A stretch of 64,000 bases of DNA from Anaerolineales bacterium. GTDB taxonomy: Bacteria; Chloroflexota; Anaerolineae; Anaerolineales; UBA4823. Positions 1-64,000 of this stretch are shown in pieces. The notes beneath the pieces were generated by a model. That model was not told where the DNA came from. It did not search any database and was given only the letters and a program-made list of their open reading frames with translations. Made by a program: the position numbers and the translations under genes. The stretch lies in NCBI GenBank assembly GCA_020060465.1, contig JAGVAD010000030.1, positions 1 through 64,000 on the forward strand. The letters run 5' to 3'. Every line of letters starts with the position of its first letter. Position 1 is the stretch's first letter.

Positions 1-2588
1 ATGGTCTCATCGCCCACACCGGCAACCGGCGTAATGCCAAACAACGATAGAGGCAAGTAGCCAGCCGGAGAGGTTCCTGGGCCAACGTTGACAACAGGCG
101 GTTCTGCACCAAAGAGTGACCCCTCAAAGGCAACCTTGCGATTGCCTACCTGCGTTCCGCCGGAGACGCTGCCGCGCACCAAAGTCAGATTTTTCGGCAA
201 CTGGTCAACAATGTTGATAGCTGCCTCTGAGAAGCTATTGTTCGTAGCCGTAATGGTGCAGGTGGTGTCCGCTTTCAGACCGATATCCGCCGGATCACAT
301 ACCTTGCTCAGGCTCACCGCTGGTGAACGGCGCACGATCGTGATCGGGAAACGCACGGTGATGACGCCCTGCTTGCCGTAATTTGTCTGCAAGTAAAGCG
401 TGGCATGGCGCACCTGACCCAACGGCACCTGGCTGGCGTCCACTGTGATGCTGAAAGTGTGCGTCTCGCCAGGCTTGATGCGGAACGGCAGCGGTCCAAT
501 GACTTTGACATCCGCCGGGCTTTCTGCCCAGGAGCGCCAGTTGGAATTCTTGTCCAACACGCTCTTCACTGTGCGTTGGACAGTGATCTTGCCTGGCATC
601 ACCGGCACGTACAGGCTGGGATAGTTGGAATTCCAAAGCTGCGATTCCAACGCCACATAGTTCGCGCCCGTCTCGTCGAAGGTCAAGCCTGGGTTGCCGG
701 CCTTGGTCAGATCCACGCGGCCAGAGCCGTAATCAAACGGGGTAGCCGGGGTGACGCCGTCTTCCTTGACAACGGTGCTTTTCGCGCTGGTCATCAAGGC
801 AGACTTGATCTGCCCTGGCGTCCAGTTGGGATGCAATGCCTTCAACAAAGCCGCGCTGCCTGCGATGTGCGGGCTGGACATCGAAGTGCCCTGGATCGCC
901 TGGAACAATTCTCCCGGCAAGCCGCCGACTACCGTGGCTGGCATAGGCGTGTTGCCCGCCAGGATCTGCACGCCAGGGGCGGTGATGTCGGGCTTGCTGA
1001 CGCCCAGGGTCTGCCCGGGGCCACCGCGCGAGCTAAAGGCCGCCATCATATCGCCTGGAACGGCTGTCGCAAGGCCATCGGTGAAGGTAGCCGTCACGCC
1101 AGTGTGACCAGACATAAAGCTCAGCAGTTGTGTACCTTCTGGGCCTTCCAAATGCACGCTGGGGATAAAGTGATTATCAGTCGCCAGACCTTGCACCGCT
1201 GGGTTATACAAGATCATCCCGCTGGCGCCGCCCACCATCACATTGTAACTCTTTTCGACGCGCGCATTAACGCCACGCCGACAGATGACAATCTCGCCGT
1301 TGAATGTCCCCGCGGCGAAGGGCGTCAGGCACAGTTCCTGTCCCACGGGTGGGAAAACCACCGGGGTGGGGGTGCTGATGCCAGCGGTAACCGTAGCGCC
1401 CTGCAATTGCAGCGTATCACCATTGTCCGCCGCCAACGACAGAGTGCTGATGAAATGGCGGTTGCTGGTGCTGGCAGCCACGGTGGTTGTCCAGGGTTCG
1501 CGGTGAGCGACCGTGTCTGCGCCGGGGCCGGAGTTGCCCGCCGAAGCAGCTACAAAGACGCCGTTCTCGTACGCGGCCAGGAACGCCAGGCTGACGACAT
1601 CTCCATACGGATTGCTGCCGCCGCTGATCGAGAAGTTGATGGCGTTCACGCCGTCCAAAATAGCCTGCTCCACTGCGGCAGCCGAGTCGCTGGAGAAGCA
1701 GCCCTGATCGGCGCAGACGCGGTACATGATCACATGTGCGCGCGGCGCAATACCAGAGACAATCCCGCGGTTAACACCCAGCAAGGTCGCAGAGACATTT
1801 GCGTTCCCTGCTGCAGTTGAGCTGGTGTGTGTGCCGTGCCCATTGTCGTCACGCGCCGAGTCAAATTCTTCCGGCAGCAGCCCGATGACAGCTTTGTAGG
1901 TATCAATGAAGCTATACGCACCGATCAGCTTGTTGTTGCAAGTGAAAGGCGCATCATTCGGGTTGTATGCTGTGTTGCCGAAATCACATGTGCTGCGCGG
2001 CGCCCCGGCGAAACCGTTCGATCCGGGCGCAACCGGAGGCGGCGCATAAGGCTTGCCCGAGGGATCCGGATCGGAGAAGGATGGGTGCTCAGGCCAGATG
2101 CCGGTATCCAGGACGCCCACAATCACGCCCTCACCGGCGCTCTCCTGACCGCCCAAAGCATTCCAGACCGTGGGCGCGCCGATGAACGCCGGGCTGACTT
2201 CCGTATCCGGCTTCATTAGCTCATCCAGGTACACCGCCTTGACGCCCTTCATCGCAGCCAGCTCGCTGACGCTTTCACCAGGCAGGACAATCGCTGCGCC
2301 GTTGAACACCTTTGTAAAGCGATAAGTCACTTTACCGCCGGCCGAGGCAGCCAGGCTATTGGCGTCAACGGGGCCGTCGAAGGTCGCAATGACGCTGACC
2401 ACCCGAAAGTTGCGCGGGTCAACCATCGCCCGGCTGGGTGAGACTTCTTTTATCGCATCAGATGAATAAGTTGATTCGGGGGAAAGGGCTGGCCCAGGCT
2501 GGAAACCGCCCTCTTGAGCAAAGCCAGCCGTCGAAAAGGCCAGCGATAGAACTAAAATAAGAAGGATATTCAAAAACTTGACTTTCAT
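1..2588 (-). CDS. Secreted S8 (subtilisin-like) peptidase with PA-type insert, C-terminus cut by window edge
   Basis: The reading frame opens at ATG 2586-2588 behind a good AAGGAG ribosome site and runs without a stop to base 1, so the C-terminus lies outside the window. Residues 1-25 form a Sec signal peptide ending in AGFAQ. An I9-like propeptide follows at about 58-125. The S8 triad is visible: Asp161 in VLDTGIWPEHPSF, His251 in DDNGHGTHTS and Ser571 in GTSMSSPHIAG. The insert between His and Ser resembles a protease-associated (PA) domain, as in plant and bacterial subtilases. After the catalytic domain comes a fibronectin-like stretch and then a DUF11/CARDB-like segment beginning near VSLSKVCDP. 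The product is probably an exported or surface-retained protease. A c-di-GMP-I riboswitch lies in its leader, so expression probably follows c-di-GMP levels. The family call is secure; the substrate is unknown. Confidence 0.93.
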   Translation of the reverse strand, partial: MKVKFLNILLILVLSLAFSTAGFAQEGGFQPGPALSPESTYSSDAIKEVSPSRAMVDPRNFRVVSVIATFDGPVDANSLAASAGGKVTYRFTKVFNGAAIVLPGESVSELAAMKGVKAVYLDELMKPDTEVSPAFIGAPTVWNALGGQESAGEGVIVGVLDTGIWPEHPSFSDPDPSGKPYAPPPVAPGSNGFAGAPRSTCDFGNTAYNPNDAPFTCNNKLIGAYSFIDTYKAVIGLLPEEFDSARDDNGHGTHTSSTAAGNANVSATLLGVNRGIVSGIAPRAHVIMYRVCADQGCFSSDSAAAVEQAILDGVNAINFSISGGSNPYGDVVSLAFLAAYENGVFVAASAGNSGPGADTVAHREPWTTTVAASTSNRHFISTLSLAADNGDTLQLQGATVTAGISTPTPVVFPPVGQELCLTPFAAGTFNGEIVICRRGVNARVEKSYNVMVGGASGMILYNPAVQGLATDNHFIPSVHLEGPEGTQLLSFMSGHTGVTATFTDGLATAVPGDMMAAFSSRGGPGQTLGVSKPDITAPGVQILAGNTPMPATVVGGLPGELFQAIQGTSMSSPHIAGSAALLKALHPNWTPGQIKSALMTSAKSTVVKEDGVTPATPFDYGSGRVDLTKAGNPGLTFDETGANYVALESQLWNSNYPSLYVPVMPGKITVQRTVKSVLDKNSNWRSWAESPADVKVIGPLPFRIKPGETHTFSITVDASQVPLGQVRHATLYLQTNYGKQGVITVRFPITIVRRSPAVSLSKVCDPADIGLKADTTCTITATNNSFSEAAINIVDQLPKNLTLVRGSVSGGTQVGNRKVAFEGSLFGAEPPVVNVGPGTSPAGYLPLSLFGITPVAGVGDET

Positions 2589-2818
2589 CGCGTTTCTCCT
2601 TGAGTGTACTGAATGGTTGCGAAAGAACGTTAGGACCCAAGACCCACTTGAAACAAGCAAGAAAGAATTTTCATCACCTCCTATTTTCGATCAAGATACA
2701 TCGTCAGGCCAATTTGGATAACCTGGTTACCCCCAAGCGCGATAACAACACTTCTGCGCAGCCGAAGCGCTGTTTATCGTTCTTCGAAAACCGAAGCGTG
2801 GTGTCAGCATAAAGGATA

Positions 2819-2859
2819 TAAAACGCAAAAGACTGCTGAAGGAGAACCTTCGGCAGTCT
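2819..2859 (-). terminator. Riboswitch expression-platform terminator
   Basis: On the minus strand, a 13-bp stem with one G-T wobble (AGACTGCCGAAGG / CCTTCAGCAGTCT) and a 4-nt loop is followed by TTTTGCGTTTT. The 5' arm, 2847-2859, is also the 3' strand of the GEMM-I aptamer. The two structures are therefore mutually exclusive. Confidence 0.8.
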
Positions 2860-2923
2860 GGCGGTCTGCATATAGACAGATCCATGACTTTGCGTCCCCA
2901 CCTCGCGGCGAGTTTGCCATTTC
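2847..2923 (-). ncRNA. c-di-GMP-I (GEMM-I) riboswitch aptamer
   Basis: Read on the minus strand, the segment contains the hallmark blocks of the GEMM-I class in order: ATGGCAAAC, a short CTCG/CGAG hairpin, GGGACGCAAAGTC, a variable P3 stem (GGATCTGTC...GCAGACC) and the closing GCCAGACTGCCGAAGG. It sits about 250 nt upstream of the S8 peptidase start, inside an otherwise gene-free 490-bp spacer. Its 3' strand is shared with a terminator hairpin. Ligand binding should hold TGCC in the aptamer and so disfavour termination, which suggests an ON switch. Identification rests on remembered consensus motifs; no covariance-model search was run. Confidence 0.85.
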
Positions 2924-3075
2924 GGTTGTTCTCGCAACAATAATCCGGTTATTTTAGAGAATACGGATAATTAACAGCCTACAAATTATTTTAATGGATA
3001 CCTAACAAAAACGCAAGGACTTCCAGGGGATTGAACCTTAAAGTTTTTGAAAAGCCGTACACAACTTCAGGCATC

Positions 3076-6000
3076 TCAGCGCCCAATGATCGGAAGAAAA
3101 CTTAAGCGAGCATCAACCAACACCAATATAGGAATCTCCAGGAATGGCTGGTGACGCGGGTCGTTACTCCATAATCTCACCGCGCCGGGAAATGCGCCAC
3201 GGCCTGTTGTGCTCATGTTCAGGTGAATGATCATTCCCTGCGCCGCACTGATCGGCAGCGTTCCCTGCGTGGTCGAGACGCTCAGCCAGGGAAGATCAAC
3301 CGGATCGCAGGGCAATGAACCAGGTGCTTGGAAGCAAAGTGCTGTCTGGTTTGCCAGGTAAGTCTGGTTATAAGAAATTTGAAGATAGGCGTTGTTCCCA
3401 CGAATCCCGACAGTGGCATCTCGTCCATTGTCATACCGGCTATCGCCAAAGACCACGTCTTGATACTGAAATTTAAGATTATTGCTCCCCTCATATAAAA
3501 TCACCTCGAAGGTGCTGTTGCCGATATTCTGATAACGTGGTCGGTTGTGCCACTCAATGACAAAGCGCCGATTTGGGCTTTGTCCAACGGTCTTATAACT
3601 GAGAAAACCAGTATCCGAATCAAGATCGTCCCAGAAAGGCGCAATCATTGGAGTGGTCACGGATGCCAGATTAACATTGTTGTAATCAAGCTCGCCAGTT
3701 GCAACGTTCATCAGAATAGCGCCGTTATTCCCCACGCGCAGGTTTGTAATCGGTATCCCATAAAACGTGAATGGGAATGGCATCGGAACATTGGTCTCTT
3801 CGTCATCGCCTAAATTGAGCCGCGTCCCATCTGTCGCATCAATCCAGCTATAGGCTACGCCCGAAGTTGTCCGACTATCCAGATAGATATAGCCACCTAA
3901 ATCCGGCCCACCGCTAATCGGGCGACCGTCGCTTTCATAAACCCTGAAATCCACCGGGAAATCACCGGCGTTCTGCAATTGCACGGACAAATCGAACTGT
4001 CCGCCCGGCGGAAGGATATACCAGTTTTGAGTTGGAGCGCTGACATTTAAAACGGGCGATGGCAGGATAAAATCTCTTTCAACCAGGTTGCTTTGCGGGA
4101 TAGTTACCGTCTCGGCGATCGGTGCATAATTCGGAGCGGAAACCATGACGGAGTAATCGGCATGTGGCAATTGGATCTCAAATGAACCGTCGCTGCCAAC
4201 CGCGGGTTGATAATCTCCCGGCGTGATGACCACCGAGGCTGAACCAACCCCAGTCCCAGCAGACGAAAGCACGCGTCCGAGTAGCAAGCCGTCGGTAGTT
4301 GTTGCAACCAGGGTAAAATTCCGCACTGTGTCCCCGCTGAGGGTCTGCACCACCTCCTGGGTTTGATGCAATCGGCTTTCCACTCGCAACGTGTAGCTGC
4401 CATCAGATAGATCTAATTGATAACAATGGTTCGCCAAGCTGGTTTGCGTTTGGGCAGCCAGATCGCCCAATGGGCTGAGCGCCTGCACCGTCGCCGCCAA
4501 CCCCTGCCCGGTGATCTGGTCAGTAATGCATCCAGATAATGTGTGTACAGGAGCGCTGGAAAGCAAGAAATCACGCGTGGTGGTCTGGTTATTTTGAATG
4601 CTCACGCCGCTGACAGATTGTAGAGAATAACCAAACTTCCAGGCGCTCACCGTGTAGGTGTTCATCCCTAGTAGTAAGTTATACGAACCATCGGCTGCGG
4701 TCGTCGTTCGAAAAGCGACGCCGCCAGAGTTTTTAGCCTCCACTGTGGCGCCAGGGATCGGGTTATTGCCCGAAGCGGTACGCACAACCCCCTGGAGCGT
4801 CCCAGCCTGATTGCTGGCGTTATACACCACCAATGCGAAATCCTGGTCCGTCGGATCGCTGTTGCCTGGCACACCGTCTCCGGCGATATTCGTCGCCCGC
4901 ACTCGCACTGTAATTGGGCCGCTCGCTCCTGCGGGTAAAAATACGCTTTCGACGTTGTTGCGCGCATCAGCAAGGCCGCCAGTGATCGAGTTTGCCCCGG
5001 AGAAGACATTGCCTCGATAGGTTTGACCGTTAACGATCACTTCCAGGTCCAGATTATTAACATAGGAGTCACCTACCGTAGATCCGGGGGCATCCGTCCA
5101 GGCCAGGGTGACGCGCAACGGTTTCTGCGAGTCTATGATTGCGCCGTTAAACTCATATATCTGCCCGGTAGAGGCAAAAGTGGTGGTTTGATCTACAAGA
5201 AAGCGCGGCGTTTGATCAAAGGCGCGACCCAAATCAACCCGCCCAAAGCCCTGGTTTGGGGAAGGTAAGGTATCATTGGCGCCCGAACCGGTCAAGTAGC
5301 GGGCAGAGTTCACCAGGTAAGCTTTCGCCATTGCCGGGCTGGGCGACTGTCCGCCAAAATTCGCACGATAGAAATAATCCAGCAGCGAGGCGGCGCCGGC
5401 GGCAGCCGGCGTGGAGTGGCTGGTGCCGCTCGACGCAGCATATAAGGTTTGACCGGCAGGGTAATATTGAATACACACGCCGCCACCGTTATAAGCCGCG
5501 GATTGCGAAGCCGCGCCCAGGATCATCGTCCCAGGAGCAACAATATCGGGCTTGACGCGCTGATCATCCGTGGGGCCGCGGCTGGAAAATGAGGCAATAT
5601 CCTGAGCGCTATCTGCTCCACTGGTTGAGATGCCACACTGGTCATAAGAATATGTTTCAAAGGGCGTGCGGTAATTTTCTGAAGCGCCCACCGTGATTAC
5701 ATTTTTGGCGTTGCCAGGCGAGCCGATAGTGTTTGGCGAGGAGCCATCGTTGCCAGCGGCGAACAGGATGGTGATCGGCTGGTTGCCGGTAGTTGAGGGC
5801 GAGGCGTCGCGTACCAAAGCATCATACGCCTGGTCATCCTGTACATAATCCCCATAAGTGCTGCCCCCCCACGAGTTCGTGCTGATGCGCGCGCCCAGGT
5901 TATAGGAATTGCCAATCAAATCAGAATACAAGCCATTGAAACTCCACGAACCGTTGTTGGAAAAGACTTTCGAGCCAGCCACACGCCCAAAGGGATTAAT

Positions 6001-7059
6001 GCCCAGACCGCGCTGGTATCCGAGCGGGTCGCGGTAGGTGTTGCCGGTCAAGTTGTTATATCCGGCCACGACCGCGGCGTTCAAGTTGCCATGTCCACCC
6101 CCGCCGTCTGCGCTGGGGTCGGAGGTCCAATTATAGTTATAGATCAATCGGTCGCCTTGGCTGATCGTACCCAGACGATAGAAATCTGCATGGATGGGCG
6201 TGGCGCTGCCATTGTCAATGCCGTCATCGGTGACATCCACAATTGGATAACTGCTTGGATCAGTGGGGAAACCCTTGCTGATCAACCAATTCAAATAACC
6301 CGGCGCGCTGGGCGCAGTTCCCCCTGCATTGAGGTTGCCAGCCATAATCTGCCCCTGGCGCTCATCCAGCAGCCTGAATTTCGGGCGCGGGGCAACGTCA
6401 ACCACGCCGGGTAAACTCGCCAGCCAGGTCAGCCGTTGCGCGGCGATCTGGATGCTCAAGTTTTGGTAGGTCAATAGATGATACGGCGGTTGTAATAGAA
6501 CGGCCTCTGCCAGAATCGCCTGACGAGTTGATTGCACAGCAGGCAGATCCACCATCTGAACATTAACTTGAATGCTTTCTATGGGTTTATCATCTTGTCC
6601 GCTTCCCCCAGCACCTAAAGCGGCGTCGAGCAGCGCCGGGTGTAAGGCATATGCTGGCAAGTAATCTCCTTGCCAGCGCAACGGTGCAACTTTCGCTAAA
6701 CGCTCAACCGCCGCCTGATCGCCCCACACCAGGTAAGCATAATCCGGCATGTACGAAACGACAAACAACCCAGAATCCAACATGGCCTGATACCAGGCGT
6801 CCTCGATGGGAGCGGAGAATTGAACCAGGCGCAGACCAGCCTGATCCGGTTCGAGATTACTCTGAAGATCGGCAGGCGTCGGCGGCAGGCTACCTGTTGT
6901 GGGGTCAAACTCACCCCATCGTAGCCGCAGCATCGGGCCATCCGATGCAGGTTGACCGAGACCGCTGGAGGCTGAGACGCCGGTCAGCAACAGGAGAAGA
7001 ACGAATAGGCCCAACAACTTGAAGCGTGTGGCGGCAGTGAAGTGCCAATTTTCGGCCAT
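3076..7059 (-). CDS. Large secreted S8 peptidase with carboxypeptidase-regulatory-like repeats
   Basis: A 1,327-residue protein. A hydrophobic segment at about residues 13-33 serves as signal peptide or anchor. After a long N-terminal propeptide-like region, the S8 triad appears as Asp279 (VDVTDDGIDNG), His323 (GGGHGNLNAA) and Ser549 (GTSHSTPAAAG). A CUB/P-like beta domain follows (LRVTLAWTDAPGS, about residues 640-740). Then come three carboxypeptidase-regulatory-like repeats, each with a G-x-V/I start and a DGSY/DGSF turn. The C-terminal region contains a FPFTFYG segment with a WDDLDSD motif, a beta-sandwich seen in other large secreted bacterial proteins. Codons and strand match the preceding S8 gene, but the two are separated by the riboswitch spacer. 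The start ATG has AAGGG about 10 nt upstream. The peptidase class is certain; the target is unknown. Confidence 0.92.
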   Translation of the reverse strand: MAENWHFTAATRFKLLGLFVLLLLLTGVSASSGLGQPASDGPMLRLRWGEFDPTTGSLPPTPADLQSNLEPDQAGLRLVQFSAPIEDAWYQAMLDSGLFVVSYMPDYAYLVWGDQAAVERLAKVAPLRWQGDYLPAYALHPALLDAALGAGGSGQDDKPIESIQVNVQMVDLPAVQSTRQAILAEAVLLQPPYHLLTYQNLSIQIAAQRLTWLASLPGVVDVAPRPKFRLLDERQGQIMAGNLNAGGTAPSAPGYLNWLISKGFPTDPSSYPIVDVTDDGIDNGSATPIHADFYRLGTISQGDRLIYNYNWTSDPSADGGGGHGNLNAAVVAGYNNLTGNTYRDPLGYQRGLGINPFGRVAGSKVFSNNGSWSFNGLYSDLIGNSYNLGARISTNSWGGSTYGDYVQDDQAYDALVRDASPSTTGNQPITILFAAGNDGSSPNTIGSPGNAKNVITVGASENYRTPFETYSYDQCGISTSGADSAQDIASFSSRGPTDDQRVKPDIVAPGTMILGAASQSAAYNGGGVCIQYYPAGQTLYAASSGTSHSTPAAAGAASLLDYFYRANFGGQSPSPAMAKAYLVNSARYLTGSGANDTLPSPNQGFGRVDLGRAFDQTPRFLVDQTTTFASTGQIYEFNGAIIDSQKPLRVTLAWTDAPGSTVGDSYVNNLDLEVIVNGQTYRGNVFSGANSITGGLADARNNVESVFLPAGASGPITVRVRATNIAGDGVPGNSDPTDQDFALVVYNASNQAGTLQGVVRTASGNNPIPGATVEAKNSGGVAFRTTTAADGSYNLLLGMNTYTVSAWKFGYSLQSVSGVSIQNNQTTTRDFLLSSAPVHTLSGCITDQITGQGLAATVQALSPLGDLAAQTQTSLANHCYQLDLSDGSYTLRVESRLHQTQEVVQTLSGDTVRNFTLVATTTDGLLLGRVLSSAGTGVGSASVVITPGDYQPAVGSDGSFEIQLPHADYSVMVSAPNYAPIAETVTIPQSNLVERDFILPSPVLNVSAPTQNWYILPPGGQFDLSVQLQNAGDFPVDFRVYESDGRPISGGPDLGGYIYLDSRTTSGVAYSWIDATDGTRLNLGDDEETNVPMPFPFTFYGIPITNLRVGNNGAILMNVATGELDYNNVNLASVTTPMIAPFWDDLDSDTGFLSYKTVGQSPNRRFVIEWHNRPRYQNIGNSTFEVILYEGSNNLKFQYQDVVFGDSRYDNGRDATVGIRGNNAYLQISYNQTYLANQTALCFQAPGSLPCDPVDLPWLSVSTTQGTLPISAAQGMIIHLNMSTTGRGAFPGAVRLWSNDPRHQPFLEIPILVLVDARLSFLPIIGR

Positions 7060-7177
7060 GGATGTTTATCCCTTCTGCTCGGTGAGTGGGAATAACGGAT
7101 TGTACCACTACCTTTTTGACCAAAAACCATCAAATTTCATAGCTAACGGAAGACTTGGCCGTCCACTTACAACGGCA

Positions 7178-9001
7178 TCAATCCAATAATTCGAATTCCA
7201 TATGCAGGCTGCGCACCCAACAACCATACTGACGACAAATTTGCAACACAGACTGCCGACGCTCTGCGGTGATTTCAGGGCTAGCCAGGATAACTCCAGC
7301 AATTGGGCGGCGTTTAAGGATTGTGGGCAACTCCCGCGTCGCCCCCAGAATTTCGATCCCATGGATCTGGCGTCCCAATTTCAAAGGGTCATCGTCAATG
7401 AAACCCACTGGACGAAAGTTAATTTGAGGATTTGCTTGGATCCAACGCAAAGCCAGCTCGCCAGCGTCACCGGCGCCATAGATTAGTACCGGCAATTCAT
7501 CCTGCCTGGGGCGTTGAAACGCTAACCGATCAAGCAATCGAAAAGAGGAGCGTGAGACCGCCAGACCCATAAAGAGAAACAAGGCGAATAACGCCAGGAT
7601 AAGGTTTGAAAAATCATCTTGCCAGGGCGCCAGGTCGGTTGAACCCAGTATAAAAATCGAAGCCGCCAGCAATGTAGCGCTGCCTAATGCTGCCTGCACA
7701 AAACGCAGCAAATCGTCAAAGCTGACATAACGCCACACACCGCGATAAACGCCAAAGATATAAAAAGCCAGGTAGCTGCCGCCCAACGCCAGCGGCAAGG
7801 TTTGTAAGTAAAGCTCCAGGCGCGCCTCATTGAACACCAAACCAAAGCGCACCAGAAAAGCCAGATAATAAACCAGCCCTATTAAAATGAAATCCAGCAA
7901 TACTTCCAACACCCGAGCGCGGTAAGTCAATTCAACCATCCAACGCGCGATCGCCTCTCTTTGGCGCGAGACTTCAGGAGCGCTGACCACCTTCACTCCG
8001 CCCAGATAAGCGGCCAATAAGGCCATTACCACCAACAAGAATGGGACGAGCGCCAGGCTCAACCAATAATTCACCGATTCAATCACTGCAGCCATTAATG
8101 CGGATAACAACGCCACGCCATATAATACAAACAGCGCCTGCCGCTCGCTCAAGCCAAAGGCAATCAAACGGTGTGAGGTATGGTCGCGCCCACCTTGCGC
8201 CGGAGATTGGCCGCGCAGCAAACGAGTGAACGTCACCAGGATCGTATCGAGAATAGGGAGCATAAACAGTAAAGTTGGCACACCCAGCACCGCCAACACG
8301 TCAGACGCCTGCTGCTTTTGATGAACGATGGCCAGAGTTGCCAGGGTGAAACCCAGGAACAGACTGCCGCTATCGCCCATAAAAATACGCGCTGGTGGGA
8401 AATTGAAGACTAAAAAGCCTAAGACACTGCCCGCCAAAGCCAACGAAATAATGAGCAAGCTACGATCGCCCGTACGCCAGAAAAAATAGCTCAACACTCC
8501 AGCAGTTATAAACGCAATACCCCCTGCCAGACCATCCATATTATCCAGTAAGTTAATTGCATTGGTGATGCCCACCAACCATATAAACGTCAGTAAGATA
8601 TTGGGGATTTGGGCGATCAATGTGTTGGCGATTTTTGGCGTAAAAAACGCGCTGGTATAACCCAACAGAATGACCACGGCAGCCGCCAGAATTTGACCAA
8701 CCAGTTTGGCGCTGGGCGACATGGGGCGAAATTCATCATACAACCCCAGGAGAAACATCATCGCCGCGCCGCTGAGAAAAGCCCAATTCGAACCGATACT
8801 CTCGCCGCCGGGGAGAAGCCGACTCGCCAACAGCGCCAATACAAAAGCAGCAAAGATGCCCAATCCCCCCAACGTAGGGGTCGGCTGGCGATGCCATCGG
8901 TCGGGGCGCGGCTGAGCGACGCGTCCAAGACGCAAACTCACCCGCCGAATCAACGGGATGAACAACAGATCGAGAATCAGCGCAATTGCGAAGGCGACCA
9001 A
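7178..9001 (-). CDS. WecA/MraY-type glycosyl-1-phosphate transferase fused to a CapD-like Rossmann half
   Basis: A 607-residue membrane protein. Residues 1 to about 345 form a polytopic polyprenyl-phosphate N-acetylhexosamine-1-phosphate transferase: the family motifs NLLDNMDGLAGG, FMGDSGSLFLGF and GGRDHTSHRL are all present. Residues 350 to about 607 match the N-terminal half of WbpM/CapD proteins: four membrane segments with YRGVWRYVSFDDLLRF, then a nucleotide-binding Rossmann domain (VLIYGAGDAGELALR and PVGFIDDDPLKLGRQIHG). The SDR dehydratase/epimerase domain that normally follows in CapD is missing; the ORF ends about 85 residues after the FIDDD motif. The start is TTG at 9001, because the only nearby ATG is out of frame. 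It lies 21 bp from the O-antigen-ligase-like gene. It probably primes lipid-linked glycan synthesis, with the C-terminal half as sensor or regulatory module. Confidence 0.88.
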   Translation of the reverse strand: MVAFAIALILDLLFIPLIRRVSLRLGRVAQPRPDRWHRQPTPTLGGLGIFAAFVLALLASRLLPGGESIGSNWAFLSGAAMMFLLGLYDEFRPMSPSAKLVGQILAAAVVILLGYTSAFFTPKIANTLIAQIPNILLTFIWLVGITNAINLLDNMDGLAGGIAFITAGVLSYFFWRTGDRSLLIISLALAGSVLGFLVFNFPPARIFMGDSGSLFLGFTLATLAIVHQKQQASDVLAVLGVPTLLFMLPILDTILVTFTRLLRGQSPAQGGRDHTSHRLIAFGLSERQALFVLYGVALLSALMAAVIESVNYWLSLALVPFLLVVMALLAAYLGGVKVVSAPEVSRQREAIARWMVELTYRARVLEVLLDFILIGLVYYLAFLVRFGLVFNEARLELYLQTLPLALGGSYLAFYIFGVYRGVWRYVSFDDLLRFVQAALGSATLLAASIFILGSTDLAPWQDDFSNLILALFALFLFMGLAVSRSSFRLLDRLAFQRPRQDELPVLIYGAGDAGELALRWIQANPQINFRPVGFIDDDPLKLGRQIHGIEILGATRELPTILKRRPIAGVILASPEITAERRQSVLQICRQYGCWVRSLHMEFELLD

Positions 9002-9022
9002 TTTGCGCTCGCTTGATCCATT

Positions 9023-12000
9023 TTACGGTTGCCCACCATACTGGCGGACAAGCTCCTCCACCGTGGCGCGTTGATCCTGAGGCGTAATCGCCAAAGCGCT
9101 CTGAGCGTACCGCAAGGCAGTTTGCAAATCGCCAATTTGAGCATAAAGTTGCGCCAGAGCGGCCTCTATCCGCCAGCGGTCAGGGTTATCCGGCCACAAT
9201 TGCACCGCCCGTTCGTAAGCCAGAATAGACTGGGGCAGGTTACCCAATTGCGTTTGCACGCCGGCGTAGGAAACCAGATAGCCGTAGCTTAGGCCAATGT
9301 TGTCCGGTTCAGCCAGACTCAAAGCCCGGGTGTAATATTCCGCCGCTTGAATTAAAGCTTCTTCCTTTTCCCCTTCAGAAGAGTTGGGGTCTTTACTAAT
9401 GAAACGCCCATAATAGTCGCCGATCAGACCATACGTCCAATCGTAATAGGGATCTATTGCCAGCGCTTGCTGCAAACGCTGATAGGCCGTTTGCGGATCA
9501 TGGAGATTATTCATCGTATGCGCCGCCCATTCGCCCCACAAGCGGGCGTTTTTCGGGCTCAGCGATACTGCTCGGGCAAAATATTCATCCGCCAGGCTGG
9601 CATATGTCGCTTGCTCTACTGGATCGTTGGGAAAGGTGGACCACAAACTATATAAACGCGCCAGGTTCGCTGTATGGTCAGTGTTGAGCGGATTGATACG
9701 CTGCGCTTCTTTTAAGTCCTCAGCAGCGGCGGCGATTAACGATTCGCGTTCCTGCTCATCCTGGATCGTCTTGGCGTGTTCGAGATAGGCGCGGCCAAGA
9801 AAAAGATAATAATAGTCTTCGTTAGGCGCTAAGTCGCGGGCGCGTTTATAGATTTCTATTGCCACCGGCCAGCTTCCCGGGCGAGCAAAAACCTCGCCAG
9901 TCTTAAAGGCAATATCTGCCTGGATCACCCTCAAATTGGTTACTGAAGACAAAACAATTGCCAGCAAGAAAAGCCCTGTTGCAATGGCGAGGCTGGCGCT
10001 CGGCCAGCGAAAACGGATGAGCGACCCGCCGTTCTGCAATAAACCAGCCAACCCCAAAAGCAAGATGAACAAATAAACATAGTATCGAGTGAGGATGTTT
10101 TCAGAACGTCTCACCTGAGCAAGAACAACGGCAATGGTATCCGCATTGACTCGGTTAAGGGTCGCCAAACCTTCTGCATGCCACAACCAGAACAAGAAAG
10201 CCAACGCAGCAGAACCGACCAGCGTTACGGTCGTCATTTTCAGCCAAACGGATTGATCCGTGGAACGATCTTCGGACGAATTCGCCCCAGTCTGGTTCTC
10301 CCGATAATGTTCCGAGATCAATAATACGCCGCCGATCAACCAGGTGGTGAACAACAAGGCGACCAGCCCAAATGAAGCGCCTCCATTAGAGAGACTGGTG
10401 AGCGAGTTGCCAATTAAAGTCAGCGCGTTGGGGCTACGGCTGGCGTTCGATATGAACTCAAAGCCCAGGGTCATCAATAGTACCGCGACCAGCGTCGAGG
10501 CGATCAACGCCCAACGTAACCATCCAGGAATCAAGTAACCTTGCGCTGTCGGACGCGCGGCCGCCCTCCTTTGCTTTCTTCGCGCGGAAGTGCTGATTGC
10601 TCCGCCGCGGATTTCGGTGGAGCGATCAACCTGCATTCCAGAGGATGGCATTGCTTCTGAGGAGGATAATCCGCCTTTCTCGCGATTTGTCTCAAGCGCC
10701 AAACGATATTCTCCCCGGCGAGGCAAGATCCAACCGACCAACAAAATTAGCGCAGTAAAAACCCAAAAATACACGCGCGTGGCAGCGATCGCAATGCCGA
10801 AATTGATCTCGACATAGTGCGCAGTGATCGCGCCCACCAGACCAAGCAACAGGTAAGCGCGCAGCCGGTCATCGCCGGTAACTTCGCTGGTGGAATGCGT
10901 GGTTAAAGCAGCGACGATCAGATAGACCAATACACCAAAAATCATACCGAAGGGCAGCGCCACCCCCAGATAAGCCACGCCTTTCCACGCCCAGAAAACT
11001 GCCGTCGCCAGGACACCGCCGCTCAAATACAACGCCAGGAAAAAATTCCGCTGCACCGGGCTGCTCACCAATCCCAGCCATTTCAGGCCATAGTAAACCA
11101 CCGAGCCAAACAAAGCCAAATAGACGATCAACCCAAGCAGACCAGTGATTACCAAAGAGTCCCAGGTTTCATTGTGAGAGCGGTCGGGGGAAGCATTGCG
11201 CTTTTCAACCTGGGTCAGTTCCGGCTGATAAAAACGGTTATAGGCCACGTACATGCTTTCCGGCCCATAACCGATCAGCGGTCGCAGAAAATTGAAGATG
11301 TCCTTGCGCCCATCCGGGTATTCCAAAGGCTCATGCGGTTGCACCAATTCTGCTGCCCCTTGCCAGATGAGCGTTCGCACTCTGCCGGTGCGGCTTTCTG
11401 CATCCAGAAGTTGACCCAGGCGACCGAATTCGGGCCGATTGCGCAGGCTTTCTAATGGCCCACCAGGGATATTGAGCGTCACTAAAAAAGCGCCTGCCGC
11501 AAACGCTAAAATCACGCCCGCCATCGTCATCCAACGCTTACGCCAAATCAATGAAAGTCCCAGCCACAACAACACCAGGCTGGCGCCCCAGCCCAGCCAG
11601 GGGCCGCGGCTACCGCTGAAATACAGGGCTATCGCCTGCAAGGCGGCGATGAACGTGAACCCGGTGGCGCGGGCAAAATTAGCCAGCGCAGGACCGCGAT
11701 CCTGCAACAGAGCTTCAAAGGATTCAATAAGGCGCATGGCGGTTAGCGGGAACACCATCACCAGATAAGCCGCGACGAAGATCGAGTTGCCCATATTGGC
11801 GGCAATGCGGACGGTGACATCGCCGCCCCACGGGATGGGGTCCGCCCGGTAGCGTTGCAAAATACCGTATAGGCTGACCGGTAAACTGGACAAGATCGCA
11901 ACAATGATGAGGCGTTGCACTTGCGCCCGATGGCGCAAGTTTGCAACGAGCGCGCCGAACAGGATTAGATACGAGAGGGTTGTATAACTGCCCTGTAAAC

Positions 12001-12358
12001 GCTGATACGATCCCCAAAAACTGGTATAGGGCGTCACTGAAAAAATGGTCGCCAGCAGATAAACCACCGCCAGCGCCAAGACCAGCCCGATGAGCGGTGT
12101 GCGCATCAGCACTTTCAGCCGCCCCCTGAAGCCACCCTGACTGGATGCAACAGTCTCCCAGCGTGTGCCGCCCTCTTCAACCAGCTTGACGATCCAGGCA
12201 GCTAATACCACCAGCGCCAATGAGCGCAACAGAGTGATCTTATCCGGCTCAAAGATGCGGCTTGAATACACATTAAAAAAGACCGGCGTAATGAGAACCG
12301 CCAACAGCCAGGCGGCTTCCATAACGCCTTCAGCGTAATGACTCAATTTGGTGGGCAA
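9023..12358 (-). CDS. O-antigen ligase/Wzy-like membrane protein with TPR tail
   Basis: 1,111 residues. The N-terminal two thirds contain more than a dozen predicted membrane helices and an O-antigen ligase (Wzy_C/WaaL) pattern, including ALYFSGSRGPWLGWGASL and the large external loop with IGYGPESMYVAYNRFYQ and SHNETWDSLVITG, which hold the Arg and His residues typical of the family. After an Arg/Ala-rich linker (ARRKQRRAAARPTAQ) and further helices, residues from about 830 onward form TPR repeats (for example LGRAYLEHAKTIQ and AYQRLQQALAIDPYYDW). The start is TTG at 12356-12358 behind GGAGG. Ligases of this family transfer lipid-linked glycans to an acceptor at the outer face of the membrane. 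The locus suggests exopolysaccharide or glycoprotein glycan ligation. Confidence 0.85.
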   Translation of the reverse strand: MPTKLSHYAEGVMEAAWLLAVLITPVFFNVYSSRIFEPDKITLLRSLALVVLAAWIVKLVEEGGTRWETVASSQGGFRGRLKVLMRTPLIGLVLALAVVYLLATIFSVTPYTSFWGSYQRLQGSYTTLSYLILFGALVANLRHRAQVQRLIIVAILSSLPVSLYGILQRYRADPIPWGGDVTVRIAANMGNSIFVAAYLVMVFPLTAMRLIESFEALLQDRGPALANFARATGFTFIAALQAIALYFSGSRGPWLGWGASLVLLWLGLSLIWRKRWMTMAGVILAFAAGAFLVTLNIPGGPLESLRNRPEFGRLGQLLDAESRTGRVRTLIWQGAAELVQPHEPLEYPDGRKDIFNFLRPLIGYGPESMYVAYNRFYQPELTQVEKRNASPDRSHNETWDSLVITGLLGLIVYLALFGSVVYYGLKWLGLVSSPVQRNFFLALYLSGGVLATAVFWAWKGVAYLGVALPFGMIFGVLVYLIVAALTTHSTSEVTGDDRLRAYLLLGLVGAITAHYVEINFGIAIAATRVYFWVFTALILLVGWILPRRGEYRLALETNREKGGLSSSEAMPSSGMQVDRSTEIRGGAISTSARRKQRRAAARPTAQGYLIPGWLRWALIASTLVAVLLMTLGFEFISNASRSPNALTLIGNSLTSLSNGGASFGLVALLFTTWLIGGVLLISEHYRENQTGANSSEDRSTDQSVWLKMTTVTLVGSAALAFLFWLWHAEGLATLNRVNADTIAVVLAQVRRSENILTRYYVYLFILLLGLAGLLQNGGSLIRFRWPSASLAIATGLFLLAIVLSSVTNLRVIQADIAFKTGEVFARPGSWPVAIEIYKRARDLAPNEDYYYLFLGRAYLEHAKTIQDEQERESLIAAAAEDLKEAQRINPLNTDHTANLARLYSLWSTFPNDPVEQATYASLADEYFARAVSLSPKNARLWGEWAAHTMNNLHDPQTAYQRLQQALAIDPYYDWTYGLIGDYYGRFISKDPNSSEGEKEEALIQAAEYYTRALSLAEPDNIGLSYGYLVSYAGVQTQLGNLPQSILAYERAVQLWPDNPDRWRIEAALAQLYAQIGDLQTALRYAQSALAITPQDQRATVEELVRQYGGQP

Positions 12359-12439
12359 AGGTTTCCTCCAACAACTCCATGCACCCGTGTATTATATCCA
12401 AATGTAGTTTCCCCGTCGCGAGCAGAAATAAAACCTTCT

Positions 12440-13378
12440 CTATTTCCCTCGTCTCAGGTTACGCCGCGCCAATCTGGCTGCAGCCAACTGCCACCAACGT
12501 TTGTCGAACACAACGAAAAGATCGTTGTTCAAAGCATAAGAGAGCCAGCGCGCCGCTTTGAGCCACTCGCTTTGTTTGGCGTATCCATATACTGCATGCA
12601 AAGCAATACGCGCCTTTGCGCGGCGGGCCTGTTCATCCACTTGTCGCGAGCTGACGCCCAGGCGATCGGGCAAATCCGGGATTGCCAACAACTTCTCCAG
12701 AACCCCTAATTGCTCAACGGCCATGGCCGCCGTGCGGCTCACCGTTTTTGAGGCGTGGCTCAGGCGAAAGTACGCAACCGTCTCTGGCAGCCGGAAGAAT
12801 TGCGCCCCATCCAACGCCAGCCGAATCCAGTATTCATAATCCAGAGCATAATGCAACCCTTCATCCAGCAAACCGCTGCGTTCCATTGCTCGTCTGCGCC
12901 AGAAGGACCCAGGTTGATTAACCACACATTCGCCAATCACCAGTGATTTGTTGAACAACACCCGATCCTTTGGCAATTCTGGCGTGGGGAGTAAATTTCC
13001 CTCTGCGTCAATGCGTTCCAGATGCCCATACACCACATCCACAGCAGGGTTTTGGTGAAATACCTGCACAGCGCGAAATATGGCCCCCGGCGCAAGCACA
13101 TCATCCGCGTTCAACCAACCCAAGATTTCCCCTTGCGCCCGCTGCAAACCTTTGTTGATGGCGTGCGCCTGACCGCGGTCGGTCTCTGAAGTCCAATAAG
13201 CCAAACGATCTGCATAACGGCGGATGATGTCCAGGCTACCATCGGTTGAGCTGCCATCTATAATCAGATATTCCAGCCTGGGATAACCCTGGTCAAGCAC
13301 GGATCGAATGGTTTCTTCCAGAAAAGCCCCTTGATTGAGACATGGCGTAATCAAAGAGACCAGGGGTAAATCACTCAT
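12440..13378 (-). CDS. Family 2 glycosyltransferase
   Basis: A GT-A fold transferase of 312 residues. It begins PLVSLITPCLNQGAFLEETIRSV, carries the first DGSSTDGSLD motif for nucleotide-sugar binding, then a GLQRAQGEILGWLNADDVL segment with the DxD-like NADD, and a WIRLALDGA helix further on. The open frame extends upstream to 13537, but ATG 13376-13378 is chosen because it overlaps the stop of the preceding GT4 gene as ATGA and has a GAGG element upstream. The protein is cytoplasmic or membrane-peripheral. Its donor and acceptor sugars cannot be read from the sequence. Confidence 0.9.
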   Translation of the reverse strand: MSDLPLVSLITPCLNQGAFLEETIRSVLDQGYPRLEYLIIDGSSTDGSLDIIRRYADRLAYWTSETDRGQAHAINKGLQRAQGEILGWLNADDVLAPGAIFRAVQVFHQNPAVDVVYGHLERIDAEGNLLPTPELPKDRVLFNKSLVIGECVVNQPGSFWRRRAMERSGLLDEGLHYALDYEYWIRLALDGAQFFRLPETVAYFRLSHASKTVSRTAAMAVEQLGVLEKLLAIPDLPDRLGVSSRQVDEQARRAKARIALHAVYGYAKQSEWLKAARWLSYALNNDLFVVFDKRWWQLAAARLARRNLRRGK

Positions 13379-14565
13379 AACAAGATAACCCTCTGTTGGA
13401 GGGCTTGCGCCTCCTGATAAACCGCGAGCATCGCACCGGCGCTGCGTTCCCAGGAGAATTGCGCCGCCCGCCGCTCGGCAGCCGCCAGACGCGCCGGGTC
13501 CTTTCCCTGAGCAAGGCACGCATCCAACGCCGCACACAGTTGGGTCGCATCGTCCGGCTCAAAGTAAAATGCTAAATCTCCAGCCACTTCGAGCGTCGAA
13601 GGAATGCGCGAAGCCACCAACGGACAACCACAAGCCATTGCCTCCAGCAGAGGAATGCCAAAACCCTCTGCCAAGGATGGATAAACCAAAGCCACAGCGC
13701 GGTTATACAACTGACAAAGTAGTTCATCATCCACGTTTTCGATCTGTTGGACCCGCCCAGCAATCCTCAGATCTTCCAGTCGGCGGTGCTCTTCTGGCTG
13801 CCACGGCTTGCCGATCACCAGTAAACGAACCCGTTCACGCTGTTCCCAGCCAGCATAGGCTTGTAGCAAGAGAGCAAAGTTCTTGTAGTGAACGCGGCTG
13901 CCCACATACAGCAAGAATGGTTCATGTATCTGGTCCAGCGTGGAGAAGGAATCAGCGCTCAGGCGGCGAAAGGTTTCGCTGTGCGCCAGGTAAATCACAT
14001 GTTGGGGTTGCTTCAGCTTCCCGTAATAATTCTCCATCTCTTGGCGAGTGGTTTCGGAATTGCAAGCGATCACCGTGGCGCTCTGGATGCAGCGGCGTTT
14101 TTGATCTCGTCCCACCTCATCCATTGGGTCATTGAAGAATTGCGTGAACCGCTCTTGAATCATGTCATGCACCAGAACGACCTGCGCACCGCGCCAGCGC
14201 GCCGGCGTTGTATAGAAAGTCGAATGCCAGATTGCGCCGTCACCGCTTCCCACCCAGCCCTGGCGGACGACGTTCCACAACCGACCGGCGACGCGTCGAA
14301 ATGGATAGAGCGCGAGACGCAGAGCACCTTTAGGGCGCAAAGTCCGTCGAATAGGCGGTAAAGCTTTCTTTTGAATTTGTGGATGTTGTGGTAGAGCCGC
14401 GCGCAGAGGGCCATCGGTGATTAAGGTAATACTTAAGTCGGGCGATTGTTCACACATGCGCGGCAACAGCTCGCGGTACACCCTGGCGATCCCCCCATGC
14501 GGGTCTTTTTGGAAGATAATCCCATCTACGACCACATGCATTTTTAACACCGCGCGCAGATTCAT
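13375..14565 (-). CDS. GT4-type (glycosyl transferases group 1) glycosyltransferase
   Basis: 396 residues with a GT-B fold. The N-terminal domain contains HGGIARVYRELLPRM. The C-terminal nucleotide-sugar domain has FLLYVGSRVHYKNFALLLQAY and the EX7E-type motif ALVYPSLAEGFGIPLLEAMACG followed by PLVASRIPSTLEVAGDLAFYF. Alternative starts are the ATG at 14565 or a second at 14541 (MHVVVDGIIF); neither has a strong ribosome site, and the second fits family N-termini better. The gene starts 8 bp after the upstream two-domain glycosyltransferase and overlaps the GT2 start, which indicates translational coupling. Confidence 0.9.
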   Translation of the reverse strand: MNLRAVLKMHVVVDGIIFQKDPHGGIARVYRELLPRMCEQSPDLSITLITDGPLRAALPQHPQIQKKALPPIRRTLRPKGALRLALYPFRRVAGRLWNVVRQGWVGSGDGAIWHSTFYTTPARWRGAQVVLVHDMIQERFTQFFNDPMDEVGRDQKRRCIQSATVIACNSETTRQEMENYYGKLKQPQHVIYLAHSETFRRLSADSFSTLDQIHEPFLLYVGSRVHYKNFALLLQAYAGWEQRERVRLLVIGKPWQPEEHRRLEDLRIAGRVQQIENVDDELLCQLYNRAVALVYPSLAEGFGIPLLEAMACGCPLVASRIPSTLEVAGDLAFYFEPDDATQLCAALDACLAQGKDPARLAAAERRAAQFSWERSAGAMLAVYQEAQALQQRVILL

Positions 14566-14573
14566 TCCATAGG

Positions 14574-16670
14574 CTACTTGAGGCCCAACAGGCGATTGAG
14601 CGCCTTTTGAAAGTTTGGGCCGAAGCGGTCATCCCCGTAAACACGCTGCGCCGTCTGTCGCGCCGCTTTAGAGCGTCTGGCGATTTCATCTTCGGGCAAG
14701 GCGGCTGCCTGCAAGACCAGAGAGCGAATATTTTCAATCGTTACAGGCTCAATGAAATAGCCAAGATCCTCCACATCCACCCCAGAGGAGCGGCTGACGA
14801 TCGGAACAAGCCCCTGGTTCATGGCATCCACCACCGACTGAGACTGCCCCTCGCTGCAAGAGGGCAATATACACCAGGCGCAGCGCGACATAACCCGATA
14901 GTAAGCCGAGGAGCGCGGCTGAACCCAGCCCAACGAGTGGATATTCGCTCGACGATACAACTCAATCTCATAAACTCGACGAAACGCCGCCTCAATCGGC
15001 GCCACAATCCATAAATGTTGCTCCAGATCAGAGAAGGCTTCCAGCAGCAGATCCAGCCCTTTATGAACATTGCCTCTCGAGGCGTAAAACAAAAAATTCG
15101 ACCGTGCGAGTCCGAAGTCTTTATCACACCATTCAGGAAAGTCGTCGTACAAAGCAGTGCCCGGGATCATCTCCACGTTGGAATAGATAGCGTAAGTTTG
15201 ACGGGTGAATTCATTTCCAATGCCCAATATACCCTCAGCAATATGCAACGCATCTTCTTCAGAATGCGCAATCCACCGATCAGCCGGCAAGTCAACGCCG
15301 CGCCGCGAACGCAGCGCCTCGAAGCGTTTTTTCTCTTCCTGGTTGTGAAAACCCCAATAAGCTCCTGTAGAGAAATATATCTTGCGCGTTCTGACAGGCA
15401 GTTGTTTGACGATTGATATAAAGTTGATCCCGCCATGTCCGATAAATAAATCATATTCAGCGGTTGGTGTAAAGCTTTGATCACGGTAATCTATCGCATC
15501 TACCAAATAACCCATTCCATTCAGCGCGCGTACAATCTGGCGTGCATGCCAGATATTAATATGGCGCAATGAGCGTGAGTCATCGAGCGGAATTGAAAAA
15601 GGGTGCGTGATATAAGACAATAGCGCGCGACGTTCATAGGGCGGGTGCGGCTCATCGAGGAGATCGAGGGCAAAGCAGCGTTCAGGCTGCAACGCCAATC
15701 GGCGGCGTATTCCACTTGCAATGCGCCGAATTTTTCGGCGCGGCGCCCATTCTCTCATACGTAAAATCATGTCTCTTAATCGCAGCATATATTCGCAGTC
15801 TAACGCCGGCTGCTCAGGCCAGATCAAACCCTCAGGCAGACGTCTGACCACATTCTTGTTATGGAAAATTGCGTTTCGTAATCCTGCAAACCTTCCCGAA
15901 TGAGTTCCTCCGCCCGTCAGCCCAATATTACGAACCAGACCTCGGCTGGCAATTAGATGATATTTACGCAAAAATAGACAAACCAGAGCAACTTGTATAT
16001 CCCAGCTTGGCGATATATCTCCCCTGGCCATCCAACGCGCTGCCAACGGCAGATCATCCCCCGCAATCCAGGGGGCATGGCGCAAATAATCGAATAAGTG
16101 ATGATAATCCGCCAGGTAAGGCAATGCTTCGCGCCAACGGTCCTGCCAGGTTGCCCAGCCCCAGCAGTTAAACCGCGCGCTGACGATCAGCGCCGCCTTC
16201 TGATTGGGCAGTTGATCCGCCCGCAAGGGTTGATAGGCACTGATCGAAAATATGGTCTTCATCTGGGAATATTTATCCAACGCGCAGCGCATGAACTCCA
16301 CAAAACCTGGCGCAGGCAGGCAATCATCCTCCAAAAATATCGCTTGCGAATGCTGTTCAAAAACCTGGGTGATACAGTTGATCAGCCCGGCTAAACCATA
16401 ATTTGTTCCAGAAAAGTGCAACTCAGTGTTCGCCCAATCTACGCTCTCGGCCAGGCGACGACAGGCTTCCACCTTCGGCAACTCTGAAGAATGACGCGCT
16501 CCGTCAATAAACAAAATCAGATTATGGACGTTCTGGTTGCGCAGCGCGGCCAGCACCCGACGTAGATGGCGCGGTCGGTTAAATGCAAAGAGGACGACTG
16601 GCGCGACATCCTCGCCAGCCAGATCAAAATTAACAACATCCTGTATCCTGCTCTCCATCGCCCAGCCCAT
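14574..16670 (-). CDS. Two-domain glycosyltransferase (GT2/GNT-I-like plus GT-B domain)
   Basis: 698 residues carrying two catalytic-type domains. Residues of about 20-330 resemble GT-A enzymes of the GNT-I/GT2 type: PVVLFAFNRPRHLRRVL, LILFIDGAR, NYGLAGLINCITQVF and the acidic FLEDDCLPAPGF motif, with NCWGWATWQDRWREAL. Residues of about 360-698 form a GT-B domain: FLFYASRGNVHKGLDLLLEAF, WCILPSCSEGQSQSVVDAMNQG and VPIVSRSSGVDVEDLGYFI. A second ATG at residue 5 (MESRIQ) is an equally good start. It is the first gene of the minus-strand glycan operon. One polypeptide could add two successive sugars, though this is inferred only from domain content. Confidence 0.83.
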   Translation of the reverse strand: MGWAMESRIQDVVNFDLAGEDVAPVVLFAFNRPRHLRRVLAALRNQNVHNLILFIDGARHSSELPKVEACRRLAESVDWANTELHFSGTNYGLAGLINCITQVFEQHSQAIFLEDDCLPAPGFVEFMRCALDKYSQMKTIFSISAYQPLRADQLPNQKAALIVSARFNCWGWATWQDRWREALPYLADYHHLFDYLRHAPWIAGDDLPLAARWMARGDISPSWDIQVALVCLFLRKYHLIASRGLVRNIGLTGGGTHSGRFAGLRNAIFHNKNVVRRLPEGLIWPEQPALDCEYMLRLRDMILRMREWAPRRKIRRIASGIRRRLALQPERCFALDLLDEPHPPYERRALLSYITHPFSIPLDDSRSLRHINIWHARQIVRALNGMGYLVDAIDYRDQSFTPTAEYDLFIGHGGINFISIVKQLPVRTRKIYFSTGAYWGFHNQEEKKRFEALRSRRGVDLPADRWIAHSEEDALHIAEGILGIGNEFTRQTYAIYSNVEMIPGTALYDDFPEWCDKDFGLARSNFLFYASRGNVHKGLDLLLEAFSDLEQHLWIVAPIEAAFRRVYEIELYRRANIHSLGWVQPRSSAYYRVMSRCAWCILPSCSEGQSQSVVDAMNQGLVPIVSRSSGVDVEDLGYFIEPVTIENIRSLVLQAAALPEDEIARRSKAARQTAQRVYGDDRFGPNFQKALNRLLGLK

Positions 16671-16700
16671 AAGATGAGACGATTATAATTCTTTGCGCAG

Positions 16701-16736
16701 AAAAACAACACCGCCCAGGTTGGATCCTGAGCGGTG
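16701..16736 (-). terminator. Rho-independent terminator after the CHRD gene
   Basis: The minus strand shows CACCGCTCAGG, a 6-nt loop and CCTGGGCGGTG (one G-T pair) followed by TTGTTTTT. It lies about 45 bp beyond the stop of the CHRD gene and in front of the glycosyltransferase operon, separating the two transcription units. Confidence 0.8.
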
Positions 16737-16782
16737 CTGCTTTCATAATGCTTTATCGGAACGAATGAAAAATCGCAGAGGA

Positions 16783-17253
16783 TTACCGCAATTCTAGCGC
16801 CCCCGAGACCTCGCCGCCTGGGTACATCGTAGTATGTACATTAACATAGGTCAATCCGTCATCCAGCGCCTGTCTTAATTGCCCGCCAGAGATATGCAGC
16901 ATTTGAGGAGTGACATTTGCCTCTAACTGGACTGAGTTGCCCCCCTCTGGAGCGGGGGTGCACAAGGGCACGCCAGCCGTCGGCGAGGCGCTGTTGCAGA
17001 TGGTCACCAGGATAGAACCATCCACTGAAGAATGAATATGAGCAGCGGTCACGGGGCTGGAAAGGTTGATCGCCCTTAATGTGACATGGATGCTGCCATC
17101 AATATTTGTAGCAACAACTGAAGAACCTCTACCGCCGGTTGGACCCGACAACGACGCCCGAAACACCTTCTTGTTGGCCAGGGCTGCGGTTGGCAGGGCA
17201 AATATCATTGCCACAATCATCAAAACAAAGAGCAACCTGATCTTGCGTGTCAT
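16783..17253 (-). CDS. Secreted CHRD-domain protein
   Basis: 156 residues. A Sec signal peptide covers residues 1-26 (MTRKIRLLF...AALAN). The remainder is one CHRD (chordin-like) domain: FRASLSGP at the start, a central AAHIHSSVDGSILVTICN with the typical HIH motif, and the closing TYVNVHTTMYPGGEVSGALELR. CHRD domains in bacteria occur in exported proteins of unknown function. The start ATG has GGAGGATTAGGTT in front. The gene is monocistronic, with its own promoter (17281-17309) and terminator. Confidence 0.9.
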   Translation of the reverse strand: MTRKIRLLFVLMIVAMIFALPTAALANKKVFRASLSGPTGGRGSSVVATNIDGSIHVTLRAINLSSPVTAAHIHSSVDGSILVTICNSASPTAGVPLCTPAPEGGNSVQLEANVTPQMLHISGGQLRQALDDGLTYVNVHTTMYPGGEVSGALELR

Positions 17254-17280
17254 AACCTAATCCTCCGTGATTACTGTCTG

Positions 17281-17309
17281 ATTATAGAGAAATTCGATCT
17301 AATTTACAA
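17281..17309 (-). promoter_or_regulatory. Promoter of the CHRD gene
   Basis: On the minus strand, TTGTAA and TATAAT are separated by 17 nt. They lie 30-55 bp upstream of the CHRD gene start, in the divergent spacer shared with the phosphofructokinase gene. Confidence 0.55.
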
Positions 17310-17343
17310 AGTTTATTGTAACTACTTTAATCAAGAGAGTCAA

Positions 17344-17379
17344 ATGAGAAAATCATCGAACATTGGACGATTTTCTCAT
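17344..17379. repeat. 11-bp inverted repeat between divergent CHRD and pfk promoters
   Basis: ATGAGAAAATC and GATTTTCTCAT form perfect arms around a 14-nt loop. The element lies just upstream of the pfk -35 box (17420) and upstream of the CHRD promoter. It may be an operator or a hairpin; nothing in the sequence decides which. Confidence 0.5.
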
Positions 17380-17419
17380 ACGCGCCTGGTTGCTCTTATT
17401 TTTGGCGCGCCGATTTGAT

Positions 17420-17448
17420 TTGACACCCCTTTCTCAGGCGGTTATACT
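17420..17448 (+). promoter_or_regulatory. Sigma-70-type promoter of the phosphofructokinase gene
   Basis: TTGACA at 17420-17425 and TATACT at 17443-17448 with a 17-nt spacer: a perfect -35 and a five-of-six -10. The coding start at 17490 lies about 40 nt downstream, behind a CAGGAG ribosome site. Confidence 0.85.
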
Positions 17449-17489
17449 AGCCGTCTGTATGGATTTTTCCTGCTACAGGAGCATGAATT

Positions 17490-19739
17490 ATGACGACACA
17501 ATCAACCTCGCGCATCGGCATCTTGACCAGCGGAGGCGACGCTCAAGGAATGAACGCCGCCGTCCGCGCTGTGGTGCGGACTGCCCTGGACCGCGGCGTT
17601 GAAGTGTATGCCATCTTTGAAGGCTATGAAGGCTTGGTGCAAGGCAGCGATTTTATTCGTCCGATGGATTGGGATTCCGTCGGCGGCATCATTCATCGCG
17701 GGGGAACTATCATCGGCACCGCCCGCAGCGAAGCGTTCCGCACCCGCGCCGGCCGCTTGCAGGCAGCTCGTAATCTCATCGAAAGGGATATTGACAGTCT
17801 GGTGATTATTGGCGGCGATGGCAGCCTCACCGGCGCGAATATCTTCCGTCAGGAGTGGAGCGGGCTGATCGCGGAACTGGTGGAAAAAGGCGAAATCACC
17901 CCGGAGAAAGCCCAGGCGCATCCCCATCTGCGTATTGTTGGCCTTGTAGGCTCCATTGACAACGATATGTTCGGCACCGACATGACAATTGGAGCCGACT
18001 CTGCCTTGCATCGCATCACCGAGGCCATTGACGCAATCAGCAGCACCGCCGCCAGCCACCAAAGGACCTTTGTCGTTAAAGTGATGGGGCGCAACTGCGG
18101 TTACCTGGCGTTGATGGGCGGTCTGGCCACCGGCGCAGATTGGGTGTTGATCCCTGAAAATCCTCCAGCGGTGGATAACTGGCGGGAGGTGATGTGCGCC
18201 CGTCTGAAAGCCGGACGGCAGGCCGGGCGGCGCGACTCGATCGTCGTGATTGCTGAGGGCGCCCGCGACCGGTATGGCAATTACATTGGCAGCACCGAGG
18301 TGGCGAATACCCTGGAGAAAACCCTCGGCGAAGAAGTGCGTGTGACCGTGTTGGGGCATGTGCAGCGCGGCGGCGCACCCAGCGCGTTTGACCGCAACCT
18401 GGGCACCTTACTGGGTCACGCGGCTGTTGAAACTCTACTCTCCGCGGATCCATTGAGCGAACCTCAATTGATCGGTTTGCGCGGCAACCGCATCACCCAC
18501 TCGCCCCTGATGGAGTGCGTTGAAAAAACGCACGCTGTCGCTGAAGCAATCCAAAATCATGATTATGAAACAGCTATGAACCTGCGCGGCACCAGTTTTA
18601 TCGAAGCCTTTCAGACGCTGCTCACCATGTTGCGCGTATTGCCGCATCCGCCTCAGGAGGGGCAAAGACGTCTGCGCCTGGCAGTTATTCACGCCGGAGC
18701 GCCGGCGCCCGGAATGAACGCAGCGGTGCGCGCCGCGGTGCGCATTGGGATAGACCGAGGGCATATCATGTTGGGTGTGCGGAATGGTTTCCCCGGTCTG
18801 GCGGAGGGCGCAATCCAGGAAATGGATTGGATGAGCGTCAACGGCTGGGCATCGCGCGGCGGCTGCGAGCTGGGCACAAGCCGCCGCGTCCCATCCGGCG
18901 CAGATTTTTACGCCATCGCCCGCGCCATCGAGGATCACCAAATTGAAGGGATATTGATGATTGGGGGATGGGCAGGTTACGAAACCGCTTACCAGATTCT
19001 CACTTTGCGGGACAATTATCCTGCCTTCAATATCCCAATTGTATGTCTTCCCGCCTCCATCAACAATAATCTTCCTGGCTCAGATCTCAGCATCGGCGCG
19101 GATACCGCGTTGAACAACATTGTCGAAGCGGTGGACAAGATTAAAGATTCCGCTGTCGCTCTGAGGCGAGTCTTCGTGGTAGAAGTGATGGGACGTCATT
19201 GCGGATACCTGGCGCTGATGAGCGGCTTAAGCACCGGTGCAGAGCGCGTTTACCTACACGAAGAAGGTGTAACCCTCAAAGATTTGCAAGCCGATGTGGA
19301 GGCATTAAACTACGGCTTCAAACACGGTAAACGTTTAGGGTTGATGATCCGCAACGAGAACGCCAACGATGTCTATGATACGCCTTTTATGTGCAAGCTC
19401 TTTGAAGAAGAGGGTCGCGACCTGTACGACGTGCGTCAATCCATCCTCGGTCACTTGCAACAAGGCGGTAATCCTTCGCCCTTCGACCGCATCCAGGCGA
19501 CGCGTCTGGCAACGCGCTCTATCAATTATCTGATTGAACAGGTTGAATCCGGCAGCGGGCAAAGCGCGTTTATTGGGTTGCAAGGCAAAGAAATCAAATT
19601 CCATAATCTGGAAGACTTTCCTCGAATGGTGGACTTGAAATTTCAACGCCCGAAACAGCAATGGTGGATGGATTTACGACCGATTGCACGCCTTCTGGCT
19701 CAGCCGGGTCCCAAAAACCAGTTCGAAACACGCCAGTAA
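17490..19739 (+). CDS. pfkA: Tandem-domain ATP-type 6-phosphofructokinase
   Basis: 749 residues, twice the bacterial PfkA length, made of two homologous halves. The N-half (about 1-370) is catalytically complete: GGDGS at 108-112, GSIDND at 154-159 with the catalytic Asp, MGRNCGYLA and the substrate-binding HVQRGG. Gly follows Asp in GGDG and precedes Ser in GSIDND, as in ATP-dependent rather than PPi-dependent enzymes. In the C-half, the equivalent sites read GGWAG (492-496) and ASINNN (522-527), so the nucleotide-binding and catalytic acidic residues are gone, while MGRHCGYLA and HLQQGG persist. This matches a catalytic half joined to a regulatory half, like the architecture of eukaryotic PFK. 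It converts fructose 6-phosphate to fructose 1,6-bisphosphate. It is monocistronic or heads the following protease gene. Confidence 0.93.
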   Translation: MTTQSTSRIGILTSGGDAQGMNAAVRAVVRTALDRGVEVYAIFEGYEGLVQGSDFIRPMDWDSVGGIIHRGGTIIGTARSEAFRTRAGRLQAARNLIERDIDSLVIIGGDGSLTGANIFRQEWSGLIAELVEKGEITPEKAQAHPHLRIVGLVGSIDNDMFGTDMTIGADSALHRITEAIDAISSTAASHQRTFVVKVMGRNCGYLALMGGLATGADWVLIPENPPAVDNWREVMCARLKAGRQAGRRDSIVVIAEGARDRYGNYIGSTEVANTLEKTLGEEVRVTVLGHVQRGGAPSAFDRNLGTLLGHAAVETLLSADPLSEPQLIGLRGNRITHSPLMECVEKTHAVAEAIQNHDYETAMNLRGTSFIEAFQTLLTMLRVLPHPPQEGQRRLRLAVIHAGAPAPGMNAAVRAAVRIGIDRGHIMLGVRNGFPGLAEGAIQEMDWMSVNGWASRGGCELGTSRRVPSGADFYAIARAIEDHQIEGILMIGGWAGYETAYQILTLRDNYPAFNIPIVCLPASINNNLPGSDLSIGADTALNNIVEAVDKIKDSAVALRRVFVVEVMGRHCGYLALMSGLSTGAERVYLHEEGVTLKDLQADVEALNYGFKHGKRLGLMIRNENANDVYDTPFMCKLFEEEGRDLYDVRQSILGHLQQGGNPSPFDRIQATRLATRSINYLIEQVESGSGQSAFIGLQGKEIKFHNLEDFPRMVDLKFQRPKQQWWMDLRPIARLLAQPGPKNQFETRQ

Positions 19740-19796
19740 TGTGTACAATGGTCTTCGCGTGGAACCCACCTGAAGTTATTCCCGTCTAATCATACA

Positions 19797-20954
19797 ATGC
19801 GCCTCGTTCGAAAGACTGTTTTCGCCTTATTGATTCTTACGCTGGCAGCCGGTTCATTTGGCGCCGGTTATGTGTTCCGCTGGCGGCAAACACAAACGCG
19901 TTTGCCTCTTCTGGAGGAGGCTTATCAATTGCTCGCTGAGCATGGCCTCAAACCACTCCCTGCTGCGCCCGCCATGGAATATGGCATGATTCGCGGAATG
20001 CTTCAAGCCTATGATGATCCTTACACGACATTCCTCGAGCCGCCTCAAAACGAATTGGAAGGGAACCGTTTGGAAGGTCGCTATGGCGGCATTGGCGCCG
20101 ATCTTGAGCAGGGCAGCGATGGTTTTTGGAGGTTGTTTCCCTTTCCAGACGGTCCCGCTCGAAAAGCCGGGGTGCTCGAAGGAGATCGCCTGCTGGCAGT
20201 GGATGACCTACAGTTAACGCCCGAAACACCAGCCGACACTGTGCAAGCCGCCCTGCGCGGTCCAGTCGGAGAGAAGGCGCGCCTTGAGATAGGCCGTCCG
20301 CCCGAATTCGCCCCCTTCGAGGTCATTGTTGAGTTTGCTGAATATCCCTTACCTTCTGTGACCTGGCGGCTGGCTACCGATGAACCACGCCTGGGTATCG
20401 CAAAAGTCAATCTGATCGCCGCCAGCACCGCAGAAGAAATTTTACACGCAATGCAGGATTTGACGCAACGCGGCGCAGTCTTTTATATCCTGGACTTGCG
20501 CGATAACCCAGGCGGTTTGCTGGACGCTGGTGTCAATATCGCCAGATTGTTCTTGAAAGAGGGGATTGTGATGGAACAACAATACCGCGGCCAGGAGGTT
20601 CGCACTTATAGGGTAGAAAAACCTGGCCCTCTATCCGAAATCCCCTTAGCCGTGCTGATCAACCACGGCAGCGCCAGCGCAGCCGAAATTACCGCCGGCG
20701 CCTTAAAAGCTCAACACCGCGCTCCGTTGATTGGCGCGCCGAGCTATGGCAAAGATTCCATTCAACTGGTATTCACCTTGCAGGACGGCTCCAGCTTGCA
20801 TGTCACCTCCGCCCGCTGGTGGATTCCTGGGCTGCAACCCCCAATCGGCGAAGGTGGACTGCAGCCTGATATTCTTATCTCGGAGGAAGAGCTTCAGACG
20901 GGAGCAGATCCGTTTATGCAAGCCGCCCTGAGCTATTTCTTGAATACTCCTTAG
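19797..20954 (+). CDS. S41 C-terminal-processing peptidase (CtpA-like)
   Basis: 385 residues. An N-terminal membrane anchor or signal covers residues 7-27. A short Ctp N-domain (YDDPYTTFLEPPQ) precedes a PDZ domain at about 90-175 (GGIGADLEQ ... PARKAGVLEGDRLLAVDD). The S41 core follows, with FYILDLRDNPGGLLDAGVNIARLF, the Ser-Lys dyad Ser294 (NHGSASAAE) and Lys319 (SYGKDS). The 25-residue spacing is the same as in plant D1 processing protease. It would cleave proteins at C-terminal tails in the cell envelope. There is no clear Shine-Dalgarno; the start ATG at 19797 gives an intact signal peptide. The LCP gene begins 6 bp after it, so the two are probably co-transcribed. Confidence 0.92.
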   Translation: MRLVRKTVFALLILTLAAGSFGAGYVFRWRQTQTRLPLLEEAYQLLAEHGLKPLPAAPAMEYGMIRGMLQAYDDPYTTFLEPPQNELEGNRLEGRYGGIGADLEQGSDGFWRLFPFPDGPARKAGVLEGDRLLAVDDLQLTPETPADTVQAALRGPVGEKARLEIGRPPEFAPFEVIVEFAEYPLPSVTWRLATDEPRLGIAKVNLIAASTAEEILHAMQDLTQRGAVFYILDLRDNPGGLLDAGVNIARLFLKEGIVMEQQYRGQEVRTYRVEKPGPLSEIPLAVLINHGSASAAEITAGALKAQHRAPLIGAPSYGKDSIQLVFTLQDGSSLHVTSARWWIPGLQPPIGEGGLQPDILISEEELQTGADPFMQAALSYFLNTP

Positions 20955-20960
20955 AAACTT

Positions 20961-22046
20961 ATGTTTTCCAAATCCAATCCATCCGATCAAACACAACCCA
21001 GTCGCCCCAGGCCGCCAACGCCTGGAGGAACGTTTCCCCATGCGCCAAATAATCTACCACCAGGAGGCCAGCCGACGTTCCAGCAGCCGTTGCGCCCGCC
21101 ATCTCCACCAGCACCTGCGGGCGGAACGTATGTTCCACAACCACCACCTCCTCAACCCTCTCGTCCTGCGCCTGTTAAATACCCGGCAAGGCGTCAACGA
21201 ATCCAGCCAAAACACCGCAGCCCCATCAGCCCCGGTTGTATCCTGCCGCTACTGGCGTTGATCGCCTTGCTTCTGCCTGTTGGGATGTATTTGCTCGCGC
21301 CGGCGCGCACCAACCTCCTGTTGATTGGCATTGATTATGTAGATCCCGGCAGCAGCCTGGCGCGCAGCGATACGATTATGCTGGCCACCATTGTCCCGCT
21401 AAAACCATATATCGGGCTACTCTCCATCCCGCGTGATTTATGGGTAACCATCCCCGGCTATGGCGAAAACCGCATCAACACGGCGCACTTTTTCGCAGAA
21501 GGAGAGAAACCCGGCAGCGGGCCGCAAGCTCTGCGGAAAACCATTGCCTTGAACTTCGGCGTTGACGCACCTTATTACGTGCGGATTCGTTTCGAAGGCT
21601 TTCGCGAAATCGTAGATGCTATGGGAGGAGTGGATATTGTTCTCAACGAAACCACCGCCGGCTACCCGCCAGGAAAACACCATCTCAACGGACAGAAAGC
21701 ATTGGCATTCGTACGACATCGCGCCGATTCGGACGACTTCTTTCGCATGGCGCATGGGCAATTGATGATCAAGGCCCTATTCAAAAACCTGCTCAGCCCC
21801 ACGAAATGGCCGCGTCTGCCCGCGGTTCTCCGCGCATTCTTTCATTCGGTTGACACGAACCTTCCTGTTTGGCTGTGGCCGCGCATTGGATTTGCCCTTC
21901 TGCGCGCCGGCCCGGATGGAATAGACAGTCACGTTATCAGTCGTGAGATGACCACTCCTTTTATAACCTCAGAAGGCGCTAACGTACTGGCTCCCAAATG
22001 GCCGCAGATACATCAACTGGTTCAACAGATTTTCCAAAATTATTGA
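20961..22046 (+). CDS. LytR-CpsA-Psr (LCP) family glycopolymer ligase
   Basis: 361 residues. About 85 N-terminal residues are Pro-rich and predicted cytoplasmic, followed by one membrane helix (about 92-112) and an extracellular LCP domain. LCP signatures visible are NLLLIGIDY, ARSDTIMLATIVP, GLLSIPRDLWV, RINTAHFF, YYVRIRFEGFREIVDAMGGVDIVLNE and the HLNGQKALAFVRHR block with its conserved Arg residues. LCP enzymes transfer lipid-linked polymers to the wall or to proteins, which could connect with the glycan locus at 7-17 kb. The domain order is typical, although the Pro-rich tail is long. Confidence 0.9.
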   Translation: MFSKSNPSDQTQPSRPRPPTPGGTFPHAPNNLPPGGQPTFQQPLRPPSPPAPAGGTYVPQPPPPQPSRPAPVKYPARRQRIQPKHRSPISPGCILPLLALIALLLPVGMYLLAPARTNLLLIGIDYVDPGSSLARSDTIMLATIVPLKPYIGLLSIPRDLWVTIPGYGENRINTAHFFAEGEKPGSGPQALRKTIALNFGVDAPYYVRIRFEGFREIVDAMGGVDIVLNETTAGYPPGKHHLNGQKALAFVRHRADSDDFFRMAHGQLMIKALFKNLLSPTKWPRLPAVLRAFFHSVDTNLPVWLWPRIGFALLRAGPDGIDSHVISREMTTPFITSEGANVLAPKWPQIHQLVQQIFQNY

Positions 22047-22123
22047 TATTCACCACTAGCAACAAAATTCGATCTCTCGAAATTATTGCGCGGCGCGTCA
22101 TTACGTATGTTAAAATAAGACGA

Positions 22124-22588
22124 ATGGAATCGAACATTAAGGTTGTTGCAACCAATCGAAAAGCCAGCCACGAGTATTTTCTTTTGGAGCGACTCGAAGC
22201 CGGCATTGCGCTGCAAGGCAGCGAAATTAAATCCATCCGTGCAGGGCAGATCAGTCTGGCAGAGGCTTATGTGCGAGTAGATGGGCGCGAAGCCTGGTTG
22301 GAGGATGCGCATATCGCCCCTTATGAACAGGCCGGGCGTTATAACCATGAACCACGCCGCCCGCGACGTTTGTTACTGCATCGCAAAGAGATCCGCCAGC
22401 TCTGGGATCAGGTGCGGCAAAAGGGCGTCACCATCGTACCCGTGCGCGTCTATTTGAAAAACGGACGGGCAAAGGTCGAAATTGCAGTAGCGAAAGGCAA
22501 AAAACTATATGATAAACGGGAAGCCATCGCGAAACGGGATGTCCAGCGTGAAATGGAAAGAGAATTTCAGCGGCGAGCGGATCGCTAA
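22124..22588 (+). CDS. smpB: SsrA-binding protein SmpB
   Basis: 154 residues covering the full family: NRKASHEYFLLERLEAGIALQGSEIKSIR at the N-terminus, WLEDAHIAPYEQAG, RRLLLHRKEI and the basic C-tail GKKLYDKREAIAKRD. SmpB binds tmRNA and delivers it to stalled ribosomes. The open frame continues 126 bp upstream, but ATG 22124 starts exactly at the conserved N-terminus. No ssrA gene is visible in the window. A terminator follows at 22652. Confidence 0.96.
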   Translation: MESNIKVVATNRKASHEYFLLERLEAGIALQGSEIKSIRAGQISLAEAYVRVDGREAWLEDAHIAPYEQAGRYNHEPRRPRRLLLHRKEIRQLWDQVRQKGVTIVPVRVYLKNGRAKVEIAVAKGKKLYDKREAIAKRDVQREMEREFQRRADR

Positions 22589-22651
22589 TTCGGACGGCTC
22601 CACACCGTTTCGGCAGAAAGGAGCCTCCATAATATCTGTTTGCGTTTCTGG

Positions 22652-22679
22652 GCAATCCACAACGGATTGCTCGCTTTTT
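22652..22679 (+). terminator. Rho-independent terminator after smpB
   Basis: GCAATCC-ACAAC-GGATTGC stem-loop followed by TCGCTTTTT, 64 bp past the smpB stop and 30 bp before the next gene. Confidence 0.75.
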
Positions 22680-22709
22680 CAACTATAGACGTCGCAATGG
22701 AGAAAGATC

Positions 22710-23417
22710 ATGTTAGGCAATGATCTTTTGGCGCTGACGCTCACATTTGCAACCTCACTGGTTTGGCTGCGTCTGAACGACTTTTTCGCCCACCGTGGCT
22801 GGGTTAACAGCGCCCTTAGCCGCAAAATCATCCATATCGGCACAGGACCGCTGTTCGTCCTGTGTTGGTTGCTTTTCCACAACCTGCCAGCTTCGCGTTT
22901 CCTGGCAGCTCTGGTTCCTCTCGCCATCACCCTGCAATTCGTTTTCGTCGGTCTGGGGATCATCCAGGATCAAGCAGCGGTGGCTGCCATGTCACGGACT
23001 GGGGATCGGCGGGAAATTTTACGCGGCCCCTTGTACTATGGCATTGTATTCGTCGTGCTGACCATTCTCTATTGGCGCAATTCGCCCATTGGCATCGTCG
23101 CCCTGATGCTGGTTTGTGGTGGAGATGGTTTGGCGGATATTTTGGGCCGTCGCTTTGGCATCAGAAAGCTTCCCTGGAGCTCCCAAAAAACCTGGATGGG
23201 AAGTCTGGGATTTTTCATCGGTGGGTTTGTCCTCACAACAATCGTCATCGAAGTGTTTGTACTGGCTAGGGTCTTCCCGGCGCCGATTACAGACTATCTT
23301 ATTCCCATCGGCGCGATCACCCTGATTGTCGCTTTCGTTGAGGCGATTTCTCCACCGGATATAGACAACCTCACCATAGCCCTTACAGCGGCATTGTTGG
23401 GACATTTTTGGTGGTAA
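22710..23417 (+). CDS. Phytol/dolichol-kinase-like membrane protein
   Basis: 235 residues with six or seven predicted membrane helices. The hallmark motifs of the VTE5/SEC59 (CTP-dependent polyprenol kinase) group are present: SRKIIHIGTG near residue 37, a GGDGLADILGRRFG loop near 139 and KTWMGSLGFFIGG near 161. Members phosphorylate phytol, farnesol or dolichol-type alcohols in the membrane. In this organism it may salvage prenyl alcohols or recycle polyprenol. The substrate cannot be decided from sequence. The last codons overlap the upstream extension of the next frame but not its true start. Confidence 0.82.
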   Translation: MLGNDLLALTLTFATSLVWLRLNDFFAHRGWVNSALSRKIIHIGTGPLFVLCWLLFHNLPASRFLAALVPLAITLQFVFVGLGIIQDQAAVAAMSRTGDRREILRGPLYYGIVFVVLTILYWRNSPIGIVALMLVCGGDGLADILGRRFGIRKLPWSSQKTWMGSLGFFIGGFVLTTIVIEVFVLARVFPAPITDYLIPIGAITLIVAFVEAISPPDIDNLTIALTAALLGHFWW

Positions 23418-23530
23418 CGATAGCCCAATTTATGCGCCCATATCAGAATTTGACGCCTGCTAAAGATTATGATAAACTCTGTCCTGTTCTAAGAAGTCGT
23501 TATTCAAACCCTTACAGAGAGGTGAACATC

Positions 23531-23920
23531 ATGTTGGCAGATCAAACTCAAACAGAATTGATTACATTAACTCCTGCGGCTGTAGAAGCGGTGCGCGATT
23601 TGTTGCAAAAACGCAATCTGGAAGGATATGCGTTGCGGGTATTTGTATCCGGCGGCGGTTGCTCTGGTTTTCAATATGGCATGGCATTAGAAGGTAACAT
23701 TCGCGAACAGGATCTGACCGCAGAATTTGACGGCGTAAAAGTAGTGGTGGACGAAATCTCAATTGACTATTTGCGCGGCGCGACGGTGGATTATATTGAG
23801 AGCGTGATGGGCAGCGGGTTTAAAATCGAGAATCCCAATGCAGTTGCTTCCTGCGGCTGCGGTAGCTCATTCCGCACCAAAGATTCTTCCGCAAGCGAGG
23901 GCGGTTGCAATTGTCATTGA
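23531..23920 (+). CDS. HesB/IscA-type iron-sulfur cluster carrier
   Basis: 129 residues of the A-type carrier family: LTPAAVEAVRDLLQKR, then Cys44 in FVSGGGCSGFQYG and the paired Cys108/Cys110 in ASCGCGSSF. A GAGAGG ribosome site precedes ATG 23531; an upstream in-frame extension back to 23408 has no family homology. A short C-terminal tail ends GGCNCH, adding two extra cysteines not usual in IscA/ErpA. It probably delivers [4Fe-4S] or [2Fe-2S] clusters to the many Fe-S enzymes of this genome, including the Hdr/Mvh complex encoded 5 kb away. Confidence 0.93.
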   Translation: MLADQTQTELITLTPAAVEAVRDLLQKRNLEGYALRVFVSGGGCSGFQYGMALEGNIREQDLTAEFDGVKVVVDEISIDYLRGATVDYIESVMGSGFKIENPNAVASCGCGSSFRTKDSSASEGGCNCH

Positions 23921-23995
23921 TGATCCTGACAACAGGGGGCGACTAAAAGGAATAGTAACAATTGATTATTTCCTGGCGACCTGGCAGTTTGCAAA

Positions 23996-24090
23996 ATGTC
24001 ATTGCGAAGGAGCGCAGCGACTGAAGCAATCCCCTGCCAAAGTCGTTCTCTAGTTGCCGGAAGATTGCTTCCGGGCAAGAAACACGAGAC
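23996..24090. repeat. Intergenic repeat-like sequence (CATTGCGAAGGAGCGCAGCGA type)
   Basis: The 232-bp spacer after the IscA-like gene contains TCATTGCGAAGGAGCGCAGC followed by GACTGAAGCAATC and ATTGCTTCCGGG. Similar CATTGCGAGGAGCGCAGCGA strings are dispersed intergenic repeats in many bacterial genomes. Only one copy is seen in this window, so the repeat status is an inference. Confidence 0.4.
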
Positions 24091-24152
24091 CATTATTCAG
24101 CCGTTTCGTGCTTCTTTATTATTGCGCGAAAATAATCGCGATAAATCCCCGT

Positions 24153-24824
24153 TCAACGGCCACTCAAGAACGAAATCAGCATACCAACAATCCCAACAAT
24201 CGCCAGACCGATAATAATCAACCCCATCGGCACTCGGCCTGAGGAAGCAATGGGAGCATCCGCTGGCAAGGTTGGGGTGACAAAAGACGCTGGCTCAGTA
24301 AACGTAGGCAATCGAGTTGGTGGAATCTCCACCAAAAACTGCGCGGCCAGGGTTGGATCAATCGTGGCTGTGATCTGTCGAGTAGGAGTAGGCGGCGGCT
24401 CCACCACCGGTAAATTACCCTTGACCAGCACCAGATCGCTATACACCCAGGCGACCCCACCGGGAACACCGGGATAGGCTACCTGGATCCAATCGCCGCC
24501 AGGGGAGCGGCCTAAAGCCGGCGCTTGTTGCCCGGAAACCAATATCCCCACAATTTCATACGCAACCGTCGAAGGCCCTGCACGTAGATTAACATAACCT
24601 TGTTCATTATCAAGGACGGTGATGATTGCCCTGACCGGCGTACCCGTAACCGTGGGTATTGATCCGGTGGGTATTTGCGCTGGATCGCTTGCATAACCGG
24701 TCATCGGCAACCACAACAAAGCCATTGCAGTGACTATGGCTACGACAAGCGCTAACCGTTTTTGGGAAGACCATTGCATCATTAACATGTGAATATCCAA
24801 AAATTTGATCATCTTTCGAAACAA
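24153..24824 (-). CDS. Membrane-anchored bacterial SH3-domain protein
   Basis: Up to 223 residues. The N-terminus holds a hydrophobic signal or anchor (LALVVAIVTAMALLWLPM). A bacterial SH3 domain follows at about 70-135 (GYVNLRAGPSTVAYEIVGILVSGQ and DWIQVAYPGVPGGVAWVYSDLV), then a Pro/Thr-rich linker and a second membrane helix near the C-terminus (PMGLIIIGLAIVGIVGMLISFL). The frame opens with TTG at 24824; internal ATGs at residues 13-16 give a more conventional signal peptide, so the start is uncertain. The function is probably binding of cell-wall or glycan ligands outside the membrane. It is divergently arranged with the zinc-ribbon gene. Confidence 0.75.
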   Translation of the reverse strand: MFRKMIKFLDIHMLMMQWSSQKRLALVVAIVTAMALLWLPMTGYASDPAQIPTGSIPTVTGTPVRAIITVLDNEQGYVNLRAGPSTVAYEIVGILVSGQQAPALGRSPGGDWIQVAYPGVPGGVAWVYSDLVLVKGNLPVVEPPPTPTRQITATIDPTLAAQFLVEIPPTRLPTFTEPASFVTPTLPADAPIASSGRVPMGLIIIGLAIVGIVGMLISFLSGR

Positions 24825-24867
24825 CAGCGATTATAATCTACTCAACCAGCAGTATGAGGCGTAAGCA

Positions 24868-25455
24868 ATGACGGAACAGCGCATTTTTCATGGAGAAATC
24901 AGCCCTGGAGACATCGCCCGGGCGTTATATGCCGAATTCCATCGCGGAAATTATCAGGTTCAGCAATTCGGCGACTCGGAAGAAGTGGCAGTACAAATTG
25001 CCAGCCGCCAGTTCACTCGATCTGGCGGAAAAACCGCCTTGACCATCGCGCTGCGTAAAGTGGAAGATGGCGTGGCGGTCCAAATTGGAGAGCAAAACTG
25101 GCTTGGCGTAGCCGCCAGCCTTGGCCAGACGGTGCTGGAAACCATGCGCAACCCATGGGGGCTATTAGGACGATTGGACGACCTGGCACAGGATGTTGAA
25201 AGTTTACAGCTCACCGATAAAGTCTGGATGACCATCGAAAACGTTGCTCGCGGCATGGGAGCAACCTTCGAGATCTCGGAAAGACTGCGCCGATTGGTCT
25301 GCGAATATTGCCTGACGGCCAATCCGGTTGGAGAAGCCTCCTGCCTGGCTTGCGGCGCCCCATTAGGGCGCGTCCAACCGCGCACATGCAAAAACTGCGG
25401 TTTCGTAATCCGCTCAAACGAAAGCATTTGCCCGAATTGCAGTCGCCCATTATAG
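24868..25455 (+). CDS. Double zinc-ribbon protein of unknown function
   Basis: 195 residues. The first 140 are an uncharacterised domain, with an FHRGNYQVQQFGDSEEVAVQIASR segment and an amphipathic GQTVLETMRNPWGLLGRLDDLAQ helix. The C-terminus has two zinc ribbons: CEYCLTANPVGEASCLACG and CKNCGFVIRSNESICPNC. No catalytic motif is recognised. Proteins of this shape in Chloroflexota are annotated only as zinc-ribbon domain proteins. It stands alone, 43 bp from the divergent SH3 gene. Confidence 0.75.
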   Translation: MTEQRIFHGEISPGDIARALYAEFHRGNYQVQQFGDSEEVAVQIASRQFTRSGGKTALTIALRKVEDGVAVQIGEQNWLGVAASLGQTVLETMRNPWGLLGRLDDLAQDVESLQLTDKVWMTIENVARGMGATFEISERLRRLVCEYCLTANPVGEASCLACGAPLGRVQPRTCKNCGFVIRSNESICPNCSRPL

Positions 25456-25462
25456 TCTCCCT

Positions 25463-25630
25463 CTTGAGCGTTGGTGATTGAATCTCAGCATGGGGTTGTC
25501 AAGAACAACAATTCGCCCCAAAAGATGAAAATGTCGCCACCGCGCTCACAGAGAGTTTATTTTCAAAGCAGGCCTGGAGTACACGGAGATTTTTTTAACC
25601 CTTCTCTGTGCGCTCTGTGGCTTAGTTACA
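25463..25630 (+). repeat. Dispersed intergenic repeat, copy A
   Basis: GAGCGTTGGTGATTGAATCT, then GTTGTCAAGAACAACAATTCGCC, AAAAGATGAAAATGTCGCCA and CTCACAGAG align with two other spacers in the window (copies B and C). The tail TTCTCTGTGCGCTCTGTGGC at 25602-25622 matches the CTCTGTG-rich part of copy C. No reading frame is convincing in this 329-bp spacer. Confidence 0.6.
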
Positions 25631-25741
25631 AATCCTATCGTTCCTCAACACCGAATAGGGAGACGGTCCTATAATAAAAGCCGCACAAAATGACGCCCGG
25701 CGCGCTTCGAGAAACTCTGCACCGCCTGAAGCATCAGAATC

Positions 25742-25770
25742 AAAAAAAAACCCCTGGCAAAAGTCAGGGG
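25742..25770 (-). terminator. Rho-independent terminator of the HEAT-like gene
   Basis: The minus strand shows CCCCTGAC-TTTT-GCCAGGGG (one G-T pair) followed by nine T residues, 15 bp beyond the stop of the minus-strand gene. Confidence 0.92.
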
Positions 25771-25784
25771 CAAACTTCATTTGC

Positions 25785-26471
25785 TCATAAGGCGGTCAGG
25801 TTTTCCAGGGCGCTGCGGATCATAGGCAGCAGGCTACACTCATCGTCCTGGATCGATTCGCCGTACTCTTCTCTCCCATTGCGCCGCTGCGTCAGGCGCG
25901 CTTCCAAACGCTCCAACACGGGTAAAGCATCCAAATAGCCCATGCGATCAATAAAGTGGATCGCCTGTTTACGTATGGAAAGCGGCGTATGACGATCTGC
26001 CAGGATTTCGGCCAAATGTTCGCCAGCATATGAGCAATGCTCCAGCAAGCTGGCTACTTTAGCCTCGGCAGAGTGGTCAAAATCAACCACTTGTAGCAAA
26101 CTATATATCTGCCGGGTGCGCATTTGGGAGAGGTAATACGTCAGCCCTGGATATACATTCAACTCCTGGGAAACGCTGTTTCCATTGACGGCGAAAACCG
26201 AAGATAATGCATCTACGATGCGAGTGCGCAGCTCAATATCTGGTTCGTTCAGGCGGGTGTACAACAAATAAGCGATCAGTGGATAATATCGCACTGCATC
26301 GCTCTCTACCAGACGCTTTAATCCAAAAGATCTGATCTCCAGATCCGGAGATGTCAATGCTTCTGCTGCGTCCCAAACTTCTGGTAAGAATTCAACTTTG
26401 CCTGGCTTCGATCTATCCAGGCCTATCAGGTCGGTCTGTTGAATATTTACCGTAAATGGGTCGTCGTCCAT
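25785..26471 (-). CDS. HEAT/ARM-like helical protein of unknown function
   Basis: 228 residues, entirely helical by inspection, with repeat-like units such as EALTSPDLEIRSFGLKRLVES, LNEPDIELRTRIVDALSSVF and LADRHTPLSIRKQAIHFIDR that resemble HEAT repeats. No catalytic motif, signal peptide or membrane segment is seen. The frame opens with GTG at 26483, but ATG 26471 is preferred because GAGGTG lies at the right distance. That ribosome site is paired with CACCTC in a 6-bp hairpin. A scaffold or adaptor role is likely but unproven. Confidence 0.7.
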   Translation of the reverse strand: MDDDPFTVNIQQTDLIGLDRSKPGKVEFLPEVWDAAEALTSPDLEIRSFGLKRLVESDAVRYYPLIAYLLYTRLNEPDIELRTRIVDALSSVFAVNGNSVSQELNVYPGLTYYLSQMRTRQIYSLLQVVDFDHSAEAKVASLLEHCSYAGEHLAEILADRHTPLSIRKQAIHFIDRMGYLDALPVLERLEARLTQRRNGREEYGESIQDDECSLLPMIRSALENLTAL

Positions 26472-26480
26472 AGATTGATT

Positions 26481-26497
26481 CACCTCAAAGGGAGGTG
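26481..26497 (-). promoter_or_regulatory. Hairpin that sequesters the ribosome-binding site
   Basis: On the minus strand, CACCTC-CCTTT-GAGGTG is a 6-bp perfect stem whose 3' arm is the Shine-Dalgarno of the HEAT-like gene. It could act as a thermosensor or damp translation initiation. Confidence 0.5.
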
Positions 26498-26741
26498 TTT
26501 TGCATCTCCTATAACTCTGGGATAATACGCTAAATTTTAGTATACACGATTTGAGGTTAAGGATTATACGCAGGTTGATTAAGACTTACAAAACATTTTA
26601 TTCATAATTTCTTAAATATCCACAGAAATTGATAAACTTTCCCCAATTTCGGGGCACCCGTCCAGATGACACAACAAAATGGCGGCCGCTAGAATTTCTT
26701 CAGCCGCAGGATGGTGCCGATCACGAAGGCGCATGGACCAG

Positions 26742-28754
26742 TTAATGATGGCCCAGCATTTCCATCGCGGACTCGATGACGTGTTCAACTGTCAAGCCAT
26801 ATTTTTCGAACAAGACCTTGTACGGCGCAGAAGCCCCAAACCGCTCAACGCCGATCACTCGGCCATAATCGCCTACCCAGCGTTCCCACCCTTGCGAAAC
26901 GCCGGCCTCTACCGCCAGGCGGTGCTTCAAGGTTGGGGGCAAAACCGCCGCGCGATACTCGGCGGCTTGAGCAGAAAACAACTCCCAGCTCGGGAAGGAA
27001 ATCAATCGAACATTTATCCCCTCCATTGTCAGGCGAATGCCCGCTTCGACAATCAGGCTGACTTCCGTACCGCTGGCCATGAGGATCAGTTCTGGTTGAC
27101 CTTCGCCCATATCCGCCAGCACATAAGCGCCCATGCCCAATCCAGCGGCAGGCGCATAGATGCGTCGGTCAAGGGTCGGCGTGGCCTGGCGGCTCAGAAT
27201 CAACGCCGTGGGGCCTTCCCTACGGGAAACAGCGATCTTCCAGGCTTCGGTCACTTCGTTAGCGTCCGCCGGACGGATGACCACCAAATTCGGAATGGCG
27301 CGTAACGCCGCCAGATGTTCAACCGGTTGATGGGTGGGGCCATCTTCTCCTAACCCAATGCTATCGTGCGTGAAGACCCAAATACTCGGATAATGGGATA
27401 ACGCCGAAAGGCGTATGGCTGGGCGCATATAATCCGAAAAAACCAGGAAGGTGCCCCCGTAAGGGATCACGCCCCCATACACCGCCATCCCGTTCACCGC
27501 CGCCCCCATGGCATGTTCGCGCACGCCGAAATGAAGGTTGCGCCCTTGTGGGCAATCAGCCTGAAAACTCGGCGATCCGTTGATCCAGGTTAAGTTAGAA
27601 GGCGTGAGATCGGCAGATCCGCCCATCAGCTCAGGAATGCGAGCCGCCAGTGCATTCAAAACCTTGCCGGAGGCAGCGCGAGTGGCCATCCCCTTAGCAT
27701 CCGCAGGGAACTCCGGCAGATCTTGATCCCAGTTGGCAGGCAGAACAGCGTTCAGCCGCCGCTCCAGTTCAGCAGCCAGCTCAGGATAGGAGGCGCGATA
27801 ATGCTCCAGCTTTGCTTTCCATTCGGATTCGAGCTGCTCGCCGCGCGCAACTGCCTGGCGGAAAAAGTTCAACACATCCTGTGGGACATAGAAGCGCGGT
27901 TCAAGCGGCCAACCCAGGTTTTGTTTTGCCTTGTTTAGCTCTTCATCACCCGGCGGCTCGCCGTGTGCCTTTTCTGTGCCCTGGCGCGTCGGCAAACCAT
28001 AACCGATCACCGTTCGCACGGCAATCAACGATGGACGCGGATCGGCCTTGGCTTGCTGGATCGCCCAATCAATCGCCTCCACATCATGCCCATCTGCCAC
28101 AGACAGGGTGTGCCAGCCGTAAGCAGCAAACCGCGCCAGGCGATCCTCAGTGAAGGCTAAATCCGTGCTGCCGTCAATCGAAATACGATTATCATCGTAC
28201 AGATAAATCAGCCTCCCCAACTTCAAGTGGCCGGCCAAAGAAGCTGCCTCAGATGCCACCCCCTCCATAAGGTCTCCATCTGTGACCAGGGCGTAAATAA
28301 AATGCGAAATGATTTCATGTCCGGGGCGATTAAACTCAGCCGCCAGGTGAGCGGCTGCAATTGCCATCCCTACCCCATTGGCGAAACCCTGGCCTAAAGG
28401 CCCGGTCGTTACCTCCACTCCTGGCGTCTGACCATACTCTGGATGCCCAGGCGTGCGGCTTTCCCATTGCCGAAAATGCTGCAATTCTTCCAGCGACAGA
28501 TCGTAACCCGTCAGATACAGAAGACTATACAAAAGCATCGAGCCATGACCACCGGAAAGAATAAAGCGATCCCGATCCGGCCAGGTTGGGTTGCGTGGAT
28601 TAAATCGCAAGTGACGGGTGAACAATGTAAAAGCAATTGGAGCTGCCCCCATGGGCAGCCCTGGATGTCCCGAAACGGCTTTCTGCACGCCATCGGCGGA
28701 AAGGAAACGAATTGTCTGAATGGCGCGCGTTTGGAGATCGTTGGAAATGTTCAT
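26742..28754 (-). CDS. tkt: Transketolase
   Basis: 670 residues. TPP-dependent enzyme of the pentose phosphate pathway transferring two-carbon ketol units. It shows the transketolase signature [24 protein letters not shown], the TPP motif [50 protein letters not shown], and the pyrimidine-domain [23 protein letters not shown]. The start at ATG 28754 (MNISNDLQ) is chosen because GGAG stands 6 nt upstream; a longer frame begins at 28778. It is divergent from the hdr operon; the FadR-like operator at 28825 lies 70 bp upstream of the start. Confidence 0.96.
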
Positions 28755-28824
28755 GGGTTTCTCCATCGTTCTGAGCAATGTTTCGGGTAATTGTACCGCG
28801 TCTGGAAAATCCGAAGGGAAAAAT

Positions 28825-28841
28825 AACTGGTCTGACCAGTT
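28825..28841. promoter_or_regulatory. FadR/GntR-family-like operator 1
   Basis: AACTGGTC-T-GACCAGTT is a perfect 8-bp inverted repeat that matches the consensus remembered for the FadR branch of GntR regulators (TGGTnnnACCA core). It lies between divergent tkt and the hdr-mvh operon. Confidence 0.7.
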
Positions 28842-28878
28842 TGTGTTTGTGTCGAATTTGTGAATAAATCTACAATAG

Positions 28879-28893
28879 CTTGTACCTTACAAG
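28879..28893. promoter_or_regulatory. Inverted repeat CTTGTA-CCT-TACAAG
   Basis: A perfect 6-bp palindrome with a 3-nt centre in the tkt-hdr regulatory spacer, possibly an operator for an unidentified regulator. Confidence 0.4.
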
Positions 28894-28911
28894 TTACATT
28901 TATCACAGTTT

Positions 28912-28934
28912 ATATGTGATTTTTGTCACTATAT
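28912..28934. promoter_or_regulatory. CRP/FNR-type site
   Basis: TGTGA-TTTTTG-TCACT matches the CRP-family core (TGTGA-N6-TCACA) at nine of ten positions, flanked by ATA/TAT. An overlapping palindrome ATCACA-N7-TGTGAT begins at 28902. Confidence 0.6.
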
Positions 28935-29005
28935 CTTTCAGTTGGAATTTTCAATACTGAATATGGCATCCTCATCATCTGGCTGTTCTATTAAATTGGA
29001 GGCGC

Positions 29006-29022
29006 AAGAGGTCAGACCAGTT
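29006..29022. promoter_or_regulatory. FadR/GntR-family-like operator 2
   Basis: AAGAGGTC-A-GACCAGTT agrees with operator 1 at 14 of 17 positions. It lies 86 bp upstream of the hdrC start, and its centre is 181 bp from that of operator 1. Confidence 0.6.
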
Positions 29023-29107
29023 TATTAATCTCCACTCACTCTATCAGAAGGCGCGTTTGCGCCTGTCTTCTCTCCCATTGGTCTTTTTTGCCAGCAGGAG
29101 GTGGCTC

Positions 29108-29692
29108 TTGACCACACTAGCTCATAAATTCAACGACACTGACCCAAATGTCCGCTTTTTGGAAGAAGTCAGTGAACGAACCGCCGGCGTGTCTCGCCTG
29201 GAGATGTGCATCCAATGCGGCACCTGTGGGGGTTCCTGTCCATCTGCGGCAGACATGGATCATACGCCGCGCATGCTTTTTGCTCTCATCCGCGCTGGAA
29301 TGCGTGAAGAGGCGCTGAGCAGCAACACCCCATGGATCTGCGTCTCGTGTTATCACTGCGTGGTGCGCTGCCCGCAGGATGTTCACATCGCGGATGTGAT
29401 GTACACTTTGAAGAGCATGGCTATTCAAGCCAAATTATACAAAGACTCCACCGCGCCGGATTTCTCGCAAACCTTTGTGGACATGGTGGAGACCTATGGC
29501 CGCAGCTATGAATTCGGCCTGGCAACACGCCATTACTTGAAGCATTTCCCCCTGCGCATGCCCAGCATGGCGCCCATGGGTCTGGGCATGCTCACCAAAA
29601 AACGAATGGATATTACCCCCAAACGGATTGAAGGAATAGAACAACTAAAAGCCATCCTCGCACGCGCCAAGCAACTGGAGGTGGTCTCATGA
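29108..29692 (+). CDS. hdrC: Heterodisulfide reductase subunit C-like Fe-S protein
   Basis: 194 residues carrying two ferredoxin-type [4Fe-4S] motifs, CIQCGTCGGSCP and CVSCYHCVVRCP, then a helical tail (FVDMVETYGRSYEFGLATRHYLKHFPLRMPSM) as in HdrC. TTG at 29108 is taken as start because AGGAGGTG precedes it; the longer ATG-less extension to 29057 encodes nothing conserved. It passes electrons between HdrA clusters and the catalytic HdrB. First gene of the eight-gene operon; the next gene overlaps by 4 bp. Confidence 0.92.
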   Translation: MTTLAHKFNDTDPNVRFLEEVSERTAGVSRLEMCIQCGTCGGSCPSAADMDHTPRMLFALIRAGMREEALSSNTPWICVSCYHCVVRCPQDVHIADVMYTLKSMAIQAKLYKDSTAPDFSQTFVDMVETYGRSYEFGLATRHYLKHFPLRMPSMAPMGLGMLTKKRMDITPKRIEGIEQLKAILARAKQLEVVS

Positions 29693-30675
29693 ACAAATAT
29701 CTCTTTTACCCGGGCTGCTCCATGGATACCAGCGCACGCGCCTACAACGAGTCGCTGATGGCTATCCTCGATGTCCTGGAGATTAACCTGGCAGAAATCA
29801 ACGACTGGAACTGCTGCGGGGCCACCGAATATTTAGGGATCAACCTGATACCGGCATATGCTTTGATTGCCCGCAATCTGGCGCTGGCTGCAAAACAAGC
29901 CAACGGCGTTCATACGGTTGTCGCCTCTTGCAGCGCGTGCTACCTGAATCTGGCTAAAGCCGACCATTATATGGGGGAGCGGGAGGCGCTCAATATCCAT
30001 GTAAACGACGCTCTGGCAGCCGGCGGATTAAGCTATAAGCCGGGTTCGTTGGAAATCCGGCATCTGCTGGATGTCATCATCAATGACATCGGTCTGGATT
30101 TCGTCCGCAGCAAGGTGGTCAAACCACTGAAAGGGCTGCGCGTCGCCCCCTATTTGGGTTGTATGGTGCCGCGACCGGACTATAAAAAACGTTGGTCGGA
30201 TCATGAGCATCCGAACGAATTGGATCGCCTGCTAAAGGCGTTAGGCGCAGAAGTCATTGATTTTCCGCTCAAAACACATTGCTGCGGTGGGCACATGACG
30301 CAGATCAGCCCCTCCACCGCGTTCGAATTAATCCGCCGCTTGCTCCAATCGGCGGATCAATACCATGCGGATGTGATGGTCACTGTTTGCCCGATGTGCC
30401 AGATGAACCTGGATGCCTATCAGCGAGAAACGAATCAATATTTCCACACCAATTACCACATCCCCATTCTGTTCTTCACCCAACTGATGGGGGTTGCGTT
30501 TGGAAAAGACCCCAAAGAGCTTGGTTTTGGACGGGAGCTGGTCAAGGCAAATCAGGCAATGAACCGCATCGGCGTTGAAACCCCCACCGAAGAACCCAAA
30601 GCTCAACCCAGGCGAAAGAAGCCAACCGGACTGCCTATGCCCGCCATGCCTGGTGAGGTTGGAGAGGAGGAATAA
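29689..30675 (+). CDS. hdrB: Heterodisulfide reductase subunit B-like protein (two CCG domains)
   Basis: 328 residues with two cysteine-rich CCG domains: domain 1 has YPGCSMDTSA, WNCCGATEY and ASCSACYLNL; domain 2 has YLGCMVPRP, HCCGGHMTQ and VCPMCQMNLD. These ligate the non-cubane [4Fe-4S] pairs at which methanogen HdrB reduces CoM-S-S-CoB. The substrate in this bacterium is unknown; a different disulfide or an electron-transfer partner may be used. A hydrophilic, Pro/Lys-rich C-tail of about 30 residues is extra. It overlaps hdrC as ATGA and precedes hdrA by 3 bp. Confidence 0.93.
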   Translation: MNKYLFYPGCSMDTSARAYNESLMAILDVLEINLAEINDWNCCGATEYLGINLIPAYALIARNLALAAKQANGVHTVVASCSACYLNLAKADHYMGEREALNIHVNDALAAGGLSYKPGSLEIRHLLDVIINDIGLDFVRSKVVKPLKGLRVAPYLGCMVPRPDYKKRWSDHEHPNELDRLLKALGAEVIDFPLKTHCCGGHMTQISPSTAFELIRRLLQSADQYHADVMVTVCPMCQMNLDAYQRETNQYFHTNYHIPILFFTQLMGVAFGKDPKELGFGRELVKANQAMNRIGVETPTEEPKAQPRRKKPTGLPMPAMPGEVGEEE

Positions 30676-30678
30676 GCG

Positions 30679-32715
30679 ATGACGAACAACGCCACAAACC
30701 AAGAACCGAAAGAACGCATCGGTGTGTATGTTTGCCATTGCGGCAGCAACATCGCCGGCATGGTAGATGTGGAGGAGGTTGCCCAATGGGCTGCCGAACA
30801 GCTTAAAGACCGCGGAGTAGTCATCGCCCGCGATTACAAATTTATGTGCTCCAGCCTGGGTCAGGAACTGATCGAAAAGGACATTCAGGAAGAAGGGCTG
30901 ACGCGAGTGGTAGTGGCTGCCTGTTCTCCGCATCTGCATGAGAACACATTCCGCACTGCGTGCAGTCGCGCTGGTCTCAACCCCTATCTATGCGAATTAG
31001 TTTCGATCCGCGAACAGGTCTCCTGGGTGCACACCGACCGTGCCGCCGCCACCGAGAAATCCAAAGCCGTTCTGTCTGGCGGCGTAGAGAGAGTCATCCA
31101 TAACGAGCCCCTGGAGCCGCTGCATGTGCCAATCCATCCCGCGACGCTGGTGGTGGGCGGGGGCATCGCCGGCATCCAGGCAGCGCTGGAGATCGCCGAC
31201 GCCGGCTTCCCGGTCATCCTAGTCGAACGCGAACCGTCCATCGGCGGGCACATGTCTCAATTCGATAAGACCTTCCCCACCCTGGATTGCGCCGCCTGTA
31301 TTCTCACCCCGAAGATGGTCTCGGTGGGTGGTCATCCAAATATCCAGATGTTCACCTGGAGCGAGGTTGAGAAGGTGGATGGATATGTGGGCAACTTTAC
31401 CGTGACGATCCGCAAAAAGGCGCGTTTTATCAATGAAGAACTATGCACCGGCTGTGCGATCTGCCAGGAAAAATGCCCCAAGAAAGTGATTGACGATGTG
31501 TACGAAGCTGGCCTGGGGTATCGCAAGGCAATTTATACCCCCTTCCCCCAGGCGGTGCCCAAGTTCCCCGTAATAGATAAACCCAACTGCACATATTTCC
31601 AGAAGGGCACCTGCAAAGCGTGCCAGAAATTCTGCCCGACCGGAGCAATTGACTTCGAGCAGCAGGATGAATGGATTACCGTCCAGGTGGGCAACATCGT
31701 ACTCGCCACCGGCTACGACCTTTTCGACCCACGCAAGGTCACGCAGTATGGCTATGGCAGGCTGGCGAATGTGTTCACCAGCCTGGAATTTGAGCGCCTC
31801 ACCAACGCTGCGGGCCCCACGAACGGAAACATCGTTTTACGAGATGGCGTAACGGTGCCCAAGACGGTTGGCATCATCCACTGCGTTGGCAGCCGAGACC
31901 GGAACTTCAACAATTACTGTTCGGTGATCTGCTGTATGCAGAGCCTGAAATTCGCTCACCTGGTGCATGAACGCACTGGCGCTACGGTCTATAACTTCTA
32001 TATTGACATGCGCACCGCCTACAAAGAATACGATGAATTCTATCAACGGGTGCTGGAAGAAGGCACACTGTTTGTGCGCGGAAAAGTAGCTGAAGTGACC
32101 GATGCTGCCAGATTGCCCGGCGAAGAAGGCAAGCTGATTGTCCAGGTGGAAGACACACTGGCTGGTAAACAACGCCGCATTCCGGTGGATATGGTCGTGT
32201 TATCCGCCGCCATGATGCCGCGTAAAGACGCCAAAGAAGTCGCCCATAAGTTTGGCATCTCTTGCAGCGCAAACGGCTGGTTCATCGAAAAGCACCCCAA
32301 ACTGGATCCGGTAGCCACCATGACCGAAGGCATCTTCATCGCCGGCTGCGTGCAGGGGCCGAAAGACATCCCCTCCAGCGTGGCGCAAGGCGCCGCGGCG
32401 GCTGCACGTGTGCTGGGGCGCATCCAGCAAGGCGAAATCGCCCTGGAACCGGTGCGCGCCTCGGTGGATCAAGACAAATGCTCCGGCTGCCGTATCTGCA
32501 ATAACCTTTGCCCGTTCAACGCCATCATCTTCCACGAAGACCGTATGGTAACCGAGATCAACCCGGCGCTTTGCCAGGGCTGCGGGACTTGCGTTGCCGC
32601 CTGTCCGGCGGGTGCGATTTCTGGCACGGTCTTCAGCAATGAACAGATCTTTGCTCAAATCGAGGGTTTGATGCGGGTGAATTTCTTTCCCGAACGCCAG
32701 TCGGCTGTTGCGTGA
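30679..32715 (+). CDS. hdrA: Heterodisulfide reductase subunit A-like bifurcating flavoprotein
   Basis: 678 residues, the usual size of HdrA. An N-terminal HdrA domain (RIGVYVCHCGSNIAG, VVAACSPHLHE) is followed by a thioredoxin-reductase-like FAD domain with VVGGGIAGIQAALEIADAG and the FDKTFPTLDCAACILTPKM cysteine pair. Four ferredoxin-like cysteine groups are seen: CTGCAICQEKCP, CKACQKFCP, CSGCRICNNLCP and CQGCGTCVAACP. In methanogens the HdrA flavin splits electrons from hydrogenase between ferredoxin and HdrB. The complete cluster set suggests that bifurcation is retained. An AGGAGG ribosome site precedes the start. Confidence 0.94.
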   Translation: MTNNATNQEPKERIGVYVCHCGSNIAGMVDVEEVAQWAAEQLKDRGVVIARDYKFMCSSLGQELIEKDIQEEGLTRVVVAACSPHLHENTFRTACSRAGLNPYLCELVSIREQVSWVHTDRAAATEKSKAVLSGGVERVIHNEPLEPLHVPIHPATLVVGGGIAGIQAALEIADAGFPVILVEREPSIGGHMSQFDKTFPTLDCAACILTPKMVSVGGHPNIQMFTWSEVEKVDGYVGNFTVTIRKKARFINEELCTGCAICQEKCPKKVIDDVYEAGLGYRKAIYTPFPQAVPKFPVIDKPNCTYFQKGTCKACQKFCPTGAIDFEQQDEWITVQVGNIVLATGYDLFDPRKVTQYGYGRLANVFTSLEFERLTNAAGPTNGNIVLRDGVTVPKTVGIIHCVGSRDRNFNNYCSVICCMQSLKFAHLVHERTGATVYNFYIDMRTAYKEYDEFYQRVLEEGTLFVRGKVAEVTDAARLPGEEGKLIVQVEDTLAGKQRRIPVDMVVLSAAMMPRKDAKEVAHKFGISCSANGWFIEKHPKLDPVATMTEGIFIAGCVQGPKDIPSSVAQGAAAAARVLGRIQQGEIALEPVRASVDQDKCSGCRICNNLCPFNAIIFHEDRMVTEINPALCQGCGTCVAACPAGAISGTVFSNEQIFAQIEGLMRVNFFPERQSAVA

Positions 32716-32732
32716 CTGATCAGGAGGCTGCT

Positions 32733-33206
32733 ATGACAGAAAATTTCGAACCCACAATCATTGGCTTCACCTGTAACTGGTGCAGCTATCGCGCTGCTGA
32801 TCTGGCTGGCACAGCCCGGGTGAAATACCCACCCAATGTCCGCTTGATCCGTTTGATGTGCTCCGGCCGGCTCGACCCCGCCTTTGTCATGAAAGCGCTG
32901 GCTGAAGGCGCCGACGGAGTGTTGATCACCGGCTGTCACCCTGGCGAATGCCATTACCTGGAACAGAACTATAAGGCGTTGCGCCGTTTCCTGCTTCTGC
33001 GGCGAACGTTGGCTGGGATGGGGGTGGAACCCGGGCGGGTGAAGCTGGTTTGGGCCAGCGCCGCCGAGGGCGTCCGCCTGGCCAACGAAATTGCCACCAT
33101 GGTAGAAGAGATCCGCGCCCTGGGCCCGCTTCGCTGGCCTCGCTGGCATACAATGAATGGTCTCTTTACCGAGGAAAAGTCTCGCGCCGAAGAGGTGCCC
33201 GCATGA
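32733..33206 (+). CDS. mvhD: MvhD-like electron-transfer subunit
   Basis: 157 residues of the methyl-viologen-reducing hydrogenase delta family: GFTCNWCSYRAADLAG, RLMCSGRLDPAFV and ITGCHPGECHYLEQN carry the cysteines of a [2Fe-2S] centre. MvhD docks the hydrogenase onto HdrA. ATG 32733 is selected because CAGGAGG lies 7 nt before it; the frame itself extends a few codons into the end of hdrA. The stop overlaps the mvhG start as ATGA. Confidence 0.93.
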   Translation: MTENFEPTIIGFTCNWCSYRAADLAGTARVKYPPNVRLIRLMCSGRLDPAFVMKALAEGADGVLITGCHPGECHYLEQNYKALRRFLLLRRTLAGMGVEPGRVKLVWASAAEGVRLANEIATMVEEIRALGPLRWPRWHTMNGLFTEEKSRAEEVPA

Positions 33207-34210
33207 CCACACAATCACCTTCAACCAATGGAAAGCCAAAATTCGCCATGTATTGGGCGGCGTCCTGCGGCGGTTGCGAAATCGCCGTGCTGAACATCGG
33301 CGAAAAAATCCTGGATGTTGACGCCAACTTCGAGGTCGCCTTCTGGCCGGTGGCGATGGACGCCAAATACAAAGATGTCGAAGCGATGCCAGATGGCTCC
33401 ATCCTGTTGACGTTGTTCAACGGCGGCATCCGCAACTCCGAAAACGAAGAGATCGCAAAGCTAATGCGCCGGAAATCGCAAATTTTGGTGGCTTTCGGCT
33501 CTTGCGCCTCGGAGGGCTGCATCCCGGGGTTGGCAAATCTATCCAGCCCCAATCAGATCCTGGATACGGTCTATTCCACGGTCTCCACGGACAATCCGCA
33601 AGGGATTCGGCCTCAGTATAACTATGCCATGCCCGAAGGTGAAATCCACATCCCCAGATTTTACCCCGTGCTGCGCACGCTTGATCAGGTCGTGCCGGTG
33701 GATTATTACATGCCCGGTTGTCCACCGGAGTCGCACCAAATCGCGGCAGTGATTGATCTGGTCATCAAAGTCTTGCACGGCGAAGCGCAACTTCCCCCTA
33801 AGGGCACGGTGATCGGCGCGGGAGGTTCCACCGTTTGCGACGACTGCCCGCGCAAGCGCAACGTGAAGCTGATCAAGAAGTTCGTCCGCATCCAGGATGT
33901 GGAACACATTGACCCAGAACTATGCCTGTTAGAGCAAGGCATCCCGTGCAACGGGCCGGCTACCCGCAGCGGCTGCGGCGCGCTGTGCCCACAGGCTTCC
34001 GCACAATGCATTGGATGTTATGGCCCTGCAGAAGGCGTGGTGGACTATGGCGCTCGCCTGGTGGCGGCCTTCGCCTCGGTGATAGATAGCAATGATCCCG
34101 AGGAAATCGAACAGATATTGGATGGTTTACCCGATCCTACCGGGCAATTCTATCGTTTCAATCTGGCTGGCTCGCTGCTACGCGCCGCCAAACCAGCCTG
34201 GGATCGCTAA
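33203..34210 (+). CDS. mvhG: [NiFe] hydrogenase small subunit (MvhG-like, group 3)
   Basis: 335 residues. Proximal-cluster cysteines are visible in AASCGGCEIAV, GSCASEGCIPG and MPGCPPESHQ. A C-terminal cysteine-rich region (CDDCPRKR, CLLEQGIPCNGPATRSGCGALCP, QCIGCYG) would bind the medial and distal clusters. There is no Tat signal, so the enzyme is cytoplasmic, as expected for F420-non-reducing hydrogenase of group 3c. The start ATG 33203 overlaps the mvhD stop. It transfers electrons from the Ni-Fe site to MvhD. Confidence 0.94.
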   Translation: MTTQSPSTNGKPKFAMYWAASCGGCEIAVLNIGEKILDVDANFEVAFWPVAMDAKYKDVEAMPDGSILLTLFNGGIRNSENEEIAKLMRRKSQILVAFGSCASEGCIPGLANLSSPNQILDTVYSTVSTDNPQGIRPQYNYAMPEGEIHIPRFYPVLRTLDQVVPVDYYMPGCPPESHQIAAVIDLVIKVLHGEAQLPPKGTVIGAGGSTVCDDCPRKRNVKLIKKFVRIQDVEHIDPELCLLEQGIPCNGPATRSGCGALCPQASAQCIGCYGPAEGVVDYGARLVAAFASVIDSNDPEEIEQILDGLPDPTGQFYRFNLAGSLLRAAKPAWDR

Positions 34211-34225
34211 GACGAGGAGGCTCTG

Positions 34226-35695
34226 ATGCAACGAATCACCATCGACCCTATTACCCGGCTCGAAGGTCACGGAAAAATCGAGATCTTCCTCAACTCGGAC
34301 GGCGAGGTCGCCAATACTTATTTTCAAATTCCAGAGTTGCGCGGCTTTGAGCGATTTTGCGTGGGTCGTCCGGTGGAAGAGATGCCGCTGCTCACCAATC
34401 GCATTTGCGGCGTTTGCCCCGAAGCGCACCACATGGCCGCAGCCAAAGCCGCCGACGCAGTCTATAAGGTGGACCCACCGCCCACGGCGAAAAAACTGCG
34501 CGAGCTGCTCTATTCGGGCTTCTATTTCACCGATCACACCACCCATTTCTACGCCCTGGCTGGGCCAGACTTCGTCATGGGACCCGACGCGCCAGTGGCG
34601 CAGCGCAACATCCTGGGCGTCATCCACAAAGTGGGCCTGGAAATCGGCGGCAAGGTCATTCAAGCGCGCAAGTATGGACACCGCATTGTGGAAATCATCG
34701 GCGGGAGGAAGGTTCACCCCTGCACCTCCATCCCTGGCGGGCTGACCAAGGGCATCACCGAAGAGCAGCGCCAGGAGATCGAGGAGATCGGCCATTGGGC
34801 GATTGAGTTTGCCCAATTCAGTCTGAAACTGTTCAACGACATCGTGTTGGGCAATTCGCAATACGTGGACCTGGTGCTGAATGACATCTACACGCATCGC
34901 ACCTATTCCATCGGCCTGGTAGATGAGAACAACCGCGTCAATTTCTACGACGGCAAGGTCAGCGTGGTGGCGCCCGACGGCGAGCGCATCGGCAAATACG
35001 CCCCGCATGAATACACCGATTGGATTGCCGAACGCGTTGAGCCGTGGACTTACCTGAAATTCCCCTACCTGAAAAAGGTGGGATGGAAGGGCTTTGTGGA
35101 CGGCAAGGATTCCGGCGTCTATTTCGCCACCCCTCTCTCTCGCCTGAACGCCGCCGACAGCATGGCCACTCCGCGCGCGCAGGAAGAATATCTCAAGTTC
35201 TACGAAACCCTGGGCGGTAAACCGGTGCATCAACGCCTGGCGACGCACTGGGCGCGGTTGATCGAGCTGCTATACGCAGCAGAGCGCATCGTGGAGCTGG
35301 CGACGGATCCTGAAATCACCTCGCCCAATTTTCATACGACGCCAACGGAGAAGCCCACCGAAGGGGTGGGCATCGTCGAAGCGCCGCGCGGCACACTGAC
35401 CCATCACTATAAGACCGACGAGCGCGGCATCCTCACCGAGGTAAACCTGATCGTTGGCACCACCAATAATTACGCCCCAATCAGCATGTCCATTGATAAA
35501 GCCGCTCGCTCGCTGATCCGCAAAGGCAGTGTGGTTACCGAAGGCATGTTGAACATGGTCGAGATGGCATTCCGAGCTTACGACCCCTGCTTCGGCTGCG
35601 CTACCCACTCCTTGCCCGGCCAGATGCCGTTGGAAGTGACCATTCGGGATGCCGATGGCAACCCGATTGAGGTCTTGAAACAATTTTGCGAATGA
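34226..35695 (+). CDS. mvhA: [NiFe] hydrogenase large subunit (MvhA-like, group 3)
   Basis: 489 residues. Ni-Fe ligands are present in the L1 motif NRICGVCPEAHH (Cys61, Cys64) and the L2 motif DPCFGCATH (Cys455, Cys458, His461). The chain continues 28 residues past His461 (beginning SLPGQMPLEV), the tail removed by a maturation protease, which is the next gene. The N-terminus ITIDPITRLEGHGKIEIFL is typical. It oxidises H2 or evolves it. A GAGGAGG ribosome site lies before ATG 34226. Confidence 0.95.
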   Translation: MQRITIDPITRLEGHGKIEIFLNSDGEVANTYFQIPELRGFERFCVGRPVEEMPLLTNRICGVCPEAHHMAAAKAADAVYKVDPPPTAKKLRELLYSGFYFTDHTTHFYALAGPDFVMGPDAPVAQRNILGVIHKVGLEIGGKVIQARKYGHRIVEIIGGRKVHPCTSIPGGLTKGITEEQRQEIEEIGHWAIEFAQFSLKLFNDIVLGNSQYVDLVLNDIYTHRTYSIGLVDENNRVNFYDGKVSVVAPDGERIGKYAPHEYTDWIAERVEPWTYLKFPYLKKVGWKGFVDGKDSGVYFATPLSRLNAADSMATPRAQEEYLKFYETLGGKPVHQRLATHWARLIELLYAAERIVELATDPEITSPNFHTTPTEKPTEGVGIVEAPRGTLTHHYKTDERGILTEVNLIVGTTNNYAPISMSIDKAARSLIRKGSVVTEGMLNMVEMAFRAYDPCFGCATHSLPGQMPLEVTIRDADGNPIEVLKQFCE

Positions 35696-36246
35696 TGCAA
35701 AGCCCAGAGTTGGGGTGGAATTTGTCGCCCTCGCCAAATTCCACCCCCCGTCCCTGGATTGTGATCGGTTTGGGCAACCCGCTTTTGGGCGATGACGGCG
35801 TAGGATGGAGGATCGTCGAGCGGGTAGCGCAGCATTATCGCGCCTCGCCAGATAATCTTCCACAGGTGGATTTCGAATGCCTGAGCCTGGGTGGTTTGAG
35901 TTTGATGGAACGGTTGGTTGGCTATCGCAAGGCGCTTGTCATCGACTCCATCGTCACCGGCAAGCACCCAGAAGGCGCACTGCTGTGGTTCAATCTGGAG
36001 GATTTGCCCGCCTTTGCATCTACTTATACCCGATCCACTCACGATACAACGCTCCCCGAGGCAATCCAGATCGGGAAAATGATGGGCGCGCCGTTGCCGG
36101 AATCCATCATCATCCTCGCGGTGGAAGCCCGCCGGGTGTATGAGTTTTCAGAAGAATTGTCGCCTGCCGTCGCCGCCGCAATCCCACGGGCGGAAAAAAT
36201 GATATTGGATCTCATAGCTGAGGAGGCTGCTCATGATCTCGCCTGA
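35692..36246 (+). CDS. [NiFe] hydrogenase maturation endopeptidase
   Basis: 184 residues of the HycI/HoxW/FrcD protease family: IVIGLGNPLLGDDGVGWRIVERV with the metal-binding Asp, ALVIDSIVTG and the STHDTTL segment that holds the conserved His-Asp. It clips the C-terminal tail of MvhA after nickel insertion. ATG 35692 overlaps the mvhA stop (ATGA), so the two are translationally coupled. About 25 N-terminal residues precede the GLGNP motif, longer than in most homologues. Confidence 0.92.
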   Translation: MMQSPELGWNLSPSPNSTPRPWIVIGLGNPLLGDDGVGWRIVERVAQHYRASPDNLPQVDFECLSLGGLSLMERLVGYRKALVIDSIVTGKHPEGALLWFNLEDLPAFASTYTRSTHDTTLPEAIQIGKMMGAPLPESIIILAVEARRVYEFSEELSPAVAAAIPRAEKMILDLIAEEAAHDLA

Positions 36247-36706
36247 ACTGCTGCGCCGCTATCCAAGTTTTGGTCTGTTCAACGAAACTCAACTAAAAGC
36301 CATTGCCATGATCGCCGAGGAAGATTCCGCCCCCGCAGGGACGGTCCTCTTCGAGGAACGCCAGCCTGCCACTCATCTCTATCTATTGCTCGAGGGAGGC
36401 GTTGACCTATCGTATAGATCCGAAGAGGAATATCATCCGAAAACGCGCAAGGAGTTCGCTGTGGGCGAGATCAACCCCGGCGAATTATTTTCGATCAGCG
36501 CCCTCATCGAGCCGTATGTGCTGAACGCCACAGCCCGTCTGTCGCAAGACTCGAAATTTGTCAAAATTGAGGCCGCCAGCCTGCGCGAACTGATGGAGCA
36601 GGACTGCTCGATGGGATATCTGGCGATGAAACAGATCACCAAGGCGCTTATGGAGCGCTTGATTTATACCCGCGTGCAACTCGCCGCCTGCTGGTCGTCG
36701 TCGTAA
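36233..36706 (+). CDS. Cyclic-nucleotide-binding-domain protein without DNA-binding domain
   Basis: 157 residues forming a single cNMP-binding beta-roll: FGLFNETQLKAIAMIAEEDSAPAG, TVLFEERQPATHLYLLLEGGVDL and GELFSISALIEP, followed by a C-helix. The phosphate-binding cassette of true CRP (GE-x6-R-[ST]-A) is only partly kept: GELFSISAL lacks the Arg. No helix-turn-helix follows, so it is not a CRP-type regulator. It overlaps the protease gene by 14 bp and has its own AGGAGG. Its position suggests a structural or sensory partner of the Hdr-Mvh complex; ligand binding is doubtful. Confidence 0.82.
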   Translation: MISPELLRRYPSFGLFNETQLKAIAMIAEEDSAPAGTVLFEERQPATHLYLLLEGGVDLSYRSEEEYHPKTRKEFAVGEINPGELFSISALIEPYVLNATARLSQDSKFVKIEAASLRELMEQDCSMGYLAMKQITKALMERLIYTRVQLAACWSSS

Positions 36707-37009
36707 ACTCAGCCGAGGCAAATACCTGGCTGTTATAATGCGAGATTGGTCTCGCAGATACGTCCTTGCCCGCCCCTTGGGCACGCCCACCGGACGGGCT
36801 TATTGTTATCCGCGGCGTTGGTTTCTCCATCCCATGCTATTCGCCAGCCGTCATCAGATATATCCGAAGGCTGGATGCATCAGAATCGTTCGGAAGACGG
36901 CGGCTAACCAGAGCCACGCGAGATTTATCTCGTGAAGGCTTAAATCATCCTTGCCAGATGGAGGTTGTATCCTCCCCACGAGCCAAATCATCCACGCCCA
37001 ACATTTTCC
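36707..37009. other. Non-coding spacer after the hdr-mvh operon
   Basis: No convincing frame is seen between the operon end and repeat copy B. The stretch has short GC-rich inverted segments (for example GCCCGCC...GGACGGGC near 36768-36796) that could end transcription, but there is no T-run. It otherwise appears empty. Confidence 0.4.
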
Positions 37010-37112
37010 CCGCGTTCTCTGTGAACTCAGTGACGATATTTTCATTTTTCGAGGCGAATGGATGTGCTTGACACTCCCGCTGTGAAATTCGATCGCCAAC
37101 GCTCACGAGGGT
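37010..37112 (-). repeat. Dispersed intergenic repeat, copy B
   Basis: On the minus strand: GAGCGTTGGCGATCGAATTT, then GTGTCAAGCACATCCATTCG, AAAAATGAAAATATCGTCAC and GTTCACAGAGAAC. It aligns along its length with copy A (25463) and, over its first half, with copy C (48490 downward). Confidence 0.6.
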
Positions 37113-37218
37113 GACGATCCACCGGCGCAATCGCAACCATTTGACTATACAACAGATGATATGTTCATAATCTTTTAAGGTATAATTATTCAAAGCTGGC
37201 GCAAACGGGAGGCAAACC

Positions 37219-37785
37219 ATGGTCATCCGAGAAGATCTGGTCTATCGGCAGGTCATTACCATGCGGGATGGCGCGCGCGTGCTGCTCCGCCCACTCGTCC
37301 CTTCAGACCGTCAGGCCCTGCTGGATTTCTTCCTACCGGTCACCCAGGAAGAGCGCCGCTACATGCGCCATAATGTGAACGACCCAGAACTGATCGCTTC
37401 CTGGGCAGAAAATGTTGACCTGGAGCGCGTTTTTCCATTGGTCGCTGTGGTGGGCGAGCGCATCGTGGGCGAGGCGACGCTGCACTTCAACGAAGGCCCG
37501 GCGCGCCACCGCGCCGAGATGCGCATCTTTCTGGCAAAAGACTTCAAACGGCGCGGCCTGGGCAGCAAGCTCATTCAGGCCATGATTGACATCGCCCGCA
37601 AGCGCAACATCCACCTGGTAGAAGTCCAGGTGGTCAGCGAACAGATGGAAGTGGTCAAAGCGCTGCGCCGGGCAGGGTTCGAGGCGGTCTGCACCTTCGA
37701 GGATTACTTCATGCTGCCTGACGGCGAGCTGCGCGACGTAACGCACCTGATTTTGCGCCTGCACAAAGCGGAGGACGAGTTTTAA
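37219..37785 (+). CDS. GNAT-family N-acetyltransferase
   Basis: 188 residues with a complete GNAT fold: VITMRDGARVLLRPLVPSDRQALLDFF, VAVVGERIVGEATL, the acetyl-CoA motif IFLAKDFKRRGLGSKLIQAMIDIARKR (R-x-x-G-x-G/A) and LVEVQVVSEQMEVVKALRRAGF. GGGAGG precedes ATG 37219. It resembles the acetyltransferase modules of protein-lysine (Pat-like) enzymes, but the substrate is unknown. Monocistronic. Confidence 0.9.
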   Translation: MVIREDLVYRQVITMRDGARVLLRPLVPSDRQALLDFFLPVTQEERRYMRHNVNDPELIASWAENVDLERVFPLVAVVGERIVGEATLHFNEGPARHRAEMRIFLAKDFKRRGLGSKLIQAMIDIARKRNIHLVEVQVVSEQMEVVKALRRAGFEAVCTFEDYFMLPDGELRDVTHLILRLHKAEDEF

Positions 37786-37975
37786 GGGGAAAGACAGGGG
37801 AATTTGAGCTGGATTAACATTTTGCGGCAACAAGGCCATCTTCTATCTGAAGAACCGGTAGAAAGCCGATCAAGCCCTGGCTGCTTTCATCGAGAAGTAT
37901 GCCAATATCTACCCATTGGCGCAGAGCGCTCCGATGATACGCCCGAACGCAGCGCCGCCGAGATTGTGACCATCC

Positions 37976-40264
37976 TCAACCAGGTGGTTGACCTGGCGCA
38001 TACTGCCGCTCAAGACCTCCTCGCCGGCCCGTCACGATTTTCAATGTTGGAAGTGTGAGTTCGTTAGGAACCAGGGGTTGCAGTACAGTTTGAACGGCGC
38101 GCATCAGTAATTCGATATAGCGTCGTATGTTCACGCTTTTCACTTCGGGCGGATTTGGCAAATCCCAGGCATAGACTCCCGGATGTCCCAGTGTGTAAAG
38201 GAAAGACACTGTTTGCCCAGGCCGGGTGGTTTTACCGACCTTTGCCAGTTGCGCCGCTGCAATCGCCGCATAAGACGGGCAACGATATTCTTCCAGTTCT
38301 CGGCTCAGTTTTTGCCTGACCAGCAGCGCCTCCAGCGGCACGCGCCAGTTGCGCAGATTGTCAATCTGCCTACGCACATAATCCATCACCTGCGGCAGGT
38401 AATTGGGTAGCTGCTCTACCTCCGGCGCTTGCGCCAGGATTTCGAGGATGCGCATTTGGGTTTCAGCAATGTGAAGGGGAGTATCTTGACGGCGCGCCTC
38501 AATGCCGCGGGCTTTGATCGTTCCATCCTGATAGACGCCAAAATAGCGATTGGCAACCGAAGCGCGTTCGTCCACCCGCGATGGCAGAAAGACAATCCAG
38601 CGATAAATTCCCTCCAAACCGACCGGCAAATGGGTGCGTCTGGCGATCTCATCCAGGATAGGCTGGAAGTCGCGCACGGATGTGCAGCCCGGCTTTTGCG
38701 CCCACAAACCGTCCACATATAGATGCAAAACATTGCCCCCCGCGTCTTCGATGGCTTCCTTTGCCCTCAGCAGACATTCGCGGCTGTAAGCGGTCACTGC
38801 CTGGTGCGCCTCGATGCGTCCAAAGCGAGCATTCTTGTAACCCAAATATCCGAAGCAGGTCACCAATAGCCATTTATGCGCCGCAGAGCGCGCTTTGTAT
38901 ATTTTACGCCGCGGATCCCAATGAGGTAATTCGGCGATCTTGCTCTTCAAGAGAATGCGTTTCTCCAACAATGGTTTCAAGGTGAGGGGGATCAGGCCGG
39001 GCGTTTGTTGACAAATCCATAAGTTCAACTCAGGCGTCTTTTCCGCCTGCGGTATATCTTGCCCCACTGTCTCCGGCGAGATGTTGAAACGCGCCATGAT
39101 GCTGGGATACATAGAGATGAAGTCAATCTCAGCCACGTCGCGATGTAAGCCGATGGAAGGCTGATAGACCAACCCGCCTTGATCGGCGTGTAGAAAATCC
39201 AGGGCGGTTTTGGGCATCTCGGCCTGTTGTTTGTGCCAGGGAACCAGCACGCCTTGGCGTAGGGCAGTGACGATCTGCATGGCGGAAATTCCACTGCCAG
39301 GCGAGAGCCGCGCTGCATCTTGCATGGGCATCGCGGATACCCGCGCCGACTCGAAGACGCCCTCCAGACCGTAATCATGAAACATCATGGCGTTATACAT
39401 ATCAATGTGCCAGCGACCGTAGAGCTGCACCTGCTCGCCCCGATAAACGATTTGACCGTAGGTGAAATACGAACGTTCCGTCTTGCGCAACGCCTCACAG
39501 TTTACCTCTCGGTTGAGCGGTAGAGGCAGGTTGAGTTCATCCGACCATTTCAACAGGCGCGGCAGCAACCAGGTATCGCCCCAGGCGGTGAGCAGCAGAT
39601 CGGGATCATAGCGCTTGAGGAGGCTCGCCAGATTGATCAACAACGGGCGCCGCGCCCTGAGTTCCAGGCTACAGTGGTAACGCTGAAAGCGAACATCCAG
39701 TCGTTGCGGCTCTGCATGACGCGGGTCGCAATCGGGCTCCAGGCTCATGACGCGCAACGGAGGAGGCTGTGTATCCACATCCCAGGGAGAGTCGAGCGTC
39801 TGGATGTGTCGTATCTTGTTGCGCTCATCGTATTCCACCCTGAGGCGCGCCAGCGGAAAGCTCCCATGCGCAGCCGCGTGTCGCAAAGGTAAGGCAATGT
39901 CTGCATCATAGTAGGTCAGGTCAGGATATTTTCGGCTGACGCAGGCAAATAAGCGCGGCTGATCAACGGGGTTGAGCGTTTGAACTGCCAATACGGGGAT
40001 GGGGTTGGGTTGGAACAAATCGCGTCGCTCCTGACGCGAGAGTCGAATGGGAACATCCTGCTCTTGAAGGAACTTCCATAGAGAGCGCAGTTGCATTGCG
40101 GGGCCAGCGACGTAAAAGGTTACGGGGAAATCCTGCGTCAGTCGGCGACGGTCGCCTTCGCATTGCGCCTCACCAGTCGCCCCTTGGTCTACCAATAGCC
40201 AGAGCGCCAGGCCGTCTCGCGGGTGACCATAAACATCCAACAGCCAACCGGTTACTTCAGCCAT
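37976..40264 (-). CDS. Family B DNA polymerase of PolB2-like type with altered motif C
   Basis: 762 residues. Polymerase motif A is intact (IDFISMYPSIM, Asp381); motif B region reads KARSAAHKWLLVTCFGYLGYKNARFG, close to Kx3NSxYG. Motif C reads LHLYVDGLWAQ (Asp518): the second acidic residue of the usual DTD, a metal ligand in family B, is replaced by Leu520. The exonuclease domain is also degenerate: the ExoI DxE position reads SLEPDCD, while ExoII (WGDTWLLP) and ExoIII-like (HIDMY) segments remain. The KARGIEARRQDTP thumb motif is family-typical. It is last of a three-gene operon with a small helical protein and a RecA-like protein, the arrangement described for archaeal PolB2 (Dpo2). It may be a damage-tolerance polymerase or non-catalytic factor. 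Confidence 0.85.
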   Translation of the reverse strand: MAEVTGWLLDVYGHPRDGLALWLLVDQGATGEAQCEGDRRRLTQDFPVTFYVAGPAMQLRSLWKFLQEQDVPIRLSRQERRDLFQPNPIPVLAVQTLNPVDQPRLFACVSRKYPDLTYYDADIALPLRHAAAHGSFPLARLRVEYDERNKIRHIQTLDSPWDVDTQPPPLRVMSLEPDCDPRHAEPQRLDVRFQRYHCSLELRARRPLLINLASLLKRYDPDLLLTAWGDTWLLPRLLKWSDELNLPLPLNREVNCEALRKTERSYFTYGQIVYRGEQVQLYGRWHIDMYNAMMFHDYGLEGVFESARVSAMPMQDAARLSPGSGISAMQIVTALRQGVLVPWHKQQAEMPKTALDFLHADQGGLVYQPSIGLHRDVAEIDFISMYPSIMARFNISPETVGQDIPQAEKTPELNLWICQQTPGLIPLTLKPLLEKRILLKSKIAELPHWDPRRKIYKARSAAHKWLLVTCFGYLGYKNARFGRIEAHQAVTAYSRECLLRAKEAIEDAGGNVLHLYVDGLWAQKPGCTSVRDFQPILDEIARRTHLPVGLEGIYRWIVFLPSRVDERASVANRYFGVYQDGTIKARGIEARRQDTPLHIAETQMRILEILAQAPEVEQLPNYLPQVMDYVRRQIDNLRNWRVPLEALLVRQKLSRELEEYRCPSYAAIAAAQLAKVGKTTRPGQTVSFLYTLGHPGVYAWDLPNPPEVKSVNIRRYIELLMRAVQTVLQPLVPNELTLPTLKIVTGRRGGLERQYAPGQPPG

Positions 40265-40514
40265 CGCGTCTCTGCTCGAGCAATTGCCGCAGCCGCATCA
40301 CCTCTTTATGTTCTTCCAGCAACATGGCCAGCAAGAATACCTCGAAGGGCAAGGCATGCGAGGCATAGGCGGCCGCGGCCAGATGTTGCCGTGCGGCGGC
40401 GAACAGATCGTCCAACGCCAGTTGATCGCTGCGCCGCAGGGCGCGCCGGAAACGGGCAAAGGCTTCTTGCTCCTGGAGAAAGACCTGTGTAATGGAGGGA
40501 ACTGTACGACCCAT
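40257..40514 (-). CDS. Small helical protein of the PolB2-like cassette
   Basis: 85 residues, all-helical, beginning MGRTVPSITQVFLQEQEAFARFRRALRR and ending LEEHKEVMRLRQLLEQRRDG. ATG 40514 is chosen, 8 bp past the stop of the RecA-like gene, with an AGG element upstream; a longer in-frame extension overlaps that gene. Its 3' end overlaps the polymerase start by 8 bp. No known domain is recognised. In the archaeal PolB2 operons a small uncharacterised protein occupies the same position, so an adaptor between the RecA-like and polymerase subunits is plausible. Confidence 0.75.
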   Translation of the reverse strand: MGRTVPSITQVFLQEQEAFARFRRALRRSDQLALDDLFAAARQHLAAAAYASHALPFEVFLLAMLLEEHKEVMRLRQLLEQRRDG

Positions 40515-40521
40515 CTTGAAC

Positions 40522-41058
40522 CTATAGCAATCTGAGTTGCGCCGACGCGGGCGGCGCAACTGCCTCGAAACGCCAGATATGATCGGCGCAGCCTTGTAAT
40601 TTGCTCATTAATGGCTCTATGTCTTTGGCCTTGTGCAACGCAGCGCTGACCACCACCGGCACAGAACGGCTTGTTTGGTACAGCCGTTCCAGACAGCGCT
40701 CCAGCAGGCGCAATCGTTCGCCCAGCGGCGCGGTTTCGTCGCAGAAAGTCGCCGGTAAATCCAACACCATGATAGGGACGCCAGACGCCGTGATTGGTTC
40801 AATCTGTGCAGCGACCTGGTAGTAAGTGAAGGCACGGGCGACATGGATGTTGTTCAAGCATGTTCCCAGGTGAGGTGACTGCCGCTGTGCCAGGCGCGCA
40901 ATACGATACACGTCGAAGAGGTTTCCGGCATCTAGTACCTGCACCGCGCCGGCAAGCGCCAGGCGAGCAATGAGGGCATTCATCAACGCGCTTACTGCCG
41001 GGCGCGAAGCAATTACCAGGTGCAACTGAGGGGAATTCAGACGAGATAGTGTGTTCAT
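40522..41058 (-). CDS. RecA/RadA-superfamily protein lacking Walker A
   Basis: 178 residues. The core resembles RecA-like ATPases: VQVLDAGNLFDVYRIARLAQR, the RadA/KaiC-type HVARAFTYYQV block, a Walker-B-like PIMVLDLPATF and VPVVVSAALHKAKD. The N-terminal P-loop position reads LVIASRPAVSALMN and lacks the GxxxxGK pattern, so ATP binding is unlikely. Length is below that of active RecA. The start is ATG 41058; a TTG two codons earlier is possible. It is first in the operon with the small protein and the polymerase, recalling ImuA-ImuB-DnaE2 mutasomes and archaeal PolB2-RadA-paralogue operons. A 6-bp inverted repeat lies just upstream. Confidence 0.72.
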   Translation of the reverse strand: MNTLSRLNSPQLHLVIASRPAVSALMNALIARLALAGAVQVLDAGNLFDVYRIARLAQRQSPHLGTCLNNIHVARAFTYYQVAAQIEPITASGVPIMVLDLPATFCDETAPLGERLRLLERCLERLYQTSRSVPVVVSAALHKAKDIEPLMSKLQGCADHIWRFEAVAPPASAQLRLL

Positions 41059-41065
41059 GCCCAAA

Positions 41066-41084
41066 GCTTAGCAAACGTCTAAGC
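41066..41084 (-). promoter_or_regulatory. Inverted repeat in front of the RecA-like/PolB cassette
   Basis: GCTTAG-ACGTTTG-CTAAGC is a perfect 6-bp palindrome with a 7-nt centre, ending 8 bp upstream of the first start codon. It is a candidate operator, possibly for a damage-response repressor. It does not match a standard LexA box. Confidence 0.45.
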
Positions 41085-41174
41085 GCAGGGCAATTATCCT
41101 GGGATTGAATTCGAGTCGGAATTTGGATCTAGATCTGAGATCGAGGGCGTATTCCCCCCTCTGAAACCCGCCGC

Positions 41175-41591
41175 TCAGCGTTTGGATTCGAACCAAGAAG
41201 TGAAGTCAAAGCCAGATAGCATGGCTTTCACATCGCTGCGGTTCTGGCTGTTGAACTTAACCAGGATGTTATGCACATGCGCCTTAACCGTTGAGAGTGA
41301 AATGCTGAGTAATTGGGCAATTTCAGCGTTCGAGTAATTCAGGCAGATCAATGCAGCCACCTCCTGTTCGCGCCGAGTCAGGCTTTGCCAACAGCGATAA
41401 GAAGCTTCATTGACTGCCAACTGATCAAGGGCAATTGCTAGCAGATCATCCGCCACGTCTGCCACAGGGCGTTGTTCCTGATAAGCCAGTCCCTCGATCG
41501 TCTCTAAAAACATCCGTCTGACGGGAATGGCTTTGCCTGGGCGATAAAAACCGAGGCGGCGCAGGAGTCGTTTGAACACGGCAATTAACAT
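41175..41591 (-). CDS. LuxR-type (GerE) helix-turn-helix regulator
   Basis: 138 residues. The C-terminal half is a GerE DNA-binding domain: LTRREQEVAALICLNYSNAEIAQLLSISLSTVKAHVHNILVKF, with conserved Glu, Val and Lys-Ala-His positions. The N-terminal 65 residues are helical and contain no receiver or PAS domain. It ends about 115 bp upstream of the RecA-like gene on the same strand, so it may be a regulator of that cassette or an independent unit. A 16-bp palindrome lies 29 bp upstream of its start. Confidence 0.85.
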   Translation of the reverse strand: MLIAVFKRLLRRLGFYRPGKAIPVRRMFLETIEGLAYQEQRPVADVADDLLAIALDQLAVNEASYRCWQSLTRREQEVAALICLNYSNAEIAQLLSISLSTVKAHVHNILVKFNSQNRSDVKAMLSGFDFTSWFESKR

Positions 41592-41619
41592 CTTCGGCGA
41601 TTTATTGTTAGATCGTTTG

Positions 41620-41635
41620 TTCTATTATAATAGAA
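41620..41635. promoter_or_regulatory. 16-bp perfect palindrome upstream of the LuxR-type gene
   Basis: TTCTATTATAATAGAA is fully symmetric and contains a TATAAT -10 on both strands. It is a likely promoter or autoregulatory operator. Confidence 0.45.
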
Positions 41636-41765
41636 GTAAAGGGGAAAATGCAACTCGGCGATAAATGTTTTACGCAAATTTTACGAGGTGGGGCGACTCG
41701 CCTGCCAAATCTGTAAGGAATGTCGCAAAAGATCATAAAGGCTTATCAACATAACTCCATATATT

Positions 41766-41795
41766 GTATAATCCCATCTGTAAACCAGCCAGGGA
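41766..41795 (+). promoter_or_regulatory. Promoter-like element and ribosome site of the small Cys-rich ORF
   Basis: TATAAT at 41767-41772 lies 18 nt downstream of TTATCA (41743-41748), and AGGGAG at 41791-41796 precedes ATG 41803 by 6 nt. Confidence 0.5.
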
Positions 41796-41802
41796 GTGAA
41801 CT

Positions 41803-41970
41803 ATGTCACCAGCCATTTTGTGGAGTTATCTTCCCTTCTTATCCCCGTGCGAACATCTAATAAGCTTTGAATGTTCCCGCCTCGCCACTTGCTTGTGTTC
41901 CGCCGCGTGGTCACCTTTGTGTGCCCAAATTTGGAAAAAGAGCTTCGCCATTCGCGGCTTCGAAGGGTAG
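41803..41970 (+). CDS. Small Cys-rich hypothetical protein (55 residues)
   Basis: ATG 41803 to TAG 41970 encodes 55 residues starting MSPAILWSYLPFLSPCEHL. Five cysteines (16, 24, 30, 32, 40) and four tryptophans are notable for the length. A promoter-like element and a good ribosome site stand in front. No family is recognised and the stretch could also be non-coding; the call rests on the initiation signals only. Confidence 0.35.
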   Translation: MSPAILWSYLPFLSPCEHLISFECSRLATCLCSAAWSPLCAQIWKKSFAIRGFEG

Positions 41971-42049
41971 ATTGCCCATGATTAAAGCGCGCAGCAATAA
42001 TCTAGGGTAGTGTGGCAAGAGTTTGTAAAAGTTCTGGTTGGGATTTAAT

Positions 42050-42514
42050 ATGGATTCTTTATCTTTTTGGACGAATTTAGTAGTTTCAGTTATTTCGTTA
42101 ATAATAGCAGTGCTTGCGCTGATTATGAGTTATCGCTCGCAAAAGAAATCTAATTATCTTCAGGAACAGATCACTAAAATCGAAGTCCAACGCGAAAAGG
42201 AGAGACAACAAAAAGCGCGTAAAGCTTCTCTAAGACCGCGATTACAGAAATCAGACAATTTATCTCATCGACTCTTTATTATCAATGATGGGGAGGCAGA
42301 GGCGCGCAACATCCGCGTCATAATAGATGGAAAACCATTAGAACAACATTGTGCCGCAATTCAAATGGTTAAATTACCGCCAAACATTGGACCAGGGGCA
42401 GAATGGAGTTGTCTATTAGCTATCACGATGGATTGCCACCCACCCTTCGACATAGAAATTTGGTGGGATGATGCCCATAATAAAAATCGATCATATCGCA
42501 CCTCGCTAAATTGA
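42050..42514 (+). CDS. Membrane-anchored protein of unknown function
   Basis: 154 residues. One N-terminal membrane helix (FWTNLVVSVISLIIAVLALI) is followed by a charged coiled-coil (LQEQITKIEVQREKERQQKARKA) and a compact C-terminal beta-type domain (LFIINDGEAEARNIRVIIDG and the FDIEIWWDDAHNKNRSYRTSL end). This anchor/coiled-coil/beta-sandwich layout is common among orphan accessory genes, but no function is known. ATG 42050 is used; an upstream TTG at 42038 is also in frame. Base composition is more A/T-rich than in the flanking operons. Confidence 0.65.
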   Translation: MDSLSFWTNLVVSVISLIIAVLALIMSYRSQKKSNYLQEQITKIEVQREKERQQKARKASLRPRLQKSDNLSHRLFIINDGEAEARNIRVIIDGKPLEQHCAAIQMVKLPPNIGPGAEWSCLLAITMDCHPPFDIEIWWDDAHNKNRSYRTSLN

Positions 42515-42524
42515 TAATAGATAT

Positions 42525-42668
42525 GTGAACCAAACCGAATATTGTCAAGGATGGTCAAAGGAAAATGTGATCGAACATATCAAATCACTTTCGGGAACAC
42601 ATTTTGACCCAAAGGCAGTGGAACTATTTTTGAAAATGATGAGTGAAAATGAACAGAATGCGGGCTAA
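42525..42668 (+). pseudogene. C-terminal remnant of an HD-GYP domain protein
   Basis: The frame reads WSKENVIEHIKSLSGTHFDP followed by KAVELFLKMMSENEQ, which matches the last helices of HD-GYP phosphodiesterases (usual form: I-x-x-x-x-G-x-x-F-D-P-x-x-V-x-x-F). Only about 47 codons exist, starting at a GTG, so the catalytic HD and GYP residues are absent. The stop codon lies inside the first core of an attC-like element. Confidence 0.5.
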
Positions 42669-42732
42669 CAATGGGTTGCAGCCAACTTTGCTCCGCTGCG
42701 CTCCGCAAAGCGGCTGAACCCAACCGTTAGGC
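42663..42732 (+). repeat. attC-like (59-base element) recombination site
   Basis: A 70-bp imperfect palindrome bounded by GGCTAAC (42663-42669) and GTTAGGC (42726-42732), the two core sites of integron attC elements. Inside, GGGTTGCAGCC and GGCTGAACCC pair with one extra G, like the extrahelical base that sets strand choice. A central stem CTTTGC...GCAAAG completes the fold. No integrase gene and no second attC were found. Confidence 0.6.
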
Positions 42733-42927
42733 AGCATAATTGCATTGCTAGAAATAGGATGCTTTACTATTCAATGAAGGTAGAATCCATCATAAAACCC
42801 GTATAATATCCGAACTCAATTGGGCAATTCTACGGAAGTGGTCTATAAGGGATTAAGCCGTGGCAGTCTAAACGTAGTTATGCCGCCAATCCGCAACGGC
42901 ACTCAACACAGTCCATAAGGAATAACA
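42733..42927. other. Non-coding A/T-rich spacer after the attC-like site
   Basis: No start/stop pair with coding character is seen. Promoter-like TATAAT at 42804-42809 stands ahead of the broken restriction gene fragment. Confidence 0.35.
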
Positions 42928-43281
42928 ATGACATAAGAAGCGATTACACTAATTCCGCCGGGTAAATTACAGTGCGTCGTAACGGGCAAACTTCGCCCCG
43001 ATACTCCCGAGGAACATGTCCGCCAGCGGATAGCGCGCAGTCTGTTGGAAGACTATGGCTACGATAAGGCGGACATTGAAATCGAGTTTACCGTCAATCT
43101 CGGCAGTAGCAAGAAACGGGTGGATATTGCCATCTTCCCGCCCCGCGTTGAGCATAAGCAGAAAAACATCAAAATTATAGTGGAGTGCAAGCGTGAAGAT
43201 GTTCGCCCCACCGACCATGATAGCGATGTAGAGCATCAGAGGAGTGGGCAATGTAAAATCAGGAGAGCAACATTCTTGTAA
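42928..43281 (+). pseudogene. Remnant of a type I restriction enzyme N-terminal (HSDR_N-like) domain
   Basis: ATG-ACA-TAA at 42928 places a stop at codon 3, yet the same frame continues for more than 110 codons of recognisable domain: TPEEHVRQRIARSLLEDYGY, IEFTVNLGSSKKRVDIAIF and NIKIIVECKREDVRPTD. These carry the D-x18-20-E-C-K nuclease pattern seen in N-terminal HsdR and related proteins. Homology ends soon after DRxN would be expected (DHDSDVEHQRSG), then the frame closes. It is a truncated, nonsense-containing fragment. Confidence 0.6.
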
Positions 43282-43295
43282 CACCTGAGGTCTAT

Positions 43296-44225
43296 ATGGA
43301 CAAAAAATTCAAACTCTGGCAGGCATTTTTACTCGGTGGATGTGGAATATTTACTACATGTCTGGTGTGTACAGCTTCCGCCTTGATGTTTTCGCTTTTG
43401 GTCTTTATACCCACATCAGCCCCAACCCAAAGTGAGCAAATAAGCTCTTTACCTGGTAACACTCCAATTATTGTTTCGTCCCCCTCACCAACCCCATCAT
43501 TAACGTATACCCCTATTCCGTCGCCAACAATAACTCATACAAGCATCCCAACAAATACTCCGACAAATGTCCCAACAGCAACTCAATTCGCCTTTCAACG
43601 CCTTGGAGTATTAAGTTGCATTCCCGCTAACACGCAATTTGATAATGCCCTTGTCGTGCATGTTGTTGATGGCGACACAATTGATGTTGAAATAGACCAT
43701 ATTCGCTATCCGGTCCGATACATTGGTATTGATACGCCGGAGATTGCATTCACCGAGGAGCCATTCGGCTCAGAGGCATCCATCATGAACTCATCCCTGG
43801 TCGGCGGAAAAGTGGTTACTTTAGTAAAAGACGTCAGCGAGGTTGATAAGTACGGTCGTCTGCTTCGCTACGTGATCGTTGATGATCTTTTCGTAAACTA
43901 TGAAATGGTGAGGCGCGGTTATGCCTCTGCTGTTACTTATCCACCTGATGTTTCCTGTGCTGAAACATTTAGACAAGCTGAGCAACAGGCACGAAACGAG
44001 CACCTAGGTCTATGGGCGATTTCTGTACCTACTACAATTCCTACTCTCACGCCCCGTGTTGCTCCACCACCCTCTAATTGCGATCCAGCATACCCGGATG
44101 TATGCATCGCCTCGCCCCCTCCCGATCTGGACTGCAAGGATATTCCTTACCGGCGTTTCCGCGTTTTACCGCCTGACCCTCATAACTTCGACGGCGATCA
44201 TGATGGGATTGGATGCGAAAGTTAG
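43296..44225 (+). CDS. Surface or secreted thermonuclease-like (SNase) protein with excalibur tail
   Basis: 309 residues. An N-terminal hydrophobic segment (about 10-38) acts as signal or anchor, followed by a Ser/Thr/Pro-rich linker. The SNase domain spans about 118-245: VVHVVDGDTIDVEIDHIRYPVRYIGIDTPE, a KDVSEVDKYGRLLRYVIVDDLFVN block with the catalytic Arg-type residues and the GYASAVTYPP end. The C-terminus is an excalibur-type calcium-binding motif (NFDGDHDGIGCE). It probably degrades extracellular nucleic acids. The gene follows the broken restriction fragment by 15 bp. Confidence 0.88.
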   Translation: MDKKFKLWQAFLLGGCGIFTTCLVCTASALMFSLLVFIPTSAPTQSEQISSLPGNTPIIVSSPSPTPSLTYTPIPSPTITHTSIPTNTPTNVPTATQFAFQRLGVLSCIPANTQFDNALVVHVVDGDTIDVEIDHIRYPVRYIGIDTPEIAFTEEPFGSEASIMNSSLVGGKVVTLVKDVSEVDKYGRLLRYVIVDDLFVNYEMVRRGYASAVTYPPDVSCAETFRQAEQQARNEHLGLWAISVPTTIPTLTPRVAPPPSNCDPAYPDVCIASPPPDLDCKDIPYRRFRVLPPDPHNFDGDHDGIGCES

Positions 44226-44354
44226 TTTGTGCAAAACTGATTTCTGGCTGAAGTATTTGGAACGCGCCAAATCCTGCTAAACTTTCTCCCTTCTCGCTGG
44301 TTTTTCCACCACACCATCCATTGCGATCCGGTAGCGATACAGGAGACTCTACTC

Positions 44355-44513
44355 ATGACCATCCAAAAACTTCGCCCCACCATCACTTTTACAGAAGACC
44401 GCCTGCGCGAACTGCAGCAGGTCGTCCCGGAAGCCTTTGCCGATGGCAAAATCAACTGAGGGACGCTGCGCGAGGCGCTTCTTTTCGGATGTGACAGTAT
44501 TTCAACTACAATC
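44355..44513 (+). pseudogene. N-terminal remnant of a type III-like DNA methyltransferase (Mod)
   Basis: ATG 44355 with AGGAGA upstream gives 34 codons (LRPTITFTEDRLRELQQVVP, EAFADGKIN) typical of the start of Mod-type adenine methylases. It then meets TGA where homologues have Trp. Reading through continues with GTLREAL before similarity is lost. Methyltransferase motifs are absent, so only the leader piece survives. Confidence 0.5.
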
Positions 44514-44534
44514 TCAAAGCCAACGGAAATAACT

Positions 44535-45476
44535 ATGGCATCTATGCAAGTCACCTTAGATACTTTACGACAACTTCTGAACACAGCTTCCTATAAGGCG
44601 AACGGAGACCCCTACGAACAACAGTTTGGAGATTTACTGTTAGGGCATTTTCCCAACTGCGAGCGATTCTGGAAGATGTTTGTGATACCGTTGACTGAAC
44701 GAATGGCAGGCTACCCAATAGCTCTGCTCAATAACATTCGATTCAGGCAAGGAATGAATGCTGACCTGGAAGACATCGCGGCTATCCACTATTCAATGTT
44801 CCTGAATCTAGTTTATGCACATGTTCATCTTCAAAGCCCCATTCTGTCTTCGCTTGAAGATTTCTATGTACACCTTGCTTCCGCATGTGATCTGGTCGAT
44901 ACCTTTCTTGAGAAAAGTTATATACTGCTGCTGAAATGCCGGGGTGGTCAGACCAAGATACTCCAAGCGCTCACCCGTGATGAATTTCTGTGCATGGCAG
45001 GCGAATGGTACGATGAAAAGTATCGAACTGTATACGATTATTACCTATCCAGGGGCAAGTTCGCACAGATGAAACTTCCTTCGCGCGATGATCTTGTCAA
45101 GGAGTTTGTGAAGGATTACCTTGACCAAAACTCACTGTGGAAAGATTACGCTGGACATTCCAAATCTGTTAGAGAATTCAGAAACGTCATCGTTCATGAT
45201 GTTCAAGTGGGCAAGTTCATGTGTAATGGAGTGGTATTCATTCCCAAACCTAGGGCGATTCAAAGCTATCGAACATGGCGTCAGGTATTCTCGGTCAAAG
45301 ACCCAAATGTTTTCCGTCGTGATTTCGCGGCGTTGGATCAACAATTGAAAGAAGACCTTGATTTATTGAAGTCTACGCTAAACCAATTATGGGAGTTAGT
45401 AATACACGAACTCGAATTGGAATTCTATCAAAAAGACAAGACGGTTTTACGACACCTATATCAACTACAGATCTAA
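44535..45476 (+). CDS. HEPN-like protein of unknown function
   Basis: 313 residues, mainly helical. The only recognisable motif is SVREFRNVIVHDV near residue 217, an R-x4-H pattern like the active site of HEPN ribonucleases, within a helical segment (YLDQNSLWKDYAGHSKSVREFRN). Long helices with regularly spaced Leu residues fill the N-terminal half, and a further helix pair ends the protein. No membrane segment occurs. Such HEPN proteins are often part of defence or toxin-antitoxin loci. No antitoxin-like partner gene is adjacent. The position among restriction-modification debris supports a defence link, without proof. Confidence 0.6.
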   Translation: MASMQVTLDTLRQLLNTASYKANGDPYEQQFGDLLLGHFPNCERFWKMFVIPLTERMAGYPIALLNNIRFRQGMNADLEDIAAIHYSMFLNLVYAHVHLQSPILSSLEDFYVHLASACDLVDTFLEKSYILLLKCRGGQTKILQALTRDEFLCMAGEWYDEKYRTVYDYYLSRGKFAQMKLPSRDDLVKEFVKDYLDQNSLWKDYAGHSKSVREFRNVIVHDVQVGKFMCNGVVFIPKPRAIQSYRTWRQVFSVKDPNVFRRDFAALDQQLKEDLDLLKSTLNQLWELVIHELELEFYQKDKTVLRHLYQLQI

Positions 45477-45771
45477 AGCTGGGTCGCGCTTAACATCATA
45501 TTCCTGGGAACGTGAGCTAATGCGTCCGTTCCTCCAGGAAAAATGATGACCCCGCCATCATGACAGAGCACACCCGACTGGTGGGATTTTGCGGCATTTT
45601 CGGACATTTTTCTGGCTTTGAATTTTTCCAGATTTCAAGTATTTTCCTAGACGCCAGCAGGTAACGCAAACCGTTACATGGTAATGCAGTGTTACCACAA
45701 ACAAGTACACCCTTTCAACAGAAAAATTTCGCCCCATCGAAAGGGCGAATGAGAGAACCCCTTAAACCCAA
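45477..45771. other. Non-coding spacer with paired GTAAC inverted repeats
   Basis: No gene is seen. GTAACG-CAAAC-CGTTAC (45661-45677) and GGTAA-N7-TTACC (45680-45696) are adjacent palindromes with related half-sites. TTCGCCC...AGGGCGAA near 45728-45749 is another hairpin. Confidence 0.4.
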
Positions 45772-45808
45772 ACAGGCGACGGTCACCCACAGGACAACCG
45801 TCGCCTGT
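45772..45808 (-). terminator. Terminator-like hairpin of the trxB-like/malic enzyme operon
   Basis: ACAGGCGACGGT and ACCGTCGCCTGT form a perfect 12-bp stem with a 13-nt loop, followed on the minus strand by TTTGGGTTTAAG. It lies 17 bp beyond the stop of the reductase-like gene. Confidence 0.65.
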
Positions 45809-45824
45809 CTGTCGCTGCGAAAAA

Positions 45825-46730
45825 CTACAACCTGGGCAGCAGGTATTCGTAGGCGCTCAATGCTGCTTTAGCGCCCTCGCCAATGGCGATCAACACCTGC
45901 TCGGCGAAGCCGCTGGTCACGTCGCCGGCGGCAAAGACGCCCGGTACATTGGTGCGATTGGCGCAATCTACCTTGATGCGCCCTTGCTCATCCAGCTCCA
46001 CCAACCCTTCCACAAATTGCGAATTCGGCTTCAGCGCCATTTCGACGAAGAAGGCGTCGGCGCTCAGCTCCTGTACGCCGCCGTCAGGCGCTTTCAACAG
46101 AATGCTGCGGGCGAACTGGTCGCCTTTGACCTCTACCACCTGGCGGTTCATCAGGATTTCCACGTTTGGCGAGGTTTGCAGCTTCTGCGTCAGCGCGCTT
46201 TCCGGCAGCGAAGCCCCAGGCGCCACCAAATACACCTTCTGCGCGATCGTAGATAGTTCAGCCGCGGAGCGCAGCGCCAGCTCCTGGTCGCCGATCACCA
46301 CGGTGGTGCGCTCCGGGAACAGAGGCGCGTAGCTCAGCGCCGAATAGCACAGTCCCTTCATCATGAATTCTTTTTCGCCGGGCACCTTCATGGTGACTTG
46401 CTTGGAACCGCTGGCAACGATCACCGCCCGCGCCTTCAGCTCGCCGCCGCCGCGCGTGCGCACAATGAAATTTTCGCCGTCTCGCTCTACCTTCTCCACT
46501 GCTTCCATGTGGCGGGCGAAGTCCAGGTATTCCAATTCGCTCTTGAACTTATTGACCAGCTCCAGACCGTTGATCACCTGATATTCCTCGATCCAAGGCA
46601 GAGCCAGCCGCCATTGTGTCTTGCCGCCCAGATCGCGGCTAACCAGCAACATATTCAGGCGCTTGCGGATGGCGTAGATGGCTGCGGTCAGCCCCGCCGG
46701 GCCGCCGCCGATAATAATCAAGTCATACAT
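45825..46730 (-). CDS. Thioredoxin-reductase-like flavoprotein lacking redox cysteines
   Basis: 301 residues. FAD-binding motif LIIIGGGPAGLTAAIYA and the C-terminal FAD motif VPGVFAAGDVTSGFAEQVLIAIGEGAKAA are normal for TrxR-like proteins. At the CxxC site, the usual CATC is SALS (Ser130, Ser133) in GLCYSALSYAPLF. The NADPH-binding GxGxxA loop reads VVIGDQELALRSAAEL, also altered. Thus it cannot reduce thioredoxin by the normal mechanism, though it may bind FAD and act as a diaphorase or electron carrier. A GGAGGAG ribosome site precedes the ATG. It starts 3 bp after the malic enzyme stop, so it is in one operon with that enzyme. Confidence 0.83.
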   Translation of the reverse strand: MYDLIIIGGGPAGLTAAIYAIRKRLNMLLVSRDLGGKTQWRLALPWIEEYQVINGLELVNKFKSELEYLDFARHMEAVEKVERDGENFIVRTRGGGELKARAVIVASGSKQVTMKVPGEKEFMMKGLCYSALSYAPLFPERTTVVIGDQELALRSAAELSTIAQKVYLVAPGASLPESALTQKLQTSPNVEILMNRQVVEVKGDQFARSILLKAPDGGVQELSADAFFVEMALKPNSQFVEGLVELDEQGRIKVDCANRTNVPGVFAAGDVTSGFAEQVLIAIGEGAKAALSAYEYLLPRL

Positions 46731-46733
46731 ACG

Positions 46734-48092
46734 TCACTCCTCCTCCGGTATTTCGATGAACCCTTCTTGCATCATCATCCTCGTCAACTCGCGCGAGCGC
46801 TTGATGATTTTATGCGCGTGGTTGTACGCCTCTTCATACGTCATGCTGATACGCGCTAAGCCCTGCTCCACTGCTTTCATCGCCACAGCCGCCGCCTCGC
46901 GAGGGAAGACCTCCCAATCATCCATGGTGGGCAGGATATGCCGGTCGCTGAGTTTATCGCCCACGTGATCGGCCAACGCCTGCGCCGCAGCGTAACACAT
47001 CTCGTCAGTGATGGTGCGGGCGCGCACATCCAGCGTACCACGGAAGATGCCCGGAAAGCCCAACGAATTGTTCACCTGGTTGTCGAAGTCCGAGCGTCCG
47101 GTAGCTACCACCACCGCGCCGGCTTCTTTAGCGTCCCAGGGCCAGATTTCCGGCACCGGGTTGGCGCAAGCAAAAACGATGGCGTCTTTCGCCATGGTGC
47201 GCACCCATTCGGGTAGAATAACGCCCGGCCCCGACTGCGATAGGGCGATGACCACATCCACGCCGCGCATCGCCTCCGGGATGCCGCCTTCCCGCCCTTC
47301 GGCGTTAGTGATGTTGCACAGCCGCCACTTGTCCACATACTCCATCTTGCGCTGTTCGAGGTCTTTGCGGTGTTTGCCCAGGATGCCCTTGCTATCCACC
47401 ATATAGCAATTCGCCGGATTGACGCCCCAGCCGAAGATCAACCGCGAACAAGCCACGTTCGAAGCGCCAGAGCCGACAAAAGCAATACTCACATCTTCCT
47501 TCTTCTTCCCCACCACTTTCAAAGCGTTGATCAACCCCGCCAAAGTGACTGTAGCGGTTCCCTGCTGATCGTCGTGCCAGATGGGGATCTCAGCCTTTTC
47601 GCGCAGCGTGTCCAGGATGCGGAAACATTTGGGTTGGGAGATGTCTTCCAGATTCACCCCGCCCCAACCGGGTTGTAAAGTTAGCACTGTGTTGATGATG
47701 ACATCTGGATCCTTACTGCCCACCATCACAGCAATGCCATCTATCCCGCCCAGATATTTATACAGCAGCGCTTTGCCTTCCATCACTGGCATACCCGCTT
47801 TGGGGCCAATGTCGCCCAGACCCAGCACGCGCGTGCCGTCGCTGACCACTGCCACGGTGTTCCACTTGTTGGTGTATTCATACACCAAATCGGGGTCTTT
47901 TTCGATTGCCCGGCAAGGCGCAGCCACGCCAGGGGTGTACCAGATGGCAAAGTCTTCGAAGGTGCGCACGCAGCATTTAAGCGCCGTTTCTACTTTTCCT
48001 CGGTAGAAGGGATGTAGCTTCATGGCGTCGGCGGAAGGTTTTTTCGCCTTAGCCAGAAGCTCCTCAACGCTGAAGGTTTTTTGTTCGGTCAT
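46734..48092 (-). CDS. maeB: NAD(P)-dependent malic enzyme
   Basis: 452 residues, the short bacterial form without a phosphotransacetylase tail. Seen: WYTPGVAAPCRAIEKDP, VVSDGTRVLGLGDIGPKAGMPVMEGKALLYK, WHDDQQGTATVTLAGLINAL, the dinucleotide motif VSIAFVGSGASNVACSRL and FACANPVPEIWPWDA with SLGFPGIFRGTLDVRA. It decarboxylates malate to pyruvate with NAD(P)H formation. ATG 48092 has AAAGGAGG upstream; the open frame continues to 48125 without homology. The cofactor (NAD or NADP) cannot be decided here. It leads the operon with the reductase-like gene. Confidence 0.93.
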   Translation of the reverse strand: MTEQKTFSVEELLAKAKKPSADAMKLHPFYRGKVETALKCCVRTFEDFAIWYTPGVAAPCRAIEKDPDLVYEYTNKWNTVAVVSDGTRVLGLGDIGPKAGMPVMEGKALLYKYLGGIDGIAVMVGSKDPDVIINTVLTLQPGWGGVNLEDISQPKCFRILDTLREKAEIPIWHDDQQGTATVTLAGLINALKVVGKKKEDVSIAFVGSGASNVACSRLIFGWGVNPANCYMVDSKGILGKHRKDLEQRKMEYVDKWRLCNITNAEGREGGIPEAMRGVDVVIALSQSGPGVILPEWVRTMAKDAIVFACANPVPEIWPWDAKEAGAVVVATGRSDFDNQVNNSLGFPGIFRGTLDVRARTITDEMCYAAAQALADHVGDKLSDRHILPTMDDWEVFPREAAAVAMKAVEQGLARISMTYEEAYNHAHKIIKRSRELTRMMMQEGFIEIPEEE

Positions 48093-48108
48093 TTGGCCTC
48101 CTTTAGTG

Positions 48109-48147
48109 AAAATAGAACCGCCCAACCTGCAAAGCAGATCGAGCGGT
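48109..48147 (-). promoter_or_regulatory. Hairpin in the malic-enzyme leader
   Basis: On the minus strand, ACCGC ... GCGGT enclosing CTGC-TTT-GCAG is followed by TCTATTTT and sits 17 bp upstream of the malic enzyme start. It might be an attenuator or the terminator of an upstream transcript. Confidence 0.3.
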
Positions 48148-48394
48148 CATCATTACCGAATGATTTTCTCCTGCTTACGATTGAGACGTTGCGCCATATC
48201 TCAATTCTACCTCCGCCAGGTCAGACTGTCATGTAACAAACATCGGTAGAAGTTGGGGATGGTTGTCATATTTTCATAGCCCCCATAACAAAGCGCTAAG
48301 CACCGCATTCTTATTCAGAGATAATAATCGCCGGAAATGATGATAAGCAACAGGGCAACTCCGCATTTAAAAGCAAAATGATCCACAACTCTTG

Positions 48395-48490
48395 TTTCTC
48401 TGTGCTTGGTGCTCTCTGTGGCTGATTATTCTCTGTAATGTTGTTCTTGACGACCTCGTAGTGAAACTCGATCGCTAATGCCCATGAGGA
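48395..48490 (-). repeat. Dispersed intergenic repeat, copy C
   Basis: On the minus strand GGGCATTAGCGATCGAGTTT, then GTCGTCAAGAACAACATT and the CACAGAGAG / CACAGAGAA tandem motif. It shares its first half with copies A and B and the CTCTGTG part with copy A. The 407-bp spacer holds no gene. Confidence 0.55.
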
Positions 48491-48499
48491 AGATGATCC

Positions 48500-49555
48500 T
48501 CATCTCGTTAATTCTTTTAAGGCAAAACTCAAGACATTTACCGCTCTGCGATACTCATCCAGGGAAATATGTTCATTCGGCGTATGATCCAGCGCCGAAT
48601 CGCCCGGGCCATACACCAACGCCGGACATTGCCAGGCTGGAGCGACGATATTCACATCGCAGGTGCCGGTTTTATGCACAAAAGACGGCGCGCCGCCCTG
48701 GCTGCGGATGGCGCTTAAAAAGGCGCGCGTCAGCCGATGATTCTTCTCGCCCACCCAGGCAGGAATTGCATACCCTGTTTGCTGCACATCAGCTTCTGGG
48801 ATCATAGCGCTCAATCGAGCGTACCAATCGTCCGGCGGCATTTCTACCGGCAGCCGCACCCCCAGCCGGATGCGCGCCCACTGCTCAAACCCATCGCCCC
48901 CTGATTCTAACTCGCAGAGCGTGGGCAAAAGATGGTCGAAGATGTGCGGCTTTTCCGCATTAAACGCCTCGACAAAAGCTTTTACCTCCAGCCACGCCTG
49001 CACAGCCGCTTCAGCCGCCGTCTGTCGCCCACTGGCGGTATGTGTTTGGGGGCGTCGTACAATTACATCCACATAAGCCGCGCCTTTATACCCCAGCGCA
49101 ACCCGATCCCATCGGTTTGGCTCGCCAACCACGACAAACTCTGGCTGGTAGCGCTCGACAATGAACCGCGCCCCTGCCGAGTTACGCTCCTCTTCCACCG
49201 CCCCAATCACCACCATCTGCCAGCCTGCTCGCCTCCCCACCTGCGCCGCTGCATCCACAAAACACGCCAGCGGCCCCTTTGCATCTACCGCTCCGCGCCC
49301 ATACAACACGCCGCCCTCTTCAGAACTGGAAGTTTCCACACGCGTCGAAATCTCCCCAGGGACGGTATCAATATGCCCCAACAGAACTACCTGACGCGTC
49401 CCATTCCCCATCACGCCGACGGCGTTGCCAGCCGCATCCACAAATGCTTGATCGAAACCCAATGCTTGCATCCGCGCTGTCAACCACTCTGCCGCTTCCT
49501 GTTCCTGCCCGGATGGGCTGTAACGCGAAACAAGCCCAATCAACGTCTCAGTCAT
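48500..49555 (-). CDS. lysK: [LysW]-lysine/ornithine hydrolase (M20 family)
   Basis: 351 residues of the M20 metallopeptidase family with the metal ligands in LLGHIDTVPG, GRGAVDAKGPLACF, AVEEERNSAGARF and HKTGTCDVNIV. LysK releases lysine (or ornithine) from the LysW carrier in the last step of the pathway. It follows lysJ by 42 bp on the minus strand and ends the operon. The ATG has a GGGG stretch upstream. Confidence 0.9.
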   Translation of the reverse strand: MTETLIGLVSRYSPSGQEQEAAEWLTARMQALGFDQAFVDAAGNAVGVMGNGTRQVVLLGHIDTVPGEISTRVETSSSEEGGVLYGRGAVDAKGPLACFVDAAAQVGRRAGWQMVVIGAVEEERNSAGARFIVERYQPEFVVVGEPNRWDRVALGYKGAAYVDVIVRRPQTHTASGRQTAAEAAVQAWLEVKAFVEAFNAEKPHIFDHLLPTLCELESGGDGFEQWARIRLGVRLPVEMPPDDWYARLSAMIPEADVQQTGYAIPAWVGEKNHRLTRAFLSAIRSQGGAPSFVHKTGTCDVNIVAPAWQCPALVYGPGDSALDHTPNEHISLDEYRRAVNVLSFALKELTR

Positions 49556-49597
49556 GGGGCCCCATCCATAATTTCGAAAGACCGCTTTGACATGTTT

Positions 49598-50770
49598 CTA
49601 TTCTTCACCCAAATCCATCAGGAGCGACTCCTGCAGCGCTGCGGCCACGCGATCCAACTGCTCATACGTGATCACCAATGGTGGCAAAAAGCGGATCACT
49701 GTCATCCCTGCGTTCAGCGCCAGTATGTGACGATCATGCAACGCTTTGAGATACGGCGCGACCTTTTGCTTCAATTCAACGCCGATCATCAACCCCAAAC
49801 CACGCACTTCGCGAAGAAGCGGTGAACGAATGGCTTTCAGTTTCTCCACAAAATATTCGCCCTTTTCTGCCGCCTGCGTCGCAAGATCCTCTTCCTCGAT
49901 GACGGCTAAGGCAGCCAGCGCCGCGGCGCACGCGAGCGGATTGCCGCCAAAGGTTGAACCATGAGCGCCGGGCGCGATATGGCTCACCCTCTTGCCAATC
50001 AATGTAGCGCCCATGGGAACGCCCCCCGCCAGGGATTTGGCGCAGCACACCATATCCGGCGTGACCCCGCTGTGCTGGAAGGCGAACATCTTTCCGGTGC
50101 GCCCAAACCCGCTCTGGACTTCATCTACAATGAAGAGCGCGCCGCGCTCCTGGCAGATGCGCTGCGCGGCTTGCAAATATTCCTCGCTCGCCGGATATAC
50201 CCCTCCTTCGCCCTGCACCGCTTCTAAAATCACCGCTGCGGTCCTGTCGGTGACCGCTCTGTCCAGCGCTTCGATATTGTTAAAAGACGTGTGGCTGAAA
50301 CCTGGCAGCAACGGCTCAAAGCCCTGACGGTATCTTTTGTTGAACGTCGCCGATAGCGCCCCAAAAGTTCGACCGTGAAAAGCGCGCATGGCAGCGACAA
50401 TTTCTGAGCGACCGGTGGAAAGTCGCGCAAACTTGAGCGCCGCCTCGACGCTCTCCGTGCCGGAATTACAGAAGAAGACCCGCTCCAGACCAGGCACGAG
50501 GGTAGCCATTTTTTGCATCAATGCCGCGCGCTGATCGTTCGGGTATGTCTCAAATAGCGTAATCAAGCGCGATGCTTGTTCGGAGAGAGCCGCCGCCACC
50601 TTTGGATGAGCATGACCCAGATTAGCCGCGCCATGTCCAGAAGTACAGTCAATATACGCAATGCCGTCCGTGTCCCACAACGTCGCCCCTTGTCCGCGCA
50701 CGAACGCCGTAGGTTGTTTGAGATATACGCCTGCGCCGTATTGGGTCTCGATCTCGTACAACGTCGCCAT
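49598..50770 (-). CDS. lysJ: [LysW]-aminoadipate/glutamate semialdehyde aminotransferase
   Basis: 390 residues, class III PLP aminotransferase: [56 protein letters not shown] with the PLP-interacting Asp, and [14 protein letters not shown] with the PLP Lys. ATG 50770 is preceded by AAAGGG; a TTG start at 50785 is possible but weaker. It forms the omega-amino group on LysW-bound substrate. Confidence 0.92.
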
Positions 50771-50794
50771 GATAGACCCTTTCAAATATTTAAT

Positions 50795-51610
50795 TTATTG
50801 AATGGTGGTCCCATTCCCGCTTAGCGCCGCGGAGATGGGAGAGGATACGCGACCATCGGCGATCACGACGCGCCTAACCCCGCCTTTCAAGGCTTCCTCC
50901 GCGCCCAGAACCTTCTTCTTCATCCGACCCTGAGCCGCCTCCAGCGCCACAGATAAACGATTTTGCGGCAGCGTCCGAATGAGCGTCGTCTCGTCCGGAA
51001 AGCTCCTCAACAGGCCAGGAGCAGCCGTCAGCAAGATGAGTGTTTCCACCTTCAACGCCGCCGCGATCATTGCTGCGGCGCGATCGGCGTCAACATTCAA
51101 CGCCTCACCTTTCTCGCTGATCGCCAACGGCGCAACGACCGGTAAATAGCCGGCATCCAACAACAGGTTCAGCAACGCCGCGTTCACCCGCTCAATTTTG
51201 CCAGTGTAATCATCGCGGATCACTTTGCGCTTACCGTTTTCCATGCTTTGGATGGCGTCTTTGCGTGTGGCTTGCAACAGGCCGCCGTCCATGCCGCTCA
51301 GCCCAAAAGCGGGAACTCCTAGCCTCTGCAATTGTTCCACTAACAGCGAGTTGAGCTTGCCATTCACCGCCATCAAGAAAATCTCCAGCGTCCGGCGATC
51401 GGTGTAACGGGAGGTATATCCCGAAGGCGAGGTAATAAATTTCGGCGGCGCGCCTAACGCCTCACCCAAAGCATTGGCCTCAGCCGACCCACCATGCACA
51501 AAGACCAATCGAACTTCGCTTTTCAACAACTCCATCGCGTCCAAACAAATAGCAGAAAAATCCACCCCTTGCGCGCCGCCTAATTTGACTACGATCTCCG
51601 GTTCAGTCAT
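50795..51610 (-). CDS. lysZ: [LysW]-aminoadipate/glutamate kinase
   Basis: 271 residues of the amino-acid kinase family: IVVKLGGAQGVD, LVFVHGGSAEANALGEALG, AGYLPVVAPLAISEKGEALNVDADRAAAMIAAAL and a LILLTAAPGLLRSF segment. It phosphorylates the carrier-bound side-chain carboxylate. The start is ATG 51610 behind GGAGGAACA. It follows lysY by 25 bp. Confidence 0.93.
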   Translation of the reverse strand: MTEPEIVVKLGGAQGVDFSAICLDAMELLKSEVRLVFVHGGSAEANALGEALGAPPKFITSPSGYTSRYTDRRTLEIFLMAVNGKLNSLLVEQLQRLGVPAFGLSGMDGGLLQATRKDAIQSMENGKRKVIRDDYTGKIERVNAALLNLLLDAGYLPVVAPLAISEKGEALNVDADRAAAMIAAALKVETLILLTAAPGLLRSFPDETTLIRTLPQNRLSVALEAAQGRMKKKVLGAEEALKGGVRRVVIADGRVSSPISAALSGNGTTIQ

Positions 51611-51635
51611 TGTTCCTCCAAAGAGCTGCTCCACC

Positions 51636-52673
51636 TCACAGCGGATGCAACCCCATAAACTCCAAAGCGGTGGTTTCTTGCCAGCCCATCATTAAATTCA
51701 AGCACTGCACTGCCGAACCTGCTGCGCCTTTCATCAGGTTATCTATGGCGCAAATCGAAACCACGTGACCATTCGACTCATCCAGCTCAAAGCCCAGGTC
51801 AGCGTAATTGGAGCCCACCAACACTTTCGGCTCCGGAGCGCGATAAACGCCTCGTTGTTCTTTCACGACGCGTATAAATAGATTGTCATTTGCCGCAGCG
51901 CGATATGCTTTCCACAAATCTTTTGCAGTTGTTCCCGGCTTAACTTTCCCATGCACGGTCGCCAACACGCCGCGTACCACATCTACAGCGGTCATGGTCA
52001 AAGAAACATCTTGCACGCCCATTTCCTGGATCACCTCCGCCGTATGCCGATGCCCAAATGCCGAAAAAGTGCGTATCACGTTGGCGCGTTCTGCGTGATG
52101 TGAACCGAGGTTCCCTTCCGCGCCCGCTTCTGAAGAGCCTACTTTGATCTCGATGATGACAGGCGTCGAACGATCCAGTATATCCGCCTTAACCAATGGC
52201 AACAGTGCCAGGTTGCTTGCGGTCGCATTACACCCCACCCCGCTGACATAATCCGCCGCCGCGATTTCAGCTCGGTGCAGCTCCGGCAGACCATAGACGA
52301 ACTTGTCCAACCACTCTGGCGCAGCGTGCGCCTCTCCATACCATCGCTCGTACAATGTTGCATCTCTCAAGCGAAAATCCGCCGATAAATCTATAATCTT
52401 TCCAGCCAACGCGGCATACTCGCCGATCCTGGTCTGCGCCTGCCCATGCGGCAAAGCCAGAAACAGAACATCCACCGCCTCGATTTGGGCCGGCTCCACA
52501 AACTTCAACTGGGTGCGTTTGCGCAGATTTGGATGAACCTGATAGACATATTCGCCCACATGTGAACGCGAAGTAACCTGCTTTACCGTCACATAAGGGT
52601 GAGCAATGAGAAGGCGCAATAACTCTCCGCCGCTATATCCAGAACCTCCAACAATCGAAACGCTGATGCTCAT
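51636..52673 (-). CDS. lysY: [LysW]-aminoadipyl/glutamyl phosphate reductase
   Basis: 345 residues, ArgC-type: SVSIVGGSGYSGGELLRLLIAHP (NADP-binding), the ALPHGQAQ segment, SGVGCNATASNLALLPL with the catalytic Cys and HRHTAEV. It reduces the acyl phosphate to the semialdehyde. ATG 52673 follows an AAAGGG site; the frame opens 18 bp earlier. Confidence 0.93.
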   Translation of the reverse strand: MSISVSIVGGSGYSGGELLRLLIAHPYVTVKQVTSRSHVGEYVYQVHPNLRKRTQLKFVEPAQIEAVDVLFLALPHGQAQTRIGEYAALAGKIIDLSADFRLRDATLYERWYGEAHAAPEWLDKFVYGLPELHRAEIAAADYVSGVGCNATASNLALLPLVKADILDRSTPVIIEIKVGSSEAGAEGNLGSHHAERANVIRTFSAFGHRHTAEVIQEMGVQDVSLTMTAVDVVRGVLATVHGKVKPGTTAKDLWKAYRAAANDNLFIRVVKEQRGVYRAPEPKVLVGSNYADLGFELDESNGHVVSICAIDNLMKGAAGSAVQCLNLMMGWQETTALEFMGLHPL

Positions 52674-52687
52674 TTCAATCCCTTTCA

Positions 52688-53584
52688 TCATGCGGCATAT
52701 ACGCCGCCGCTTGCTCGCTGTTGGGCGTTTTTGGCTGTTTCTATCGTGTAATTTACGATCTCCTCAGCGATATCCACGCCGCTGATCGGCTGAGCCATGT
52801 GGAACTCCATCGTATGGTTCACCTCGTTTACCAGTAATCCTCTCTGAGGGTGTTCAACCAGATCCACCGCCAAAAGCCCGCCGCCCACGGCTTGCGCCGC
52901 AGCCATGCACAGCGCCTCGATCTCTGGCGTGAGCGGGCAAACTTCTCCCTCGCCGCCACGCGCAGTATTCGTGATCCAATGCTCCGACTTGCGATAGATA
53001 GCCGTCAGCACACGATTGCCGACAACGATGGCGCGAATATCGCGGCCGGGTTTGTGGATGTACTCCTGAATGTAAAAAACCGAATGCTGCACGGAACCCA
53101 GCGTCGCTTTATGTTCCAGGATCGCTTCGGCTGCATCGCGGTCGTTGATCTTCGCCAATAACCGCCCCCAAGAACCCACTACAGGCTTTAAAACGACCGG
53201 ATACCCCATCGTCTCGATTGCTTCCAATGCCGCTTCTGGCGTGAATGCGATCACCGTATGCGGTTGAGGTAAACCTGCGCGCGCCAACGCCGCGCCGGTC
53301 ATCAGTTTATCTCCGCAGACCTGCGCCACAGCGGCAGTATTGACCGTGGGGATGCCGAAGGCGTTCAAGATTCGCAGAGCATTCAACCCGCTTGTATAGC
53401 TGATGCTACGTTCCAGCACGACGTCAAATTCACGCCAGGGAGCGGGGTTTTCCAAATCGAAGGATATCGCGCGGTCATCCAGGCGCTCATAATCCAGGCC
53501 GCGCCTTTCCATCGCCCAAAAGATCCATTTCTCTTCCACCCGCACCCGCGAGTAAAGCACACCAATCCGTAATCGTCTGTGCAT
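52688..53584 (-). CDS. lysX: LysW-aminoadipate/glutamate ligase (ATP-grasp)
   Basis: 298 residues of the RimK/LysX ATP-grasp family: [74 protein letters not shown], a [19 protein letters not shown] block and [13 protein letters not shown]. It couples the alpha-amino group of aminoadipate or glutamate to the C-terminal Glu of LysW. Which substrate is used, lysine or arginine branch, is not decidable here. A 75-bp gap with a 9-bp hairpin separates it from lysW. Confidence 0.92.
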
Positions 53585-53604
53585 GTTAACGCTACCTGCC
53601 AGCC

Positions 53605-53641
53605 GCAGATCGTCGGAGACAGTCGCTGCTCAACGATCTGC
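53605..53641 (-). repeat. Intercistronic hairpin between lysW and lysX
   Basis: GCAGATCGT and ACGATCTGC form a perfect 9-bp stem with a 19-nt loop and no T-run. It probably affects mRNA stability or translation rather than termination. Confidence 0.5.
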
Positions 53642-53659
53642 AGCCAGTTCCCTGCAAGG

Positions 53660-53830
53660 TCACTCCCCCCAATCTTCCTGCACCATTGGAGCAAGTTCCA
53701 GAGCGGCAGGGTTGAGAGCGGTCACTTCCAAATCCACGCCGCACTCTGGGCAGACCAGTATTTCGCCTAATTCTACATCTGCATCCAACAAAACCTGGGC
53801 TTCGCATTCAGGACAAGAAACAGTAGTCAT
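53660..53830 (-). CDS. lysW: LysW-type amino-group carrier protein
   Basis: 56 residues. It has a zinc ribbon with CPEC (6-9) and CPECG (27-31) and ends in EDWGE, the conserved C-terminus whose final Glu is charged with substrate. The open frame begins 39 bp upstream, but ATG 53830 has AAGGAG and matches the family start. This carrier protects the amino group during lysine or arginine synthesis, so it should be made in excess over the enzymes. First gene of lysWXYZJK. Confidence 0.96.
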   Translation of the reverse strand: MTTVSCPECEAQVLLDADVELGEILVCPECGVDLEVTALNPAALELAPMVQEDWGE

Positions 53831-53867
53831 TTGGCTTCTCCTTATAAAAGAATCTGAACCGATTAAC

Positions 53868-53898
53868 AAAAAACAGCCCTTCGAGAAGAAGGGCTGTT
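53868..53898 (-). terminator. Terminator in the lysW leader
   Basis: On the minus strand AACAGCCCTTC-TTCTC-GAAGGGCTGTT is an 11-bp perfect stem followed by a T6 run (TTTTTTG). It lies downstream of the lys promoter and leader ORF and 38 bp before the lysW start. Its internal CTTCTCGAA is complementary to TTCGAGAAG at 53959-53967 in the leader ORF, a possible antiterminator. Confidence 0.88.
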
Positions 53899-53932
53899 GG
53901 GCTGAACGGTGTGCAATTACTTTCTCAAGCGC

Positions 53933-54019
53933 TTAATCCAACGTCCAAGACACCCGATCTTCTCGAACAGAAGTGGGCAGCGGACGACGGGAACGCAAGG
54001 AAAGCTGCTTTGTGAACAT
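53933..54019 (-). CDS. Arg-rich leader ORF of the lys operon (28 codons)
   Basis: ATG 54017-54019 to TAA 53933-53935, directly after the expected transcription start, so the ORF may be leaderless. The 28 residues begin MFTKQLSLRSRRPLPTS and contain five Arg codons (positions 9, 11, 12, 19, 22), two of them adjacent. The codons at 18-21 lie on the segment complementary to the downstream terminator. Leader peptides for attenuation have this form, but translation is unproven. It would fit control by arginine or by general charging. Confidence 0.45.
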   Translation of the reverse strand: MFTKQLSLRSRRPLPTSVREDRVSWTLD

Positions 54020-54025
54020 TGGGCT

Positions 54026-56347
54026 CTATTCTACATAACTTTTAGGATCTGTCAATGGTCTGGCAAAGGAATTTTCGCCCGCGCGCTTTTCCTGCAGCGC
54101 CAGCCACACCTTCTCCGGCGTCAGCGGCAGGTCGTGGATGGTTACCCCGATCGCTTCACGGATTGCCGAACCCACCGCCGGAGAGACAGCCAGAATGCCG
54201 CTCTCGCCGGCGCCTTTTGAGCCGTAGGGCCCAGGGCCATCGCCGTTCTCTTGCAAAATGGTCTCCATCTCCAACGGAATGTCTTTGATGGTCGGGATGC
54301 GATAATCCAGCGCCCCCAGGTTCTGGATGCGCCCAGCCTCATCTAAGATGAGATGTTCCATCAGCGTGTGTCCCAGCCCCATGATGGCTGCGCCTTCGTC
54401 CTGCGCCTCCGCCTGGCGTGGGTTGAGCGCCTTGCCAATGTCGGTGACGGTGACCAGTTTGTGTATCGTGATTTCGCCAGTCTCCTCGTCCACTTCCACT
54501 TCGCAACCTACTGCGGCAACTTCCCAAAAGGCTGCCTGGCCGCCCAGCGGATGATTGGGAAGGTATTTACCACGCGCTGTGCCCACAGCGATCACCTCGC
54601 CTCGCACCGCGCCGTAATAATCACGGATCAGGCGATCATAGGCAACGGCGCGCTCGCCGCAGATCACCTTCCCCTCTTGCAAACGGATGCAGTCCTCAGC
54701 CATGTCGTAAGCCTCGGCAGCCATTTGCCTGAGCTGCGTCTTGATCTGGCGGCATGCGGAAATGATGGCGTTGCCCATGAATACGCTGGAACGGCTGGCG
54801 GATGTGGAAGCGTCAAATGGCGCCAGGGCTGTATCGCCCATCACAATCGAGATGCGATCCAGCGGGATGCCCAGCTCATCAGCGGCAAGTTGGGAAAAGA
54901 CCGTACGCGCCCCTTGACCCATATCCGATGTGGAAGACAAGATCAGCAAACTGCCGTCTTGCAGCAGTCGCGCGATGGCGAACGATGCCGAAGCCGAGGC
55001 AGAGTTCTTCATTCCAATTGCCAGACCGCGCCCGTGGTTTTTACCCAATGGTTGCCCCCAGCCAATTGCGTTAGCGGCGCGCTGTAAGAGCATGCGCCAA
55101 TCGCCATCCACCGGCTTATCGCCGGGGATGACCGTTTCACCTTTCGCCGGAATATTGCGCAAGCGGATCTCCAGTCGGTCTAACCCCAACTGGCGGGCAG
55201 CCGCATCCATCTGCGATTCAAGCGCCCAGGAAAGCTGAGGAATACCAAATCCGCGAAAGGCGGTGCTGGGCGTGGTGTGAGTCAGTACCGCGCGCCCCAC
55301 GATGCGCACATTCGGGGCATGATATGGCCCGGCAGCCACATAACTACCCTTGCTCACCACGCGGCTGCCGATGTCAGCATACGCGCCCAACTGATAATTG
55401 GCTTCGATATCCTGGAAGACCAGCCTGCCATCGGCGGTAAAACCACTGCGCAGGCGGATTTGCGACGCGGCGCGGCGAATGGCCTGGAAAGTTTCCTCCA
55501 GGGTGAGCGCCAGGCGCACCGGTCGCCCAGTCTTAAGCGCCAGGAAAGCCAGCAACGGCTCGTACTTGGGATAGCCCTTGCCACCGAAGCCACCGCCAGG
55601 GTCGGGGGCGATAATGCGCACTTTCGAGGCCGGCAGGTTCAAAGCGGTCACAATCGCTCGTTGCAGCACATAAGGATGCTGGATCGAACTCCATACCGAC
55701 ACGCCATCCTTTTCCGGCGCCGCCTGGTAAGCCAGATTTTCGATGGGGAAGTGTGTGACCAATGGAAAGCGATATACATTTTCGATTACCATGTCAGCCT
55801 GCGCTTGGTCAACATCGCCCCAACCGAAACACCACTCATTCAGAATATTGCTCTGGCGGAAAGGGTCATCCGCAGCGCGGATGGAAGGGTGCTGAACCAG
55901 CGGCGCGCCCGGGCGCAAAGCCTCGTCAATTGTATAAACGCCAGGAAGCTCCTCATATTCTATGCGCAGCAGTTTCACCGCCTCCAGGGCAGTATCTTCA
56001 TCTTCAGCAGCCACCGCAGCCACCGGTTCGCCAAAATATTTCACCTCGTCGTCAGCGATTACTGGACGGTCGTTATATACCGGTCCGAAGCGCGGCATAG
56101 GCTTGGGCAGGTCGTCCGCAGTAAGCACGGCGACCACCCCTTTCAGCCGCAGCGCCTGGCTGGCATCCACGTTCAAAATGCGAGCATGGCCGCAATTCAA
56201 ATGCGCCAGCTTGACATGCAGCGCGCCTGGCAGACGGATATCGCCGGTGTAGCGCTGCGCGCCAGTCACCCGCTCGCGCCCACCCACGCGCTCCGGTGAC
56301 ATCCCTACCCATTGAGCCATACCCTGATTCTCAGCAGAAGCGCTCAT
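54026..56347 (-). CDS. Molybdopterin-binding large subunit of a xanthine/nicotinate dehydrogenase-type hydroxylase
   Basis: 773 residues. Large subunit of the molybdenum hydroxylase family: PDPGGGFGGKGYPKYEP, PSTAFRGFGIPQLSWALES (AFRGFG type, not the AYRCSFR loop of form I CO dehydrogenase), SDMGQGARTVFSQLAADELG and the catalytic Glu in GSKGAGESGILAVSPAVG. It oxidises a heteroaromatic, purine-like or aldehyde substrate by hydroxylation; the substrate is not identifiable. AGGAGG precedes the ATG, which overlaps the stop of the Fe-S subunit gene. Last of a four-gene minus-strand operon. Confidence 0.9.
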   Translation of the reverse strand: MSASAENQGMAQWVGMSPERVGGRERVTGAQRYTGDIRLPGALHVKLAHLNCGHARILNVDASQALRLKGVVAVLTADDLPKPMPRFGPVYNDRPVIADDEVKYFGEPVAAVAAEDEDTALEAVKLLRIEYEELPGVYTIDEALRPGAPLVQHPSIRAADDPFRQSNILNEWCFGWGDVDQAQADMVIENVYRFPLVTHFPIENLAYQAAPEKDGVSVWSSIQHPYVLQRAIVTALNLPASKVRIIAPDPGGGFGGKGYPKYEPLLAFLALKTGRPVRLALTLEETFQAIRRAASQIRLRSGFTADGRLVFQDIEANYQLGAYADIGSRVVSKGSYVAAGPYHAPNVRIVGRAVLTHTTPSTAFRGFGIPQLSWALESQMDAAARQLGLDRLEIRLRNIPAKGETVIPGDKPVDGDWRMLLQRAANAIGWGQPLGKNHGRGLAIGMKNSASASASFAIARLLQDGSLLILSSTSDMGQGARTVFSQLAADELGIPLDRISIVMGDTALAPFDASTSASRSSVFMGNAIISACRQIKTQLRQMAAEAYDMAEDCIRLQEGKVICGERAVAYDRLIRDYYGAVRGEVIAVGTARGKYLPNHPLGGQAAFWEVAAVGCEVEVDEETGEITIHKLVTVTDIGKALNPRQAEAQDEGAAIMGLGHTLMEHLILDEAGRIQNLGALDYRIPTIKDIPLEMETILQENGDGPGPYGSKGAGESGILAVSPAVGSAIREAIGVTIHDLPLTPEKVWLALQEKRAGENSFARPLTDPKSYVE
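54028..54055 (-). promoter_or_regulatory. Sigma-70-type promoter of the lys operon
   Basis: On the minus strand TTGACA and TAGAAT are separated by 16 nt. The start should fall at about 54020, at the A of the leader ATG. The promoter overlaps the last codons of the molybdopterin subunit gene. Confidence 0.8.
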
Positions 56348-56826
56348 GCAGCCTCCTTCTCACTCGCTGCCAACTGCACCGCGGCGATAATGCGGTTATA
56401 GCCGGCGCAGCGGCACAGGTTGCCGGCCAGCCCCTGGCGCACTTCGTCCTCACTGGGATGCGGGTTTTTCATCAATAAATACTTGGCCGACATAACCATG
56501 CCGGGAATGCAGTAGCCGCATTGCACTGCTCCCGCCTTCAGGAAAGCTTCTTGCAGTGGGTCAAGGCGTTCGTCCTCCGCCAGGCCTTCGATGGTGACGA
56601 TTTCCCAGCCGTCAGCCTCCACCGCCAGGACAAGGCAGGAATTGATCGCCCGCCCATTGGCGAGGATGGTGCACGCGCCGCACTCGCCCTCGCCGCAACA
56701 CTCTTTGGAGCCGATCAGATCAAGCTGATTTTGCAATACCTTCAACAAAGTGTGCTGCGGCTGCACTTCCAGTTCCACGCGGCGCCCGTTGACGGTTATC
56801 GAAATGGGAATCAAGTTCTTCTCCAT
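56344..56826 (-). CDS. [2Fe-2S] small subunit of the molybdenum hydroxylase
   Basis: 160 residues with the two canonical [2Fe-2S] domains: the plant-ferredoxin-like N-domain CCGEGECGACTILANG and the C-terminal four-helix CGYCIPGMVMSAKYLL with CRCAGY. It shuttles electrons from the Mo site to FAD. The ATG lies 10 bp after the FAD subunit stop. Confidence 0.94.
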   Translation of the reverse strand: MEKNLIPISITVNGRRVELEVQPQHTLLKVLQNQLDLIGSKECCGEGECGACTILANGRAINSCLVLAVEADGWEIVTIEGLAEDERLDPLQEAFLKAGAVQCGYCIPGMVMSAKYLLMKNPHPSEDEVRQGLAGNLCRCAGYNRIIAAVQLAASEKEAA

Positions 56827-56836
56827 AGGTTATCGC

Positions 56837-57718
56837 TCAAGCTACAGGGGATAATTGTGCTTCGGCGGCAGTCAAACGCTGCAAAGCAACCTCCAGCGCC
56901 CGCTTTGCCATCACTTTGACCATCGCCAGGCGATATTCGCGGCTGGCGCGCACATCGCTGATGGGGCTGGTATGGGCGGCGACCTCATCCAGAATCGCCC
57001 GACGGATGGCCGCGTCCAGGCTGGTAACCAACAGACGGTTATCTGAGACAGGCACCAGGATAGGCGTCGGCGCCACCGCGCCAAAGGCAAAGAGCACGCC
57101 GTCGGAGCGCCGCGCCAGGCAGGCTGCGTTCACCGTAGCCAGATCCACGCCACGGCGGCGCGTGAGGCGAGTGAAAGCCGCGCCGCTCGCTTCTCGCGGC
57201 AGCGGCAGGTCAATTGCCTCAACCAGCTCGCCTTGTTGCAAGACCGTTTTACGCGGTCCCAAGAAGAAACGGCGTAGCGCAACCGTGCGCCGTCCATCCG
57301 GCCCGATCAAATTGACCTGCGCGTCATAAATTAGCAACGCCGGTGCAGTATCTGCCGCCGGCGAGGCGTTGCAGATGTTGCCTGACAACGTGGCGCGGTT
57401 GCGGATCTGCACCGACCCGACTACGCTGGCAGCTTCTACCAGAGCGGGGAAATACTGTTGTACGCGTGCGTCCTCGATCAAATCGGAGAGCACCGTCAGC
57501 GCGCCGATACGCAACGCGCCGTCCAGCAGTTGAACATCGGCGCGCAGCTCAGCCACCCGTTTGAGGTCAATCACCACTTGCGGCGCAATGAGGTCATGGC
57601 GCATCTGCACCAACAGATCGGTGCCGCCAGCCAACAACCTGGCCTCGCGCCCATAGCGAACCAGCAAGGTAATGACTTCATCCAGCGATTGTGGACGGAA
57701 GTAGAGAAAAGCGTTCAT
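56837..57718 (-). CDS. FAD-binding medium subunit of the molybdenum hydroxylase
   Basis: 293 residues of the CoxM/XdhB type: FLYFRPQSLDEVITLL, GREARLLAGGTDLLVQMRHDL, ATLSGNICNASPAADTAPALLIYDA (FAD diphosphate contacts) and a CO_deh_flav_C end with VAAHTSPISDVRASREYRLAM. The start overlaps the regulator stop as ATGA, so both belong to one transcript. It transfers electrons from the clusters to an external acceptor. Confidence 0.93.
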   Translation of the reverse strand: MNAFLYFRPQSLDEVITLLVRYGREARLLAGGTDLLVQMRHDLIAPQVVIDLKRVAELRADVQLLDGALRIGALTVLSDLIEDARVQQYFPALVEAASVVGSVQIRNRATLSGNICNASPAADTAPALLIYDAQVNLIGPDGRRTVALRRFFLGPRKTVLQQGELVEAIDLPLPREASGAAFTRLTRRRGVDLATVNAACLARRSDGVLFAFGAVAPTPILVPVSDNRLLVTSLDAAIRRAILDEVAAHTSPISDVRASREYRLAMVKVMAKRALEVALQRLTAAEAQLSPVA

Positions 57719-58395
57719 GAGTTTTGGCGGTTCAATTCTTCAAATGCCAGCAAATAACAGGAGCGTGAATACTGCTTGTGCGCCTCCAATAGCACGGCGG
57801 CTTGGTCGGTTTGCCCGGCTGCGATCAACTCCAACAGACGAGCATGGTCACTCTGGGCGCGCCCGGCCATCTCTGGTGCCAGGTCGAACATGGCGCGATA
57901 GCGGTGAATGTCCGCCATGTTCCACAGGTCGCGGATCATCTGGCGCAGCCGCGGCAGCGGGGCATGGGCATAGATTGCCATGTGGAAGTCGCGATTCAAA
58001 TAGCCAAATTCCTCCATGCGACCCTGCTCCACGGCAGTGTCCATCTCGGTCAGCAGTTGGCGCAACGGCGGCAGATCCTCTGGCGTGATGAGCGGCGCGG
58101 CTTGGCGCAGCGCCAGAATTTCAAGCTGCATTCCGATCAACAGCACCTCCTCCAGTTCCGTCCTTGTCAATGCAGAGACCTTTGGCGAATGGTACGCGTC
58201 CTGAGAGAGGAGACCCTCCGCCGCCAGGCGCGAGATGGCGCTGCGTACCGGGATGACGCTCACCCCTAACTGACGTGCGATGTCAGCCTGGTTGAGCGCA
58301 TCATTGGGCTTGAAATCGCCGCGCAGAATGCCATCCTTAATAGCTTGATAGACCAGTTCTTCGCGCGAAGCAACGATCATCTTCGATTGCAGCAT
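57715..58395 (-). CDS. GntR-family (FCD) transcriptional regulator
   Basis: 226 residues from ATG 58395 (MLQSK...), with GAGG six nt upstream; a GTG start at 58407 is also possible. The N-terminal winged helix is typical: REELVYQAIKDGILRGDFKPNDALNQADIARQLGVSVIPVRSAISRLAAEGLL. The helical FCD ligand domain follows, with the metal-binding His residues in LNRDFHMAIYAHAPLPRLRQMI and SDHARLLELIAAGQ. It heads the operon, so it probably represses or senses the substrate of the hydroxylase and controls its own promoter through the palindrome at 58418. Confidence 0.92.
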   Translation of the reverse strand: MLQSKMIVASREELVYQAIKDGILRGDFKPNDALNQADIARQLGVSVIPVRSAISRLAAEGLLSQDAYHSPKVSALTRTELEEVLLIGMQLEILALRQAAPLITPEDLPPLRQLLTEMDTAVEQGRMEEFGYLNRDFHMAIYAHAPLPRLRQMIRDLWNMADIHRYRAMFDLAPEMAGRAQSDHARLLELIAAGQTDQAAVLLEAHKQYSRSCYLLAFEELNRQNS

Positions 58396-58417
58396 CCTCG
58401 TCCTCACATTTTCCTAA

Positions 58418-58452
58418 GATATTATAAATTATAACTTATAATTTATAATATC
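58418..58452. promoter_or_regulatory. 17-bp perfect inverted repeat, likely GntR operator
   Basis: GATATTATAAATTATAA-C-TTATAATTTATAATATC: 17-bp arms around a single base. It begins at the expected transcription start of the gntR promoter, so binding would block transcription. Confidence 0.75.
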
Positions 58453-58459
58453 AGCGCTT

Positions 58460-58487
58460 ATTGTAACCCGGTTTTGAATTTTGTCAA
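58460..58487 (-). promoter_or_regulatory. Promoter of the gntR-molybdenum hydroxylase operon
   Basis: TTGACA and TACAAT on the minus strand with a 16-nt spacer, a perfect -35 and a five-of-six -10. Confidence 0.8.
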
Positions 58488-58493
58488 TAATTA

Positions 58494-58527
58494 AGCAAGG
58501 TCACGTTTGAAACGTGACCTGCTTCTG
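58494..58527 (-). terminator. Palindromic hairpin after the small membrane protein gene
   Basis: GGTCACGTTT-G-AAACGTGACC is a perfect 10-bp stem with AAGCA/TGCTT flanks, about 100 bp beyond the stop at 58626. It may terminate that transcript before the gntR promoter, although only TTGCTTAATTATT follows on the minus strand. Confidence 0.5.
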
Positions 58528-58625
58528 TTCGGAGAACCCATACATTAAGAAAGCCAAACTGAGCGACGCACCTGATGCGGTTCAGTCAGGCTATCAAATA
58601 GATGGGTGGATTCAATGGCTCGAAT

Positions 58626-58883
58626 CTACGATTCCTTACCCAACGCCTTTCCGGCGAGGGCGCCAGCCAGTATTTTTGCAACGTCTTCAGCCGACATTTG
58701 CCCTGAAAGCATGGCGTATAACAGAATGATAACTAATGCCAGGGCCAGGATGTCAGTCCAATCCATTTCCACAGGTCCAATATTTAACAAAGGTTCGATG
58801 CCTGGAAAGATGCCACTTGCGGGGAATTTAGGCTTAATTAGATAGAGAATTAACAAAGCGATTGCAATTATCCAAGCCCACAT
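58626..58883 (-). CDS. Small two-helix membrane protein of unknown function
   Basis: 85 residues: an N-terminal helix (AWIIAIALLILYLI), a short polar Pro/Gly loop (KPKFPASGIFPGIEP), a second helix (ILALALVIILLYAML) and a cytoplasmic-type tail with Ala/Gly/Lys (AEDVAKILAGALAGKALGKES). No family known to me. Start ATG 58883 with GGGAGGAAACA upstream, which supports a real gene. Confidence 0.65.
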   Translation of the reverse strand: MWAWIIAIALLILYLIKPKFPASGIFPGIEPLLNIGPVEMDWTDILALALVIILLYAMLSGQMSAEDVAKILAGALAGKALGKES

Positions 58884-58989
58884 TGTTTCCTCCCAATTAC
58901 AACCACAGCAGGTAATCTTGTCCTCGCGCCAATGGTTTTATCTCACCGTTCGGAGCGATGCAAAAACACTCATTGTTATCATAGCATAA

Positions 58990-59345
58990 AATTGCATAGA
59001 AGTGCATCGGCTTGGGTGCACTAAAAAGCTATTGGTTGTGCTCGCCCCGGCATCGGTTGGAAACCGACGCCTCAGGTTACGAAGCCTGCTTGAAGCGGGC
59101 TGGGAGTCGGCGTAGCCGACTTTATGTGCCTTCAGGCGGTGACTTCCAGTCGCTGCCATCGCGGCAGATAACAACCTTTGAGCGCTCCCACCATAACCGT
59201 GCGCTCCCCTGTCACCACACGGTTTGGGCAGGGGCATCTTGAACAGATATTACCACCCGCCCCGACAACGACTCACCGGGATATAGGCGAGGGTTAATAA
59301 CCTCGGGATGCAAAAAGCTCTGGCGGCTGGTTTAGCCGCCGAAAG
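58990..59345. repeat. Palindrome-rich intergenic stretch
   Basis: Several inverted repeats occur in sequence: TCGGTT-GGA-AACCGA (about 59053), AGCC..GCTT-GA-AGC.GGCT (about 59080), AGTCGGC-GTA-GCCGACT (about 59105), GAGGGTTA-ATAACCTC (59289) and GGCGGCT-GGTTT-AGCCGCC (59322-59340). No gene is visible here. The stretch looks like a decayed mosaic of intergenic palindromes. Confidence 0.5.
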
Positions 59346-59372
59346 GCGACAACCCACTCACGCAACGATAGA

Positions 59373-60278
59373 TTATCGGTTGCCTTGCTCTTTAGCGGGT
59401 GCAGACTGTAAATACAGCCAGAGCGCCCTCAGTTCGTCGTCGGTCATTTGGCCCAGGACTTTCCAGGGCATAAATTCGTTGCGGAGTTGACGGCCAGCCG
59501 GCGTGACGCCTGTGCGCATGGCAGCGATGAAGTCGGGCTCGGACCAGCCAATCAGTTCGCCGCCGGGTGTGAGGTTCAGGGCCTCCGGCCAGCCAGGGGG
59601 AGCGCCAGGAATGGGACCGCCGGATAGTCCCTTCCCATGACATCCCGTGCAGGTAACTGCCAGATATTCGCCATAAGCGGCGGTTACCCCCACTTCTGGC
59701 GCGATCGGCGGTGGCGATTCGTGATCAATTACCTCAGCCGATAACATCCCCACTTCGCCGGAGAACAAGTAGATAGCTCGCAGGGGTAAAGCCACTTGAT
59801 TACGGGGCAAGTCGCTATCTACCGGCGGTACGCTTTTCACGTAAGCGATCACTGCTCCCAGGTCAGCGTCGCTGAGATAGTAAAATTCAAGCGAAGGCAT
59901 CAGCAATAACGGCTTGCCATCTGACCCCACGCCGTGACGAATAGCCCGCACATAGTCAGCATCGGTGTAACTGCTGCCAATACCGTTCTTCCCCGCCGTC
60001 AGGTTGCTGGTTACCAGGCGACCTACGGCAGGATCCTCGATATAAATCTTTCCGCCCAAGTCTTCGCCATGACACTCAATACAAGCGCGGATCGTTGCCA
60101 CATGCTTGCCGTATTCAATAGCGGCGGCATCTGTTGGAATCGCGACGGTTTCGACTTGAATATCATAGGTTTTGTTGATACGTGATTCAGTAATGAAATA
60201 GATGGCCCCAATGGTCAGGACGATCAAGCCAACCAGGACGCCGAATACAATTCCTACCCACCTGAATACGGTTTTCAT
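59373..60278 (-). CDS. Membrane-anchored diheme cytochrome c
   Basis: 301 residues. An N-terminal membrane helix (VFGVLVGLIVLTIGAIYFI) anchors the protein outside the cell. Two heme c sites, CIECH at 66-70 and CTGCH at 210-214, are followed by class I cytochrome folds with axial Met candidates (KPLLLMPSLEFYYLSDADLGAVIAYVKS and RNEFMPWKVLGQMTDDELRALWLYLQS). The layout matches diheme c-type cytochromes of dehydrogenase and terminal-oxidase branches. AGGAG precedes the ATG. With CtaB encoded nearby, aerobic or microaerobic respiration is likely. Confidence 0.9.
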   Translation of the reverse strand: MKTVFRWVGIVFGVLVGLIVLTIGAIYFITESRINKTYDIQVETVAIPTDAAAIEYGKHVATIRACIECHGEDLGGKIYIEDPAVGRLVTSNLTAGKNGIGSSYTDADYVRAIRHGVGSDGKPLLLMPSLEFYYLSDADLGAVIAYVKSVPPVDSDLPRNQVALPLRAIYLFSGEVGMLSAEVIDHESPPPIAPEVGVTAAYGEYLAVTCTGCHGKGLSGGPIPGAPPGWPEALNLTPGGELIGWSEPDFIAAMRTGVTPAGRQLRNEFMPWKVLGQMTDDELRALWLYLQSAPAKEQGNR

Positions 60279-60447
60279 CGAGTAATCTCCTAAAAATAAG
60301 TTGATATAGGTCTACAGCGACCAAGGTTACATCCGCGTTATAGCCGCCCTGAAGCGCAAAGTCTTATCATACACGTCATGCGTCGTTGGGTGGAAGCGAT
60401 TGGCTGGAATATAAACCCGCTATATGAACTTTTCGTTGCACGGCGGG

Positions 60448-61002
60448 TCAGGGTTTTTGTATCAAAGGCAGGTGGATTTTAATCTCATCCGCCGGACAAA
60501 CAACCGCGCCGGTATTCGAAGTAACCCCACCGCCTGTTTCGCGGGCGCGGATGGTATAGGCGTAGGTTCTACCCATCCCAGGGACGCCGCCGCTCCCCGG
60601 AATGCCACAGGTCACCTTGAAACCTGTTCCATAAAAATCTGAAGGGACATACATCGCGGTTTGGAAAAAACCGGCGTGATATGCCCGCAAGCGATCATCA
60701 ATCGTGACGGTCATGCTGATAATGTAGGATCCAGAGCTGGCTGATGTATACAGATAGCTCCACTCGATATAACAGACCCCGCTTCCCGCCGCTTGTCGGT
60801 AACAGGTTGGGCTGTTGCTGAAAGAAGAAACAGCCGGCGCTTCAACGTCCGCGGGAGATTGAATTTGCGTGACAACCCCCAATGGCGTGGAGGTGACCAG
60901 CCCTGAGGCTTGCGAATCGGATGCGCCAAAGACTGCAAGAATCGCTCCCAACAGCACAACCGTCAAAGCCCCTGCCAGAATTGCCCGCGGATTCCCAATC
61001 AT
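60448..61002 (-). CDS. Secreted protein of unknown function, paralogue 1
   Basis: 184 residues with an N-terminal signal peptide (LAGALTVVLLGAILAVFGA). The mature region shares a motif order with the next gene: SPTCYRQ..., VCYIEWSYLYT, MTVTIDDRLRAYHAGFFQTAMYVPSDFYGTGFKVTCGIPGSGG and RTYAYTIRAR. Four cysteines are conserved and may form two disulfides. A C-terminal HLPLIQKP resembles the Pro-rich ends of other secreted Chloroflexota proteins. Function is unknown. Confidence 0.72.
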   Translation of the reverse strand: MIGNPRAILAGALTVVLLGAILAVFGASDSQASGLVTSTPLGVVTQIQSPADVEAPAVSSFSNSPTCYRQAAGSGVCYIEWSYLYTSASSGSYIISMTVTIDDRLRAYHAGFFQTAMYVPSDFYGTGFKVTCGIPGSGGVPGMGRTYAYTIRARETGGGVTSNTGAVVCPADEIKIHLPLIQKP

Positions 61003-61026
61003 CAGCTTTATTTTCTACGCCATCAG

Positions 61027-61566
61027 CTACGGTGTATAAGCGGGACAATACACCGTGCCGTAATTTGCCGATTTGAGATTCGCGCTGTCTCGCGCATTAA
61101 TCGTCCAGGGATATGCCATACCCAATGTCGGGCTGCCGCCTGAACCCAACGCTCCACAGGCTACTTTGAAGCCACGGTCAAACAGACTGTAAGGCGCATA
61201 CATCGAGGTTTGAAAGAATCCATGCAGCCTTGCCACAACGCCGATGGCATTCAACGTGACCGTCATGGCAATCATATAGTTTGGATCGGCGTTCACCGAT
61301 AGATAATACCAGTTGATGTAGCAAGCGTCTTGCGTTGAGTCTGGCTGATAACATGTTGCGGTTGGCGAATCGATGAAGCCAATATTCGGTTGCTGGGGGC
61401 TTTCGATCTGAAGGGGAGCGTAAATTTCACGCACATTTTCCCCCTGCGTCTCGCGGCTGATAACATCCGGCTCATCTGGCCCCTGTCCATAGGCAACGCG
61501 GATCAAGCTGAGGAGCGCCGCCATGAGCAGAAACGCAAGAGCAAGGGAAAGGAAGATTTTGCGCAT
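61027..61566 (-). CDS. Secreted protein of unknown function, paralogue 2
   Basis: 179 residues from ATG 61566 (MRKIFLSLALAFLLMAALL), behind AGGAGG; the longer frame upstream is unsupported. Signal peptide covers about the first 27 residues. Shared blocks with paralogue 1 include ATCYQPDSTQDACYINWYYL, MTVTLNAI, LHGFFQTSMYAPYSLFDRGFKVACGALGSGG and YPWTINARD. The two genes are 24 bp apart and probably arose by tandem duplication. Confidence 0.75.
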   Translation of the reverse strand: MRKIFLSLALAFLLMAALLSLIRVAYGQGPDEPDVISRETQGENVREIYAPLQIESPQQPNIGFIDSPTATCYQPDSTQDACYINWYYLSVNADPNYMIAMTVTLNAIGVVARLHGFFQTSMYAPYSLFDRGFKVACGALGSGGSPTLGMAYPWTINARDSANLKSANYGTVYCPAYTP

Positions 61567-61876
61567 CTTGACCTCCTGATCAATGGATAAGCACGAACAG
61601 TTTCTACTGGACGCCTTTATTGTAAAGAGGCGAAGTGGATTTACGTCACCCCGCAGGGAAGTAATCACATCCAGAGCAGGGTTAACAGCAATGAAAAAAG
61701 AAGGTCAAGATGAACCGCTGTGGGCGCGTGAAATTAGATAATTAAGATGGTAATAATAGTAATATAATTATACAGACGTGTCAATAGGGTAAAAATTAAG
61801 AAGCTCCTGCCTCTGGAACTTGCCCCCAGTTGGTTACGCTTGAAGCCTAGCCCGATGACCCTCTTAAGGAAAGTAT
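61567..61876. other. Non-coding spacer between divergent genes
   Basis: Holds the upstream regions of the paralogue pair and the DUF2277 gene. A TA-rich patch (61735-61800, with TATAATTATA) could contain promoters for both directions, but no clear -35/-10 pair stands out. Confidence 0.35.
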
Positions 61877-62149
61877 ATGTGTCGAAATATCAAACCCTTG
61901 TTCAATTTCGAACCTCCGGCGAGCGAAGAAGAAATTCGCCAGGCGGCTATGCAATTCGTGCGCAAAATTAGCGGATTCAATAAACCTTCCAAAGCCAATG
62001 AAGCCGCCTTTCTCGCCGCGGTGGACGAGATCGCCGCCGCCTCTGCCAGGCTGCTGCGCTCGTTAGAGACGCACACCGCGCCCAAAGATCGCGCAGAAGA
62101 AGCTGCCAGGAAGCGAGCGCGCTCGGCACAGAGGTTTGTTTCACATTAA
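61877..62149 (+). CDS. DUF2277 family protein
   Basis: 90 residues matching DUF2277: MCRNIKPLFNFEPPASEEEI at the start and QFVRKISGFNKPSKANEAAF, with a basic C-tail (ARKRARSAQRF). Helical, cytoplasmic; function unknown. AAGGAAAG is located upstream of the ATG. It is convergent with the following minus-strand gene. Confidence 0.88.
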   Translation: MCRNIKPLFNFEPPASEEEIRQAAMQFVRKISGFNKPSKANEAAFLAAVDEIAAASARLLRSLETHTAPKDRAEEAARKRARSAQRFVSH

Positions 62150-62158
62150 GTCTCCCTC

Positions 62159-62779
62159 TTACTTTGCTAGCGCAAACCCAGCCACGAACGCTGCCGTCAT
62201 CAAGAGCAACAGGGCAGGCAGCAACTTCAATATCATCTCTCTTGACAGAATGGGCTTGCCCGCCTTCAAGAACGAGAGCAACAATCCGCCGATGCCAATC
62301 AATGCCCCGCCCACGCCGACCAGCGCATAGCCGCGTGGGACGCTGCCCTGCGCTGCCAACAGGATGGGCAACAGGAAGATTACCATGCCGGCGACGCCGT
62401 GGACAACCGCCAGCACGACGACCGGTAGTTTACCCGGTAGGGGGAAGGAACGGGTGACAACCACTGCCAGAAATCCCGCCACGCTGAAAAACAAATAGAC
62501 GCCCCGATACGCAGCAAGATGCTCCCAGACCAACCCCAAAGACAGGCTCAGCGGGATGATGGTAGATACAATGACCACCAGCGGGCTATCCAGTGCTTCA
62601 AATCCCAGAATGATGAGCAAGAGACCAGCCACTAACAGGACGCCGAAGGCAATAGTATAAGCGATCATGGGCAGCGCACTGAAGCCATCTACCCCCACCG
62701 CGACCTGGTAAGCAGCTAACAGCCCCGTCGCCAGGAGTAAGAGGCGGTCGAGCGGCGTCATCTTGTCCATCAATCCCAT
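62159..62779 (-). CDS. Polytopic membrane protein of unknown function
   Basis: 206 residues with about seven predicted helices. No catalytic motif is recognised. It lies 6 bp after ctaB on the same strand and is probably co-transcribed, so a role in heme or cytochrome oxidase assembly is possible. Two starts are possible: ATG 62779 or ATG 62770 (MDKMTPLDRLLL), the latter with GGGAG at 9 nt. Confidence 0.65.
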   Translation of the reverse strand: MGLMDKMTPLDRLLLLATGLLAAYQVAVGVDGFSALPMIAYTIAFGVLLVAGLLLIILGFEALDSPLVVIVSTIIPLSLSLGLVWEHLAAYRGVYLFFSVAGFLAVVVTRSFPLPGKLPVVVLAVVHGVAGMVIFLLPILLAAQGSVPRGYALVGVGGALIGIGGLLLSFLKAGKPILSREMILKLLPALLLLMTAAFVAGFALAK

Positions 62780-62785
62780 CTCCCA

Positions 62786-63667
62786 TTAGATCATCATCAG
62801 CAGCATGGCGCTGAGCATATAAAGCGAAGCGTACTTGAACAGACCAAAATTGACGCGTTCCGAGGGGCGCAGCAGAACTGCCGCCGCCAGCGCCAACAGC
62901 CCACCGGAAAGGACGATCAACAAGCGCAGGTAGCCCACAGTCATACCGATGCCCCAGGCAGCAACGCCCATCGAAATTGCCGCCAGCACGCTGGAAACAG
63001 CGATGACGGCGCGGGTGAAATCGAACCCATACGTGGATGGGAATGTAGGCACGCCCGCTGCCTGATAATCCGCGTAGAACTTCATGCTAAACGTCAGGAT
63101 ATGGGTAGGAATCCAGAACAAGACGCCCAGGGCGAGCGCCACGCCAATCCAATCCAGTGCGCCCAAGCCGAGGGCGCGCCCGGCTAGAATGGGCATGGCG
63201 CCCGAAATCCCACCCCAAACGATGCTCCAGCAAGTGCGGCGCTTCAGCCAGATGGAGTAAACCACCACGTCGAAGAACAGCCCGGCAAAGATGATCAAGC
63301 CATAAAGTGCATCCATCGCTGCCGCCATTCCCACCCCCAGAGTCGAAAGAACCAGTCCAAGCCGCAGCGCCTCAACCGGCGCAATCTGTCCCGAGGCCAA
63401 CGGTCGTTTCTGGGTGCGTCGCATTTTGGCGTCTATGTCGCGATCCCACCACATGTTCAGGATGGTGCTACCGCTGATGGACAAGAACAAGCTGGCGGTC
63501 AACGCAGCAATCGTCCCCAGGTTGAACACCGGACAGCGGGCGCTCATGTAGCCAGCCAGGCCAGTAGAGAGCAACAGACCGGTTTGCAGGCTTTTGATCA
63601 ACGGCCAATACAACCGAACCTTTGATTTTAGACGGGTTATGGATAACGGGGCGGTTTCAATTATCAT
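62786..63667 (-). CDS. ctaB: Protoheme IX farnesyltransferase (heme o synthase)
   Basis: 293 residues, UbiA superfamily with about nine helices. The first Asp-rich motif NMWWDRDIDAKMRRTQKRPL and a YSIWLKRRTCWSIVWGGISGAMPILAGR loop are characteristic of CtaB, as is the second Asp-containing region YADYQAAGVPTFP. It farnesylates heme b to heme o for heme-copper oxidases. AGGAGCG precedes the ATG. Confidence 0.92.
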   Translation of the reverse strand: MIIETAPLSITRLKSKVRLYWPLIKSLQTGLLLSTGLAGYMSARCPVFNLGTIAALTASLFLSISGSTILNMWWDRDIDAKMRRTQKRPLASGQIAPVEALRLGLVLSTLGVGMAAAMDALYGLIIFAGLFFDVVVYSIWLKRRTCWSIVWGGISGAMPILAGRALGLGALDWIGVALALGVLFWIPTHILTFSMKFYADYQAAGVPTFPSTYGFDFTRAVIAVSSVLAAISMGVAAWGIGMTVGYLRLLIVLSGGLLALAAAVLLRPSERVNFGLFKYASLYMLSAMLLMMI

Positions 63668-63687
63668 TTTACGCTCCTGTTTTACCT

Positions 63688-64000
63688 TTATCGCGCACAG
63701 CGGAATCCGACCTGCGGACTGTAATAAGAGGGGTGGGCGCTATTGTTCTTCCACACACGCAAATCCACTGCATAGGAGTAAAAACTCCCGCCGCGCATGT
63801 AGCGGTAATGCTGGTCGGGGTAATCGTCGCCCGTCCATTGCCAGACATTGCCAGCCATATCGTATAGACCATAAGGGCTGGCCGAGTTAAGTGTTTGGTA
63901 GCCGTCGTAGGTTTTGCCGTTATAAAAACCGACCGGCGTGGTATTGCCAAGTTTACCAAACATTTTTTCGAACAAGTCGAAGGAGGAATAAAAATTGGCG
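63688..64000 (-). CDS. SUMF1/formylglycine-generating-enzyme-type protein, N-terminus outside window
   Basis: The frame is open to base 64000 and ends at 63688. The visible part is the C-terminal half of an FGE-sulfatase-domain fold: PVGFYNGKTYDGYQTLN, SPYGLYDMAGNVWQWTGDDY, YMRGGSFYSYAVDLRVWKNN and a final VGFRCAR. The Cys pair of authentic FGE is only partly visible (FRCAR), so it may be a sugar- or protein-modifying homologue. The stop is 20 bp from the ctaB start. Confidence 0.85.
   Translation of the reverse strand, partial: ANFYSSFDLFEKMFGKLGNTTPVGFYNGKTYDGYQTLNSASPYGLYDMAGNVWQWTGDDYPDQHYRYMRGGSFYSYAVDLRVWKNNSAHPSYYSPQVGFRCAR

What the first reader, a model, noticed from the sequence alone, without database searches (positions are those of the whole stretch)
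37976..41058. PolB2-like cassette: RecA-like protein without Walker A, small helical protein and family-B polymerase in a bacterium
Three overlapping genes are transcribed together. The polymerase has degenerate exonuclease and motif C, the RecA-like protein has lost its P-loop, and the small helical protein lies between. The same arrangement is described for archaeal PolB2 (Dpo2) operons that are damage-inducible, and it parallels bacterial ImuA-ImuB-DnaE2 mutasomes. It may be an unrecognised bacterial mutasome or a lateral acquisition from archaea.
Basis: partly seen in the sequence, partly recalled or inferred. Interest (0 to 1): 0.8.

Follow-up and report, generated by a model that had tools for sequence, protein, structure and literature searches.

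The report
SOS-controlled PolB2 mutasome in Anaerolineae bacterium
This stretch encodes a known type of error-prone DNA-copying machine (PolB2 with its partners iRadA and PPB2) that bacteria acquired from archaea; in this group of bacteria it appears to be switched on by the SOS DNA-damage system, and it usually comes with a small extra regulator gene that I did not find described.

Summary
The three genes at 37976-41058 (minus strand) are iRadA (RadA fold, P-loop lost), PPB2 (small helical protein, true start ATG 40514, diagnostic MGRT N-terminus) and PolB2 (B-family polymerase; first Asp of motif C lost, exonuclease decayed). Profile searches, a phylogeny and gene order place them in the PolB2 mutasome family. 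Bacterial members are already published (Makarova 2014; Timinskas 2025), in exactly this order, so 'unrecognised bacterial mutasome' is wrong; 'PolB2-like, mutasome-like, archaeal affinity' is right. The window lies in a Chloroflexota/Anaerolineae genome bin.

Two things I did not find in those papers' main text. (1) In Anaerolineae the operon sits behind a box, AGAACANNTGTTCT (50/55 leader regions with at most 2 mismatches, about 3% of background stretches). The same core lies upstream of lexA in 25/30 relatives, so the operon most likely belongs to the LexA/SOS regulon. (2) A small LuxR-type HTH gene (window 41175-41591) leads the operon in 51/80 loci; other copies of that gene also follow the box.

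The bin (83% complete) and two congeners lack any detectable Y-family polymerase. The mechanism (translesion extension after damage) is inferred; I found no experiment on a bacterial PolB2.

The parts
37976..40264 (-). polB2: B-family DNA polymerase of the PolB2 group, 762 aa
   Evidence: PF00136 E 3e-25; NF004416 377 bits against 153 or less for PolB1/Pol II models; tree with haloarchaeal PolB2, 100/98
39098..39124 (-). polymerase motif A, DFISMYPSI (catalytic Asp intact)
   Evidence: alignment with PolB3; D381 invariant in 20 sequences
38711..38719 (-). motif C, YVD: first Asp of the canonical DTD replaced, second kept
   Evidence: YVD or FVD in 68 of the 71 scored named loci
40257..40514 (-). 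ppb2 (arCOG07300): small helical partner, 85 aa, start ATG 40514
   Evidence: alignment A3; the A3 profile finds haloarchaeal PPB2 at E 4e-18 to 8e-21
40503..40514 (-). MGRT N-terminal arm of PPB2, predicted by Timinskas 2025 to insert between PolB2, iRadA and DNA
   Evidence: direct reading; MGRT in 62 of 73 PPB2 ORFs
40522..41058 (-). iRadA: RadA/Rad51-fold protein without P-loop, 178 aa
   Evidence: A2 profile against PDB RadA, E 7.6e-9; AlphaFold model pLDDT 91.5, RadA/Rad51 fold E 1.5e-8; no Walker A
40525..40539 (-). QLRLL at the iRadA C-terminus, a probable beta-clamp-binding motif
   Evidence: motif class in 48 of 82 distinct iRadA C-termini against 2.4% in shuffles, and in 2 of 97 PolB2 C-termini
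41175..41591 (-). leader gene: small LuxR-type (GerE HTH) protein with a helical N-terminal half, 138 aa
   Evidence: PF00196 E 1.4e-13; directly upstream of iRadA in 51 of 80 named loci; AlphaFold pLDDT 86.9, HTH matches VpsT/VraR/LiaR
41610..41623 (-). LexA (SOS)-type box AGAACAAACGATCT, 18 bp before the LuxR-type ATG; 2 mismatches to AGAACANNTGTTCT (right half degenerate)
   Evidence: the same core precedes lexA in 25 of 30 relatives
41624..41629 (-). TATAAT, putative -10 hexamer abutting the box (no good -35 hexamer; a consensus scan did not report a promoter here)
   Evidence: direct reading; not reported by the scan

Best explanation
The locus is a bacterial PolB2 translesion-synthesis mutasome operon, with the arrangement [LexA-type box] - luxR-like - iRadA - ppb2 - polB2. 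Proposed mechanism: DNA damage makes RecA trigger LexA self-cleavage; the box is freed and the operon is transcribed. A PPB2 trimer and iRadA assemble on PolB2, with iRadA docking as a RadA protomer would and the MGRT arm of PPB2 reaching towards the active site. The iRadA tail (QLRLL) tethers the complex to the beta clamp. PolB2, lacking proofreading, then extends mismatched or lesion-containing primer ends, giving tolerance at the cost of mutations. The LuxR-like leader protein, made from the same promoter, probably acts as a second-tier regulator of this or other SOS genes. Shown here by sequence: family identity of all three parts, fold of iRadA, gene order and co-occurrence, clamp motif, conserved box. 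Taken from published work on archaea and published models: polymerase activity, extender role, complex architecture. Inferred: LexA binding, induction, the LuxR role.
For: PolB2 placed with haloarchaeal PolB2 apart from PolB3/Pol II, 100/98; PPB2 and iRadA profiles find the neighbours of haloarchaeal PolB2 (E 1e-10 to 8e-21); RadA fold without P-loop; all three genes adjacent in 71 of 80 named Anaerolineae loci; box in 50/55 leader regions against 3.4% background, in front of all 12 further luxR-like copies fetched, and its core before lexA in 25/30 relatives and before the own lexA. Sulfolobus work on PolB2/Dpo2 induction and targeted mutagenesis as cited in PMC11791011.
Against: No experiment on any bacterial PolB2 was found. 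The window's own box has a degenerate right half (GATC for GTTC), so repression here may be weak. Only iRadA, ppb2 and polB2 lie within about 10 bp of each other; luxR-like to iRadA is about 110 bp, so a separate iRadA promoter is possible. The LuxR-like gene is absent from some PolB2 operons and exists elsewhere without them, so it is not a core part.
Confidence: 0.87

Rival explanations
1. The box is the operator of the LuxR-like protein itself (an autoregulated LuxR circuit unrelated to SOS) and not a LexA site.
For: All 12 further copies of the luxR-like gene that were fetched, next to PolB2 or not, have the box upstream, as does the second copy in the own genome (C49).
Against: The GAAC-N4-GTTC core sits upstream of lexA in 25/30 relatives and of the own lexA. 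PolB2 operons without the luxR-like gene keep a box before iRadA in 5 of 12 cases. From general knowledge the core equals the Gram-positive LexA box, and LuxR-type HTH sites look different.
Confidence: 0.12
2. A decayed, non-functional archaeal relic: PolB2 and iRadA lost catalytic residues and the cassette is drifting.
For: Degenerate motif C and exonuclease; lost P-loop; one truncated copy in G017 (458-aa frame).
Against: 83 invariant columns across 20 polymerases at 41-65% identity to the window's; MGRT and the second Asp of motif C conserved; the same substitutions occur in archaeal PolB2, which is reported active; promoter box conserved.
Confidence: 0.03
3. A replicative or proofreading B-family polymerase (PolB3/PolB1/Pol II type) with coincidental neighbours.
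For: Best PDB sequence hits are PolB3 enzymes; no PolB2 structure is among them.
Against: Tree, NCBIfam scores, missing ExoI DxE and missing ExoIII segment (alignments), co-occurrence of partners.
Confidence: 0.01

Closest known systems
Bacterial PolB2 mutasome (group G2 PolB + PPB2 + iRadA), Timinskas et al. 2025, PMC11791011; Makarova et al. 2014, PMC4104785 (e.g. Leptospirillum ferriphilum LFML04_0990-0993)
   Same: All three proteins, gene order iRadA-PPB2-PolB2, first Asp of motif C lost, exonuclease dead, MGRT arm, P-loop lost, clamp motif usually in iRadA and rarely in PolB2
   Different: Here a LexA-type box plus a LuxR-like leader gene, instead of an adjacent lexA; neither is mentioned in the main text of the 2025 paper (its supplement could not be read)
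Archaeal PolB2/Dpo2 operon (Sulfolobus Dpo2; haloarchaeal plasmid copies)
   Same: Homologous parts; haloarchaeal copies have the same order; motif C IVD in haloarchaea, IID in S. islandicus
   Different: Archaeal loci are enriched in orc1/cdc6 neighbours; only about 30% polymerase identity
ImuA-ImuB-DnaE2 and UmuD'2C-RecA (Pol V) mutasomes
   Same: Architecture by analogy: polymerase + RecA-like subunit + small subunit, SOS-controlled
   Different: C- or Y-family polymerases; no shared polymerase ancestry

Membership tests
PolB2 mutasome | Polymerase belongs to the PolB2 clade and not to PolB1/PolB3/Pol II | tested here: met
   (100/98); scores
PolB2 mutasome | First Asp of the motif C DxD replaced, motif A Asp kept | tested here: met
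   YVD
PolB2 mutasome | Inactive exonuclease domain | tested here: met
   No DxE at the ExoI region; about 50 residues holding ExoIII missing relative to Deep Vent polymerase (query 305/306 aligns to 281 and then 332)
PolB2 mutasome | PPB2 with conserved MGRT N-terminus | tested here: met
PolB2 mutasome | iRadA: RadA fold, no Walker A, no N-terminal domain | tested here: met
   178 aa
PolB2 mutasome | Bacterial order iRadA-PPB2-PolB2 on one strand | tested here: met
PolB2 mutasome | Clamp-binding motif in iRadA or PolB2, rarely both | tested here: met
   QLRLL at the iRadA end; 48/82 iRadA against 2/97 PolB2
PolB2 mutasome | D(K/R) loop motif contacting the PPB2 arm | tested here: inconclusive
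   Asp361 invariant in 20 polymerases, but followed by Q here (K, R, M, H or A in others); equivalence to S. islandicus 253-DK is my inference
PolB2 mutasome | Heteropentamer PolB2:iRadA:3xPPB2; translesion polymerase activity; damage induction | not testable with these tools
   Only a LexA-type box was found; no complex modelling was available
ImuA-ImuB-DnaE2 mutasome | C-family DnaE2 and Y-family-like ImuB encoded together | tested here: not met
   The polymerase is B-family; no Y-family domain found in the own genome bin (83% complete)
LexA (SOS) regulon of Anaerolineae | Operator shared with the lexA promoter, positioned at the operon's promoter | tested here: met
   the window's copy has 2 mismatches; binding itself not testable here

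The most novel reading that the evidence does not exclude
In Anaerolineae the PolB2 mutasome is a four-gene SOS operon whose leader gene encodes a dedicated small LuxR-type regulator, always behind a LexA box, that forms a second regulatory tier for damage-induced mutagenesis; in some genomes, such as this genus, the PolB2 mutasome is the only specialised translesion polymerase.
Probability: 0.4. Interest if true: 0.6.

Novelty: new member of a known kind. Interest (0 to 1): 0.42.

Why it matters
Bacterial PolB2 mutasomes have been predicted but, as far as I found, never tested. This locus ties them to the SOS response through a promoter element and not only through lexA adjacency, extends them across Anaerolineae, and names a regulator gene to test. 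The operon is also present in the named isolates Leptolinea tardivitalis YMTK-2 and Longilinea arvoryzae KOME-1, so induction and mutagenesis can be measured in cultures and not only in metagenome bins.

Tried and rejected
Single-sequence searches of the RecA-like protein were too weak (Rad51 E 0.013; PDB RadA E 0.92); a profile was needed. Y-family polymerases were tested as mutually exclusive with PolB2: 15 of 25 PolB2 genomes and 8 of 16 others have one, so no exclusion overall. A sigma-70 promoter/terminator consensus scan gave nothing above shuffles. A search for a published Chloroflexi LexA motif found none usable. A one-origin test of bacterial PolB2 was not possible: the forks between haloarchaeal, phage and Anaerolineae groups are open. 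The fold search of the LuxR-like protein matched mainly its HTH domain, so the N-terminal half stays unassigned (weak ribbon-helix-helix hint in 2 of 9 members).

Full report
Observation. The window is a stretch of a 3.18 Mb genome bin, 83% complete. On the minus strand, in the order of transcription, lie a LuxR-type HTH gene (41591-41175), iRadA (41058-40522), PPB2 (40514-40257) and PolB2 (40264-37976). The small protein's start is ATG 40514 and not the mechanical TTG, because this gives the MGRT start conserved in relatives.

Polymerase. Pfam PF00136 E 3e-25; the best curated models are NF004416 and NF004418 (377 and 298 bits), far above PolB1 and Pol II models. Both scores are below those models' own cut-offs, as expected of a distant relative. 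Motif A is DFISMYPSI. Motif C is YVD where PolB3 has DTD, so the first catalytic Asp is lost and the second kept; every Anaerolineae, haloarchaeal and Leptospira-phage sequence in the tree also lacks the first Asp. The exonuclease is decayed: in the alignment to Deep Vent polymerase the query skips about 50 residues that hold ExoIII, and no DxE is present in the ExoI region. A maximum-likelihood tree of the polymerase core joins the window, 19 relatives, 5 haloarchaeal PolB2 and 2 Leptospira-phage polymerases against PolB3 and Pol II with 100/98 support. Branching inside that clade is open, so this tree cannot show the number of archaea-to-bacteria transfers. The published larger tree argues for one (PMC11791011).

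Partners. A profile of 16 iRadA orthologues finds RadA in the PDB at E 7.6e-9. The AlphaFold model (pLDDT 91.5) matches RadA/Rad51 structures with E down to 1.5e-8 and TM-scores of about 0.6-0.76. No Walker A motif occurs in any of the 16. The PPB2 profile finds the small gene beside haloarchaeal PolB2 at E 8e-21 to 4e-18, and the iRadA profile finds the third gene there at about 1e-10. Haloarchaeal plasmid copies have the same order. In 80 named Anaerolineae loci, 71 hold iRadA, PPB2 and PolB2 together; most of the others are cut by contig ends. Some of these 80 are the same assemblies as the unnamed relatives. One exception: in G015 the PolB2 stands alone, and a luxR-iRadA-PPB2 trio lies elsewhere on the same chromosome.

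Clamp motif. The window's iRadA ends in QLRLL. The class Q[LPMFS]x[LF][FLWI] occurs in 48 of 82 distinct iRadA C-termini against 2.4% for shuffled tails, and in 2 of 97 PolB2 C-termini. This agrees with the published finding that bacterial clamp motifs sit more often in iRadA.

Regulation, the new part. 51 of 80 loci have the LuxR-like gene directly upstream of iRadA. Upstream of it lies AGAACANNTGTTCT: 17, 39 and 50 of 55 distinct leader regions at 0, 1 and 2 mismatches, against 0.7, 1.7 and 3.4% of random stretches of the same loci. The window's copy is AGAACAAACGATCT (41610-41623, 2 mismatches). The core GAAC-N4-GTTC is found within 260 nt upstream of lexA in 25 of 30 relatives, against 7.8% of random stretches (four of the five exceptions lie on short or cut stretches for which my fixed offset may be wrong). 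The own lexA has CGAACGAATGTTCT 59 bp before its start, and a perfect box lies upstream of the gene ahead of recA and recX. PolB2 operons that lack the LuxR-like gene keep a box before iRadA in 5 of 12 cases. All 12 further copies of the LuxR-like gene that were fetched, linked or not to iRadA, also carry the box. The simplest reading is that both the operon and this LuxR-like family belong to the LexA regulon; an autoregulatory LuxR site is the rival. That GAAC-N4-GTTC is the Gram-positive LexA core is from general knowledge.

Genome context. No Y-family polymerase domain was found in the window's genome or in two congeners (83-89% complete), nor in three other PolB2 genomes that are at least 96% complete. 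Across 41 genomes the two kinds are not mutually exclusive. Incomplete bins and untested DnaE2 limit the claim that PolB2 is the only translesion enzyme here.

What is known. Makarova et al. 2014 described the three linked genes in archaea and several bacteria, some with lexA. Timinskas et al. 2025 described bacterial and archaeal PolB2 mutasomes, named the parts, modelled the heteropentamer and listed lexA, SRAP and DUF72 genes as neighbours. A 2026 survey counts them as group G2. The main text of the 2025 paper does not mention LuxR, Chloroflexi or an SOS box; its supplement could not be read. The finding is therefore a new member of a known kind, with a regulatory layer that appears undescribed.

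Noticed in passing
L178 1698-4954 and L182 1707-4759 (Leptospira phages KF114879, KF114878): Leptospira phages/prophages carry a complete iRadA-PPB2-PolB2 cassette. The annotated PPB2 CDS are truncated at the 5' end; the reading frames begin with MGRT at 2230 (L178) and 2236 (L182). A phage-borne mutasome hints at a transfer vehicle.
   Followed up: partly
L056 6715-10903 (congener G002, Chloroflexi RBG_16_57_11): PolB2 (1053-aa frame against 762) and iRadA carry several in-frame insertions made of small palindromic repeats (GTAGGGGCGGGTCTG.../...CAGACCCGCCCCTAC and others), with no stop in the PolB2 or iRadA frame. This resembles protein-coding palindromic elements; such repeats also occur elsewhere on the contig.
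   Followed up: partly
own genome C44:68851-69543 (L175): The only RecA hit in the bin scores modestly (162.7 bits over positions 31-261 of PF00154), although it has a P-loop and lies before a recX-like and an RNase Y-like gene; a perfect LexA-type box lies upstream of the preceding aminotransferase-like gene.
   Followed up: no
own genome C60:17808-17821 (L159): A perfect LexA-type box 23 bp before an uncharacterised 293-aa protein, possibly a further SOS gene.
   Followed up: no
L034 / G015 C1:4050846 and C1:186639-188026: In a one-contig genome PolB2 is separated from a luxR-iRadA-PPB2 trio, a natural split of the operon.
   Followed up: partly
G005 C5:187202-189403 and C4:56715-58844: One genome holds two complete PolB2 operons, one with and one without the LuxR-like leader.
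   Followed up: no
window 43296-44225: ORF with a proline/threonine-rich N-terminal part and a region that reads like a thermonuclease/SNase and excalibur-type domain; seen only in the ORF list, not searched.
   Followed up: no
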